From the NCBI GenBank assembly GCA_012840125.1, contig DULZ01000057.1, forward strand, positions 1 to 39,956: 39,956 bases of DNA, in the 5' to 3' direction. Origin of the DNA: Clostridia bacterium. Its GTDB lineage: Bacteria > Bacillota > DULZ01. The notes under the pieces are model-generated. The model was given only the letters and a program-made list of their open reading frames with translations, did not search any database and was not told the DNA's origin. A program made the position numbers and the translations under genes. Shown here piece by piece: positions 1 to 39,956 of this stretch; within the stretch, counting starts at the first letter, position 1, and every line of letters starts with the position of its first letter.

Positions 1-200
1 CTTCACTCCTTGGGTTTCTTTTTTGTGTCATTACTTGAAAGATTCTCCAATTTGGGGTGAAGTCCTTTTCTTTGTTATCCAGTACATTGATTTATAAGGA
101 CTAGCGTTTTTGCAAAAGGCTCATATAAGAATAATTCTCTACCGGTAGTCAATTTCCTGTAGTGTTTTACCGTACTAAAGGGAGGTGGCACAAAAAAATG
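1..200. other. Left-edge noncoding stretch
   Basis: No convincing gene lies upstream of the metN promoter. The reading frames here are short and lack ribosome binding sites. A short palindrome, CTACCGGTAG, sits at about 139-148, and the stretch is AT-rich compared with the coding regions. It is probably the end of an upstream intergenic region. I see nothing else in it. Confidence 0.5.
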
Positions 201-229
201 TTGACCACCCGTATTGGATGTGCTATATT
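201..229 (+). promoter_or_regulatory. SigA-type promoter for metNIQ
   Basis: TTGACC at 201-206 and TATATT at 224-229 are separated by 17 bp, close to the vegetative consensus. Transcription would start near 236, about 15 bp before the SAM riboswitch, which fits a riboswitch-controlled leader. Confidence 0.6.
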
Positions 230-250
230 ATGTTCAAAATCCATAAGGAT

Positions 251-373
251 TTACTCTTATCGAGAGTAGGTGGAGGGACTGGCCCAATGAAACCCGGCAA
301 CCACCCTTCATGAGGAAGGGAACGGTGCCAATTCCTGCGGATGTATGACAGTACATCTGACAGATGAGAGTAA
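251..373 (+). ncRNA. SAM-I riboswitch (S-box) aptamer
   Basis: The stretch carries the S-box hallmarks in order. The closing P1 arms are near TTACTCTTATC and GATGAGAGTAA. The core AGGTGGAGGGACTGGCCC comes next, then the conserved AAACCCGGCAACC, a GGTGCCAATTCC segment and a 3' hairpin. The S-box family binds S-adenosylmethionine and switches off transcription of methionine genes. Here it precedes metNIQ and is followed by an intrinsic terminator, so it most likely acts by SAM-induced termination. Confidence 0.96.
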
Positions 374-388
374 CAGCAATGCTTGTTT

Positions 389-417
389 CTCTCTGTCGTT
401 GTGCAGGGAGTTTTTTT
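389..417 (+). terminator. Riboswitch expression-platform terminator
   Basis: CTCTCTG (389-395) pairs with CAGGGAG (404-410) and is followed by seven T residues (411-417). The hairpin lies between the SAM-I aptamer and metN, the usual place for the SAM-stabilised terminator. The competing antiterminator probably uses the 3' arm of P1. Confidence 0.88.
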
Positions 418-438
418 GTGGGTAGGTGACGCATGCAT

Positions 439-1446
439 ATGATCAAAATCACTGATTTACGCAAAGTTTATTACACCGGCCATGGACAAGTTGTCGCTCT
501 GGACGGCGTATCTCTCCACGTCAAGAAGGGGGAGATTTTCGGCATCATCGGTTTAAGCGGTGCCGGAAAGAGCACCCTCGTGCGATGCATTAACATGTTG
601 GAGCGTCCTACCGGCGGTACAGTCGAAATAGACGGTGTAGACATGGGCGCTTTGCCTCCCAGCCGGTTAAGGGTGGCCCGGCGGGAGATAGGCATGATCT
701 TCCAGCACTTCAACCTGCTCTGGTCCCGGACCGTTTATGGCAATGTGGCTTTTCCCCTGGAAATTGCCGGTTACCCGGAAGCGAAAATCAAAGATCGGGT
801 GCTGGAACTCCTGGACTTAGTAGGTTTGTCAGATAAGGTTAATGCTTATCCCTCCCAGCTCAGCGGGGGGCAAAAGCAAAGAGTGGGTATTGCCAGGGCC
901 CTGGCCAATAACCCCAAAGTGCTTCTCTGCGATGAAGCCACTTCGGCCCTGGATCCCCAGACCACCCAATCCATCCTCCAGCTGCTTAAAGACATTAACG
1001 AGAGATTCAATTTGACCATTGTTATTATCACCCATGAGATGAATGTCATCAAAGAGATCTGCGATACGGTAGCCGTCATTGAAAACGCCCGCATTGTGGA
1101 AACGGGCCCGGTAGTTGAGGTGTTCACCCGTCCCAGAACGGCCACCGCCCGTCGTTTTATTAATACGGTGATCAATATTGATGTGCCGGAAGCCGTGGTA
1201 CTAAAGCAAAACAACGGTGGACGATTGGTCAGGATCACTTTCCTGGGCGAGGTGGCCGGCCAGCCGGTACTTTCCAACCTGGTGAGCGAGTATAACCTGA
1301 AAACCAATATCTTGTACGGCAACATCGACCACATCAAAGACCAGATCGTTGGTACTTTAACCGTACAACTCCTCGGTAACCCGGCGGATATCGAGAAGGG
1401 AATTGGTTACTTAAGAAGCTTGCACCTGGAAGTCGAGGTGATGTAG
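439..1446 (+). CDS. metN: Methionine ABC transporter ATP-binding protein MetN
   Basis: This is the ATPase of the D/L-methionine importer MetNIQ and works at the inner face of the membrane. Walker A GLSGAGKS is at residues 38-45. The ABC signature LSGGQKQR and Walker B LLCDEATSALD follow in normal order, and the last ~90 residues form a NIL (ACT-like) domain, the regulatory methionine-binding domain of this family. An in-frame ATG also exists at 433, but the Shine-Dalgarno AGGTGA (424-429) is only 3 nt from it and 9 nt from ATG 439, so I chose 439 (335 aa). metI starts directly after the stop codon. Expression is controlled by the SAM-I riboswitch upstream. Confidence 0.96.
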   Translation: MIKITDLRKVYYTGHGQVVALDGVSLHVKKGEIFGIIGLSGAGKSTLVRCINMLERPTGGTVEIDGVDMGALPPSRLRVARREIGMIFQHFNLLWSRTVYGNVAFPLEIAGYPEAKIKDRVLELLDLVGLSDKVNAYPSQLSGGQKQRVGIARALANNPKVLLCDEATSALDPQTTQSILQLLKDINERFNLTIVIITHEMNVIKEICDTVAVIENARIVETGPVVEVFTRPRTATARRFINTVINIDVPEAVVLKQNNGGRLVRITFLGEVAGQPVLSNLVSEYNLKTNILYGNIDHIKDQIVGTLTVQLLGNPADIEKGIGYLRSLHLEVEVM

Positions 1447-2103
1447 ATGCCGTGGGAACAGATCATCCAACTGCTCGGCCGGGGTTTTTGGGAGACCCTC
1501 TACATGGTATCCGTGTCCACATTGGTTGCTTATATCTTCGGGATCCCCCTTGGGATTATTCTGGTGATCACCAGCCCGGGGCACATTACGGAAAACCGTT
1601 TCATTAACGCCGTTCTAGGTGTCATCGTGAATATTTTCCGTTCCATTCCTTTTATTATCCTGGCGGTTTTCCTCATTCCCTTTACGCGCTGGATCGTAGG
1701 TACTTTTATCGGCACCACGGCCATGATTATTCCCTTGTCCGTGGCGGCGATACCCTTTGTAGCCAGAATGGTGGAATCCTCATTAAAAGAGATACCCTGG
1801 GGGGTGATAGAGGCAGCCTTAGCGATGGGTGCCAGTCCTATGCAGATCATTCGCAAAGTGCTCATTCCCGAGTCCAAGCCTTCTTTGGTGTTAGGAGCTA
1901 CCATCACAACCATCACTTTAATCGGGTACTCAGCCATGGCAGGTTTCGTAGGCGGGGGCGGTCTTGGGGATATTGCCTTGCGCTACGGTTTTTACCGGTA
2001 TGAGACCGAGCTGATGTTCATCGTCATCATCGTTCTCATCCTGCTGGTTCAAGCGCTCCAGATGATTGGCGATTTGGTGGCGTCACGTCTGGACAAAAGA
2101 TAA
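1447..2103 (+). CDS. metI: Methionine ABC transporter permease MetI
   Basis: This is the membrane subunit of the methionine importer. The 218-aa protein has about five hydrophobic segments. Its cytoplasmic EAA loop, EAALAMGASPMQIIRKVLIPE, runs from about residue 119 and docks onto the MetN ATPase. Length and motif match MetI (BPD_transp_1). Its ATG follows the metN stop without a gap, so the two are translationally coupled. A gene for the lipoprotein MetQ follows 34 nt downstream. Confidence 0.95.
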   Translation: MPWEQIIQLLGRGFWETLYMVSVSTLVAYIFGIPLGIILVITSPGHITENRFINAVLGVIVNIFRSIPFIILAVFLIPFTRWIVGTFIGTTAMIIPLSVAAIPFVARMVESSLKEIPWGVIEAALAMGASPMQIIRKVLIPESKPSLVLGATITTITLIGYSAMAGFVGGGGLGDIALRYGFYRYETELMFIVIIVLILLVQALQMIGDLVASRLDKR

Positions 2104-2137
2104 AGCCCAAAACCATAAATTAAGGGGAGGAGAAAAA

Positions 2138-2980
2138 ATGAAAAACAAGAAAATTATTGCTTTAACCTTAATCATCGGCCTTGCTCTCTTTGCTGTCATC
2201 GGCTGCGGCGGCAACCAGGCCTCTTCCGGCGGCGGCCAAAGCAGCGACGTAGTCAAGCTGGTAGTAGGTGCTACCCCTGAACCCCATGCGGAAATCCTGA
2301 CACAGGCCAAAGAATTGCTGAAAGCTAAGGGTATCGAACTGGAAATCAAGGAGTTCACCGACTACACGACTCCGAACATCGCCTTGTCCGATGGTTCGCT
2401 GGATGCTAATTTCTTCCAGCACGTACCCTATTTAGAGGAATTCTCCCAGCAAAACAACCTGGACTTAACCTGGACCACTGCCGTTCACTTCGAGCCCCTG
2501 GGCCTGTACTCCTATAAGATTAAAGACTTGTCCGAACTAAAAGACGGGGATCGCATCGCCGTGCCCAATGACACCACCAACGAAGCCCGGGCTCTCTGGC
2601 TCTTGCAGGACAACGGCATCATCACCCTCAAAGACGGGGTAGGATTAACGGCTACCGTAACTGACATCGTCGAATACAAGGTCAAGGTCGAAATCGTCGA
2701 GCTGGAAGCACCCCAATTGCCCCGGGCCCTGGAAGACGTAACGGCGGCCGTTATTAACGGCAACTACGCCATCGGCGCCGGCCTCAACCCCGCCAAGGAC
2801 GCCCTGGTCATGGAAGATCCCAGTTCCATGGCTGCCGATACCTTTAAGAACGTGGTAGCGGTTCGCGTGGGCGACGAAAACAGGCCGGAAATCAAAGCCC
2901 TGGATGAAGTGCTGAATTCCCCTGAGATCAAGAAATTCATCGAAGACAAATACCAAGGGGCCGTAGTACCTGTATTCTAA
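2138..2980 (+). CDS. metQ: Methionine-binding lipoprotein MetQ (NlpA family)
   Basis: This is the extracellular methionine-binding subunit, anchored by lipid. The N terminus has Lys residues, a hydrophobic stretch and a lipobox ending VIGC at about residue 24, followed by a Gly/Ser-rich linker. The mature part resembles the NlpA family, with VGATPEPHAEIL and a TPNIALSDGSLDANFFQH segment. The frame is open further upstream (from 2066), but GGGGAGG at 2124-2130 places the start at ATG 2138 (280 aa). It closes the metNIQ operon before a bidirectional terminator. Confidence 0.96.
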   Translation: MKNKKIIALTLIIGLALFAVIGCGGNQASSGGGQSSDVVKLVVGATPEPHAEILTQAKELLKAKGIELEIKEFTDYTTPNIALSDGSLDANFFQHVPYLEEFSQQNNLDLTWTTAVHFEPLGLYSYKIKDLSELKDGDRIAVPNDTTNEARALWLLQDNGIITLKDGVGLTATVTDIVEYKVKVEIVELEAPQLPRALEDVTAAVINGNYAIGAGLNPAKDALVMEDPSSMAADTFKNVVAVRVGDENRPEIKALDEVLNSPEIKKFIEDKYQGAVVPVF

Positions 2981-2984
2981 GCAA

Positions 2985-3020
2985 AAACAGGTGGCAGCGC
3001 TAAGCTGCCACCTATTTTAA
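2985..3020. terminator. Bidirectional terminator between metQ and purH
   Basis: AGGTGGCAGC (2989-2998) pairs perfectly with GCTGCCACCT (3004-3013) around a 5-nt loop. On the plus strand a weak ATTTTAA follows. On the minus strand the 3' side reads GTTTTTGC. The hairpin separates the convergent metNIQ and purH transcripts. Confidence 0.85.
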
Positions 3021-4531
3021 TGCTTGAAATGCCGGCGGCCGGTAAAGGCCATGGCAATGCCGTGTTCTTGGCAAGCGGCAATGGATTCATGATCTTTGAC
3101 GGAACCGCCCGGCTGGACGATGGCTTTGATGCCGCAGCGGGCCGCCAGGTCCACCGTATCGCGAAAGGGGAAAAAGGCGTCGGAAGCCAGCACGGCTCCC
3201 CTGGCTTGCTCCCCTGCTTGCTTCAAAGCGATTTCCGCGGCGCCAACCCGGTTCATCTGCCCGGCACCGATGCCTAAAGTCCGGCCGTCTTTGGCCACCA
3301 CGATGGCATTGGACTTGACATGTTTAACCACCTGCCAGGCAAACCACAAGTCCGAAACAGCCTGCGGCTCGCCTGCCACCCACTGCCAGGCTTCAGGCGA
3401 CACCGTTTCGTCATCCCTTTCCTGTACCAGGAAGCCGTTAAACACTTGTTTCACTTCCAGGTTCATGCCGCCGCCCATCCCCTCACAAACCACCAGGCGC
3501 AGTTTGGGTTTACTACGGAAAATTTCGACGGCTTCTTCGCTGAAGCCCGGGGCGATCACTCCTTCAAGGAAAATCCCTGTCATTTTCTCAGCTGTATCCT
3601 TGTCCACCGGGCGGTTGCAAGCCACCAGGCCGCCGAAAGCGGAAACCGGGTCTGCCGCCAGCGCTTTTTCATAAGCCGCCGCCAGGGTGTCGTCAATGGC
3701 TACCCCGCAGGGATTGGTATGTTTAATGATGGCCACCGCCGGCTGGGCGAACTCCTGCACCAAAGCCCAGGCGGCCTGTAAATCTACCAAATTATTAAAA
3801 GACAGCTCCAGCCCCTGCAGCTGCTTCACCCCGGCACCACCGCCTGCACCGTGCCGGTACCAGGCAGCCTTTTGATGGGGGTTTTCCCCATACCGGAGCT
3901 CTTGCACCAGTTCTCCCTCCAGCATAAACTCCCGCGGCAGGTCCCCGGGCTGGCTCCCATGCCGGGCAAAATAAGCGGCAATGGCGGCATCATAGAGAGC
4001 CGTATGCTGGAAGGCTTCCCGGGCCAGCTCCCGCCGCAGGGCCTCGGATACTGCCCCGTAGGATTTGAGCTGGGCCATGACCTCCCGGTACCTGTTGGGG
4101 TTCACGATAACCGTTACATACTGATGGTTCTTGGCAGCCGCCCTGATCAAGGTGGGACCGCCGATGTCAATGTTCTCCACGGCCTCCTCCCACCCGGCAG
4201 CGGGGTTTGCCACCGTTTCCCGGAACGGGTACAAGTTAACCACCACCAGGTCAATGGGGCTGATATGGTGTTCCGCGAGAACCTGCAAGTGAGCTTCCGT
4301 CCGGCGGGCCAGGATCCCTCCATGAATCTTGGGGTGCAGGGTTTTGACCCTTCCCTCCAGGATCTCCGGAAACCCGGTGACGGTACTGACCTCCGTTACC
4401 GGAATGCTGGCCCGGGACAAGAAAGCAGCCGTGCCGCCGGTGGAGATGATTTCAAAACCCAGTTGAATCAATTCCCTGGCAAAATCGACTATCCCCTCTT
4501 TGGCTGACACACTGATCAGCGCTCGCCGCAT
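3017..4531 (-). CDS. purH: Bifunctional AICAR transformylase / IMP cyclohydrolase PurH
   Basis: PurH catalyses the last two steps of IMP synthesis: formylation of AICAR, then ring closure. The N-terminal MGS-like cyclohydrolase domain (about residues 1-200) has the STGGTAAFL phosphate-binding stretch and LHPKIHGGIL. The transformylase part carries RYGENPHQKAAWY, KHTNPCGVA and the C-terminal GGSVKDHESI...FTGRRHFKH. The frame extends 69 codons further upstream, but GGAGGTG six nt before the ATG at 4531 gives the normal start and a 504-aa protein of family length. No other de novo pur gene is nearby, so purH stands apart from any pur cluster here. Confidence 0.95.
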   Translation of the reverse strand: MRRALISVSAKEGIVDFARELIQLGFEIISTGGTAAFLSRASIPVTEVSTVTGFPEILEGRVKTLHPKIHGGILARRTEAHLQVLAEHHISPIDLVVVNLYPFRETVANPAAGWEEAVENIDIGGPTLIRAAAKNHQYVTVIVNPNRYREVMAQLKSYGAVSEALRRELAREAFQHTALYDAAIAAYFARHGSQPGDLPREFMLEGELVQELRYGENPHQKAAWYRHGAGGGAGVKQLQGLELSFNNLVDLQAAWALVQEFAQPAVAIIKHTNPCGVAIDDTLAAAYEKALAADPVSAFGGLVACNRPVDKDTAEKMTGIFLEGVIAPGFSEEAVEIFRSKPKLRLVVCEGMGGGMNLEVKQVFNGFLVQERDDETVSPEAWQWVAGEPQAVSDLWFAWQVVKHVKSNAIVVAKDGRTLGIGAGQMNRVGAAEIALKQAGEQARGAVLASDAFFPFRDTVDLAARCGIKAIVQPGGSVKDHESIAACQEHGIAMAFTGRRHFKH

Positions 4532-4556
4532 AGATGGCACCTCCTCTAGGATGGCC

Positions 4557-4577
4557 GTCCCGGCCCGGGGCCGGGAC
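4557..4577 (-). promoter_or_regulatory. GC hairpin in the purH leader
   Basis: GTCCCGGCC (4557-4565) and GGCCGGGAC (4569-4577) form a perfect 9-bp stem with a 3-nt loop. It lies between the purH promoter and its ribosome binding site. No T-run follows, so it is not a standard terminator. Its role is unknown. Confidence 0.5.
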
Positions 4578-4593
4578 ATACAGCCTCTGAGAA

Positions 4594-4622
4594 ATGTTAC
4601 CAGTTTATTGCTGAAGATGCAA
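4594..4622 (-). promoter_or_regulatory. Putative purH promoter
   Basis: On the minus strand TTGCAT (4622-4617) and TAACAT (4599-4594) are separated by 17 bp. It lies just after the ytaF stop codon and upstream of the GC hairpin. Both boxes match the SigA consensus only partly. Confidence 0.4.
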
Positions 4623-4626
4623 TAGT

Positions 4627-5226
4627 TTAGAATAATTGTTTTAACCCCATCAAAATCAACAGCAGCCCAGCCACCAGCGGGGCCCGGGTGCCCCAGGAAG
4701 TCTGATCCAAATAACCGGTCAACTGGTTGCCCGCCCAAAAGACCAGCCAGCTGATCAAAGCGGACAAGAACCCCATGAGAAGCCAGTTGATACCCAGAAT
4801 GCCCGCACTGAACCCGCCGCCGATATTGTTCAAGGACAAAGCCGTGCCCAGCACCGTCGCTTCTTTGAAATCAATATGTTTAGAACGGTCCCGGTCCGCT
4901 TCCAGCGGGTTCGCCAGGATCTCCAGCATACCGGGTGACCGGCGGTGATGCTTTTCCCTCTTGGGCAAGTACGGTTCCAGCATCATCCATAGCCCGATTA
5001 ACACCAGCAGTACCATGCTCACCAAGCGGGCCGACTTGCCCGGTAGCAAAGCAGCCAGCACCGTCCCCGAACGGGAGGCCAGGGCGGACACAGTAAACCC
5101 AATCAGGGCCATCCATAAATTAATACCGTGGGAGACCTTAATCCCCTGCACGGTATAAGCAATTCTCACCCCAATGGTATCCAGGTTGCTGGCCAGGGCA
5201 ATGAACAAGGCATACAAGATTTCCAT
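4627..5226 (-). CDS. ytaF: YtaF-type sporulation membrane protein
   Basis: This is a multi-spanning membrane protein of the MntP/YtaF kind. YtaF is known from spore-forming Bacillota as a sporulation membrane protein without an assigned biochemical role. The 199-aa protein begins MEILYALFIALASNLDTIGV, has about six hydrophobic segments in two halves, and repeats a small-residue/Asn motif (ASNLD near residue 12; SLNNIGGGFSAG in the second half). The middle loop is charged and histidine-rich (KREKHHRR). The frame is open upstream, but AAGGAG eight nt before ATG 5226 decides the start. The MerR operon lies divergently upstream. Confidence 0.8.
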   Translation of the reverse strand: MEILYALFIALASNLDTIGVRIAYTVQGIKVSHGINLWMALIGFTVSALASRSGTVLAALLPGKSARLVSMVLLVLIGLWMMLEPYLPKREKHHRRSPGMLEILANPLEADRDRSKHIDFKEATVLGTALSLNNIGGGFSAGILGINWLLMGFLSALISWLVFWAGNQLTGYLDQTSWGTRAPLVAGLLLILMGLKQLF

Positions 5227-5288
5227 CCTGACAGCTCCTTTCCGCTTCCCTACCATGCCATTGTATTCGGCAGCAAACCTCCGGGTGC

Positions 5289-5312
5289 TGTCAAGACAGG
5301 TATCCCTTGACA
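5289..5312. repeat. Inverted repeat with TTGACA arms
   Basis: TGTCAAG (5289-5295) and CTTGACA (5306-5312) are perfect inverted 7-mers 10 bp apart. The right arm is the -35 box of the MerR operon promoter. The left arm is a TTGACA on the opposite strand, pointing toward ytaF. I found no well-spaced -10 box for the divergent arm. Confidence 0.45.
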
Positions 5313-5336
5313 CGATTCCCCTCTTCTTTTTATAAT
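5307..5336 (+). promoter_or_regulatory. Consensus SigA promoter of the acyl-CoA operon
   Basis: Perfect TTGACA (5307-5312) and perfect TATAAT (5331-5336) are separated by 18 bp. The start point would be near 5343, immediately before the palindrome at 5346-5361. An unmodified promoter this strong would need tight repression, which fits the operator and the regulator gene that follow. Confidence 0.85.
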
Positions 5337-5345
5337 GATATTAAG

Positions 5346-5361
5346 TTTACGTTAACGTAAA
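5346..5361. promoter_or_regulatory. 16-bp palindromic operator, probably LiuR-like
   Basis: TTTACGTTAACGTAAA is a perfect palindrome. It lies a few bases after the predicted transcription start, and its right end merges into the Shine-Dalgarno of the MerR-family gene (AGGTGA, 5361-5366). It resembles, from memory, operators of LiuR-type MerR regulators that control branched-chain amino acid and fatty acid breakdown. Autorepression by the adjacent gene product is the simplest inference. Confidence 0.75.
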
Positions 5362-5371
5362 GGTGAGAGTT

Positions 5372-5791
5372 ATGTCCCGAGGAGAAAAGAAAACATATAC
5401 CATTTCCGAACTGGCCCACGAATTCGGCATCAGCACCCGCACCATTCGCTATTACGAAGAAGTCGGCTTGATTAATTCCCACCGGGAAAAAGATACTCTG
5501 CCCAGGACCTATACCAGCAGGGACAGGACCCGCTTAAAGCTGGCCTTGCGGGGTAAGCGCTTCGGGTTCTCCCTGGCGGAAATCAAGGAGATGCTGGACC
5601 TCTATGATGTGGATCCCACGGAAAAGGAACAGCTGCGCCGTGCCATTGAACTGGGCGATAAGCGTATTGCCGAAATAGATGAAATGATCCGGGAACTGGA
5701 GGAAACCAAACAAGAAATGCTGGAGTTCCGGCAAAAATTCCTGGAAATCTTGCGGGAAAAGGAGGAATGGGAAGCCAAGGATCAGAGCTGA
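5372..5791 (+). CDS. MerR-family regulator, LiuR-like
   Basis: This DNA-binding protein probably represses its own operon. The N-terminal winged helix has YTISELAHEFGISTRTIRYYEE, followed by RTYTSRDRTRLKLALRGKRFGFSLAEIKEM. That second segment is very like LiuR regulators of leucine/isovalerate and fatty-acid degradation. The C-terminal third is a long charged coiled coil (about residues 88-135) for dimerisation. No cysteine is present, so metal or thiol sensing as in MerR or CueR is unlikely, and an acyl-CoA type effector is an inference. A GTG at 5363 is in frame, but AGGTGA (5361-5366) overlaps it and fits ATG 5372 (139 aa). Confidence 0.85.
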   Translation: MSRGEKKTYTISELAHEFGISTRTIRYYEEVGLINSHREKDTLPRTYTSRDRTRLKLALRGKRFGFSLAEIKEMLDLYDVDPTEKEQLRRAIELGDKRIAEIDEMIRELEETKQEMLEFRQKFLEILREKEEWEAKDQS

Positions 5792-5848
5792 CAAAGTTGT
5801 CTATTCTTTTTTCCTATTTTCAGAATCTTCGCAAAAGGAGAGGTGGTC

Positions 5849-7084
5849 ATGTTTAGTTTTCTGCTGACGGAAGAACAGCAAGCCCTGCAAAAAGAAGTGC
5901 ATGATTTTGTCCAATCGGTGGACAAACAGTTAATCCTGGACATGGACGCGGACAAGGTACAGTACCCCAAGGAATTTCTCCAAGAAGCCGGGCGCCGGAA
6001 CCTGCTGGGCCTTCGTTTCCCCAAGGAATACGGGGGCCGGGGTTTGGGTTGGACTTCAGAAGTGACGGCTTTGGAAGATATCGGCATGCTGGGATCCGCC
6101 CTGGCCTGCCTGTATTCCCTCCCTTCCATCGTAGGTGAAGCCATTTACAAGTTCGGCACTGAGGAGCAAAAACAAAAGTACCTGGCGGAAACCCTGGCCG
6201 GCAAGAAGTTTACCGCGGAAGGGCTCACGGAACCCCGGGGCGGTTCAGACTTTTTCGGCGCCACCACCACGGCACGCCGGGAAGGGGATTATTACATTCT
6301 CAACGGGCAAAAACGCTTCATCGTGGGAGCGGAAGGGGCCGACTACTTCTTTGTCTATGCCAAGACCAATCCGGAGGGATCTCCCAAGGACTCCCTCAGT
6401 GCCTTCATCGTGGACCGGGGCCCCGGGGTGGAAGTACACCACGTGTACGGCCTCATGGGCAGCCGGGGCGGCGGTACCGGCCGGCTCGTCTTCCGGGAGG
6501 CCAAGGTTCCCGCTTCCAACCTGGTGGGACAGGAAAACGGCGCCGGTGCCATCTTCTACCAAATGATGATACCGGAAAGGCTTACCAGCGCCGCCGGGGT
6601 GCTGGGCTTGGCCAAAGCAGCCCTGGACGTCGCCGTCAAGTACAGCACCAAGCGCAAAGCTTTCGGGCGCAAGATCAAAGATTTCCAAGCCGTCAGTTTC
6701 AAAATCGCCGAAAGCATTACCCAGTTGGATGCAGCCCGTGCTCTGGTCTATACCACAGCCCAAGCCATTGATAAGGGCGTACCGGCCGCCCTCCAGCGCA
6801 GGTTGGTGTCTCAAGCCAAGAAATTCGCCACCGAGACCGCCTGGCAGGTGGTAAACCATGCCATGCAAGTACTGGGCGGCATCGGTTATACCAACGTCTA
6901 CCCCATTGAGCGCTACCTGAGAGATGCCCGCTTGCCGATGATCTGGACCGGTACCAATGAGATTATGAGCTTGATCATCCAGCACGAATACTTCAAAGAA
7001 GTGGCCGGTCCGGGAACCTTGAGCCGTGATGTGGAAATGGACGCTCCCGAGGCGGAAAACCTGGCGGAAAAAATCTATGAATAG
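5849..7084 (+). CDS. Acyl-CoA dehydrogenase, IVD/LCAD-type active site
   Basis: This FAD enzyme oxidises acyl-CoA to 2-enoyl-CoA and passes electrons to an electron-transfer flavoprotein. The 411-aa protein has the normal three-domain order. It shows TEPRGGSDF (flavin/substrate region), [16 protein letters not shown] and [22 protein letters not shown]. The glutamate used by medium-chain enzymes (YEGT motif) is replaced by Thr367 in IWTGTNEIM. Glu243 in [11 protein letters not shown] sits where isovaleryl-CoA and long-chain dehydrogenases carry their catalytic base. Substrate is therefore more likely branched or long-chain, but is not proven. AAGGAG eight nt upstream sets ATG 5849. It is followed by an acyl-CoA synthetase 13 nt downstream. 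Confidence 0.93.
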
Positions 7085-7097
7085 GAGGCTTGAGACG

Positions 7098-8606
7098 ATG
7101 AGGGAAACCATTGTGGCCGCTTTGGAACGGAATGCCATTAAATTCGGGGACCGGCCCGCTGTCACCTATCCGGCCGGCAGCATCACCCTAACCTGGGCGG
7201 AATTGTATCAAAAATCCGCTTCCCTGGCCCGGCACCTGCAGTCCCAGGGTATTCAGCCGGGCGATTCGGTGGCCCTGCTCATTCCCAACCGCCCATCCTT
7301 TGCCGTAGCTCTATTCGCCCTCTTCCAACTGGGAGCCAGGGTGGTGCCCATCAACGTGCGCCTGACACCCAATGAAATCAATTACATTCTCCAAGACAGC
7401 GATGCCGTCGCCCTCCTGTGCGATCCCGGCTTGCAGGAAACCGGCCGGCAGGCGGCACAGGGTTTAAACTTACGTCTTTTGGAAACCGTGGACCGGCTGG
7501 AAGAGGCGGCCGGTGCCGGGCCGGCTGCCCGGATGGAGCATGCCCTCAAGGCGGAGGACACGGCGGAAATCCTGTACACCTCCGGCACCACCGGCAAGCC
7601 GAAAGGCGTGGTCCTGTCCCACGGGGCGGTCCATGCCGTGGCTGCCATGTTCGCTTATGAAATGGAAATCCGGCCGGACAGCCGCATGCTAATTCTAATG
7701 CCCCTGACCCATTCGGCGCCCCTCAACCTGTGCTTGTTGGGTGCCACGTACGCCGGAGCGGTATCCGTACTGGGGGACTTCACGCCGCAAAACCTGGTTC
7801 AACTGGCCGCTCAAGAAAAAACCACCCATTTCTTCGGCGCACCGGTGGCTTTCTTGCTGGCGGCGCAGCTGCCTAATCTCACCGGTTTTGATTTGAGCAG
7901 CATGAAATACTGGATATACGGCGGAGCACCCATGTCCCGGGAAGCCGTCTTGAAAGTCAGGCAAATTCTACCGGGGCAGCTGGTCAGCGTCTACGGCTTA
8001 ACGGAGGCAGGTCCCAACGGCGTAGCTTTATATCCCCATGAGCACGAACATAAAGCAGGCAGCATCGGCCGCTACGGCACCGTGAACAGCGTCTTAAGAG
8101 TGGTAGACGACCAGGGCCGGGACGTAGCCCCCGGGGAAGCCGGGGAAATCATCATCAAGTGCGCTTCCCTCATGGACGGTTATTACAAGAACCCTGAAGC
8201 CACCGCCGAAGCCTTGAAGGACGGCTGGCTTTATACCGGCGACGTGGCCAGGGTGGATGAAGACGGTTATTTGTGGATCCTGGACCGCAAGAAAGACATG
8301 ATCATCAGCGGCGGGGTCAACATCTATCCCAAAGAAATTGAAGACGTGTTAACCATGCATCCCGGCATCGCCGATGCCGCCGTCATCGGCGTACCTCATC
8401 CCGAATGGGGCGAAACGGTGAAGGCAGTGCTGGTAGCCAAGGGTGCACCGCCCTCTCCGGAAGAGGTACAGGCATTCTGCGGCCAGTACCTAGCCAAATT
8501 CAAAATTCCCAAGATCATTGAATACGTGGAAATGATACCGCGCAATGCTTCCGGTAAGATTCTCAAACATATCCTCCGGGAGCAAGCCCGCCAAGCGGCC
8601 AATTAA
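7098..8606 (+). CDS. Acyl-CoA synthetase (AMP-forming)
   Basis: It activates a fatty or other carboxylic acid to its CoA thioester through an acyl-adenylate. The P-loop YTSGTTGKPKG starts at Tyr160. YGLTEAG, YTGDVARVDEDGYLWILDRKKD and the C-terminal catalytic loop PRNASGKILK with Lys487 are all intact. The length of 502 aa is normal for the class. AGGAGG (7083-7088), overlapping the dehydrogenase stop codon, and ATG 7098 give the start. It shares an operon with the LiuR-like regulator and the dehydrogenase, so it supplies CoA esters for beta-oxidation. Chain length cannot be read from sequence alone. Confidence 0.92.
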   Translation: MRETIVAALERNAIKFGDRPAVTYPAGSITLTWAELYQKSASLARHLQSQGIQPGDSVALLIPNRPSFAVALFALFQLGARVVPINVRLTPNEINYILQDSDAVALLCDPGLQETGRQAAQGLNLRLLETVDRLEEAAGAGPAARMEHALKAEDTAEILYTSGTTGKPKGVVLSHGAVHAVAAMFAYEMEIRPDSRMLILMPLTHSAPLNLCLLGATYAGAVSVLGDFTPQNLVQLAAQEKTTHFFGAPVAFLLAAQLPNLTGFDLSSMKYWIYGGAPMSREAVLKVRQILPGQLVSVYGLTEAGPNGVALYPHEHEHKAGSIGRYGTVNSVLRVVDDQGRDVAPGEAGEIIIKCASLMDGYYKNPEATAEALKDGWLYTGDVARVDEDGYLWILDRKKDMIISGGVNIYPKEIEDVLTMHPGIADAAVIGVPHPEWGETVKAVLVAKGAPPSPEEVQAFCGQYLAKFKIPKIIEYVEMIPRNASGKILKHILREQARQAAN

Positions 8607-8612
8607 AACTTA

Positions 8613-8641
8613 AGGCTACCCACTGATCCGGGTAGCCTCCC
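8613..8641. terminator. Hairpin between acyl-CoA operon and HEAT-like gene
   Basis: AGGCTACCC (8613-8621) pairs with GGGTAGCCT (8630-8638). The flanks are only moderately T-rich on either strand (CCCTTTAT on plus, TAAGTTTTAA on minus). It separates convergent genes and probably works in both directions. Confidence 0.65.
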
Positions 8642-8642
8642 T

Positions 8643-9116
8643 TTATGCCAGCATGCCCAGTGCTTCCAGCCTGGTCCTCTGGTATTCAATTAACTTGGGG
8701 TCCGTCGCAGCCAATAATGCTACTGCCTTCTTGAGGCTCGGGTAAAACACCGGTTCGGCCAGGGCCGCTTCAATCATGATCGAAGCAAATTCCTCATACA
8801 GGGCGGGTTGGGCGGAAACGATTTGCGCGATGATTTCCGGGCCGCGCCAGTCCATGTTGCCGCTTTCGTCATTCATGGCCCAAATATGCCGTCGAATGGT
8901 TTCCCGGAAAAACTCCGGCTGCTGCCTCCCCCTGGCCCGGGCCAGGAAACCGAAGCACCTGACGGCTGCCTCGCCGGCGGTTTCCTCCGGGTGAAAGGTG
9001 GCCATAGTCAAGGACCGGCGCACCAGGTCAGGCGAGGCATCGAAGAGCTTTAGAATTTCATCGTACTCTTCCCGCTCCAGCAAAGCGAAAATCCTGCCTT
9101 TCTGCCCCCTGCGCAA
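8643..9116 (-). CDS. HEAT-like hypothetical protein
   Basis: The 157-aa protein is predicted to be all alpha, with a pattern of amphipathic helices resembling HEAT repeats. Examples are LVRRSLTMATFHPEETAGEAAVRCFGFL and EIIAQIVSAQPALYEEFASIMIEAAL. It is reminiscent of the DVU0298-type family found in anaerobes, whose function is unknown. The start is TTG 9116 with GGTGAGG four nt upstream. No signal peptide or membrane segment is seen. It lies about 80 nt downstream of guaA on the same strand and may be read through from it. Confidence 0.6.
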   Translation of the reverse strand: MRRGQKGRIFALLEREEYDEILKLFDASPDLVRRSLTMATFHPEETAGEAAVRCFGFLARARGRQQPEFFRETIRRHIWAMNDESGNMDWRGPEIIAQIVSAQPALYEEFASIMIEAALAEPVFYPSLKKAVALLAATDPKLIEYQRTRLEALGMLA

Positions 9117-9194
9117 TGTTCCTCACCCCCGGCCTGGACATTCTTAACCGGCAACTCAGCCACCGGTCAACGGTAGGTAGGTTGTGATTATTCT

Positions 9195-10160
9195 CTACTC
9201 CCATTCGATAGTACCGGGCGGTTTGGGCGAAATATCATAAACGACCCGGTTCACCTGTTCCACTTCCCGGAGAATGCGGTTGGCAATCTTCTCCAGCACC
9301 TCCCAGGGCAGCTTGACAACATCGGCCGTCATGGCGTCCACGCTGTTCACTGCCCGCAGGATAATGGGATATGCGTAGGTCCGCCGGTTGTTTTTCATAC
9401 CCACGCTCTTAATGGAGGGAAGCACGGCAAAGTACTGCCAGACCTCCCGGTCTAAACCCGCTTGCTTGATTTCTTCCCGGAAAATATAGTCAGCCTGCCG
9501 CAAAATATCCAGTTTTTCCTGGGTTATTTCACCGATGATGCGGACTCCCAGTCCCGGACCGGGGAAGGGCTGCCGCCAGACGATCTCCTCCGGCAAGCCT
9601 AGGGCCAGTCCCACCTGGCGGACCTCGTCTTTATACAGGTACTTTAACGGCTCCACCAGGGTAAAAGCCATATCCTCCGGCAGGCCGCCCACATTATGAT
9701 GGCTTTTCACCGATACGACTCCGTCGCTGCCGCTTTCCACGATATCAGGGTAAATGGTTCCCTGGACCAAGAACCCAAAATTGCCCAATTTGCGAGCCTC
9801 ATCTTCAAACACCCGGATGAATTCTTCCCCGATGATTTTCCTTTTTCTTTCCGGGTCCTCCACTCCCTGCAGTTTCTCCAAGAAGCGCCGGCGGGCATCA
9901 ACGGTCACCAGGTTGATGCCAAAACCTTGCCGGAAGGTGTTCTCCACTTCTTCCGGTTCGCCCAAGCGCATCAGGCCATGGTTCACAAACATGCAGACCA
10001 GCTGGTCACCTATAGCTTTATGAACCAGCACTGCCGCTACGGCGGAATCGACCCCCCCGCTTAAAGCGCACAGGGCTTTTCCGTCACCAACGGTAGCGCG
10101 GATCTCAGCTACTTGTTCTTCAATATATGCATGTACATCAAGTTTCCTGTCTTTCCTCAT
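9195..10160 (-). CDS. guaA: GMP synthase ATP pyrophosphatase subunit (no glutaminase domain)
   Basis: It aminates XMP to GMP using ATP. The protein has only the C-terminal two thirds of a usual GuaA. The PP-loop SGGVDS is at residues 34-39, followed by [45 protein letters not shown] and the dimer-domain end [16 protein letters not shown]. The ~190-residue class-I glutaminase domain is absent. The reading frame starts cleanly at ATG 10160 with AAGGAGG 6 nt upstream, and hpt occupies the space where the domain would be. The enzyme is either ammonia-dependent or pairs with a glutaminase subunit encoded elsewhere, as in archaea. hpt ends 15 nt upstream. Confidence 0.93.
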
Positions 10161-10175
10161 CCCGTTCCTCCTTGA

Positions 10176-10712
10176 TTACTGGTACATCTCAGGCTTTAAG
10201 ATACACACGCTGGGCAGGTGGCGGTATTTTTCCGCATAGTCCAAGCCGTACCCGACCACAAAAGCATCAGGAATGACAAAACCGTTGTAATCCACTTGCA
10301 CATCCACCTTGCGCCGCTCAGGCTTGTCCAACAGGGTGCAGACTTTAACACTCAATGGATGGCGCGCCTTGAGGTTTTCCACCAGGTATTTTAAGGTCAA
10401 CCCGGTGTCCACAATATCCTCCACGATCAATACATGCTTGCCGGCAATGTTAGTCTCCAAGTCCTTTAAGATCATCACCGCACCGGATGACTGGGTAGCG
10501 TCGCCGTAGCTGGAAACCGCCATGAAATCCAGGGTAACCGGTATCGTGATGTGCCTTACCAGGTCGGCACAAAAAATGACCGCACCTTTCAAGATGCAGA
10601 CGATTAATAGTTCCTGGCCTGCATAGTCTGCCGAGATCCTCCGGCCCAGCTCTTTCACTTTGGCTTCCAACTCTTCCCGGCTAATCAATATTGTCTCGAT
10701 GTCGTTCAGCAT
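10176..10712 (-). CDS. hpt: Hypoxanthine phosphoribosyltransferase
   Basis: It salvages hypoxanthine (and usually guanine) to IMP (or GMP) with PRPP. The 178-aa protein has the type-I PRTase loop VLIVEDIVDTGLTLKYL, the flexible-loop segment AVSSYGDATQSSG and the C-terminal FVVGYGLDYAEKYRHLP, all typical of Hpt. A GTG at 10718 is in frame, but AGGGGTG is better placed for ATG 10712. The gene is immediately upstream of guaA, so the pair feeds GMP formation from salvage. Confidence 0.94.
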   Translation of the reverse strand: MLNDIETILISREELEAKVKELGRRISADYAGQELLIVCILKGAVIFCADLVRHITIPVTLDFMAVSSYGDATQSSGAVMILKDLETNIAGKHVLIVEDIVDTGLTLKYLVENLKARHPLSVKVCTLLDKPERRKVDVQVDYNGFVIPDAFVVGYGLDYAEKYRHLPSVCILKPEMYQ

Positions 10713-10812
10713 GCCCACACACCCCTGTAAATAGTACCTGTGTTTTGCAAAATAGGTTAATAGACTTCGCTAATGAGGGGTGAAAAACCTGCCTGCCTTC
10801 AGTTTTTTTCAT

Positions 10813-11496
10813 CTACTGAACCGGAGGGGTAAGCTCGATCTTGGCGTTATAGTCCCTTATTTCCACCACCATGTGCATGGTGTCACTGGGTTTCGCTTTC
10901 AAAACGGCGGAAACCTCACCCCTAACCAGTTCGCCGTTCCTTTTGACATAAAGAGTGTACTCAAAATCTCGCCAGTGCTTCTCCATAAAAGGGTGGTTGA
11001 GCTCCGGTTTTACCAATAGTATGTGTAGTTTTTGGCCGTCTATTTTCTTGGTGCCCCGGTAAGAAAACTCCAGCACTTCCGTAAAGTTAAAGCTGGCCAG
11101 GGGATTAATCTCCACCATAAACAATTCCTGGTCAAATACCTCGTTGCCGGAAATAGTCATCCATTTGCCCTGATCCCCTGACTTCAAGTAAGTGGTACCG
11201 TCGATATGATAAGCCTCGATCTCCGTACCCTCAATGGTGCCGCGCAAGAAAAAAGAATCCTGACCGGCCCTGGCTCCTTCCACATCGGAAATATATCGCT
11301 CATGCCCTTCGGCAAACAACCGTAAATCCACCGTATACCGGTAACTCTGCAATCCGGATAAACGTGCCAAAGTCCGCTGCAGCAAAGCCTCGGGCACTAT
11401 TTTAATGTTCTTCTCCCAGTAAACATACCCACCGTAAGCAGCCAAGGCCCACAGCAACAAAAACAGCAAGGGCTTCCACCGGAGCTTGATGGTCAT
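10813..11496 (-). CDS. Membrane-anchored protein of unknown function
   Basis: The 227-aa protein has basic residues and one N-terminal transmembrane segment (about residues 9-28, PLLFLLLWALAAYGGYVYW). The rest is a beta-rich outside domain, with sequences such as YRYTVDLRLFAEGHERYI, GTTYLKSGDQGKWMTISG and YTLYVKRNGELVRGEV. The alternating pattern is reminiscent of LolA/LppX-like lipid-binding folds, but I cannot assign it. No lipobox cysteine is present. ATG 11496 has a purine-rich AAAAGGG just upstream. It follows the UroD-family gene on the same strand, 70 nt downstream. Confidence 0.65.
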   Translation of the reverse strand: MTIKLRWKPLLFLLLWALAAYGGYVYWEKNIKIVPEALLQRTLARLSGLQSYRYTVDLRLFAEGHERYISDVEGARAGQDSFFLRGTIEGTEIEAYHIDGTTYLKSGDQGKWMTISGNEVFDQELFMVEINPLASFNFTEVLEFSYRGTKKIDGQKLHILLVKPELNHPFMEKHWRDFEYTLYVKRNGELVRGEVSAVLKAKPSDTMHMVVEIRDYNAKIELTPPVQ

Positions 11497-11566
11497 CCCT
11501 TTTCCCCCGTTTCCCCGATATCTAAAGCTATTTTACTGGGGGAAAAGCAGGAATATGACTCTCAGG

Positions 11567-12568
11567 TCACGGCCGGTACATGGCCAGTACATGTTCGGGC
11601 GGCATCGCAGCGGTAATGGAACCGCTGGCGGTACTCAGAATAAACCCCCCGCCCGGCTTGCCGACACGGACGGTCTCCGCCACTGCCTGCCTGATTTCTT
11701 CCACACTGCCGGTTTCCAAAAGGGCCGGATCCACGTTGCCCATGAGACAGAGCTGTTCCCCGTAATCGGCTTTGATTTGGGCCAGGTCCATCCCCGCCGC
11801 CGGCTCCAAGGAATGAACACCGGCAAAGCCCAACTCGGCTAAATGAGGCAAGATTAAACTGATGTTGCCGTCGCAATGTAAGAAAACCGGTCGTTGCCAT
11901 TTTTGCAAGGCCTGCAGCAAGCGGCGATAAGCGGGCCAGAAAATGCTTGCCAGGGCTTTAGGTGAGCACAAGGGCCCTTGGGAGGAGGCCAGGTCATCCC
12001 CGATGATTAAGCCATGGGCGCCTCGCTTGAAGCACTCTTCCGCCAAACGACAGAGAAATTCGCCATAGCGTTCCACCAGGGTGCTGAGGAGCTGCGGCTT
12101 CGTCACCGTAGCCATGAGGAACTGGTTGAAATCCAAAAGACTGCCGGTACCTTGAAAAATCCCGTCCACCAAGGCGAAGACAAAGAAATCACTGTGTTGC
12201 ACCCAGAGCTCGATTTCGTCAAAACCGAAAGCGTCTACCGGCGGGAAGGAGTAAAGTTCTCCTTGCTCCAGGGCGGCGATGGGTGGCTCCAGGGTAATCC
12301 AGTATCCCTGCTGCCGGGTGACTTTCCGGCCCCATCCATCCAGGTAGACACCCCCCGGCAGTTCCCTTGTCGCCGGGTGGGCGGGCATGACCGTCACCAA
12401 ATCCATGGCCAGGATTTCCAAGACCTTTTTTTTCCGGGCAAATGCATCCAGTTCCGGTGCCGGGCACAGCCGGTCAATAAACTCAGGGGCAATGATTAAT
12501 TCTCCCCTGGGTACAGGATCCACTTCCTGGTGATTGATGGCCTTGCGTACCCTTTCTATTCTGGTCAC
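11567..12568 (-). CDS. UroD-family protein (methyltransferase-like)
   Basis: The protein belongs to the uroporphyrinogen decarboxylase superfamily (PF01208), which also holds MtaA/MtbA/CmuA methyl-corrinoid:CoM-type methyltransferases. The 333-aa protein starts MTRIERVRKAINHQEVDPVPRG. It has FLHCDGNI in place of the zinc-binding HxCG of MtaA-type enzymes, followed by GVHSLEPAAGMD, LMGNVDPALL and GFILSTASGS. This pattern is closer to MtaA-like methyltransferases than to haem-pathway HemE. No corrinoid protein or methyltransferase partner is adjacent. GTG 12568 has GGAG five nt upstream. Substrate unknown. Confidence 0.75.
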   Translation of the reverse strand: MTRIERVRKAINHQEVDPVPRGELIIAPEFIDRLCPAPELDAFARKKKVLEILAMDLVTVMPAHPATRELPGGVYLDGWGRKVTRQQGYWITLEPPIAALEQGELYSFPPVDAFGFDEIELWVQHSDFFVFALVDGIFQGTGSLLDFNQFLMATVTKPQLLSTLVERYGEFLCRLAEECFKRGAHGLIIGDDLASSQGPLCSPKALASIFWPAYRRLLQALQKWQRPVFLHCDGNISLILPHLAELGFAGVHSLEPAAGMDLAQIKADYGEQLCLMGNVDPALLETGSVEEIRQAVAETVRVGKPGGGFILSTASGSITAAMPPEHVLAMYRP

Positions 12569-12631
12569 TGTTACTCCATCCTTTGCAGTTAAACTACAAC
12601 ACTAATGTAACATAATCCGGCGGACAATGCA

Positions 12632-13183
12632 TTACTTACGGCCCCGGATCTCGCCGGCCATCTCCAAACCCAATCTGAAGGCTTTCAGGTTCAACTCTTC
12701 CGAACCGGCGGGAACCCTGTCCAGCAAGGCTGCTTCCAACAGCTGTGGGGAGAATACCCGGGTAAAAGCCATCAATGCGCCCAAAGCCACCATGTTAGCT
12801 ACCAAAGCCTTCCCAATCCTCTCCGCTGCCGCTTTGGTCAGGGGCAGGGCTACTAAGTTGTCCTCTTGATCAGAGGGTTCCGTGACGAATTCTTGGTCGA
12901 TCAATACCAGGGCATTGCTCCTTTTGGCTAACGGGGCATACTTGTCGTAGGCTTCCTGGGACATGGCCAGCAAGAGATCCGGCCTGACCACTTTAGGGTA
13001 ATCAATCTCCCCGTCGCTGATGATAACTTCCGCCCGGGAAGCGCCGCCCCTGGCTTCCGGACCGTAAGTCTGGGTTTGGATCACATTCTTGCCCGCTTTA
13101 ACCGCCCCTTCCGCTAGGATCAATCCGGCCAGTACCAGCCCCTGGCCGCCGCTGCCGCTTAACAAGAACTCCCACTGTTTCAT
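12632..13183 (-). CDS. korC: 2-oxoacid:ferredoxin oxidoreductase, gamma subunit
   Basis: This is the gamma subunit of a four-part 2-oxoglutarate (or related 2-oxoacid):ferredoxin oxidoreductase. The family's GSGGQGLVLAGLILAEGA lies near the start, followed by QTYGPEARGGASRAEVIIS, the CoA-binding-domain signature. Length is 183 aa from ATG 13183, which has GGGGTGA five nt upstream; an in-frame GTG at 13192 is less well placed. It is the last gene of the D-A-B-C operon, 19 nt after korB. Confidence 0.93.
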   Translation of the reverse strand: MKQWEFLLSGSGGQGLVLAGLILAEGAVKAGKNVIQTQTYGPEARGGASRAEVIISDGEIDYPKVVRPDLLLAMSQEAYDKYAPLAKRSNALVLIDQEFVTEPSDQEDNLVALPLTKAAAERIGKALVANMVALGALMAFTRVFSPQLLEAALLDRVPAGSEELNLKAFRLGLEMAGEIRGRK

Positions 13184-13202
13184 GGCTCTCACCCCACCGG
13201 AA

Positions 13203-14009
13203 TTATTCTTTTGCCGTCAATTTGGCGTACTCTGCCGCCAGTTCCGGTGCCTCGGCCTGGTGCAGGATCCCGGTGAGGAACTTCCCTTCCAGCTCCACGG
13301 GAGACATTTTGCCGGCCAGCCTTTGATTGACGGCATGCTCCTTTTGCCAGAGCAGCATTTTCCCGGGATCCGACGGTTTGTTTTGCTTGCCGTATACCAC
13401 CGGACACTGGGTTATGGCTTCCACCAAACTAAATCCTTTATGCCGGATGGCTTTTTTGATCAAATCCGTCAGTTGGACCACATGGTAGGCGGTACCGCGG
13501 GCGACAAAAGTGGCACCGGCGCCTTGGGCCAAGGCAGCCAGGTCAAAACTGCGCTCTACCACACCGTAGGGAGCCGTGGTAGCCACTTTTCCCTGGGGGG
13601 TCAGGGGAGAAACCTGTCCCCCGGTCATACCGTAGATGCTGTTGTTAAAAATGACGGCGGTCAAGTCGATGTTCCGCCGGGCTGCATGAATCAAGTGGTT
13701 GCCCCCAATGGCCGCCGCGTCGCCGTCACCCATGAGCACCAAGACATGCAGGTGGGGCTTGGCCAGCTTAATACCGGTAGCGAAGGCCAAAGCCCGTCCG
13801 TGGGTCGTGTGGACCGTCTGGAAATCCAGGTAGCCGGAAGCACGGGATGAACAGCCGATCCCTGAAACCACCACCACCTCATTCTGGTCGAGATTTAATT
13901 CATGCACCGCCCTCACTAGCGCCCCGACCACAATCCCGTTGCCGCAGCCGGGACACCAGATGTGGGGCAACCGGTCCAGGCGGAAGTATTTCCTTAACTC
14001 TGGCTGCAT
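13203..14009 (-). CDS. korB: 2-oxoacid:ferredoxin oxidoreductase, beta (TPP) subunit
   Basis: The subunit binds thiamine diphosphate and a 4Fe-4S cluster. The N terminus has HIWCPGCGNGI and SGIGCSSRASGYLDF, containing cluster cysteines. The TPP motif is GDGDAAAIGGNHLIHAARRN followed by FNNSIYGMTGGQ. The length of 268 aa is typical for KorB. The start ATG 14009 follows the korA stop codon without a gap, so the two are translationally coupled. The order and the HTTHGRALAFATG stretch favour a 2-oxoglutarate enzyme, but 2-oxoisovalerate is possible. Confidence 0.94.
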   Translation of the reverse strand: MQPELRKYFRLDRLPHIWCPGCGNGIVVGALVRAVHELNLDQNEVVVVSGIGCSSRASGYLDFQTVHTTHGRALAFATGIKLAKPHLHVLVLMGDGDAAAIGGNHLIHAARRNIDLTAVIFNNSIYGMTGGQVSPLTPQGKVATTAPYGVVERSFDLAALAQGAGATFVARGTAYHVVQLTDLIKKAIRHKGFSLVEAITQCPVVYGKQNKPSDPGKMLLWQKEHAVNQRLAGKMSPVELEGKFLTGILHQAEAPELAAEYAKLTAKE

Positions 14010-15125
14010 TTATATTCCCCCTAACCCTGCCAGTATTTCCTCCGGGGCAAAGATTTCCCCGTTAACCTTGGTTAATCCCTCTACCCGGGCACTTCCCGCC
14101 AGTACCCGCTCCACCTCAAGCCTGAGCTGGCCGAGATTCAGCTCAGGCACCATCACCCGGCTCGCCTGCCGGGCCGCCCGGCGCAGCGCCTCCTCGGGAA
14201 AGGGCCACAAGGTTTGCAGGGTAAGCAAGCCGGCTTTCATCCCTTGCCGCCGGGCTTCCTTCACCGCCCGGTAGGCGGAGCGGCTGCTGATACCGTAACT
14301 GACCACCAGGATCTCGCAGTCATCCGTACAGAATCCCTTCGTTAAAGTGATCTCCTCCCTCGACTGATCAATTTTCCTGTGCAACCGCCGTAGGAGCCGG
14401 TCCACCACGGCCGGTTTCGTAGAAGGAAAGCCGGTCTCATCATGAAAGAGCCCGGTTACATGATAGCGGTACCCTGCCCCAAAAGGAGCCATGGGCGGGA
14501 CCCCGTCCTCTTCCGGTAGATAGGGCTGGTATTCCTGCGGGGAGCAGGTGGGCCTTTTCCGTTCAACGATCTCTAGCCGGTCATCAGGAGGCAAGATTAC
14601 CTTTTCCCGCATGTGCCCGGTAACTTCATCCATCAGCAAGATCACCGGCGTCCGGAATTTCTCACTGAAATTGACCGCTTGAATAGTGAGCCAATAAGCT
14701 TCCAGCACGGAACTGGGACAGAGCACGATGATGGGATGGTCCCCGTGGGTGCCCCACCTGGCCTGCATCACGTCGCCTTGCGCCGGGTGAGTGGGCAAAC
14801 CGGTGCTGGGACCTGCCCGCTGCACATCGACGATGACGCAGGGGATTTCCGCCATGGCGCCGAAACCGATGCTTTCCTGCATCAAGGAAAAACCGGGCCC
14901 GCTGGTAGCCGTGATGGCTTTTACGCCGGCTAGGGAAGCTCCCAAAACGGCCGCCGCACCGGCGATTTCGTCTTCCATTTGAATGAACACGCCCCCATGG
15001 GCAGGCAGCAGCTTGGCCAGGGCCTCTGCGATTTCCGAAGAAGGGCTGATAGGATAGCCCGCATAAAACCGGACTCCCGCTTTCAGGGCTCCCAAAGCTA
15101 CCGCTTCATTGCCCTGCAGCAACAT
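14010..15125 (-). CDS. korA: 2-oxoacid:ferredoxin oxidoreductase, alpha subunit
   Basis: This alpha subunit carries the pyrimidine-binding and transketolase C-terminal domains. It contains GVRFYAGYPISPSSEIAEAL, FIQMEDEIAGAAAVLGAS, TATSGPGFSLMQE and GPSTGLPTHPAQGDVMQARW, all typical of KorA. An in-frame GTG lies upstream at 15146, but AAGGTGG seven nt before ATG 15125 makes that the better start (371 aa). It follows the ferredoxin-like korD gene closely. Confidence 0.94.
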   Translation of the reverse strand: MLLQGNEAVALGALKAGVRFYAGYPISPSSEIAEALAKLLPAHGGVFIQMEDEIAGAAAVLGASLAGVKAITATSGPGFSLMQESIGFGAMAEIPCVIVDVQRAGPSTGLPTHPAQGDVMQARWGTHGDHPIIVLCPSSVLEAYWLTIQAVNFSEKFRTPVILLMDEVTGHMREKVILPPDDRLEIVERKRPTCSPQEYQPYLPEEDGVPPMAPFGAGYRYHVTGLFHDETGFPSTKPAVVDRLLRRLHRKIDQSREEITLTKGFCTDDCEILVVSYGISSRSAYRAVKEARRQGMKAGLLTLQTLWPFPEEALRRAARQASRVMVPELNLGQLRLEVERVLAGSARVEGLTKVNGEIFAPEEILAGLGGI

Positions 15126-15142
15126 GGCTGTACCACCTTGGT

Positions 15143-15364
15143 TCACTTAGCCTCCCCCCTCTCCACTTGGATGGCGAAATCGGGGCAGTGGAGCTCACAG
15201 TTGCGGCATTTAACACAGGCAATAGGATCATAAACGAAAGCCTTACCTTGCTTCAGTTTTAACACCCCTTGAGGGCACAGGAAAACGCAAATGCCACATC
15301 CCTTGCACCAGGCGGTATTGATCCGCACCGGGACTTCTTGTTGTTTCTCAGTTACCTGAACCAT
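15143..15364 (-). CDS. korD: 2-oxoacid:ferredoxin oxidoreductase, ferredoxin-like delta subunit
   Basis: A 73-aa two-cluster ferredoxin subunit. Two CxxCxxCxxxC motifs are complete: C20, C23, C26, C30 and C50, C53, C56, C60. It passes electrons from the TPP site to free ferredoxin. The frame is open upstream to 15397, but ATG 15364 with GGAGTGA just upstream is the better start. It is the first gene of the kor operon. Confidence 0.92.
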   Translation of the reverse strand: MVQVTEKQQEVPVRINTAWCKGCGICVFLCPQGVLKLKQGKAFVYDPIACVKCRNCELHCPDFAIQVERGEAK

Positions 15365-15435
15365 GACATCACTCCACATCAATGAGTTTGATTGCATGTT
15401 TCAAAACCGCCGCCAGCGAGTTGTTTCTTAAAGGT

Positions 15436-15441
15436 ATTATA
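15436..15441 (-). promoter_or_regulatory. Likely -10 box of the kor operon
   Basis: On the minus strand TATAAT occupies 15441-15436, about 75 bp before korD. The -35 region is weak and overlaps a short palindrome, TGAATATTCA (15453-15462), which may be a regulator site. Only the -10 is convincing. Confidence 0.4.
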
Positions 15442-15640
15442 CGATAATTAACTGAATATTCACAGAGTGATCAGGAAAATATTGCCTTGATACCAGGTTA
15501 GTGATGGCATATATCCGTTGTTTTTGTAGATTATTCCATTATACCAGGAGGAATCCCCGTTTTTATGTCGAAAATTAAAATTATTAGTAATTTTTTTGCA
15601 TTGTTTTAATCCGGGTATGCAAGGCGCAGTATGCTCTGCC

Positions 15641-15679
15641 AGCAGGACGCCAAACCAAAGGTGCGGCGTGCTTTTTTTT
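15641..15679 (+). terminator. Hairpin with T8 tract upstream of MCP gene
   Basis: ACGCC (15647-15651) pairs with GGCGT (15665-15669), with a small ACC/GGT inner stem and a possible outer GC/GC pair. Eight T residues follow at 15672-15679. It would end a short plus-strand transcript beginning near 15550. No known aptamer is seen upstream. Confidence 0.55.
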
Positions 15680-15766
15680 GATTTGCCTTGATCTGCCGGG
15701 AGGCCCTCACTGGACCTGCGGCAAGAACTTTATTCAAATGAATATTTTCTCAACGTCTATACCGGT

Positions 15767-15792
15767 TAAAATACACCGGAAGGGGGTGATAG
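15767..15792 (+). promoter_or_regulatory. SigD-like (motility sigma) promoter for MCP
   Basis: TAAA (15767-15770), 14 bp, then GGTGATAG (15785-15792) resembles the flagellar sigma factor consensus TAAA-N15-GCCGATAA in the key GATA part. This would be expected for a chemoreceptor. The match is partial. Confidence 0.35.
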
Positions 15793-15865
15793 AACACCTT
15801 TGGAGACCCGTTCTCTCCGCTATTAATCTTTTATGTTTATTAAAGGTCATGGCAGGAGGATCAGC

Positions 15866-17575
15866 ATGTTTAGGTTGACGAATTTAAGAATCTCCAAGCA
15901 GCTATTCTTAATCTCGGCTTTAGGTCTAGCCTGTTTAGCCGTGGTCGGGGTGTGGGGTATTGTTAGCTTGCGATTGATTAACGATCAAGCGAACATCATG
16001 TATACCCGCAACTTTACTAAGCTCCAGTTGGCCAATGAGGCCCTCAACACCTTGCAGGACATAGCCATCCTTGCGCCCCTTTACGCCACTACCCTGGACA
16101 GAGACTATTTCGACACCAACATGACCCAGCACCGGGCTACTTTTGAAGAGATCCTGGCCCGTTACGAAAACCTTATTGTCAACGATCAGGAAAAGGCCCT
16201 GTTTGAAGAGGCCAAACGGGCTTATACCGAATATATCAGGGAAGCCGTCACCATCGTATCAGCCACCACCACGGAAGATGCCACGGCTCTTGGCTATCAA
16301 TTCCAGCCGAAAAGAATGAAAAGCGTGGAAGAATTCGAAAAACTGGTCGCGTACAACACCAGTCAAGCCCAGCAAAGGCAGCAATCCAACAGCGAGATTT
16401 ATCTCCAAACACGCATCAAACTCATAGCGGTAGTCATCATTGGATTTGCCTTGACTTGCCTGGCTAACTTGTGGCAAGCCAGGCTCATGCGGCGACGGCT
16501 TGGTTTCTTGTCCCATGGGGCGGAGCAGGTAGCCTCAGGGGATTTGACCGGCAAAACCATCGAAGCCGGGGGTAGAGATGAAATATCCCAAGTAGCTGAA
16601 GCCTTTAATCAAATGTCCGCTAACCTGAAAACACTGATATCCCAAATCCAAAACGCTGCTGAAGAACTGGCCGGTGCCGTGGAGCAAATGAGCGCTTCCA
16701 CGGAACAGACTTCCCACTCTATCACCCAAATGGCCACAGCTGCTCAAGAGCTGCTGACCGGAGCCCAAAGGCAAAAGCACGAGGTGCAGGAGACTAGCGC
16801 CGCCGTTCAGGAGTTCTCCGCCAGCATTGAGGAGATCAGTGCTACCATGCAGCAGTTGGCCTCCAGCGCGGAAGAAAACGCCGCCCAAGCGGAACAGGGT
16901 CGCACCGTGATGGAACAGGCAGCTTTAGAAATGGACCGTATCATTCACGCTACAAAGGAGATTGCCCAAATCATTGAAGAGTTAGGCAATAGATCCGAGG
17001 CTATAGGCAAAATCGTGGATCTCATTGGCGGCATTGCCGACCAGACCAACTTGCTGGCTTTGAATGCCGCGATTGAAGCGGCCCGGGCCGGTGAACAGGG
17101 TAAGGGATTTGCCGTGGTGGCTGAAGAAGTAAGAAAACTGGCAGAACAGTCCCAAACCGCTGCCCGGGAAATCAGCCAGCTGATCCGGCAAATACAGGCT
17201 GACACCCACCGGGCGGTAACCGCCATGAACAATAACATGTCCATCGTCACGACGGGCAGCGAGGTGATTATCTCCGGAGCCCGGATTTTCCAAGAAATAG
17301 GAGAGGTTGTGGAAGAAGCCGCCCAGCAACTCCAGCAAGTAGCCGGCAGCATTGAGGAGCTATCCAAAGGAGCCGAAGCAATCTGGCGTGCCACTCATAT
17401 TATCGGTGAGGTGGCGACTCAAGTGGAAGATGCCGCCGGTGAAATGTCTGCCACCACTCAAGAACAAGCCGCCGCCATCCAAGAAATTGCGGCCTCTGCC
17501 GCATCCCTCACCGGCTTGGGAGAGCAGCTACAAAAATTAACCGGCCAATTCCGCCTCGCCCCTGAGTATAAATAA
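15866..17575 (+). CDS. Methyl-accepting chemotaxis protein
   Basis: A membrane chemoreceptor that controls the CheA kinase. TM1 spans about residues 13-35. A ~150-residue extracellular domain follows, probably a four-helix bundle (4HB_MCP type). TM2 is at about 185-206, then a HAMP domain, then the long coiled-coil signalling domain. The kinase-contacting tip [20 protein letters not shown] is near residue 392 and is fully conserved. No C-terminal CheR-tether pentapeptide is seen (it ends RLAPEYK). AGGAGG six nt upstream sets ATG 15866 (569 aa). No other chemotaxis gene is nearby. Ligand unknown. Confidence 0.93.
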
Positions 17576-17620
17576 AAAAACAGTTTCCGGCAAAGCAGAG
17601 CTTTCCGGAAACTGTTTTTT
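17574..17620. terminator. Strong bidirectional terminator between MCP and groL
   Basis: CAGTTTCCGG (17581-17590) pairs perfectly with CCGGAAACTG (17605-17614). An A-run lies before it and a T-run after it, so it terminates both converging transcripts. Confidence 0.93.
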
Positions 17621-17633
17621 GTCCTCTGGCCCA

Positions 17634-19256
<1,623 letters not shown>

Positions 19257-19273
19257 TTATCCCTCCACTAGAC

Positions 19274-19561
19274 TTATTTCACCACAGCCAGGATATCTCT
19301 TTCGCTCATGATCAAATACTCTTCGCCGTCTATTTTTACTTCAGTACCGGCGTACCTAGCAAAAATGACCGTATCGCCCACCGCAACTTCTACCGGGATC
19401 TTTTCCCCGTTCTCGGATACCCGGCCGTTCCCCACGGCCTTCACGATACCCTTCTGCGGCTTTTCCTTGGCGGTATCAGGTAAAACGATCCCACCTTTGG
19501 TCTTTTCTTCTGCTTCCACCACTTGGATGACCACCCGGTCGCCCAGAGGTTGAATGTTCAT
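19274..19561 (-). CDS. groS: Co-chaperonin GroES
   Basis: The heptameric lid of GroEL. The 95-aa protein begins [20 protein letters not shown] and has the mobile loop [21 protein letters not shown] and the conserved [28 protein letters not shown] 19561 is preceded by AGAGGAGG. It is the first gene after the CIRCE operator. Confidence 0.97.
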
Positions 19562-19593
19562 ACTACTACCTCCTCTGACCTTTAGTTATGCTG

Positions 19594-19620
19594 TTAGCAC
19601 TCATTGATACTGAGTGCTAA
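19594..19620. promoter_or_regulatory. CIRCE operator (HrcA site)
   Basis: TTAGCACTC (19594-19602), 9 bp, GAGTGCTAA (19612-19620) is a perfect match to the CIRCE inverted repeat. It lies between the groS promoter and the groS start, at the transcription start, as expected for repression by HrcA. hrcA is not in this window. Confidence 0.97.
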
Positions 19621-19632
19621 TATACACTTATT

Positions 19633-19661
19633 ATGATAGGTACAGTTTATCCATATGGCAA
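19633..19661 (-). promoter_or_regulatory. SigA-type promoter of groS-groL
   Basis: On the minus strand TTGCCA (19661-19656) and TATCAT (19638-19633) are 17 bp apart. The start point would be near 19626, just before CIRCE. Confidence 0.6.
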
Positions 19662-19916
19662 ATGGCTGTCTCCGCCATAATGTACAAATATTACTCATTT
19701 CCTCTGTATTTCTCTCAATTACTTCATTTTTCTATTTCATCCGTCCGGTTCAGCAAAAATATTTCACATCAGGCTGCACTTCAAGCAGGGGTGAAGAAGT
19801 AAAATGCCGCACTTAACTTTATTTCCATTTCCGCCCATCAATATACCTGCTGCTGGTAATAACAGTAACATACACCGGTTCCGGCACATAGGATGAACGA
19901 AAGAGAGGTGGTCCCG
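19662..19916. other. Noncoding stretch between groS promoter and patatin gene
   Basis: An AT-rich stretch, divergent between groS and the patatin gene. I found no convincing second promoter, terminator or RNA. It presumably holds the patatin promoter. Confidence 0.4.
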
Positions 19917-20795
19917 TTGCCATACGGTCTTGCCCTTAGCGGCGGCTCCTTAAGGGGAGCAGCCCATATCGGCGTTTTGGAAGTGCTGCACGAGGAAAAA
20001 GCAGTGCCGGGCAGCCTGGCCGGCACCAGCGCCGGCAGCATTGTCGGCAGCCTGTATGCTGCCGGCATGACACCGAAGGAGATCGGCGCCATCTTCCGGG
20101 AACTGTATCAAACAGCCTACCGGCCCCAGGAACACATCATTCAACCCCTTGCGATCCATCCCTTAAAGACCAAGCACATCGCCCGGCTGCCCTTACCCAA
20201 AGGACTGCTCAACGCCGATTTTATTGAGATATTCCTGCAGCAGTACATAGGCAGGGCAACTTTTGAAAACCTGGTGAAGCCCTTAGCCATCACCGCCGCT
20301 GACCTTCAAACCGGCGAACTGGTGGTTTTCACTGCCGAACAGCTCATCCCGCCCAAACCCTGGCCGAAGCGGACGGTTTTTGTTCCCCGGGTGCCGGTAG
20401 CCGAGGCTGCCCGGGCCAGTTCCTCCATTCCTGGCATTTTTACCCCCAAAACCATCGGTACCAGGACCCTGGTCGACGGGGGACTGGTGGACAATGTCCC
20501 CGCCGACATCTTGCATTTCCTAGGGGCCGAAACCATCATCGCCGTGGACCTGGGCTTTGGGGTTCATGAAGAAGAGCCTTTAACCAACCTCCTGGAGATC
20601 CTGCTGCAAACTCACGATATTTCCGGCCAGCGCATCGCGGACCTGGTGACGGAAAAATACGCCCACCTGGTGCTGCGGCCCCAGACGGGCAGTGCCGGTT
20701 TGCTGGACTTTCATAAAATACCTGCCTTCATCGAAAAAGGCCGCCAAGCAGCACGAGCTAACTTAGCGGCCATCAAAAGGATGGTCAATCCTTAA
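19917..20795 (+). CDS. Patatin-like phospholipase
   Basis: A serine acyl hydrolase of the RssA/YlbK/patatin kind, probably acting on lipids in the cytoplasm. The oxyanion loop GGSLRGAAHIGVLE is near the N terminus. The nucleophile elbow GTSAGS and the catalytic aspartate motif DGGLVDN complete the Ser-Asp dyad. No signal peptide is seen. An ATG at 19893 has no clear ribosome site. AGAGAGGTGG five nt before TTG 19917 supports that start, giving 292 aa that begin where related proteins begin. Its last 11 bp overlap the end of the convergent Fe-S gene. Confidence 0.85.
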   Translation: MPYGLALSGGSLRGAAHIGVLEVLHEEKAVPGSLAGTSAGSIVGSLYAAGMTPKEIGAIFRELYQTAYRPQEHIIQPLAIHPLKTKHIARLPLPKGLLNADFIEIFLQQYIGRATFENLVKPLAITAADLQTGELVVFTAEQLIPPKPWPKRTVFVPRVPVAEAARASSSIPGIFTPKTIGTRTLVDGGLVDNVPADILHFLGAETIIAVDLGFGVHEEEPLTNLLEILLQTHDISGQRIADLVTEKYAHLVLRPQTGSAGLLDFHKIPAFIEKGRQAARANLAAIKRMVNP

Positions 20796-21717
20796 GGCTT
20801 TCTATTCTGTTCACAATGGCGCGAATGCGCAGCGCTTCTTCCCAGTCCACGGGGACGAATTCCCCGTTTTTCTTCATGAGGGGCTTCCGCACCGGATGAG
20901 AGCTGTACACCAATTCCAGTCCTAAACGACCCTTCAGGCACAGGGGACGTCCCGCCCCGCCGGTCCTGGCTTGAACACCGATGATCTCGCTGCCTTTCTT
21001 GACCAAATCGAATTTGCAGCCGAAATCACAGAAAGTGCAGGTAACTTCGTGCTTGGTGACTTCCCAGGCCCGGGCTTTGCCGGCCAGCTCCTTGGGCATT
21101 AAAGCCCCCACCGGGCAAACCGAGACACAGTTGTGGCAGTAGACGCAATCGGACTCCGCCAGGCTTACATCGAAAGCCGGCGTAACTTTAGTGTTAAAGC
21201 CGCGCCCGGCGAAATCCAGGATATGCATTCCCTTGATTTCACTGCAAGCCCTAATACACCTACCGCACAGGATGCATTTGTTATTATCCCGGATGATATA
21301 CGGGTTGGAGTCGTCGATCTCGTAGTCGTGCCTTTCCCCGTCAAAACCGGACCCGGCCACTTCGTACTCATAGGCATAATCCTGCAAGCGGCAGTCGCCG
21401 CACTTATCACAGGTCAGGCAGTCGAGGGGATGGTTGGCCAGGATAAGCTCCAGGATCATTTTCCGGGCCTCGATGACTTCCGGCGCATGGGTCTCCACCA
21501 CCATGTTCGGGGCGACCTGAGTGACACAAGCTGCCACCAGGTTTCTGGCCCCTTCTACCTTGACTACGCATAAGCGGCATGCACCAAAATCCGATAAAGC
21601 CGGGTGATGGCACAAGGTGGGGATCTCGATGCCTGCTTGCCGGGCTGCTTCCAGAAGGGTCGTGCCCGACTCTACTTCCATGGGCCGCCCGTTTAAGGTA
21701 AATTTGATTTTGGCCAT
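20785..21717 (-). CDS. FdhA/NuoG-type Fe-S subunit without catalytic domain
   Basis: The protein carries only the N-terminal electron-transfer part of an NAD-linked formate dehydrogenase alpha chain (FdhA) or NuoG. The order is a 2Fe-2S domain (C36, C47, C50, C64), a His/Cys 4Fe-4S domain (H96, C100, C103, C109), two 4Fe-4S clusters (C148-C158 and C191-C201), and the Molybdop_Fe4S4 domain (C227, C230, C234, C260). After the LKGRLG at about 261-266 and WEEAL it ends at residue 310, where an intact FdhA would continue for ~550 residues. No catalytic selenocysteine/cysteine or H-cluster motif is present. It may be a dedicated bridging subunit, as HylA is for FdhF2-HylABC, or a truncated remnant. 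ATG 21717 is 14 nt after the HydB-like gene. Confidence 0.85.
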   Translation of the reverse strand: MAKIKFTLNGRPMEVESGTTLLEAARQAGIEIPTLCHHPALSDFGACRLCVVKVEGARNLVAACVTQVAPNMVVETHAPEVIEARKMILELILANHPLDCLTCDKCGDCRLQDYAYEYEVAGSGFDGERHDYEIDDSNPYIIRDNNKCILCGRCIRACSEIKGMHILDFAGRGFNTKVTPAFDVSLAESDCVYCHNCVSVCPVGALMPKELAGKARAWEVTKHEVTCTFCDFGCKFDLVKKGSEIIGVQARTGGAGRPLCLKGRLGLELVYSSHPVRKPLMKKNGEFVPVDWEEALRIRAIVNRIESLKD

Positions 21718-21731
21718 CGGTAACCCTCCTT

Positions 21732-23510
21732 CTAGCCTTTATACACGGCCCCGAACCGGCATACTTCGTAACAAGTGTTACACTTGGTGCACTTATCCAC
21801 ATCGATGACATGCACTTCTTTCAACTGGCCGCTGATAGCGCCGGAGGGGCACTTCTTGGCGCAGCGACCGCAGCCGGTGCATTTCTCCGGATCAATGCGG
21901 TACAGGATGAGATCCTTACAAGCTCCTGCCGGGCAGCGCTTTTCCTTAATATGGGCCTCATATTCATGCCGGAAATAGCGCAAGGTTGTCAACACCGGGT
22001 TCGGAGCCGTCTGCCCTAACCCGCACAGGGAAGTAGCTTTGATGATTTTCCCGAGTTTTTCCAGCTTCTCCAGGTCTTCTTCGGTCCCCTTGCCTTCCAC
22101 GATGCGGGTGAGGATTTCCAGCATCCGCTTGGTACCTTCCCGGCAGGGGGTACACTTACCGCAGGATTCAGCTTGGGTAAAGCGGAGGAAGAACCGGGCC
22201 ACGTCCACCATACAGGTGGTCTCATCCATTACCACCAGGCCGCCCGAACCCATCATGGCCCCGGCTTGGGTCAGGGAATCATAGTCGATGGGCAGGTCCA
22301 GGTGATCTTTGGTCAAGCAGCCACCGGAAGGACCGCCGATCTGGACTGCCTTGAATTCCTTGTCCCCCTGGATGCCGCCGCCGATGTCAAAAATGATCTC
22401 CCGCATGGTAATGCCCATGGGCACTTCCGCCAAACCGGTGTTTTTCAGTTTGCCGGTGAGAGCAAACACTTTAGTTCCCTTACTCTTTTCAGTACCGATG
22501 GAACTGTACCATTGGGCCCCGTTGCGCAGGATATGAGGTACATTGGCGAAAGTTTCCACGTTGTTAATGTTGGTGGGCTTGCCCCATAAGCCCTTCTGGG
22601 CAGGGAAAGGCGGGCGAACTCTAGGCATGCCCCTCTTACCTTCAATGGAAGCAAGGAGAGCCGTTTCTTCACCGCAAACAAACGCCCCGGCACCGGCCTT
22701 AATTTTCAAGTGGAAATTAAAACCGGAACCTAGAATATTGTCGCCTAGGAATCCTCTTTCTTCGGCCTGTTCAATGGCAATCGCCAGCCGCTTGGTGGCT
22801 AACGGGTACTCAGCCCGGACATAAACATAACCTTCATCGGCCCCGATGGCATAGGCCGCAATCAGCATCCCCTCGATGACCGCATGGGGATCCCCTTCCA
22901 GGATGCTCCGGTCCATGAAGGCACCCGGGTCTCCTTCGTCGGCGTTGCAGACCACATACTTCTTATCGCCCTCGGCTTTGTAGGCAAACTCCCACTTCAA
23001 GCCCGTGGGGAAACCTGCGCCGCCGCGGCCCCTCAAGCCCGATTGCTTGACCTCTTCAATGATCTCCATGGGCTTCATGGTCAAGGCCCTCTTAAAGCCC
23101 TCGTATCCGTTGGTGCCGAGATAGTCGTCGATGCTCTCAGGGTTGATGTGCCCGCACCGCTGCAGCACGATCCGCTTTTGCTTGTTGTAGAAAGTAATAT
23201 CGTTATAATGTTTAATCTTTTCCTTGCTGCCCGGATCTGTGTACAAGAGTCTTTCGACGATCTGACCGTTCACCAGGTGGCTTTCCACGACTTCTTCCAC
23301 ATCTTCAGCATCCACCCGGCAATAAAAAACACCTTCCGGCTCCACGATCATGATGGGACCCTGCTCGCAGAAACCGTGGCAGCCTGTAGTCACAATACTA
23401 TAATCATGCACAAGTCCTCGTTTTTCCAATTCTTCCGTCAACTTGGCAGTTAATTTGCGGGACCCGGACGAGACACAGCCGGTACCGGTACAAATTAAAA
23501 TCCGCTTCAT
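21732..23510 (-). CDS. NADH-binding HydB/NuoF-like flavoprotein
   Basis: This is the flavin subunit of an NAD-linked ferredoxin, hydrogenase or formate dehydrogenase complex. The N-terminal ~120 residues form a thioredoxin-like 2Fe-2S domain (CTGTGCVSSG, TTGCHGFC). The NuoF core has GLRGRGGAGFPTGLKW (FMN/NADH) and CGKCTPCREG with a further Cys. The C terminus adds two 4Fe-4S clusters (C544, C547, C550, C554 and C574, C577, C580, C584). This N- and C-terminal extension is the HydB layout of electron-bifurcating enzymes, not plain NuoF. The 592-aa length fits. It follows the NuoE-like gene by 11 nt. Confidence 0.93.
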   Translation of the reverse strand: MKRILICTGTGCVSSGSRKLTAKLTEELEKRGLVHDYSIVTTGCHGFCEQGPIMIVEPEGVFYCRVDAEDVEEVVESHLVNGQIVERLLYTDPGSKEKIKHYNDITFYNKQKRIVLQRCGHINPESIDDYLGTNGYEGFKRALTMKPMEIIEEVKQSGLRGRGGAGFPTGLKWEFAYKAEGDKKYVVCNADEGDPGAFMDRSILEGDPHAVIEGMLIAAYAIGADEGYVYVRAEYPLATKRLAIAIEQAEERGFLGDNILGSGFNFHLKIKAGAGAFVCGEETALLASIEGKRGMPRVRPPFPAQKGLWGKPTNINNVETFANVPHILRNGAQWYSSIGTEKSKGTKVFALTGKLKNTGLAEVPMGITMREIIFDIGGGIQGDKEFKAVQIGGPSGGCLTKDHLDLPIDYDSLTQAGAMMGSGGLVVMDETTCMVDVARFFLRFTQAESCGKCTPCREGTKRMLEILTRIVEGKGTEEDLEKLEKLGKIIKATSLCGLGQTAPNPVLTTLRYFRHEYEAHIKEKRCPAGACKDLILYRIDPEKCTGCGRCAKKCPSGAISGQLKEVHVIDVDKCTKCNTCYEVCRFGAVYKG

Positions 23511-23521
23511 CTCCCCACCCC

Positions 23522-24010
23522 CTACTCGTATTTTGCCAGAATATCGGCAATGGCGTTTTTCGTCAAACGGCCATGGGTATCGTCATCAATCATGATCACC
23601 GGGGCCAGGCCACAAGCTCCAAGGCAGGCCACGGATTCCAGGGTAAACCGCAAATCCTCGGTGGTTTCCCCGTCTTTAATGCCCAGCTGCTCTTGGATCT
23701 CAGCCAGGATTTCTCCCCCGCCGCGCACGTAGCAAGCCGTACCCTGGCAGACCCTGATGGTATGGCGCCCCCTCGGCGTCAAGTTAAACTGGGCATAAAA
23801 AGTAACCACCCCATAAACCTGGCTGATGGGGAGTTTCAGTTCTGCCGCAATCTTCTCCAAGACTTCCCGCGGCAGGTACCCATAGATATCTTGTGCTGCT
23901 TGCAATACAGGAATTAAGGCTCCCTGCTGCCCCCGGTATTTAGCAAAAACTTCTTGCAATTTTTGATCTTTTTCCGTCATTTCCGGCGTGTTGCAACAAC
24001 ACTTGCTCAC
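23522..24010 (-). CDS. HydC/NuoE-like 2Fe-2S subunit
   Basis: A thioredoxin-like 2Fe-2S protein that partners the HydB/NuoF subunit. The cluster cysteines are C88, C93, C129 and C133 (RVCQGTACYVRG and VACLGACG). The helical N-terminal half contains LQAAQDIYGYLPREVLEKIA. The length of 162 aa is typical. The start is GTG 24010 after a GGAGGAGGGAG stretch. A CCC triplet lies at residues 4-6. It is the first gene of the three-gene operon, and the DnaA-box cluster lies upstream of it. Confidence 0.93.
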   Translation of the reverse strand: MSKCCCNTPEMTEKDQKLQEVFAKYRGQQGALIPVLQAAQDIYGYLPREVLEKIAAELKLPISQVYGVVTFYAQFNLTPRGRHTIRVCQGTACYVRGGGEILAEIQEQLGIKDGETTEDLRFTLESVACLGACGLAPVIMIDDDTHGRLTKNAIADILAKYE

Positions 24011-24150
24011 GGCTCTCCCTCCTCCTTACTTACCTTCATCGATAATAAATAATCCAGGGAAAAGTTAATCCTGAATTAATTTAGACAAAAAATGTGTGTT
24101 TCCTGCTGGTATTGCAAGCTTTAAGCAATATTCTGCCGGGCAAATTTTAA

Positions 24151-24247
24151 TTATCCACAGAATTCAGACTGCACCCACCCTATTATAAACACTTTTATCC
24201 ACATTATCCACAAGAAATATTCCACAAAACAGCCGTTCTGTGGATAA
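24151..24247. promoter_or_regulatory. Cluster of DnaA boxes
   Basis: Four perfect TTATCCACA boxes lie within 97 bp: 24151-24159, 24195-24203 and 24204-24212 on the plus strand (the last two abut exactly) and 24239-24247 on the minus strand. A degenerate TATTCCACA is at 24218-24226. The stretch is AT-rich and noncoding, between the end of tsaD and the nuoE-like gene. From memory, B. subtilis has a DnaA-binding cluster beside gcp (tsaD). No dnaA, dnaN or rnpA is near, so oriC is unlikely. Confidence 0.85.
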
Positions 24248-24250
24248 TTT

Positions 24251-25285
24251 TCATCTCTTGGCCAGTGCTTGCTCCAAGGGCAAATAAGGGACCGCATTCA
24301 AATCCAGCCCGGCGAAATCACCGGCCAGGTAGCGGTAATAAGCGGCACAGGCAATCATGGCCGCATTATCGGTGCAGTAAATAGGACTTGGCCACCTAAC
24401 CTCTATACCGTGGGGCTCGGCGGCGGCAAGGAGCTTCTGCCGCAAGTACCCGTTGGCCGCCACCCCACCCGCCAGGGTGATGACCGGCAGTTTATACTTG
24501 AGGGCGGCCTGCACCGCCTTCCCCACCAGCACTTCCACCACGGCTGCCTGGAAACTGGCGCATACATCCGGGACAGAAATCTCTTCTCCCCGCTGGCGAG
24601 CGTTGTGCAGGTAATTCAGCACCGCCGATTTCAGCCCGCTGAAGCTGAAATCCAGGCTCCCTTCCTCCAGCCAAGCCCTTGGAAAAGCTACGGCAGCCGG
24701 GTTCCCGGCCATGGCCGCCTTTTCAACGGCGGGCCCCCCCGGATAACCTAGGCCCAGGGCCCTGGCAATTTTGTCAAAGGCTTCCCCGGCGGCATCATCC
24801 AAAGTAGCCCCCAGAACCTCAATTTCCTCATGGGACTGCCAGCGGACCAGGCTGGTATGACCGCCTGACACCACCAGGCACAAAGCCGGCAGTTCCAGGT
24901 CCGGGTGCTCCAGCAAATTGGCGTAAATATGCCCCAACAGGTGATGCACCCCGATCAAGGGTTTCTTAATGGCAAATGCCATGGCCTTAGCCTGGGCCAC
25001 CCCCACCAGCAGGGATCCTACCAGACCGGGCCCGTAAGTAACCGCTACCGCATCCAGGTCTTTAAGATTAATCCCGGCCTCTGTTAAGGCTTGATCCACC
25101 ACCGGGATGATCTGCTCCATGTGCTGGCGGGAAGCTATTTCAGGCACCACGCCGCCGAACCGCTGGTGGACTTGGATCTGGGAAGAAATGACGTTGGATA
25201 AAACCCGGCGCCCGCCCTGCAATACCGCTGCCGACGTTTCGTCGCAGCTGGTTTCAATGGCTAGAATCAGAGTTTCGTCGGTCAA
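24251..25285 (-). CDS. tsaD: tRNA t6A threonylcarbamoyltransferase TsaD
   Basis: TsaD transfers the threonylcarbamoyl group to A37 of ANN-decoding tRNAs with TsaB and TsaE. The 344-aa protein begins near [16 protein letters not shown]. It has the metal-binding [12 protein letters not shown] and the ASKHA-fold VSGGHTSLV and [13 protein letters not shown]. The longest frame starts at TTG 25306 but has no ribosome site. TTG 25285 with GGGAG ten nt upstream gives a start aligned with relatives. It is last in the tsaE-tsaB-rimI-tsaD run, with the DnaA boxes just after its stop codon. Confidence 0.95.
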
Positions 25286-25312
25286 TTCGTCTTCAACTCC
25301 CGGCAAAGCTAA

Positions 25313-25807
25313 TCATTTCTCAAAATCCAGCAAATGCTTCCACATAATGATGGCATCTTCTTTAGTATCGGTATAATACCCTTTGCGGATGCCGGCAGGG
25401 ACAAACCCGACCCGGCGATAAAGACGCTGGGCCACATGATTGGATGGGCGCACCTCCAACGTAATCTTGTCCGCTCCCAGGGCTGCGGCCCGTGCCATCA
25501 GTTCTTCCAAGAGCACCCTGCCTAAAGCCCGTCCCCGGTAGTCTGGGTGGACGGCAATGGTAGTAACGTGGGCCTCGTCGATGATGAGCCACATGCCCAT
25601 ATACCCCAGCACTTTGTCCCCCAGCAGGCAAACGTAATAATAAGCGAATTGGTTGTCGCTTAACTCCCTCAAATAGGAATTGCGGGACCAGGGGGTGGGA
25701 AAGGACACCTGCTCGATGGCCAGCACCTGGTCCAGGTGTTCCTCGGCCATGGGCACAATCATTAATTCATCTTTAAGGGGATGCGCTAACGGTTCTTTTG
25801 CTGCCAT
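25313..25807 (-). CDS. rimI: Ribosomal-protein-alanine N-acetyltransferase RimI
   Basis: A GNAT acetyltransferase of the RimI kind, which acetylates the N-terminal alanine of S18 in relatives. The acetyl-CoA binding part is VHPDYRGRALGRVLLEELM, followed by LEVRPSNHVAQRLYRRVGFVPAG. Length is 164 aa from ATG 25807 with GGAGG about ten nt upstream. It overlaps tsaB by 22 bp. This placement among the tsa genes is common in Bacillota. Confidence 0.9.
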   Translation of the reverse strand: MAAKEPLAHPLKDELMIVPMAEEHLDQVLAIEQVSFPTPWSRNSYLRELSDNQFAYYYVCLLGDKVLGYMGMWLIIDEAHVTTIAVHPDYRGRALGRVLLEELMARAAALGADKITLEVRPSNHVAQRLYRRVGFVPAGIRKGYYTDTKEDAIIMWKHLLDFEK

Positions 25808-26487
25808 TTTGCTTCCGCCTCCGAAGTACGAATATAGAAAGGTTTTGCCGTGACTAGATCCGCAACCTGACCGTTTCTTAACTTCTTGATGCCAAGCCAG
25901 CCCAGTACCGCCGCCCTGGGCATGGAAGCAAAGACGGTCGCCACCTGCGCCCGGCTGCCCAGCTGTTCTTGGAAAAAGGCGCCAAATACCGGCACCCCGT
26001 CGCCTAAGAACATGACCGGCTCTGGCAACGGCAGCAAACGAGCCACCAGTTCCGCCGGAGCCAAAGCCGCATAAGGCATGACCATTTCCAAATCCTCACC
26101 GGCGTCCCGGTAGACGGCAGTGTAGACTTCATTCCGCCTGGCGTTTAACACCGGGCAGATCAGGTACGGGTAACCTTTCACATTATAGGCCAGGCTGTCC
26201 AGGGTGGAAACGGTGATCAGCGGCTTATGGCCGGCAAAAGCCAATCCCTTGGCGGTGGCCATGCCGATCCGCAACCCGGTGAAAGAACCGGGTCCGCCGG
26301 ACACCACAATCCCGTCCAAATCCTCCAAAGCCAGTTCCGCTTCTTCCAGGAGTCTCGCCAGCACCGGCATCAAACGCTGGGAATGGGTTTTTCCGTTGTT
26401 CAGGATGGCTTCCGCAATAACGGCATCTTCCGCCACGACAGCCACCCCCGCCACATTGGTGGCACTTTCAATGGCTAGCACTCGCAA
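25786..26487 (-). CDS. tsaB: tRNA t6A protein TsaB
   Basis: TsaB is the partner of TsaD in t6A formation and has an ASKHA fold without its own active site. The 233-aa protein has the conserved [25 protein letters not shown] and VVSGGPGSFTGLRIGMATAKGLA. It overlaps tsaE by 13 bp upstream and rimI by 22 bp downstream, which suggests tight translational coupling. Confidence 0.94.
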   Translation of the reverse strand: MRVLAIESATNVAGVAVVAEDAVIAEAILNNGKTHSQRLMPVLARLLEEAELALEDLDGIVVSGGPGSFTGLRIGMATAKGLAFAGHKPLITVSTLDSLAYNVKGYPYLICPVLNARRNEVYTAVYRDAGEDLEMVMPYAALAPAELVARLLPLPEPVMFLGDGVPVFGAFFQEQLGSRAQVATVFASMPRAAVLGWLGIKKLRNGQVADLVTAKPFYIRTSEAEAKWQQKNR

Positions 26488-26954
26488 TCCTTGCTCAACT
26501 CCTCCAGCAGGCGGCGATACTCCCCCGGCGCCGCATCGAATATGATTTTACGCCATCCTGCTTCGGTGGGAATTTTAATTATTTTAACATACAAATAATC
26601 GCCGGGTAACCACTGGGCAATGTTTTCCGCCCATTCTACCGCCGTAACGCCGTCACCGTGGAAATACTCGTCCAAGCCGAGTTCTTCTATCTCCCGCGGG
26701 TCCTCCAGCCGGTAAGCGTCAATATGATATAAAGGACAGCGAGCACCGTCATACTCATGGATAATGGTAAAAGTAGGGCTCGTTACCTGGGCCGTGACTC
26801 CCAAACCGGCGGCTAATCCCTGCACAAAAGTGGTTTTACCGGCTCCCAGTTCACCACTCACCACCAGGACATCCCCGGGCCGGAGCAGCTGCCCCAGCCG
26901 CCGTCCCAAGTCTTGTGTTTCCAGGGAGCTTTTCGTAATGACCTCCATACTCAC
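26475..26954 (-). CDS. tsaE: tRNA t6A ATPase TsaE
   Basis: The P-loop ATPase of the t6A complex. Walker [16 protein letters not shown] is near residue 41, followed by [14 protein letters not shown] and a [24 protein letters not shown] stretch typical of TsaE/YjeE. Length is 159 aa from GTG 26954; an ATG at 26948 is also possible. It lies 9 nt after the UDG gene. Confidence 0.92.
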
Positions 26955-26963
26955 TTCACGTCC

Positions 26964-27698
26964 TCATGATCCTTCCTGACTATTATTCCCATCAAAATCT
27001 CCCGGCAACCCGTTTTCTTTGCCGCCATAAGCCATCTGGTAGGCTTGGGACAAATCCCGCCACCACTGCCGCTGCGCTAAAACCCGGTCCAACCCCGTTT
27101 GCCGCAGGATATAAGCCGGGTGGAAAGTCGGCATCACGGGTATTCCTTGATATTCCAGCCACTTGCCTCGCACTTCTTTGATGGAGGTGAGCTCCGGGAA
27201 AAAGAACTGCACCGCCACCCGGCCCAAACAGACAATGGTTTTAGGTTTCAGGAGCTTGAGCTCCGCCCGCAAGAACCGGCTGCAAGGCTGCACTTCCGCC
27301 AGGGTCGGGGTCCGATTATTGGCCGGCCGGCATTTAATCACATTGGTGATGTAAATCTCCTGCCGCTGCAAATCCAGCTTGTGCAGGGCCAAAGTCAACA
27401 GGGCCCCGGAAATACCTGTAAAAGGCACACCGATCCGGTCTTCATCAAAGCCCGGTCCCTCCCCCACCAGCACTAAAGGACTGGTGCGGTTGCCCGTTCC
27501 CGGTACCCGCTGGGTGCTGGCCTGGGTATCCTGCCCGAAAGGACAGCTTTTACAGGACAAGACTTCCCGCAGCAGGGCGGACCAGTAGGCCTCTTTCTTA
27601 ATGGAGTTTAAGGCCTGCTGCACATCCTCCCTTCGATAGCCGTCAGCCACCATCCTGTTCTCCATGGACCTTAAGAGCTCGGGTAACCAGCCGCTCAT
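26964..27698 (-). CDS. Uracil-DNA glycosylase, family 4 (Fe-S)
   Basis: It removes uracil from DNA. Motifs of the type-4 family are present: [34 protein letters not shown] and FHPAYILRQ. Four cysteines, C49, C52, C123 and C139, are placed to bind a 4Fe-4S cluster. The ~45-residue N-terminal helical extension is usual for the longer members. The start is ATG 27698 with GGAGGG six nt upstream, inside the end of the amidohydrolase gene. Confidence 0.9.
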
Positions 27699-28858
27699 GG
27701 GCAACCCTCCGGGGCTCGCCAGGCTTCTTTCCCATTAACCAAGACCATCTTGACCCGGGACTTGACCTCCAGGATAGAACCATCAACCACGATCAAGTCA
27801 GCGTCTTTGCCGGGCGCCAGACTCCCCACCCGGTGCTCAATGCCCAGGATCTCCGCCGCATGGACGGTGATCGCTTTAAGGGCTTCTCTTTCCTCCATCC
27901 CTTCCCGCACCGCCAGGGCAGCACACAGGGACAAATACTGGACCGGCACTTCCGGGTGATCGGTACAAATGGCCACCTTTACCCCCGCCTGGGACAATAA
28001 CGACGGCGTCTTAAAAGTCCGCTCCTTCAGCTCCACCTTGGCCCGGCTGGTTAAACTGGGCCCCACCACCGCCGGCACCCCGGCGGCCCGCAGTTCGTCA
28101 ACGATCAAGTGCCCTTCCGTGCAGTGTTCGATAACCAGGGGTACCTGGAATTCTTTGGCCAGGCGCAGGGCGGTCATGATATCGTCGGCCCGGTGGGCAT
28201 GAGCTCTCAAGGGGATTTCCTGCTGCAGGACCAGGGCCAGTTGCTCCAGCCCGTAATCCACTTCCACCGGGGTACCGGCGGCCCCGGCCTTTTTCTGCAG
28301 GTATGCCCTGGCTTGAGCCAGCTTCTGTCTCAACATGGCCGCCACCGCCATACGGGTCACCGGCATCTTTTTCTGCTCCCCGTAAACCCTTTTCGGGTTT
28401 TCCCCAAAAGCCACTTTCATGCCGGTAATCTCCTTGACGATCATGTGATCCACCACGGACCCGAAAGTCTTGACAGCCGTGCAGGCTCCCCCGATCACGT
28501 TGGCGCTGCCCGGGCACACGCCCACACAGGTGACGCCTCCCGCCAGGGCATCCTGAAATCCCCGGTCAAATGGATTGATCCCGTCAACGGCTCTCAATTC
28601 CGGGGTCAAGGGGTTGCTGGTTTCATTAGCGTCGTTTCCTTCAATCCGGTAAATCTCCTCGTAAATCCCCAGGTGGCAGTGGGCATCGATGAGCCCCGGC
28701 ATGATGGTTTGCCCCCGGACATCAATGACCTCCGTCCCGTCAGGGATGGCGATGCGGTCCCCCACCGCAAGGATTTTATCTTCCCGGACCAGAACGGTAC
28801 CCCGTTCGTAGTCTTGGCCGCTCATGGTCAGAATGCGCCCGTTCGTCAAGGCCAGCAT
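27695..28858 (-). CDS. Metal-dependent amidohydrolase (imidazolonepropionase-like)
   Basis: The 387-aa TIM-barrel hydrolase has the metal-binding DAHCHLG (H60, H62). Further motifs are LRAHAHRADDI, VIEHCTEGHLI, ICTDHPEVP and the C-terminal beta-domain end VGSLAPGKDADLIVVDG. It resembles imidazolonepropionase-related amidohydrolases of unknown substrate. No histidine-degradation genes are present, so a role in Hut is unlikely. ATG 28858 is 10 nt after the Nif3-like gene. Confidence 0.85.
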   Translation of the reverse strand: MLALTNGRILTMSGQDYERGTVLVREDKILAVGDRIAIPDGTEVIDVRGQTIMPGLIDAHCHLGIYEEIYRIEGNDANETSNPLTPELRAVDGINPFDRGFQDALAGGVTCVGVCPGSANVIGGACTAVKTFGSVVDHMIVKEITGMKVAFGENPKRVYGEQKKMPVTRMAVAAMLRQKLAQARAYLQKKAGAAGTPVEVDYGLEQLALVLQQEIPLRAHAHRADDIMTALRLAKEFQVPLVIEHCTEGHLIVDELRAAGVPAVVGPSLTSRAKVELKERTFKTPSLLSQAGVKVAICTDHPEVPVQYLSLCAALAVREGMEEREALKAITVHAAEILGIEHRVGSLAPGKDADLIVVDGSILEVKSRVKMVLVNGKEAWRAPEGCP

Positions 28859-28868
28859 CTCATATCAC

Positions 28869-29705
28869 CTACTTCGGGTCAATGACCCCGCTCATTCTGG
28901 TAATCTGTATTCCCTTTGCCTCCAGGGCGGCAATGATGCCGTTAATCCCGATGGAATCGCTGGCCATATGGCCCGCCACCACCACGTTACCAATGTTCTG
29001 CTCCCGCACCCCTTTAAGGACGTTCTCCGGCATATGCATGACGACCAAAGTACCCACACCGGCTTCAAAATATGCTTTGGCGACGGCTTCACCGCCACCG
29101 GTGCCGCCGGCCATGGTCACCCACACCTTACCGGCGTAGCTGTCCTCGGTGCCAACCCGGATCACAGGTCCGGCGGGCACCTTCGCGTATTCCGGGAGCT
29201 TCCTCAAAGCGGCCAGCACATCCTTCAGCTTGGCCAGGGGATTTCCCGCCAGGCAGTGATCCAAATGGGCCTGTACGGTGTTTTCCGCAATCACATCGGC
29301 AGGGGTATGGATACAAATAAAAGTCATATCCAGCACCCGGGCCGCCGACACCGCCCGGTCAAAATTGCTCACATGACCATGGCGCTCCACTTCCCCTTGC
29401 CTTTCCGCCAGGACTTTCTGGGCTTTATTTACCGGCACTCCCGCTTGTACCATCCGCTGGATCTGGTTATCCATAACTTTGTATAGATTAACCATGGGGC
29501 TGCCGCCTTTGGGATGGTGAGTAATCACCGCGTCATACCCCAGCTGCTTGGCAATGAGGATCTCGGCCGCCTCCATGTCCACCCCGAACATAGCTTTCTT
29601 AATAGGCCTGCCGCTGTCATAGATGATACCTGAATCCTCCGGTATCTCCGCCAGGCCTGCTGCTGCCAGGGCCGCTGCCATAATCTCTTCCGCCGTTAAC
29701 AACAT
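28869..29705 (-). CDS. Nif3-like family protein
   Basis: A Nif3/DUF34-type protein, a family with a dinuclear metal site and uncertain function (possibly acting on modified nucleotide or folate-related compounds). The 278-aa protein shows YDAVITHHPKG and VVAGHMASDSIGING, which supply the metal ligands. AGGGAGAG just before ATG 29705 decides this start over an upstream in-frame ATG. It sits between the C26 peptidase and the amidohydrolase on the same strand. Confidence 0.78.
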   Translation of the reverse strand: MLLTAEEIMAAALAAAGLAEIPEDSGIIYDSGRPIKKAMFGVDMEAAEILIAKQLGYDAVITHHPKGGSPMVNLYKVMDNQIQRMVQAGVPVNKAQKVLAERQGEVERHGHVSNFDRAVSAARVLDMTFICIHTPADVIAENTVQAHLDHCLAGNPLAKLKDVLAALRKLPEYAKVPAGPVIRVGTEDSYAGKVWVTMAGGTGGGEAVAKAYFEAGVGTLVVMHMPENVLKGVREQNIGNVVVAGHMASDSIGINGIIAALEAKGIQITRMSGVIDPK

Positions 29706-29745
29706 GATCTCTCCCATCTATTTCATGATCAACAACAAATTCTGC

Positions 29746-30474
29746 TTAAAGGGCCGGATTCCTGTCTATAACCGATTTAATTCTCCTGGCCTCTTCCACA
29801 AAGGCATCAAACAGCTGTTTCTGCTCCTGGTGGGTTTCCCACAACCGTTCCGGGTGCCACTGCACTCCCACCGCGAAACCCGTTTCCCGTTCCACCCCTT
29901 CGATGACGCCATCCGCTGCCCAGGCGACGGCTCTGAGACTTCGCCCCAAGGCCTTGATGCCTTGATGGTGAAAGCTGTTGACCCGGATTTCCGCTGCCGC
30001 CAGGATTTCCCGGAGCAAGGACGAGGTTTCCACAGCTACCCTATGGGTGGCCCAATTCTTCGGCGCCTTTTGCTGGTGCTCCAAACTGGCGGGATACTGC
30101 ACCCGCAAATCCTGAAACAAAGTGCCTCCCAAAGCCACATTCAGCACCTGCAGTCCCCGGCAAATGCCCAGCACGGGTTTGTGGGCGGCCAAAAACAGCT
30201 TGCACAATTCCAGTTCAAAGATATCTCTTTGGGGGCAGACTGTTCCCAGGCCCCGCAGGGGCTCCTCCCCGAAGAAGGACGGGTCCAGGTCCCCGCCGCC
30301 GGACAACAGCAGTCCATCCAGCATCTCCCCGTAGGCATTGATTACTTGCCGGTCCAGGGTGACGGGCAGGAGCACCGGCAGCCCCCCCGCCGCCATCAGG
30401 GCTTCCCCGTAATAACGGGTTACCGATACCAGTTCGTCCTCCTGCTGGCAAGTGACCCCAATCAAAGGTTTCAT
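29746..30474 (-). CDS. Gamma-glutamyl-GABA hydrolase-like peptidase (C26)
   Basis: A class-I glutamine-amidotransferase fold hydrolase like PuuD. The nucleophile motif is PVLGICRGLQVLNVALGG. The catalytic His and Glu lie in VGVQWHPERL, and SFHHQGIKALG is also conserved. Length is 242 aa from ATG 30474, preceded by a GGGAGGGGGAGG stretch. It is the first gene of the eight-gene run ending with tsaD. Physiological substrate unknown. I considered it as the missing GuaA glutaminase, but its sequence is of the PuuD kind, not the GuaA kind. Confidence 0.85.
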   Translation of the reverse strand: MKPLIGVTCQQEDELVSVTRYYGEALMAAGGLPVLLPVTLDRQVINAYGEMLDGLLLSGGGDLDPSFFGEEPLRGLGTVCPQRDIFELELCKLFLAAHKPVLGICRGLQVLNVALGGTLFQDLRVQYPASLEHQQKAPKNWATHRVAVETSSLLREILAAAEIRVNSFHHQGIKALGRSLRAVAWAADGVIEGVERETGFAVGVQWHPERLWETHQEQKQLFDAFVEEARRIKSVIDRNPAL

Positions 30475-30554
30475 GGCCCTCCCCCTCCCGCTTTGCTCCC
30501 TAAACAATATGCGCTGCCGCTCGCCCAAATCCCAATCGCCAGAACAAAAATAAG

Positions 30555-30590
30555 AACAAAAAAAATGCCTCCCACAGGGTTAGGCATTTT
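30555..30590 (-). terminator. Terminator after mazF
   Basis: AAAATGCCT (30562-30570) pairs with AGGCATTTT (30582-30590). On the minus strand the 3' arm is followed by eight or more T residues. It closes the antitoxin-mazF transcript and overlaps the mazF stop codon. Confidence 0.88.
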
Positions 30591-30940
30591 CATATCTCTT
30601 GTAAACCAAGGCTAATGCTTAAAGCCTCATCAACTTTGGCCATGATGTCGTCTTCCAAAACGGCCACCTTGTGTTTGAGACGGCTTTTGTCAATGGTTCT
30701 GATTTGTTCCAATAAAATAACCGAATCCCTTTCCAATCCGCTCTGCCCGGCACTTACTTCCACATGGGTAGGCAGTTTCGCCTTCATGATCTGGGAAGTA
30801 ATGGCCGCCACGATGGTGGTGGGACTGTACTGGTTGCCGATATCATTTTGGATAATTAAAACCGGACGGGTCCCGCCTTGTTCAGAACCGACGACCGGAT
30901 TCAGCTGGGCGAAGAAAATATCTCCACGCTTGATTTGCAT
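30590..30940 (-). CDS. ndoA: MazF-type endoribonuclease toxin (EndoA)
   Basis: An mRNA-cleaving toxin of the type-II family. The 116-aa protein matches EndoA almost throughout: [70 protein letters not shown] and [12 protein letters not shown]. The frame extends to 30952, but ATG 30940, 2 nt after the antitoxin stop, matches the family length. The two are translationally coupled. Confidence 0.96.
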
Positions 30941-30942
30941 AC

Positions 30943-31218
30943 TCACTTGCACTCCGCTAATTTTTCTTCCAGGTAATCTTGAACCTCATTCTCTATTTCA
31001 TAGTGTTCCGCAGCCAGCTTCAGATTTATCTGTGCCATTTCCTGGTAGCCTTTTTTCATTTGATCCCGCATCCGGCGCCTTTTCTTCTCTGCTAAATACA
31101 ATTTCATAGCCTCCCGTATAAATTCGCTGCGATTCCTGTTTTCTAATGATACGAAGCCATCCACTTCTTCTAAGAGCTGCTCTGGTATGCTGATCATAAT
31201 CCTTTTTATACCGGACAA
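30943..31218 (-). CDS. ndoAI: EndoAI-type antitoxin, ribbon-helix-helix
   Basis: The antitoxin for the MazF above. The N-terminal ribbon-helix-helix has [38 protein letters not shown]. The basic and acidic helical C terminus (about residues 45-91) would bind the toxin. It starts at TTG 31218 with a perfect AGGAGGTG seven nt upstream. It probably represses its own promoter at 31314-31342. Confidence 0.93.
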
Positions 31219-31313
31219 AGGAAGGCACCTCCTACGCTGTTCCTGTCATTAACAGTATTGCTGAGAAGCAGGATCTCCATACGAAAAAAACATGACCCCC
31301 GGGATCCTCTTTT

Positions 31314-31342
31314 ATTATATCGACTGCTCGAAAATGATGCAA
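31314..31342 (-). promoter_or_regulatory. Promoter of the antitoxin-mazF pair
   Basis: On the minus strand TTGCAT (31342-31337) and a perfect TATAAT (31319-31314) are 17 bp apart. The transcript would start near 31307, about 90 nt before the antitoxin start. Confidence 0.65.
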
Positions 31343-31392
31343 GCAAACCAAGGGGGAAACCGGGGGTTTCAGCCCCCTGCACCATTGGTATT

Positions 31393-32511
31393 TTAAGGAA
31401 GGTACTTTCTCACCACCCGGGCACTGATGCCGCAGACCACTTCGTAACTAATGGTACCGGCTAGGTGGGCCATTTCGCCGGCGGTAATCTCCGCCTCACC
31501 CTCCTTGCCGATAATGGTCACCACATCGCCCACTGCCACGTTGGGAATACCGGTCACATCCACCATTGTTTGATCCATACACACCCGCCCGATAATCGGA
31601 GCCCGGCGGCCGCCCACGATCACTTCTCCCCGGTTGGATAACACCCTCCTGAGCCCATCGGCATAGCCCACCGGTAAAGTCGCCACCAGGGTCGTCTCCC
31701 CGGTCACATAGGTACCGCCGTAGCTTATGGCCGTACCCCTGGGCACCTCTTTCAGCTGCACGATGCGCGTTTTCCAACTCAATGCCGGGCATAAAGGCAC
31801 CTGGGTTTCCTCCATTTCCGGGCTGGGATAGAGGCCGTACAGCATGATGCCGGGACGCACCAGGTCAAAATGCGTTTCCGGCAGCGCCATGGTGGCCGCG
31901 CTGTTGGCCAGGTGTTTGAGGGGAATGGAGATTCCCTTGGCCTCCAATACCTGGATAAACTTGCTAAACCGCCGCTCCTGCTCTAACGCGGCAGTCTTAT
32001 CCTGTTCGTCCGCCCGGGCTAAATGGGAGAAAATTCCTTCCACCTTGATGCCCGGCAGCTTTAGGAGAGCCTCGATCACCCGGGCGGAATCTTCCCGGGG
32101 AGGCAGCCCCAGTCGCCCCATACCCGTATCAATCTTCACATGGACCACGGCCCGGCGCCCCAACTTCACCGCTGCCCTGGACAAGGCTTCACCTTGGTCT
32201 AGGGAAAACACCGTCTGGGCAATATCATGGGCGACGGTAATTTCTGCATCTTCCAAAGGGGTGAAACCCAAGATGAGAATAGGAACCTGAATACCCGCCC
32301 GGCGCAGTTCCAATGCTTCTTGCTGCGTGGCCACGCCAAAGTAGGAAGCGCCTGTCCCGGCCAGCCGCTTGGCTACTTCCACTGCTCCGTGACCGTAGGC
32401 GTTGGCTTTGATCACGGCCATGATCTTGGTATCCGGCTTAACCAGCTTTCGTACCAGGTTAAAATTGTGCTCAATTGCTGCTAAGTTTACTTCCACCCAG
32501 ACAGGACGCAT
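31393..32511 (-). CDS. alr: Alanine racemase
   Basis: It makes D-alanine for peptidoglycan, using pyridoxal phosphate. The PLP lysine is K35 in AVIKANAYGHG. The second catalytic residue lies in AISYGGTYVTGE, and ATLPVGYADGLRR and IIGRVCMDQTMVDVT are further conserved parts. Length is 372 aa from ATG 32511, preceded by AGAGGTGG. It is followed by the toxin-antitoxin pair in the order known from Bacillus, and preceded by nnr. Confidence 0.96.
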   Translation of the reverse strand: MRPVWVEVNLAAIEHNFNLVRKLVKPDTKIMAVIKANAYGHGAVEVAKRLAGTGASYFGVATQQEALELRRAGIQVPILILGFTPLEDAEITVAHDIAQTVFSLDQGEALSRAAVKLGRRAVVHVKIDTGMGRLGLPPREDSARVIEALLKLPGIKVEGIFSHLARADEQDKTAALEQERRFSKFIQVLEAKGISIPLKHLANSAATMALPETHFDLVRPGIMLYGLYPSPEMEETQVPLCPALSWKTRIVQLKEVPRGTAISYGGTYVTGETTLVATLPVGYADGLRRVLSNRGEVIVGGRRAPIIGRVCMDQTMVDVTGIPNVAVGDVVTIIGKEGEAEITAGEMAHLAGTISYEVVCGISARVVRKYLP

Positions 32512-32530
32512 GTTGCCACCTCTTCTGCCA

Positions 32531-34141
32531 TCAAAGGATCCGTCTCAGCCATGGATTGATCCGCGTCAGTTGCGGGTAGCTTCCTTGCTCCAGGGCGGCA
32601 AAGGCCCAAGGCAGTTTTGCCAAGATGTCCCCGGCGGTCAGGCCCACCTGTCCCTTTTCCCGGGCCAGGAGATCACCGGCCAAACCGTGCACATAAACCC
32701 CGATTAAAGCAGCATCCAATGCTTCCAATCCCTGCGCCACCAGCGCGGCCACCACGCCGGCTAAAACATCACCGCTGCCTCCGGTAGCCATGCCCGGATT
32801 TCCTGTAGGATTGATAAACACCTCCCCACCGGGATGAGCCACCACCGTTTTGGCTCCTTTGAGAATTACCACTACTTCCCATTCCCTGGCAGCGGCAGCA
32901 GCCGCTTCTAGACGATTCCGCTGGATCTCCTCCACCGGCACCCCCAGCAAACGCGCCATCTCTCCCGGGTGCGGCGTAATGATCACGGGTGCTTTGATGC
33001 CGTTAAAGAGTTTCTTGGGATCGTTACTACTAATAATATTCAATGCATCGGCATCTAAAACCAGCGGTTTGTCCAATTTTGCCAGCAAATTCACCAGTAA
33101 AGCGGCTGTACTGTCGTGCTGGGACATTCCCGGTCCCACCAGCAGCACATTTACCTTGCCGGCAAAATCAAGAATGGTATTGAGGGCTTCTAAGCCGATA
33201 CTCACCGCTTCCGTTTCCGGCAAGGGTTTCGTCATCACTTCCACTGTTTTTATTTCCATAAGGGCATGCAGGGAACGGGGCACCAGGGCCGTGACTAAAC
33301 CTGCCCCGCTCCTCAAGGCGGCCGTGGCCGCCAGGTAAATGGCACCAGTCATGCCTTCCGAACCGCCTACCGCCGCCACATGCCCGAATGTCCCCTTATG
33401 GCCGGCCACCGGCCGGGGCGGCAGCCGCAGGGCCAGTTCCTCCGGTGTGATGAGATTCGTTTTACAACCACAGGCTTGGACCAGCCGGCGCGGCAGGGAA
33501 ATGTCCCCCAGCCAGAGCTCCCCCACCTGCTGCCGGCCCGGATCCAGGACCAATCCCAGCTTTGGCAAGCCAAAGGTGATGGTAGCCGTGGCCTTGATGC
33601 AAGGGCCGGACACTTTCCCGGTACTCGCTTCGAGGCCGGAGGGCAGGTCCACCGCCACCACCGGCAGCCCGCTGTTGTTCACCAGCTTAATCACTTCGGC
33701 GGCCAGTCCCACCACCGTACCTTTAAAACCGGTACCATAGATGGCATCCACCACCATATCGGCACACATCAAAGAAATGTCCAGCTTTTGCAGGTCTTTC
33801 TCCGTGGTAAGCTGGTACACTCTTTCACCAAAGCGGTGCAATACTTGGTAATTCTGCTGGGCATCTCCTTTGAGATCCGCCGGGTTACACAACAGGAAAA
33901 CAGTCACAAAAGCCCCCGCGTTGGAGAGGAGCCTGGCAATGGCCAACCCGTCTCCCCCGTTATTACCCCTGCCGGCTAGAATCACCACTCTTTTGCCGGC
34001 GGGTTTTCCTTCCCAGTACCAGTTCAACCATTCTACCACCCTCAAGCTGGCGTGCTCCATCAGCACCATACCGGGCAGGCCATAGTTGTTGATGGTTTCC
34101 CCGTCCAGCCGTGCCATTTCTTGGTTGGAAACTAAGAACAT
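32531..34141 (-). CDS. nnr: Bifunctional NAD(P)HX epimerase/dehydratase
   Basis: It repairs hydrated NAD(P)H. The N-terminal YjeF_N epimerase domain (about 1-215) has ILAGRGNNGGDGLAIARLL. The C-terminal ADP-dependent dehydratase domain has VGPGMSQHDSTA, VLDADALNII, ITPHPGEMARL and GNPGMATGGSGDVLAGVVAAL. The 536-aa fused form is the usual bacterial one. ATG 34141 overlaps the acpS end by 10 bp, and AGGAGG lies upstream. Confidence 0.95.
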   Translation of the reverse strand: MFLVSNQEMARLDGETINNYGLPGMVLMEHASLRVVEWLNWYWEGKPAGKRVVILAGRGNNGGDGLAIARLLSNAGAFVTVFLLCNPADLKGDAQQNYQVLHRFGERVYQLTTEKDLQKLDISLMCADMVVDAIYGTGFKGTVVGLAAEVIKLVNNSGLPVVAVDLPSGLEASTGKVSGPCIKATATITFGLPKLGLVLDPGRQQVGELWLGDISLPRRLVQACGCKTNLITPEELALRLPPRPVAGHKGTFGHVAAVGGSEGMTGAIYLAATAALRSGAGLVTALVPRSLHALMEIKTVEVMTKPLPETEAVSIGLEALNTILDFAGKVNVLLVGPGMSQHDSTAALLVNLLAKLDKPLVLDADALNIISSNDPKKLFNGIKAPVIITPHPGEMARLLGVPVEEIQRNRLEAAAAAAREWEVVVILKGAKTVVAHPGGEVFINPTGNPGMATGGSGDVLAGVVAALVAQGLEALDAALIGVYVHGLAGDLLAREKGQVGLTAGDILAKLPWAFAALEQGSYPQLTRINPWLRRIL

Positions 34142-34530
34142 TGACCTTCCTCCTGTTCTCTCCCTTCGGCGATGACAAAAGCCACCGCCGTTGAATGATT
34201 GTGACTTAGGGATACGTGCCAGTGGGTGATGCCTAGCTGCTTTGCATAAAAGAGGCCCTTACCGGACAACTGTAAAGCCGGTGCCTGATTACCTTGCTTA
34301 ATTACCTCAATGTTTTGCCAGGCAAAAGCGCCCATCCCTACTCCCAGGGCTTTCCTGGCGGCCTCCTTGGCGGCAAACCTGGCCGCTAGGGAAGGCCAGG
34401 GATTGGGCTTGGACAAACAGTACCTTAGTTCCTCACCGGTAAAGATTCTTTCCAGCAATTTCGGACGCCGCAAGACAGCGGCTTTGACCCGGTCTATTTC
34501 AATGATGTCGGTCCCTATACCCTTGATCAT
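34132..34530 (-). CDS. acpS: Holo-acyl-carrier-protein synthase
   Basis: It adds the phosphopantetheine arm to acyl carrier protein. The 132-aa protein has GIGTDIIEIDRV, the metal-binding RFAAKEAARKALG and VSLSHNHSTAVAFV. The frame is open upstream to 34590, but ATG 34530 with AAGGGGTG four nt upstream is the standard start. It is the first gene of the acpS-nnr-alr-antitoxin-toxin run. Confidence 0.95.
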   Translation of the reverse strand: MIKGIGTDIIEIDRVKAAVLRRPKLLERIFTGEELRYCLSKPNPWPSLAARFAAKEAARKALGVGMGAFAWQNIEVIKQGNQAPALQLSGKGLFYAKQLGITHWHVSLSHNHSTAVAFVIAEGREQEEGQCS

Positions 34531-34704
34531 ATAACACCCCTTGAGGCAGGCTTGCGCCGGGTTATGGTATTTATGTTCGTCATCCATCAAAACAACCCTG
34601 CCGTGGTTTGCAGAAATGTCTATCAGTTATTGACACACCGGTGCCTTTTAAGGCAACATGATAATAAACCGGCAGATTGACTCCGCGGAAAGGAGAAACC
34701 ATAG

Positions 34705-36018
34705 ATGGATAAGCAGGATTGGAAGCTTCTCTCGTTGATCCTTGGCTTTACGGCCATCGAAGTTCTTTTCGTCACTAGTGCCACCGTTCCCCGCTGGCTG
34801 GCGGCGGCGGCCCTGGTGGTGATAAACCTGGGCATTTTCGCCTGGCTGCGCAATTTCGGGCTGGAACCCTACTATCCCCCGGAGCCTGCCACCGAGAATG
34901 CTACCATTGAAGCTACCCTGGAATCCACCTTGCAGATCGCCCATGAAACGCTGCCGGTCCTGCGCCGGGGGCTTAACGAAGACACAGCCAAGAAAACGGC
35001 GGAGATCATTCAAAAAATCAGCGAAATGGCTGCCGTCGCCATTACTGACCGGGAAAAAGTACTGGCCTTCATCGGCGTCGGCTGCGATAAACACCTGCCC
35101 GGGGAACAGATCTTGACGGAAGCCACCCGGCAGGTGATCGCCACCGGGCAAATGAAAATTGTCTCGGACACTACTGCCTTAAACTGCAGCCGCTACGATT
35201 CCTGCGAATGTCCCCTGGGTTCGGCGGTGATTGTGCCCCTTAAAAACCGGGACGAGGTAGTGGGTACCCTGAAGCTGTATTCCACCTCCCATGGGCACCC
35301 GCCGCGTCACATCGTGCGGTTGGCCACGGGGATTGCCCAATTGTTGAGCATGCAAATGGAGCTGGCTGAAGTTGACCGGCAGGCCCAGCTGGTCACCCAG
35401 GCCCGGCTGGAAGCGCTCCACGCCCAGATTAACCCCCATTTCTTTTTCAATACGATTAATACCATTGTGATGTACAGCCGGACGGATCCGGAAAAAACCA
35501 GGCAGCTCTTAATCAACCTGGCGGAACTCTTCCGCAAGACCCTGAAACGCCCCGGCCCGTTCATCACCTTTAAAGAAGAGTTGGAATGCATTGAAACCTA
35601 TTTCGCCCTGGAAGAAGCCAGGTTTGGGGACAAAATCCGGCTGGTCAAAAACATTGACGAATCCTTGCTCCATTATGAAATCCCGGTGCTCAGCATCCAA
35701 CCCCTGGTGGAAAACGCGGTGAAACACGGTTTGTCCCCCAAGCTCGGTCCCGGTACGGTGGCCATCTCCGCCCAGCTCAAAGGCCGGGAGCTGCGCATTA
35801 CCATTTCCGATGACGGCGTAGGCATACCGCCTTACCGGCTCAATGAAGTCCTAAAACCCGGGGTCGGTTCCGGGAACGGGGTAGGCCTTTCCAATGTGAA
35901 TGAACGCTTTAAGAGCCTGTACGGGGAGGACTACGGTCTTAGGATTCAAAGTAAAGAAGGCGTGGGTACCAAGATCTCCCTGCGGGTTCCCTTGTTTCAT
36001 CCGGCCCACGCCAAGTAA
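34705..36018 (+). CDS. LytS-like sensor histidine kinase
   Basis: A membrane sensor kinase of the LytS/YehU class. Two close TM segments lie at about residues 9-27 and 30-48. A GAF-type domain follows (about 75-225) and contains cysteines in VGCDKHLPG and LNCSRYDSCECPLG. The His_kinase domain has His245 in QINPHFFFNTINTI, and the ATPase part has PLVENAVKHGL, ISDDGVGIP and GVGLSNVNERFKSLYG. The five-TM LytS sensor part is missing, so the protein is shorter (437 aa) than LytS. No response regulator is adjacent. AAAGGAG precedes ATG 34705. Confidence 0.88.
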   Translation: MDKQDWKLLSLILGFTAIEVLFVTSATVPRWLAAAALVVINLGIFAWLRNFGLEPYYPPEPATENATIEATLESTLQIAHETLPVLRRGLNEDTAKKTAEIIQKISEMAAVAITDREKVLAFIGVGCDKHLPGEQILTEATRQVIATGQMKIVSDTTALNCSRYDSCECPLGSAVIVPLKNRDEVVGTLKLYSTSHGHPPRHIVRLATGIAQLLSMQMELAEVDRQAQLVTQARLEALHAQINPHFFFNTINTIVMYSRTDPEKTRQLLINLAELFRKTLKRPGPFITFKEELECIETYFALEEARFGDKIRLVKNIDESLLHYEIPVLSIQPLVENAVKHGLSPKLGPGTVAISAQLKGRELRITISDDGVGIPPYRLNEVLKPGVGSGNGVGLSNVNERFKSLYGEDYGLRIQSKEGVGTKISLRVPLFHPAHAK

Positions 36019-36036
36019 AGAGTGCATGCTCCTATT

Positions 36037-36246
36037 TTAGGATTCCCGTTGTTCCCGCACCGGTTCGCCGGCCACCAGTCGGAACAACCCGTAAATGCCG
36101 GCGATGCCGACGATGGTATAAATGATCCTGCTGATGATAGCATCGGTTCCACCGAAAATGGCAGCCACCAGGTCATACTGGAATAACCCAACCAGCAACC
36201 AGTTCAAGGCTCCGATCACCATCAGAGCCAAAGCCAGTTGAAACAT
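36037..36246 (-). CDS. DUF378 small membrane protein
   Basis: A 69-aa membrane protein with two hydrophobic helices (about residues 3-26 and 38-58) and a charged C-terminal tail. The stretch GALNWLLVGLFQYDLVAAIFGG is typical of the DUF378 family, whose function is unknown. AAAGGAGG about ten nt upstream supports ATG 36246. Confidence 0.85.
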   Translation of the reverse strand: MFQLALALMVIGALNWLLVGLFQYDLVAAIFGGTDAIISRIIYTIVGIAGIYGLFRLVAGEPVREQRES

Positions 36247-36301
36247 TTATTAGACTCCTCCTTTCTGGATTTTTCAAGTTTAGAGTTTTCCCAATTTCGA
36301 C

Positions 36302-36333
36302 AAAAAAAATAAGCCGGTGTTGCCAACCGGCTT
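36302..36333 (-). terminator. Terminator after the aminotransferase
   Basis: AAGCCGGT (36311-36318) pairs with ACCGGCTT (36326-36333). On the minus strand it is followed by an A-T pair and then eight T residues. It ends the aminotransferase transcript ahead of the DUF378 gene. Confidence 0.9.
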
Positions 36334-36342
36334 GCTTGATTC

Positions 36343-37581
36343 TTAATCTAAGGCTTTTTTGATACTGGCAGCCAACCCGGGCATTTTCTTGGTAGGCACG
36401 GAACAGACGGCAATTCTCAATCCCTTCTTCAGGGGGACCACAAAAATCCTTTCCTGCTGCAGCCGTTCACAGACCTGCTTTGCGTTACCGGTAGGAACGG
36501 AGATGAAAAACCCGGCATGATAAGGACAAATCGCCAGCCCAGCTTCTTGAGCCTCCCCCACGAAAATCTGCGCCCGCTGAGCCAGCAGTTCCCGGTAATG
36601 ACCCCGCAAAGCATCGATCTCTTGGGAAAGGGCCTGATCGTTAACGATTCTTACCAGCAGCTCCTGCGGCAGGCGCGTCACATTGGACCAGTTGGCCCGG
36701 GTGGAATAAGCATTCACCGCCATGAACTCGTCTGTAACATCCCGGCTGCTGCTGACGGCAATCAAGGCACCGCAGCGCAGGCCGTAGGCAAAAAAGGACT
36801 TGGACATGCTGAAGGCTACCGTAATCAATATGTTCTCCGGCAAACCTTGGAACAGCCTAAAGAATTTTCTCGCCTCCGCCGGATCCCCGGCATAGTCCAT
36901 ATAAGCCACATCAATCAGCACCACGATTCTCTTACCGGCATCTTTAGCCAGTTCCCGGAATACGGACAGCACCGCCGTCCATTCCTGTTCCGTTAAACTA
37001 TACCCGGTGGGGTTATGAGCGGGTGTGTTGATAACCACGACCAGGTGAGCCTGGCTTTGCAGCAGTTCCCTGGCCTTTGCTTCCAAAGAAGCCAGATTGA
37101 AGGTATTATCCTCGTTAAACAGTTTATAATAATCAACCTGACGGCCGCATTCATTGGCAATCAGGCTGTAAGTTCCCCAAAACCAATCAGGGACCAAAAT
37201 CCGGCTGCCCATTTCCGCGTAATTGAAAAAGACGTTCCTAATGGCCCCGGTCCCCCCGGGTGTAGCGATGGCGGCAACGTAGCTCTCCGGCTTGGACGCA
37301 CCGAATGTATAACTGACGACCGCTTCGGCAAATCCGGCGACACCGCTGATGGGGGCATAATCCATGATGTCCGCGGCAGACAGCCCTTGCAGCAGCCGGT
37401 CAAGAGAGGAAAGGGTCACAAACTTTTCTTCCTCGTCGTAAATGGTACCGATGCTAGCATTAATCACTTGGTCCTGGCCATACTGTTTGATGGCGCTCTT
37501 AGCAGCAGCCAACACGGAAAAAACGGGATCGACAAAACTCTTCCCTTGTGCACTGCCTGCAGTCATAAAAAAATCCTGCAT
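36343..37581 (-). CDS. Class-I pyridoxal-phosphate aminotransferase
   Basis: An aminotransferase of fold type I, related to aspartate/aromatic aminotransferases. It has ATPGGTGAIRN (cofactor phosphate site), NTPAHNPTGYSLTEQEW, LIDVAYMDYAGD and the PLP-lysine segment FSMSKSFFAYGLRCG, and an Arg near the C terminus (KKGLRIAVCSVP). Length is 412 aa from ATG 37581, with GAGGAGG ten nt upstream. The sequence suits an amino acid such as aspartate, tyrosine or tryptophan, but the substrate is not readable. Confidence 0.88.
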   Translation of the reverse strand: MQDFFMTAGSAQGKSFVDPVFSVLAAAKSAIKQYGQDQVINASIGTIYDEEEKFVTLSSLDRLLQGLSAADIMDYAPISGVAGFAEAVVSYTFGASKPESYVAAIATPGGTGAIRNVFFNYAEMGSRILVPDWFWGTYSLIANECGRQVDYYKLFNEDNTFNLASLEAKARELLQSQAHLVVVINTPAHNPTGYSLTEQEWTAVLSVFRELAKDAGKRIVVLIDVAYMDYAGDPAEARKFFRLFQGLPENILITVAFSMSKSFFAYGLRCGALIAVSSSRDVTDEFMAVNAYSTRANWSNVTRLPQELLVRIVNDQALSQEIDALRGHYRELLAQRAQIFVGEAQEAGLAICPYHAGFFISVPTGNAKQVCERLQQERIFVVPLKKGLRIAVCSVPTKKMPGLAASIKKALD

Positions 37582-37620
37582 ACCACTTCTGCCTCCTCTT
37601 TGCATTCGCCTGCTTGATCC

Positions 37621-37638
37621 CAGCATATGCTGTGTCAA
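37621..37638. promoter_or_regulatory. Palindrome beside a TTGACA box upstream of the aminotransferase
   Basis: CAGCATATGCTG (37621-37632) is a perfect 12-bp palindrome. On the minus strand TTGACA (37638-37633) directly precedes it. No good -10 lies at normal spacing, so the promoter is uncertain. The palindrome could be an operator. Confidence 0.35.
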
Positions 37639-37712
37639 ACTTTTCGTTATTGTTTTCTGCAAAAAGGGAGCTTCTCCTGTCTCCCGGCGCTGAAATGTAC
37701 AGTATACAATTG

Positions 37713-38882
37713 TTAACGAAAGACACTGATGAATTTGCTGATCACATCCGCCCCCGCCACGACGGTGCCGATGCTGCTGCCCAAATTAGCCAATGCCACC
37801 ACCAGCAGGATATGGGTCACTTTGTTACGCCAGAACCCCTTCAGGGTATGAATGTCCTCAGACATACTCTGAAAATCTTTCACGCTGGGCTTTTTGAGAA
37901 AAGCCTCAGTCAACCCGGCAAACCAGCCGGCAGCCAGCAGCGGGTTTAAGGAGCTAATGGGAGCTACCACAAAGGCGGTCAAGATCGACACAGGATGGGC
38001 TAATGCTAACAAAGCACCTAAAGCGCTCAAGGAGCCGTTCCAAAGGATCCAGTTTAAAAGGGAGTCCATTCCCGCCGCCCGGTCCAGGGAGAAAGTGGAA
38101 ATGATGATGGCCAGGATCAGGGCGGGAATAATCCAACCGATCACCTTGGTCGTTTTGGAGCCCGCCGGAACGGCGGATAGCTGCGCTAAATCATGCTCCC
38201 GGCCAAGCTCTTCCTTGATCCCGGCGATATGCCCCGCCCCGAGGACAGCCAGGACTTTGTTGCCAGGCGCTGTCTTGATTTTTTCCGCAATATACTGGTC
38301 CCTTTCATCGATAATGACCCGCTTGAATTCCGGGAAAGATGCCGACAGTTCATTTAAAGCAGCCGTCAACATATCCTGGCTCTTCATCTTTTCCAGCTCT
38401 TCTTCCGAAATCTCTTCCTCCAGCAGCAAGCTCATCATCAATTGAAAGAAGAGCTTCATTTTGCCCCAAAAGCCGAAACCCCGCCACAGCCGGATCATGG
38501 TGGTCTGGATATCCCGGTCCACCAGGCACAGGTTGGCCCCGATTTCCCTGGCCGACTGGATACCCTGCAGCATCTCCTGACCCGGCTGGATACCAAATTG
38601 CCTGGCCAGCCTCTTCTGGTAAGATGACATGATGAGGCTGATTAGTAAGATTAAGGCTTTTCCTTCCTTGATGATTTTAATAATGTCGGTGTTACGCCAT
38701 TGATCAGCGTTGGCGATATTATCATACCTGGTCTGGCATAACTCCACGCAAACCGTGTCCGGCCTTTCGGCTTCAATGAGCGCTTTCACTTCCTCGACGC
38801 TCTTCTGCGAAACATGAGCCGTACCGACCAGGATCACCTGGCGGCCGTCCAGGTCTATGCGATGTACGTTTTCGCCGGCCAA
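37713..38882 (-). CDS. TraB-family membrane protein
   Basis: A TraB/PrgY-type protein, a family related to GumN/TIKI that includes pheromone-shutdown proteins of enterococci. The N-terminal domain (about 1-240) has VILVGTAHVSQKSVEEV, PDTVCVELCQTRYD and AVLGAGHIAGI. The C-terminal half has about four hydrophobic segments (from residue ~247: TKVIGWIIPALILAIIISTF). Length is 389 aa. The start is TTG 38882 with AGGGGA ten nt upstream, which is moderate. No pheromone genes are adjacent, so the function is open. Confidence 0.85.
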   Translation of the reverse strand: MAGENVHRIDLDGRQVILVGTAHVSQKSVEEVKALIEAERPDTVCVELCQTRYDNIANADQWRNTDIIKIIKEGKALILLISLIMSSYQKRLARQFGIQPGQEMLQGIQSAREIGANLCLVDRDIQTTMIRLWRGFGFWGKMKLFFQLMMSLLLEEEISEEELEKMKSQDMLTAALNELSASFPEFKRVIIDERDQYIAEKIKTAPGNKVLAVLGAGHIAGIKEELGREHDLAQLSAVPAGSKTTKVIGWIIPALILAIIISTFSLDRAAGMDSLLNWILWNGSLSALGALLALAHPVSILTAFVVAPISSLNPLLAAGWFAGLTEAFLKKPSVKDFQSMSEDIHTLKGFWRNKVTHILLVVALANLGSSIGTVVAGADVISKFISVFR

Positions 38883-38969
38883 ATTATCACATCCCCTACG
38901 TTAGCGTCAAAACCTATTTAATGATACCACATCTACCGCCGTTATTGATACACCGTATAGCAAAAATTC

Positions 38970-38991
38970 AAGGCCGGGAAACCCCGGCCTT
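38970..38991 (-). terminator. Terminator overlapping the end of the ABC ATPase gene
   Basis: AAGGCCGGG (38970-38978) pairs perfectly with CCCGGCCTT (38983-38991). On the minus strand GAATTTTTG follows. The hairpin overlaps the ATPase stop codon. Confidence 0.85.
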
Positions 38992-39808
38992 AGGCACCAT
39001 TGGATTGTTTGGCTTTCACCAGCAGCATCCGGTCGTTAGCCAGCTGCTTGCCGCTGTTCCTTTCAAATAAACGCAGCACATCTTGCGGGGTAAGCTTTTG
39101 CCGTTCCTCCCCCTGGATATCCAGTACGATTTTACCCTCATGCATCATAATGGTCCTGTTTCCCACCCGCAGGGAATCGACAATATTGTGGGTGACCATG
39201 AGAGTAGTCAAACCTAATTCCCGCACCAGTTCTTGCGTCAAAGCCAGCACTTTTTCTCCCGTTTTCGGGTCCAGGGCTGCCGTGTGTTCATCCAACAGGA
39301 GCAGCTTGGGCTGCTGCAGGGTCGCCATGAGCAGGGTCAGGGCTTGCCGCTGGCCCCCCGACAAGAGCCCCACCGGCGTCGTCAACCTGTTTTCCAAGCC
39401 CAGGTCCAGCCGGGCCAGTTCCTCCCTAATCCTGCTGCGCAAGGATTTCTGCAAACCTATCTTCAGGCCGCGCCGCTGTCCCCGTTTGGCCGCCAGGGCC
39501 ATGTTTTCTTCAATGGTCATGGAAGCCGCCGTTCCCACCATGGGATCTTGGAACACCCGCCCGATTAAACCGGCCCGCCGGTAATCGGGAGTGCCGGTGA
39601 TATCCTCACCGCCTAAGATGATCTGCCCTTGATCCACCGGCCACATCCCGGCGATGGCATTGAGCAGGGTGGATTTGCCCGCCCCGTTACTGCCGATGAT
39701 GGTCACGAAATCCCCCCGGGCCACATGAAGGTCTACCCCGTCTAAAGCTGTCTTTTCATTCACGCTGCCGCGGTTAAATACCTTAGTTACTCCTCTCAGC
39801 AGTAGCAC
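38990..39808 (-). CDS. ABC transporter ATP-binding protein
   Basis: The ATPase of an importer with a permease gene upstream. Walker A GSNGAGKST is near residues 39-47, with GRVFQDP at the Q-loop, the signature LLSGGQRQA, Walker B LLLLDEHTAALDP and THNIVDSL at the H-loop. The ATPase resembles those of TrpXYZ-type (BmpA/XylF-type ligand protein) importers for amino acids. GTG 39808 overlaps the permease end by 26 bp. The ligand-binding protein gene lies beyond the window. Confidence 0.9.
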   Translation of the reverse strand: MLLLRGVTKVFNRGSVNEKTALDGVDLHVARGDFVTIIGSNGAGKSTLLNAIAGMWPVDQGQIILGGEDITGTPDYRRAGLIGRVFQDPMVGTAASMTIEENMALAAKRGQRRGLKIGLQKSLRSRIREELARLDLGLENRLTTPVGLLSGGQRQALTLLMATLQQPKLLLLDEHTAALDPKTGEKVLALTQELVRELGLTTLMVTHNIVDSLRVGNRTIMMHEGKIVLDIQGEERQKLTPQDVLRLFERNSGKQLANDRMLLVKAKQSNGA

Positions 39809-39956
39809 GGGCCCACCCCCCCAGGGTCATAATCTGCTTCTTGAAGCCGAAGCGCGGTACCGTTAAAGCCAGGACCACCAACGCGGCGGTAACCAGTTTC
39901 AAGTCCGTGGTCTTTAGTCCCATCCGCAGCACAATGGCGATGATCACCCGGTAGAC
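39783..39956 (-). CDS. ABC transporter permease (3' end only)
   Basis: The last 57 codons of a membrane protein read from the right edge of the window. The visible C terminus reads YRVIIAIVLRMGL, then LVTAALVVLALTVPRFGF, ending in a charged tail. It overlaps the ATPase start by 26 bp, so the two are translationally coupled. It is presumably the permease of the same importer; the rest lies outside. Confidence 0.75.
   Translation of the reverse strand, partial: VYRVIIAIVLRMGLKTTDLKLVTAALVVLALTVPRFGFKKQIMTLGGWARATAERSN

Follow-up and report, generated by a model that had tools for sequence, protein, structure and literature searches.

The DnaA-box cluster between tsaD and the nuoE-like gene

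The window, a 39,956-nucleotide stretch of a Clostridia bacterium genome (GenBank assembly GCA_012840125.1, contig DULZ01000057.1, contig C57 in our numbering), carries the t6A tRNA-modification gene tsaD (gcp) at 24251-25306 on the minus strand (TIGR03723, 446 bits, E 5.8e-134). It is followed on the same strand by a nuoE/HoxE-like gene for an NAD-linked Fe-S subunit (23522-24010), a gene for a nuoF/HydB-like subunit (21732-23510) and a gene for a NuoG/FeFe-hydrogenase-like N-terminal Fe-S protein (20785-21717). The latter, the last gene of the nuoE/nuoF-like operon, encodes only 310 aa, comprises an Fe-S N-terminus with the start of a formate-dehydrogenase-like domain and is possibly truncated. 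The 240-bp gap between tsaD and the nuoE-like gene is noncoding. It contains four exact DnaA boxes, TTATCCACA, at 24151-24159, 24195 and 24204 on the plus strand and at 24239-24247 on the minus strand. The boxes at 24195 and 24204 abut, and a degenerate box, TATTCCACA, is located at 24218-24226 (+). A further weak box, TTATAAACA, begins at 24183, exactly 12 bp before the abutting pair. Together, these three boxes form a core at 24183-24212 (+) with spacings of 12 and 9 bp that points towards the 3' end of tsaD. The same core is present in the family alignment and 3' of tsaD in many families. The exact box at 24151 lies 32 bp before this core, and its aligned position is kept as TTGTCCACA in two relatives of the same family. 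The stretch has an AT content of 63% compared to 45% for the window. The sequence-only reading had reported the four exact boxes, the degenerate one, the abutting pair and the inverted box, and this observation is confirmed.

The cluster is not due to chance. None of 20,000 shuffles of the 240-bp gap contained two boxes. A pattern search of the genome (2.47 Mb, 106 contigs) found 38 exact boxes but only 11 copies of the reversed word. At this rate, about 1.6e-8 spans of such density are expected. Only four other places in the genome, one of them oriC, hold two or more exact boxes within 150 bp, and the cluster at tsaD is the densest group of exact boxes. However, two of the boxes have to be regarded with care: 24218 and 24239 overlap the two arms of a terminator-like stem-loop at the 3' end of tsaD (24221-24244 on the minus strand, 10 pairs, 4-base loop). 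This hairpin is conserved within the family, in an alignment where locus L153 turned out to be the same genome as relative G002. The two boxes may therefore be part of the tsaD terminator instead of DnaA sites, and the inverted one is not generally conserved outside the family. The core and the box at 24151 are located outside the hairpin.

The cluster is not oriC. The genes dnaA, dnaN, recF and gyrB, accompanied by their own boxes, are located on another contig (C41), which, judged from the extent of the contigs, is at least 38 kb away. Three other places in this genome deserve mention. The same 12+9 core is present on contig C20 (C20:28458-28487; positions 6459-6488 of the extracted locus L001) between comFC and a glnH-like ABC operon, about 3 kb upstream of hpf. 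A third abutting pair lies beside a DUF438/PAS-like gene (C40:22002-22099; L002 6003-6100). Two relatives of the same family, G001 and G002, also have three abutting pairs each. Finally, a DnaA-box cluster was found between a yabQ-like gene and divIC (C42:45106-45204; L004 5107-5205). Clusters upstream of divIC are also present in 8 of 30 unselected relatives. In 6 of 30, one box faces two tandem boxes (spacing 12, 11-12), which is the topology of the E. coli DARS core. The same layout occurs in 7 of 52 oriC regions.

Conservation and geometry of the site

To ascertain if relatives carry boxes at the same place, the 3' side of tsaD was examined in one genome per family and subsequently in a phylum-wide sample, in which many genomes are draft or metagenome-assembled. 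Among 104 genomes from 80 Bacillota families, 59 genomes (49 families) have a dense cluster within 1 kb 3' of tsaD and 8 more have one at 1-6 kb. The reversed motif used as control yielded 0. About 40% of the sampled genomes have no cluster at tsaD, so the position is dispensable. In 46 profiled loci, 69 exact boxes fall into the first 250 bp after tsaD and 0-5 into any other bin. Bacilli have the site, too: 15 of 28 loci, control 0. As some of these genomes are also in the first sample, the combined set without duplicates comprises 74 site-bearing regions of 132. Together with a TsaD tree, these data support that the placement has been kept between Bacilli and Clostridia-type lineages. In E. 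coli, no box with at most one mismatch was found around tsaD.

The cluster has a fixed design: TTATnAACA-N3-TTATCCACA-TTATCCACA, with all boxes pointing at tsaD. When distances were determined on unselected loci only, leaving out those chosen by the core motif, same-strand distances of 9, 12 and 21 bp were found in 62, 52 and 52 of 74 clusters, compared to about 9 after jittering the positions. Distances of 42-43 and 54 bp are also raised. Of 407 boxes, 344 lie on the strand opposite tsaD. The strict three-box core is present in 39 of the 74 tsaD clusters and occurs in two orders, 12 then 9 bp (27 loci including the window) and 9 then 12 bp (12 loci). None of 39 oriC clusters has either. The consensus of 29 cores is aAGTTATnAACAGAnTTATCCACATTATCCACAG, a conserved core of about 30 bp with conserved flanking letters.

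An unbiased scan of the genome collection with the core, which was limited to 120 hits, was annotated by tblastn. Of these 120 hits, 33 are located 3' of tsaD and all point at it, 49 lie at comFC-hpf, among them one in Clostridioides difficile upstream of hpf (L158), 38 have other neighbours and none is near dnaA or dnaN. The genome of the window has both sites, as have, among others, Desulfallas sp. Bu1-1 and Sporotomaculum syntrophicum. That hpf is an equally general site was not confirmed: In an unselected sample, only 6 of 30 loci have a cluster within 1.5 kb upstream of hpf. Counting abutting pairs with up to 2 mismatches within about 3.5 kb of hpf raises this number to 13 of 41 (assessed by eye). 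Hence, the second site is real but rarer.

The site is not tied to a particular neighbour. The first gene beyond it belongs to 27 unrelated kinds in 74 loci, 14 of which are convergent, and the nuoE-like gene is found there only in the window's own family. In one genus, the boxes keep near-identical offsets irrespective of whether the site abuts tsaD (genomes G098 and G237), is 2-3 kb away (G212 and G132) or is separated from it by about 20 kb of mobile DNA (G015). The intervening sequences comprise a transposase-like gene, other genes or, in G015, an integrase element with a tyrosine-integrase gene beside the boxes (L113 544-1283). The tsaD 3' gap may be an integration target. The survival of such insertions argues for a chromosomal site in its own right. 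In complete genomes, for which rounded sizes were used, the site is mostly 0.07-0.27 of the genome away from dnaA, with one case at 0.475.

Outside the Bacillota, 5 of 16 tsaD loci of the Aerophobota, a different phylum, carry the core or the abutting pair (L259, L261, L262, L354, L358). Direct transfer of tsaD from Bacillota is not supported as an explanation: Aerophobota TsaD forms one separate clade (100/100, stem 0.65), but presence of the site is patchy even between close relatives, so that these data do not decide on its ancestry.

A putative DnaA assembly site and alternative readings

The interpretation given by the sequence-only reading is partly supported. Its claims that this is a DnaA-box cluster, that it is probably not oriC, that B. 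subtilis has a DnaA-binding cluster beside gcp and that this placement has been kept between Bacilli and Clostridia all hold. By contrast, its proposal that DnaA couples the replication state to redox gene expression is not supported. Furthermore, it missed the weak box at 24183, the directional design with fixed spacing, the second conserved site at comFC-hpf and the overlap of two of its boxes with the terminator-like hairpin.

We favour, with moderate confidence, an ancient extra-origin DnaA-box cluster (DBC) that acts in cis as a chromosomal DnaA assembly or titration site. In this model, DnaA, preferably with ATP, would load on the two strong abutting boxes and the weak box 12 bp away as a directional oligomer. 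By holding DnaA, and by doubling its capacity when the replication fork passes, the site would lower free DnaA and restrain early re-initiation at oriC. It would stay between tsaD and whatever gene follows because the locus lies in the origin-proximal part of the chromosome and is a quiet 3' intergenic gap, not because it regulates a neighbour. Position, geometry, conservation, independence of the downstream gene and distance from oriC are established by the present analysis. DnaA binding and the effect of loss are known only for B. subtilis, where others demonstrated that DnaA binds the gcp site (PMC4447404) and that deletion of all six DBCs causes early initiation, which is partly relieved by one DBC put back at various places (PMC5295017, PMC13220808). 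In contrast, DnaA binding in the organism studied here, the oligomer, the titration step and the function of the site are inferred. Three points speak against this reading: Simple titration would not need such a strict spacing, about 40% of the sampled genomes have no cluster at tsaD, and in B. subtilis no single DBC has a strong effect (PMC5295017).

The strict spacing suggests an ordered oligomer. The strict spacing and direction, which titration does not require, leave room for a tentative alternative, a DnaA-remodelling element that is a functional counterpart of E. coli DARS or datA. Here, the geometry of the core would force contacts between DnaA molecules that change the bound nucleotide by ADP release or ATP hydrolysis. 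This reading is encouraged by a tandem pair of boxes 12 bp apart that the core shares with DARS1 and DARS2, and a 2026 review states that it is unknown whether B. subtilis has such regulators (PMC13220808). However, the third box differs, and DARS prefers ADP-DnaA (PMC5742627), whereas the B. subtilis gcp site prefers ATP-DnaA (PMC4447404). An extension of this view, which is equally unlikely on present evidence, is that the tsaD and comFC-hpf sites belong to one ancient class of DnaA-remodelling sites with a fixed 12+9 tandem core, older than the split of Bacilli and Clostridia and perhaps present in Aerophobota, that serves Gram-positive bacteria as the missing counterpart of DARS/datA.

Regulation of the adjacent operon, or a block of read-through from tsaD, appears unlikely. 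DnaA is a known transcription factor, the site lies 140-240 bp upstream of the nuoE-like start, and a promoter-like match as well as the terminator-like hairpin overlap it. Nevertheless, promoter-like matches are expected by chance (0.9 per shuffle), the downstream genes are of many unrelated kinds and partly convergent, the B. subtilis cluster is located between two converging 3' ends, and one genus keeps the site after insertions between it and tsaD. That the boxes are a by-product of the tsaD terminator or of base composition is very improbable. It is refuted for the core, since the core boxes and the box at 24151 lie outside the hairpin, tandem same-strand boxes do not form one, the reversed-motif control yielded 0 of 104 and none of the 20,000 shuffles held two boxes, but it remains possible for the inverted box. 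Equally improbable is a second or former replication origin, for which only the density of boxes in AT-rich DNA speaks: A canonical oriC neighbourhood with its own boxes exists on C41, the tsaD-site geometry is absent from oriC clusters, and in complete relatives the site lies 0.07-0.48 of the genome from dnaA.

How Gram-positive bacteria without Hda, SeqA, datA or DARS limit DnaA is an open question (PMC13220808). A DnaA-box site with strict geometry that has been kept at the 3' end of one gene across about 60% of the sampled Bacillota families, while its downstream neighbours changed, is strong evidence for a selected function, most likely in replication control. Furthermore, it provides a short sequence rule to find such sites in unstudied genomes.

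Comparison with known DnaA-box clusters

The closest known system is the gcp/ydiF cluster of B. subtilis, one of six extra-oriC DBCs (Okumura 2012, PMC3245932; Smith and Grossman 2015). It has the same position 3' of tsaD (gcp), consists of dense boxes outside oriC and is origin-proximal (about 0.15 of the genome). The region downstream of gcp contains 10 boxes and is among the strongest DnaA-binding regions in vitro, with a Kd of 0.15 uM for ATP-DnaA and a 16-fold ATP preference at 55 nM (PMC4447404). The site in the window matches this group in two respects, several consensus boxes close together outside oriC and the same locus as a B. subtilis DBC. It differs in its neighbour, which is the convergent ydiF in B. 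subtilis. In the papers searched, no report was found that the site is kept beyond B. subtilis or follows a spacing rule, although earlier reports in other papers cannot be excluded.

E. coli DARS1 and DARS2 are likewise extra-origin intergenic clusters with a core of three boxes and a tandem pair 12 bp apart. However, their box I is inverted and located 14 bp from the tandem boxes II and III, whereas the third box in the tsaD core is tandem and abuts at 9 bp. Membership in DARS was rejected based on this geometry. DARS also prefers ADP-DnaA, and DARS2 depends on IHF and Fis. E. coli datA is an extra-origin DnaA-box cluster in an intergenic region, too, and acts to restrain initiation; it needs IHF. 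Bacterial oriC at dnaA/dnaN uses the same 9-mer boxes, but on mixed strands (98 of 228 on one strand), without the 12+9 core in 39 clusters and at a different genome position.
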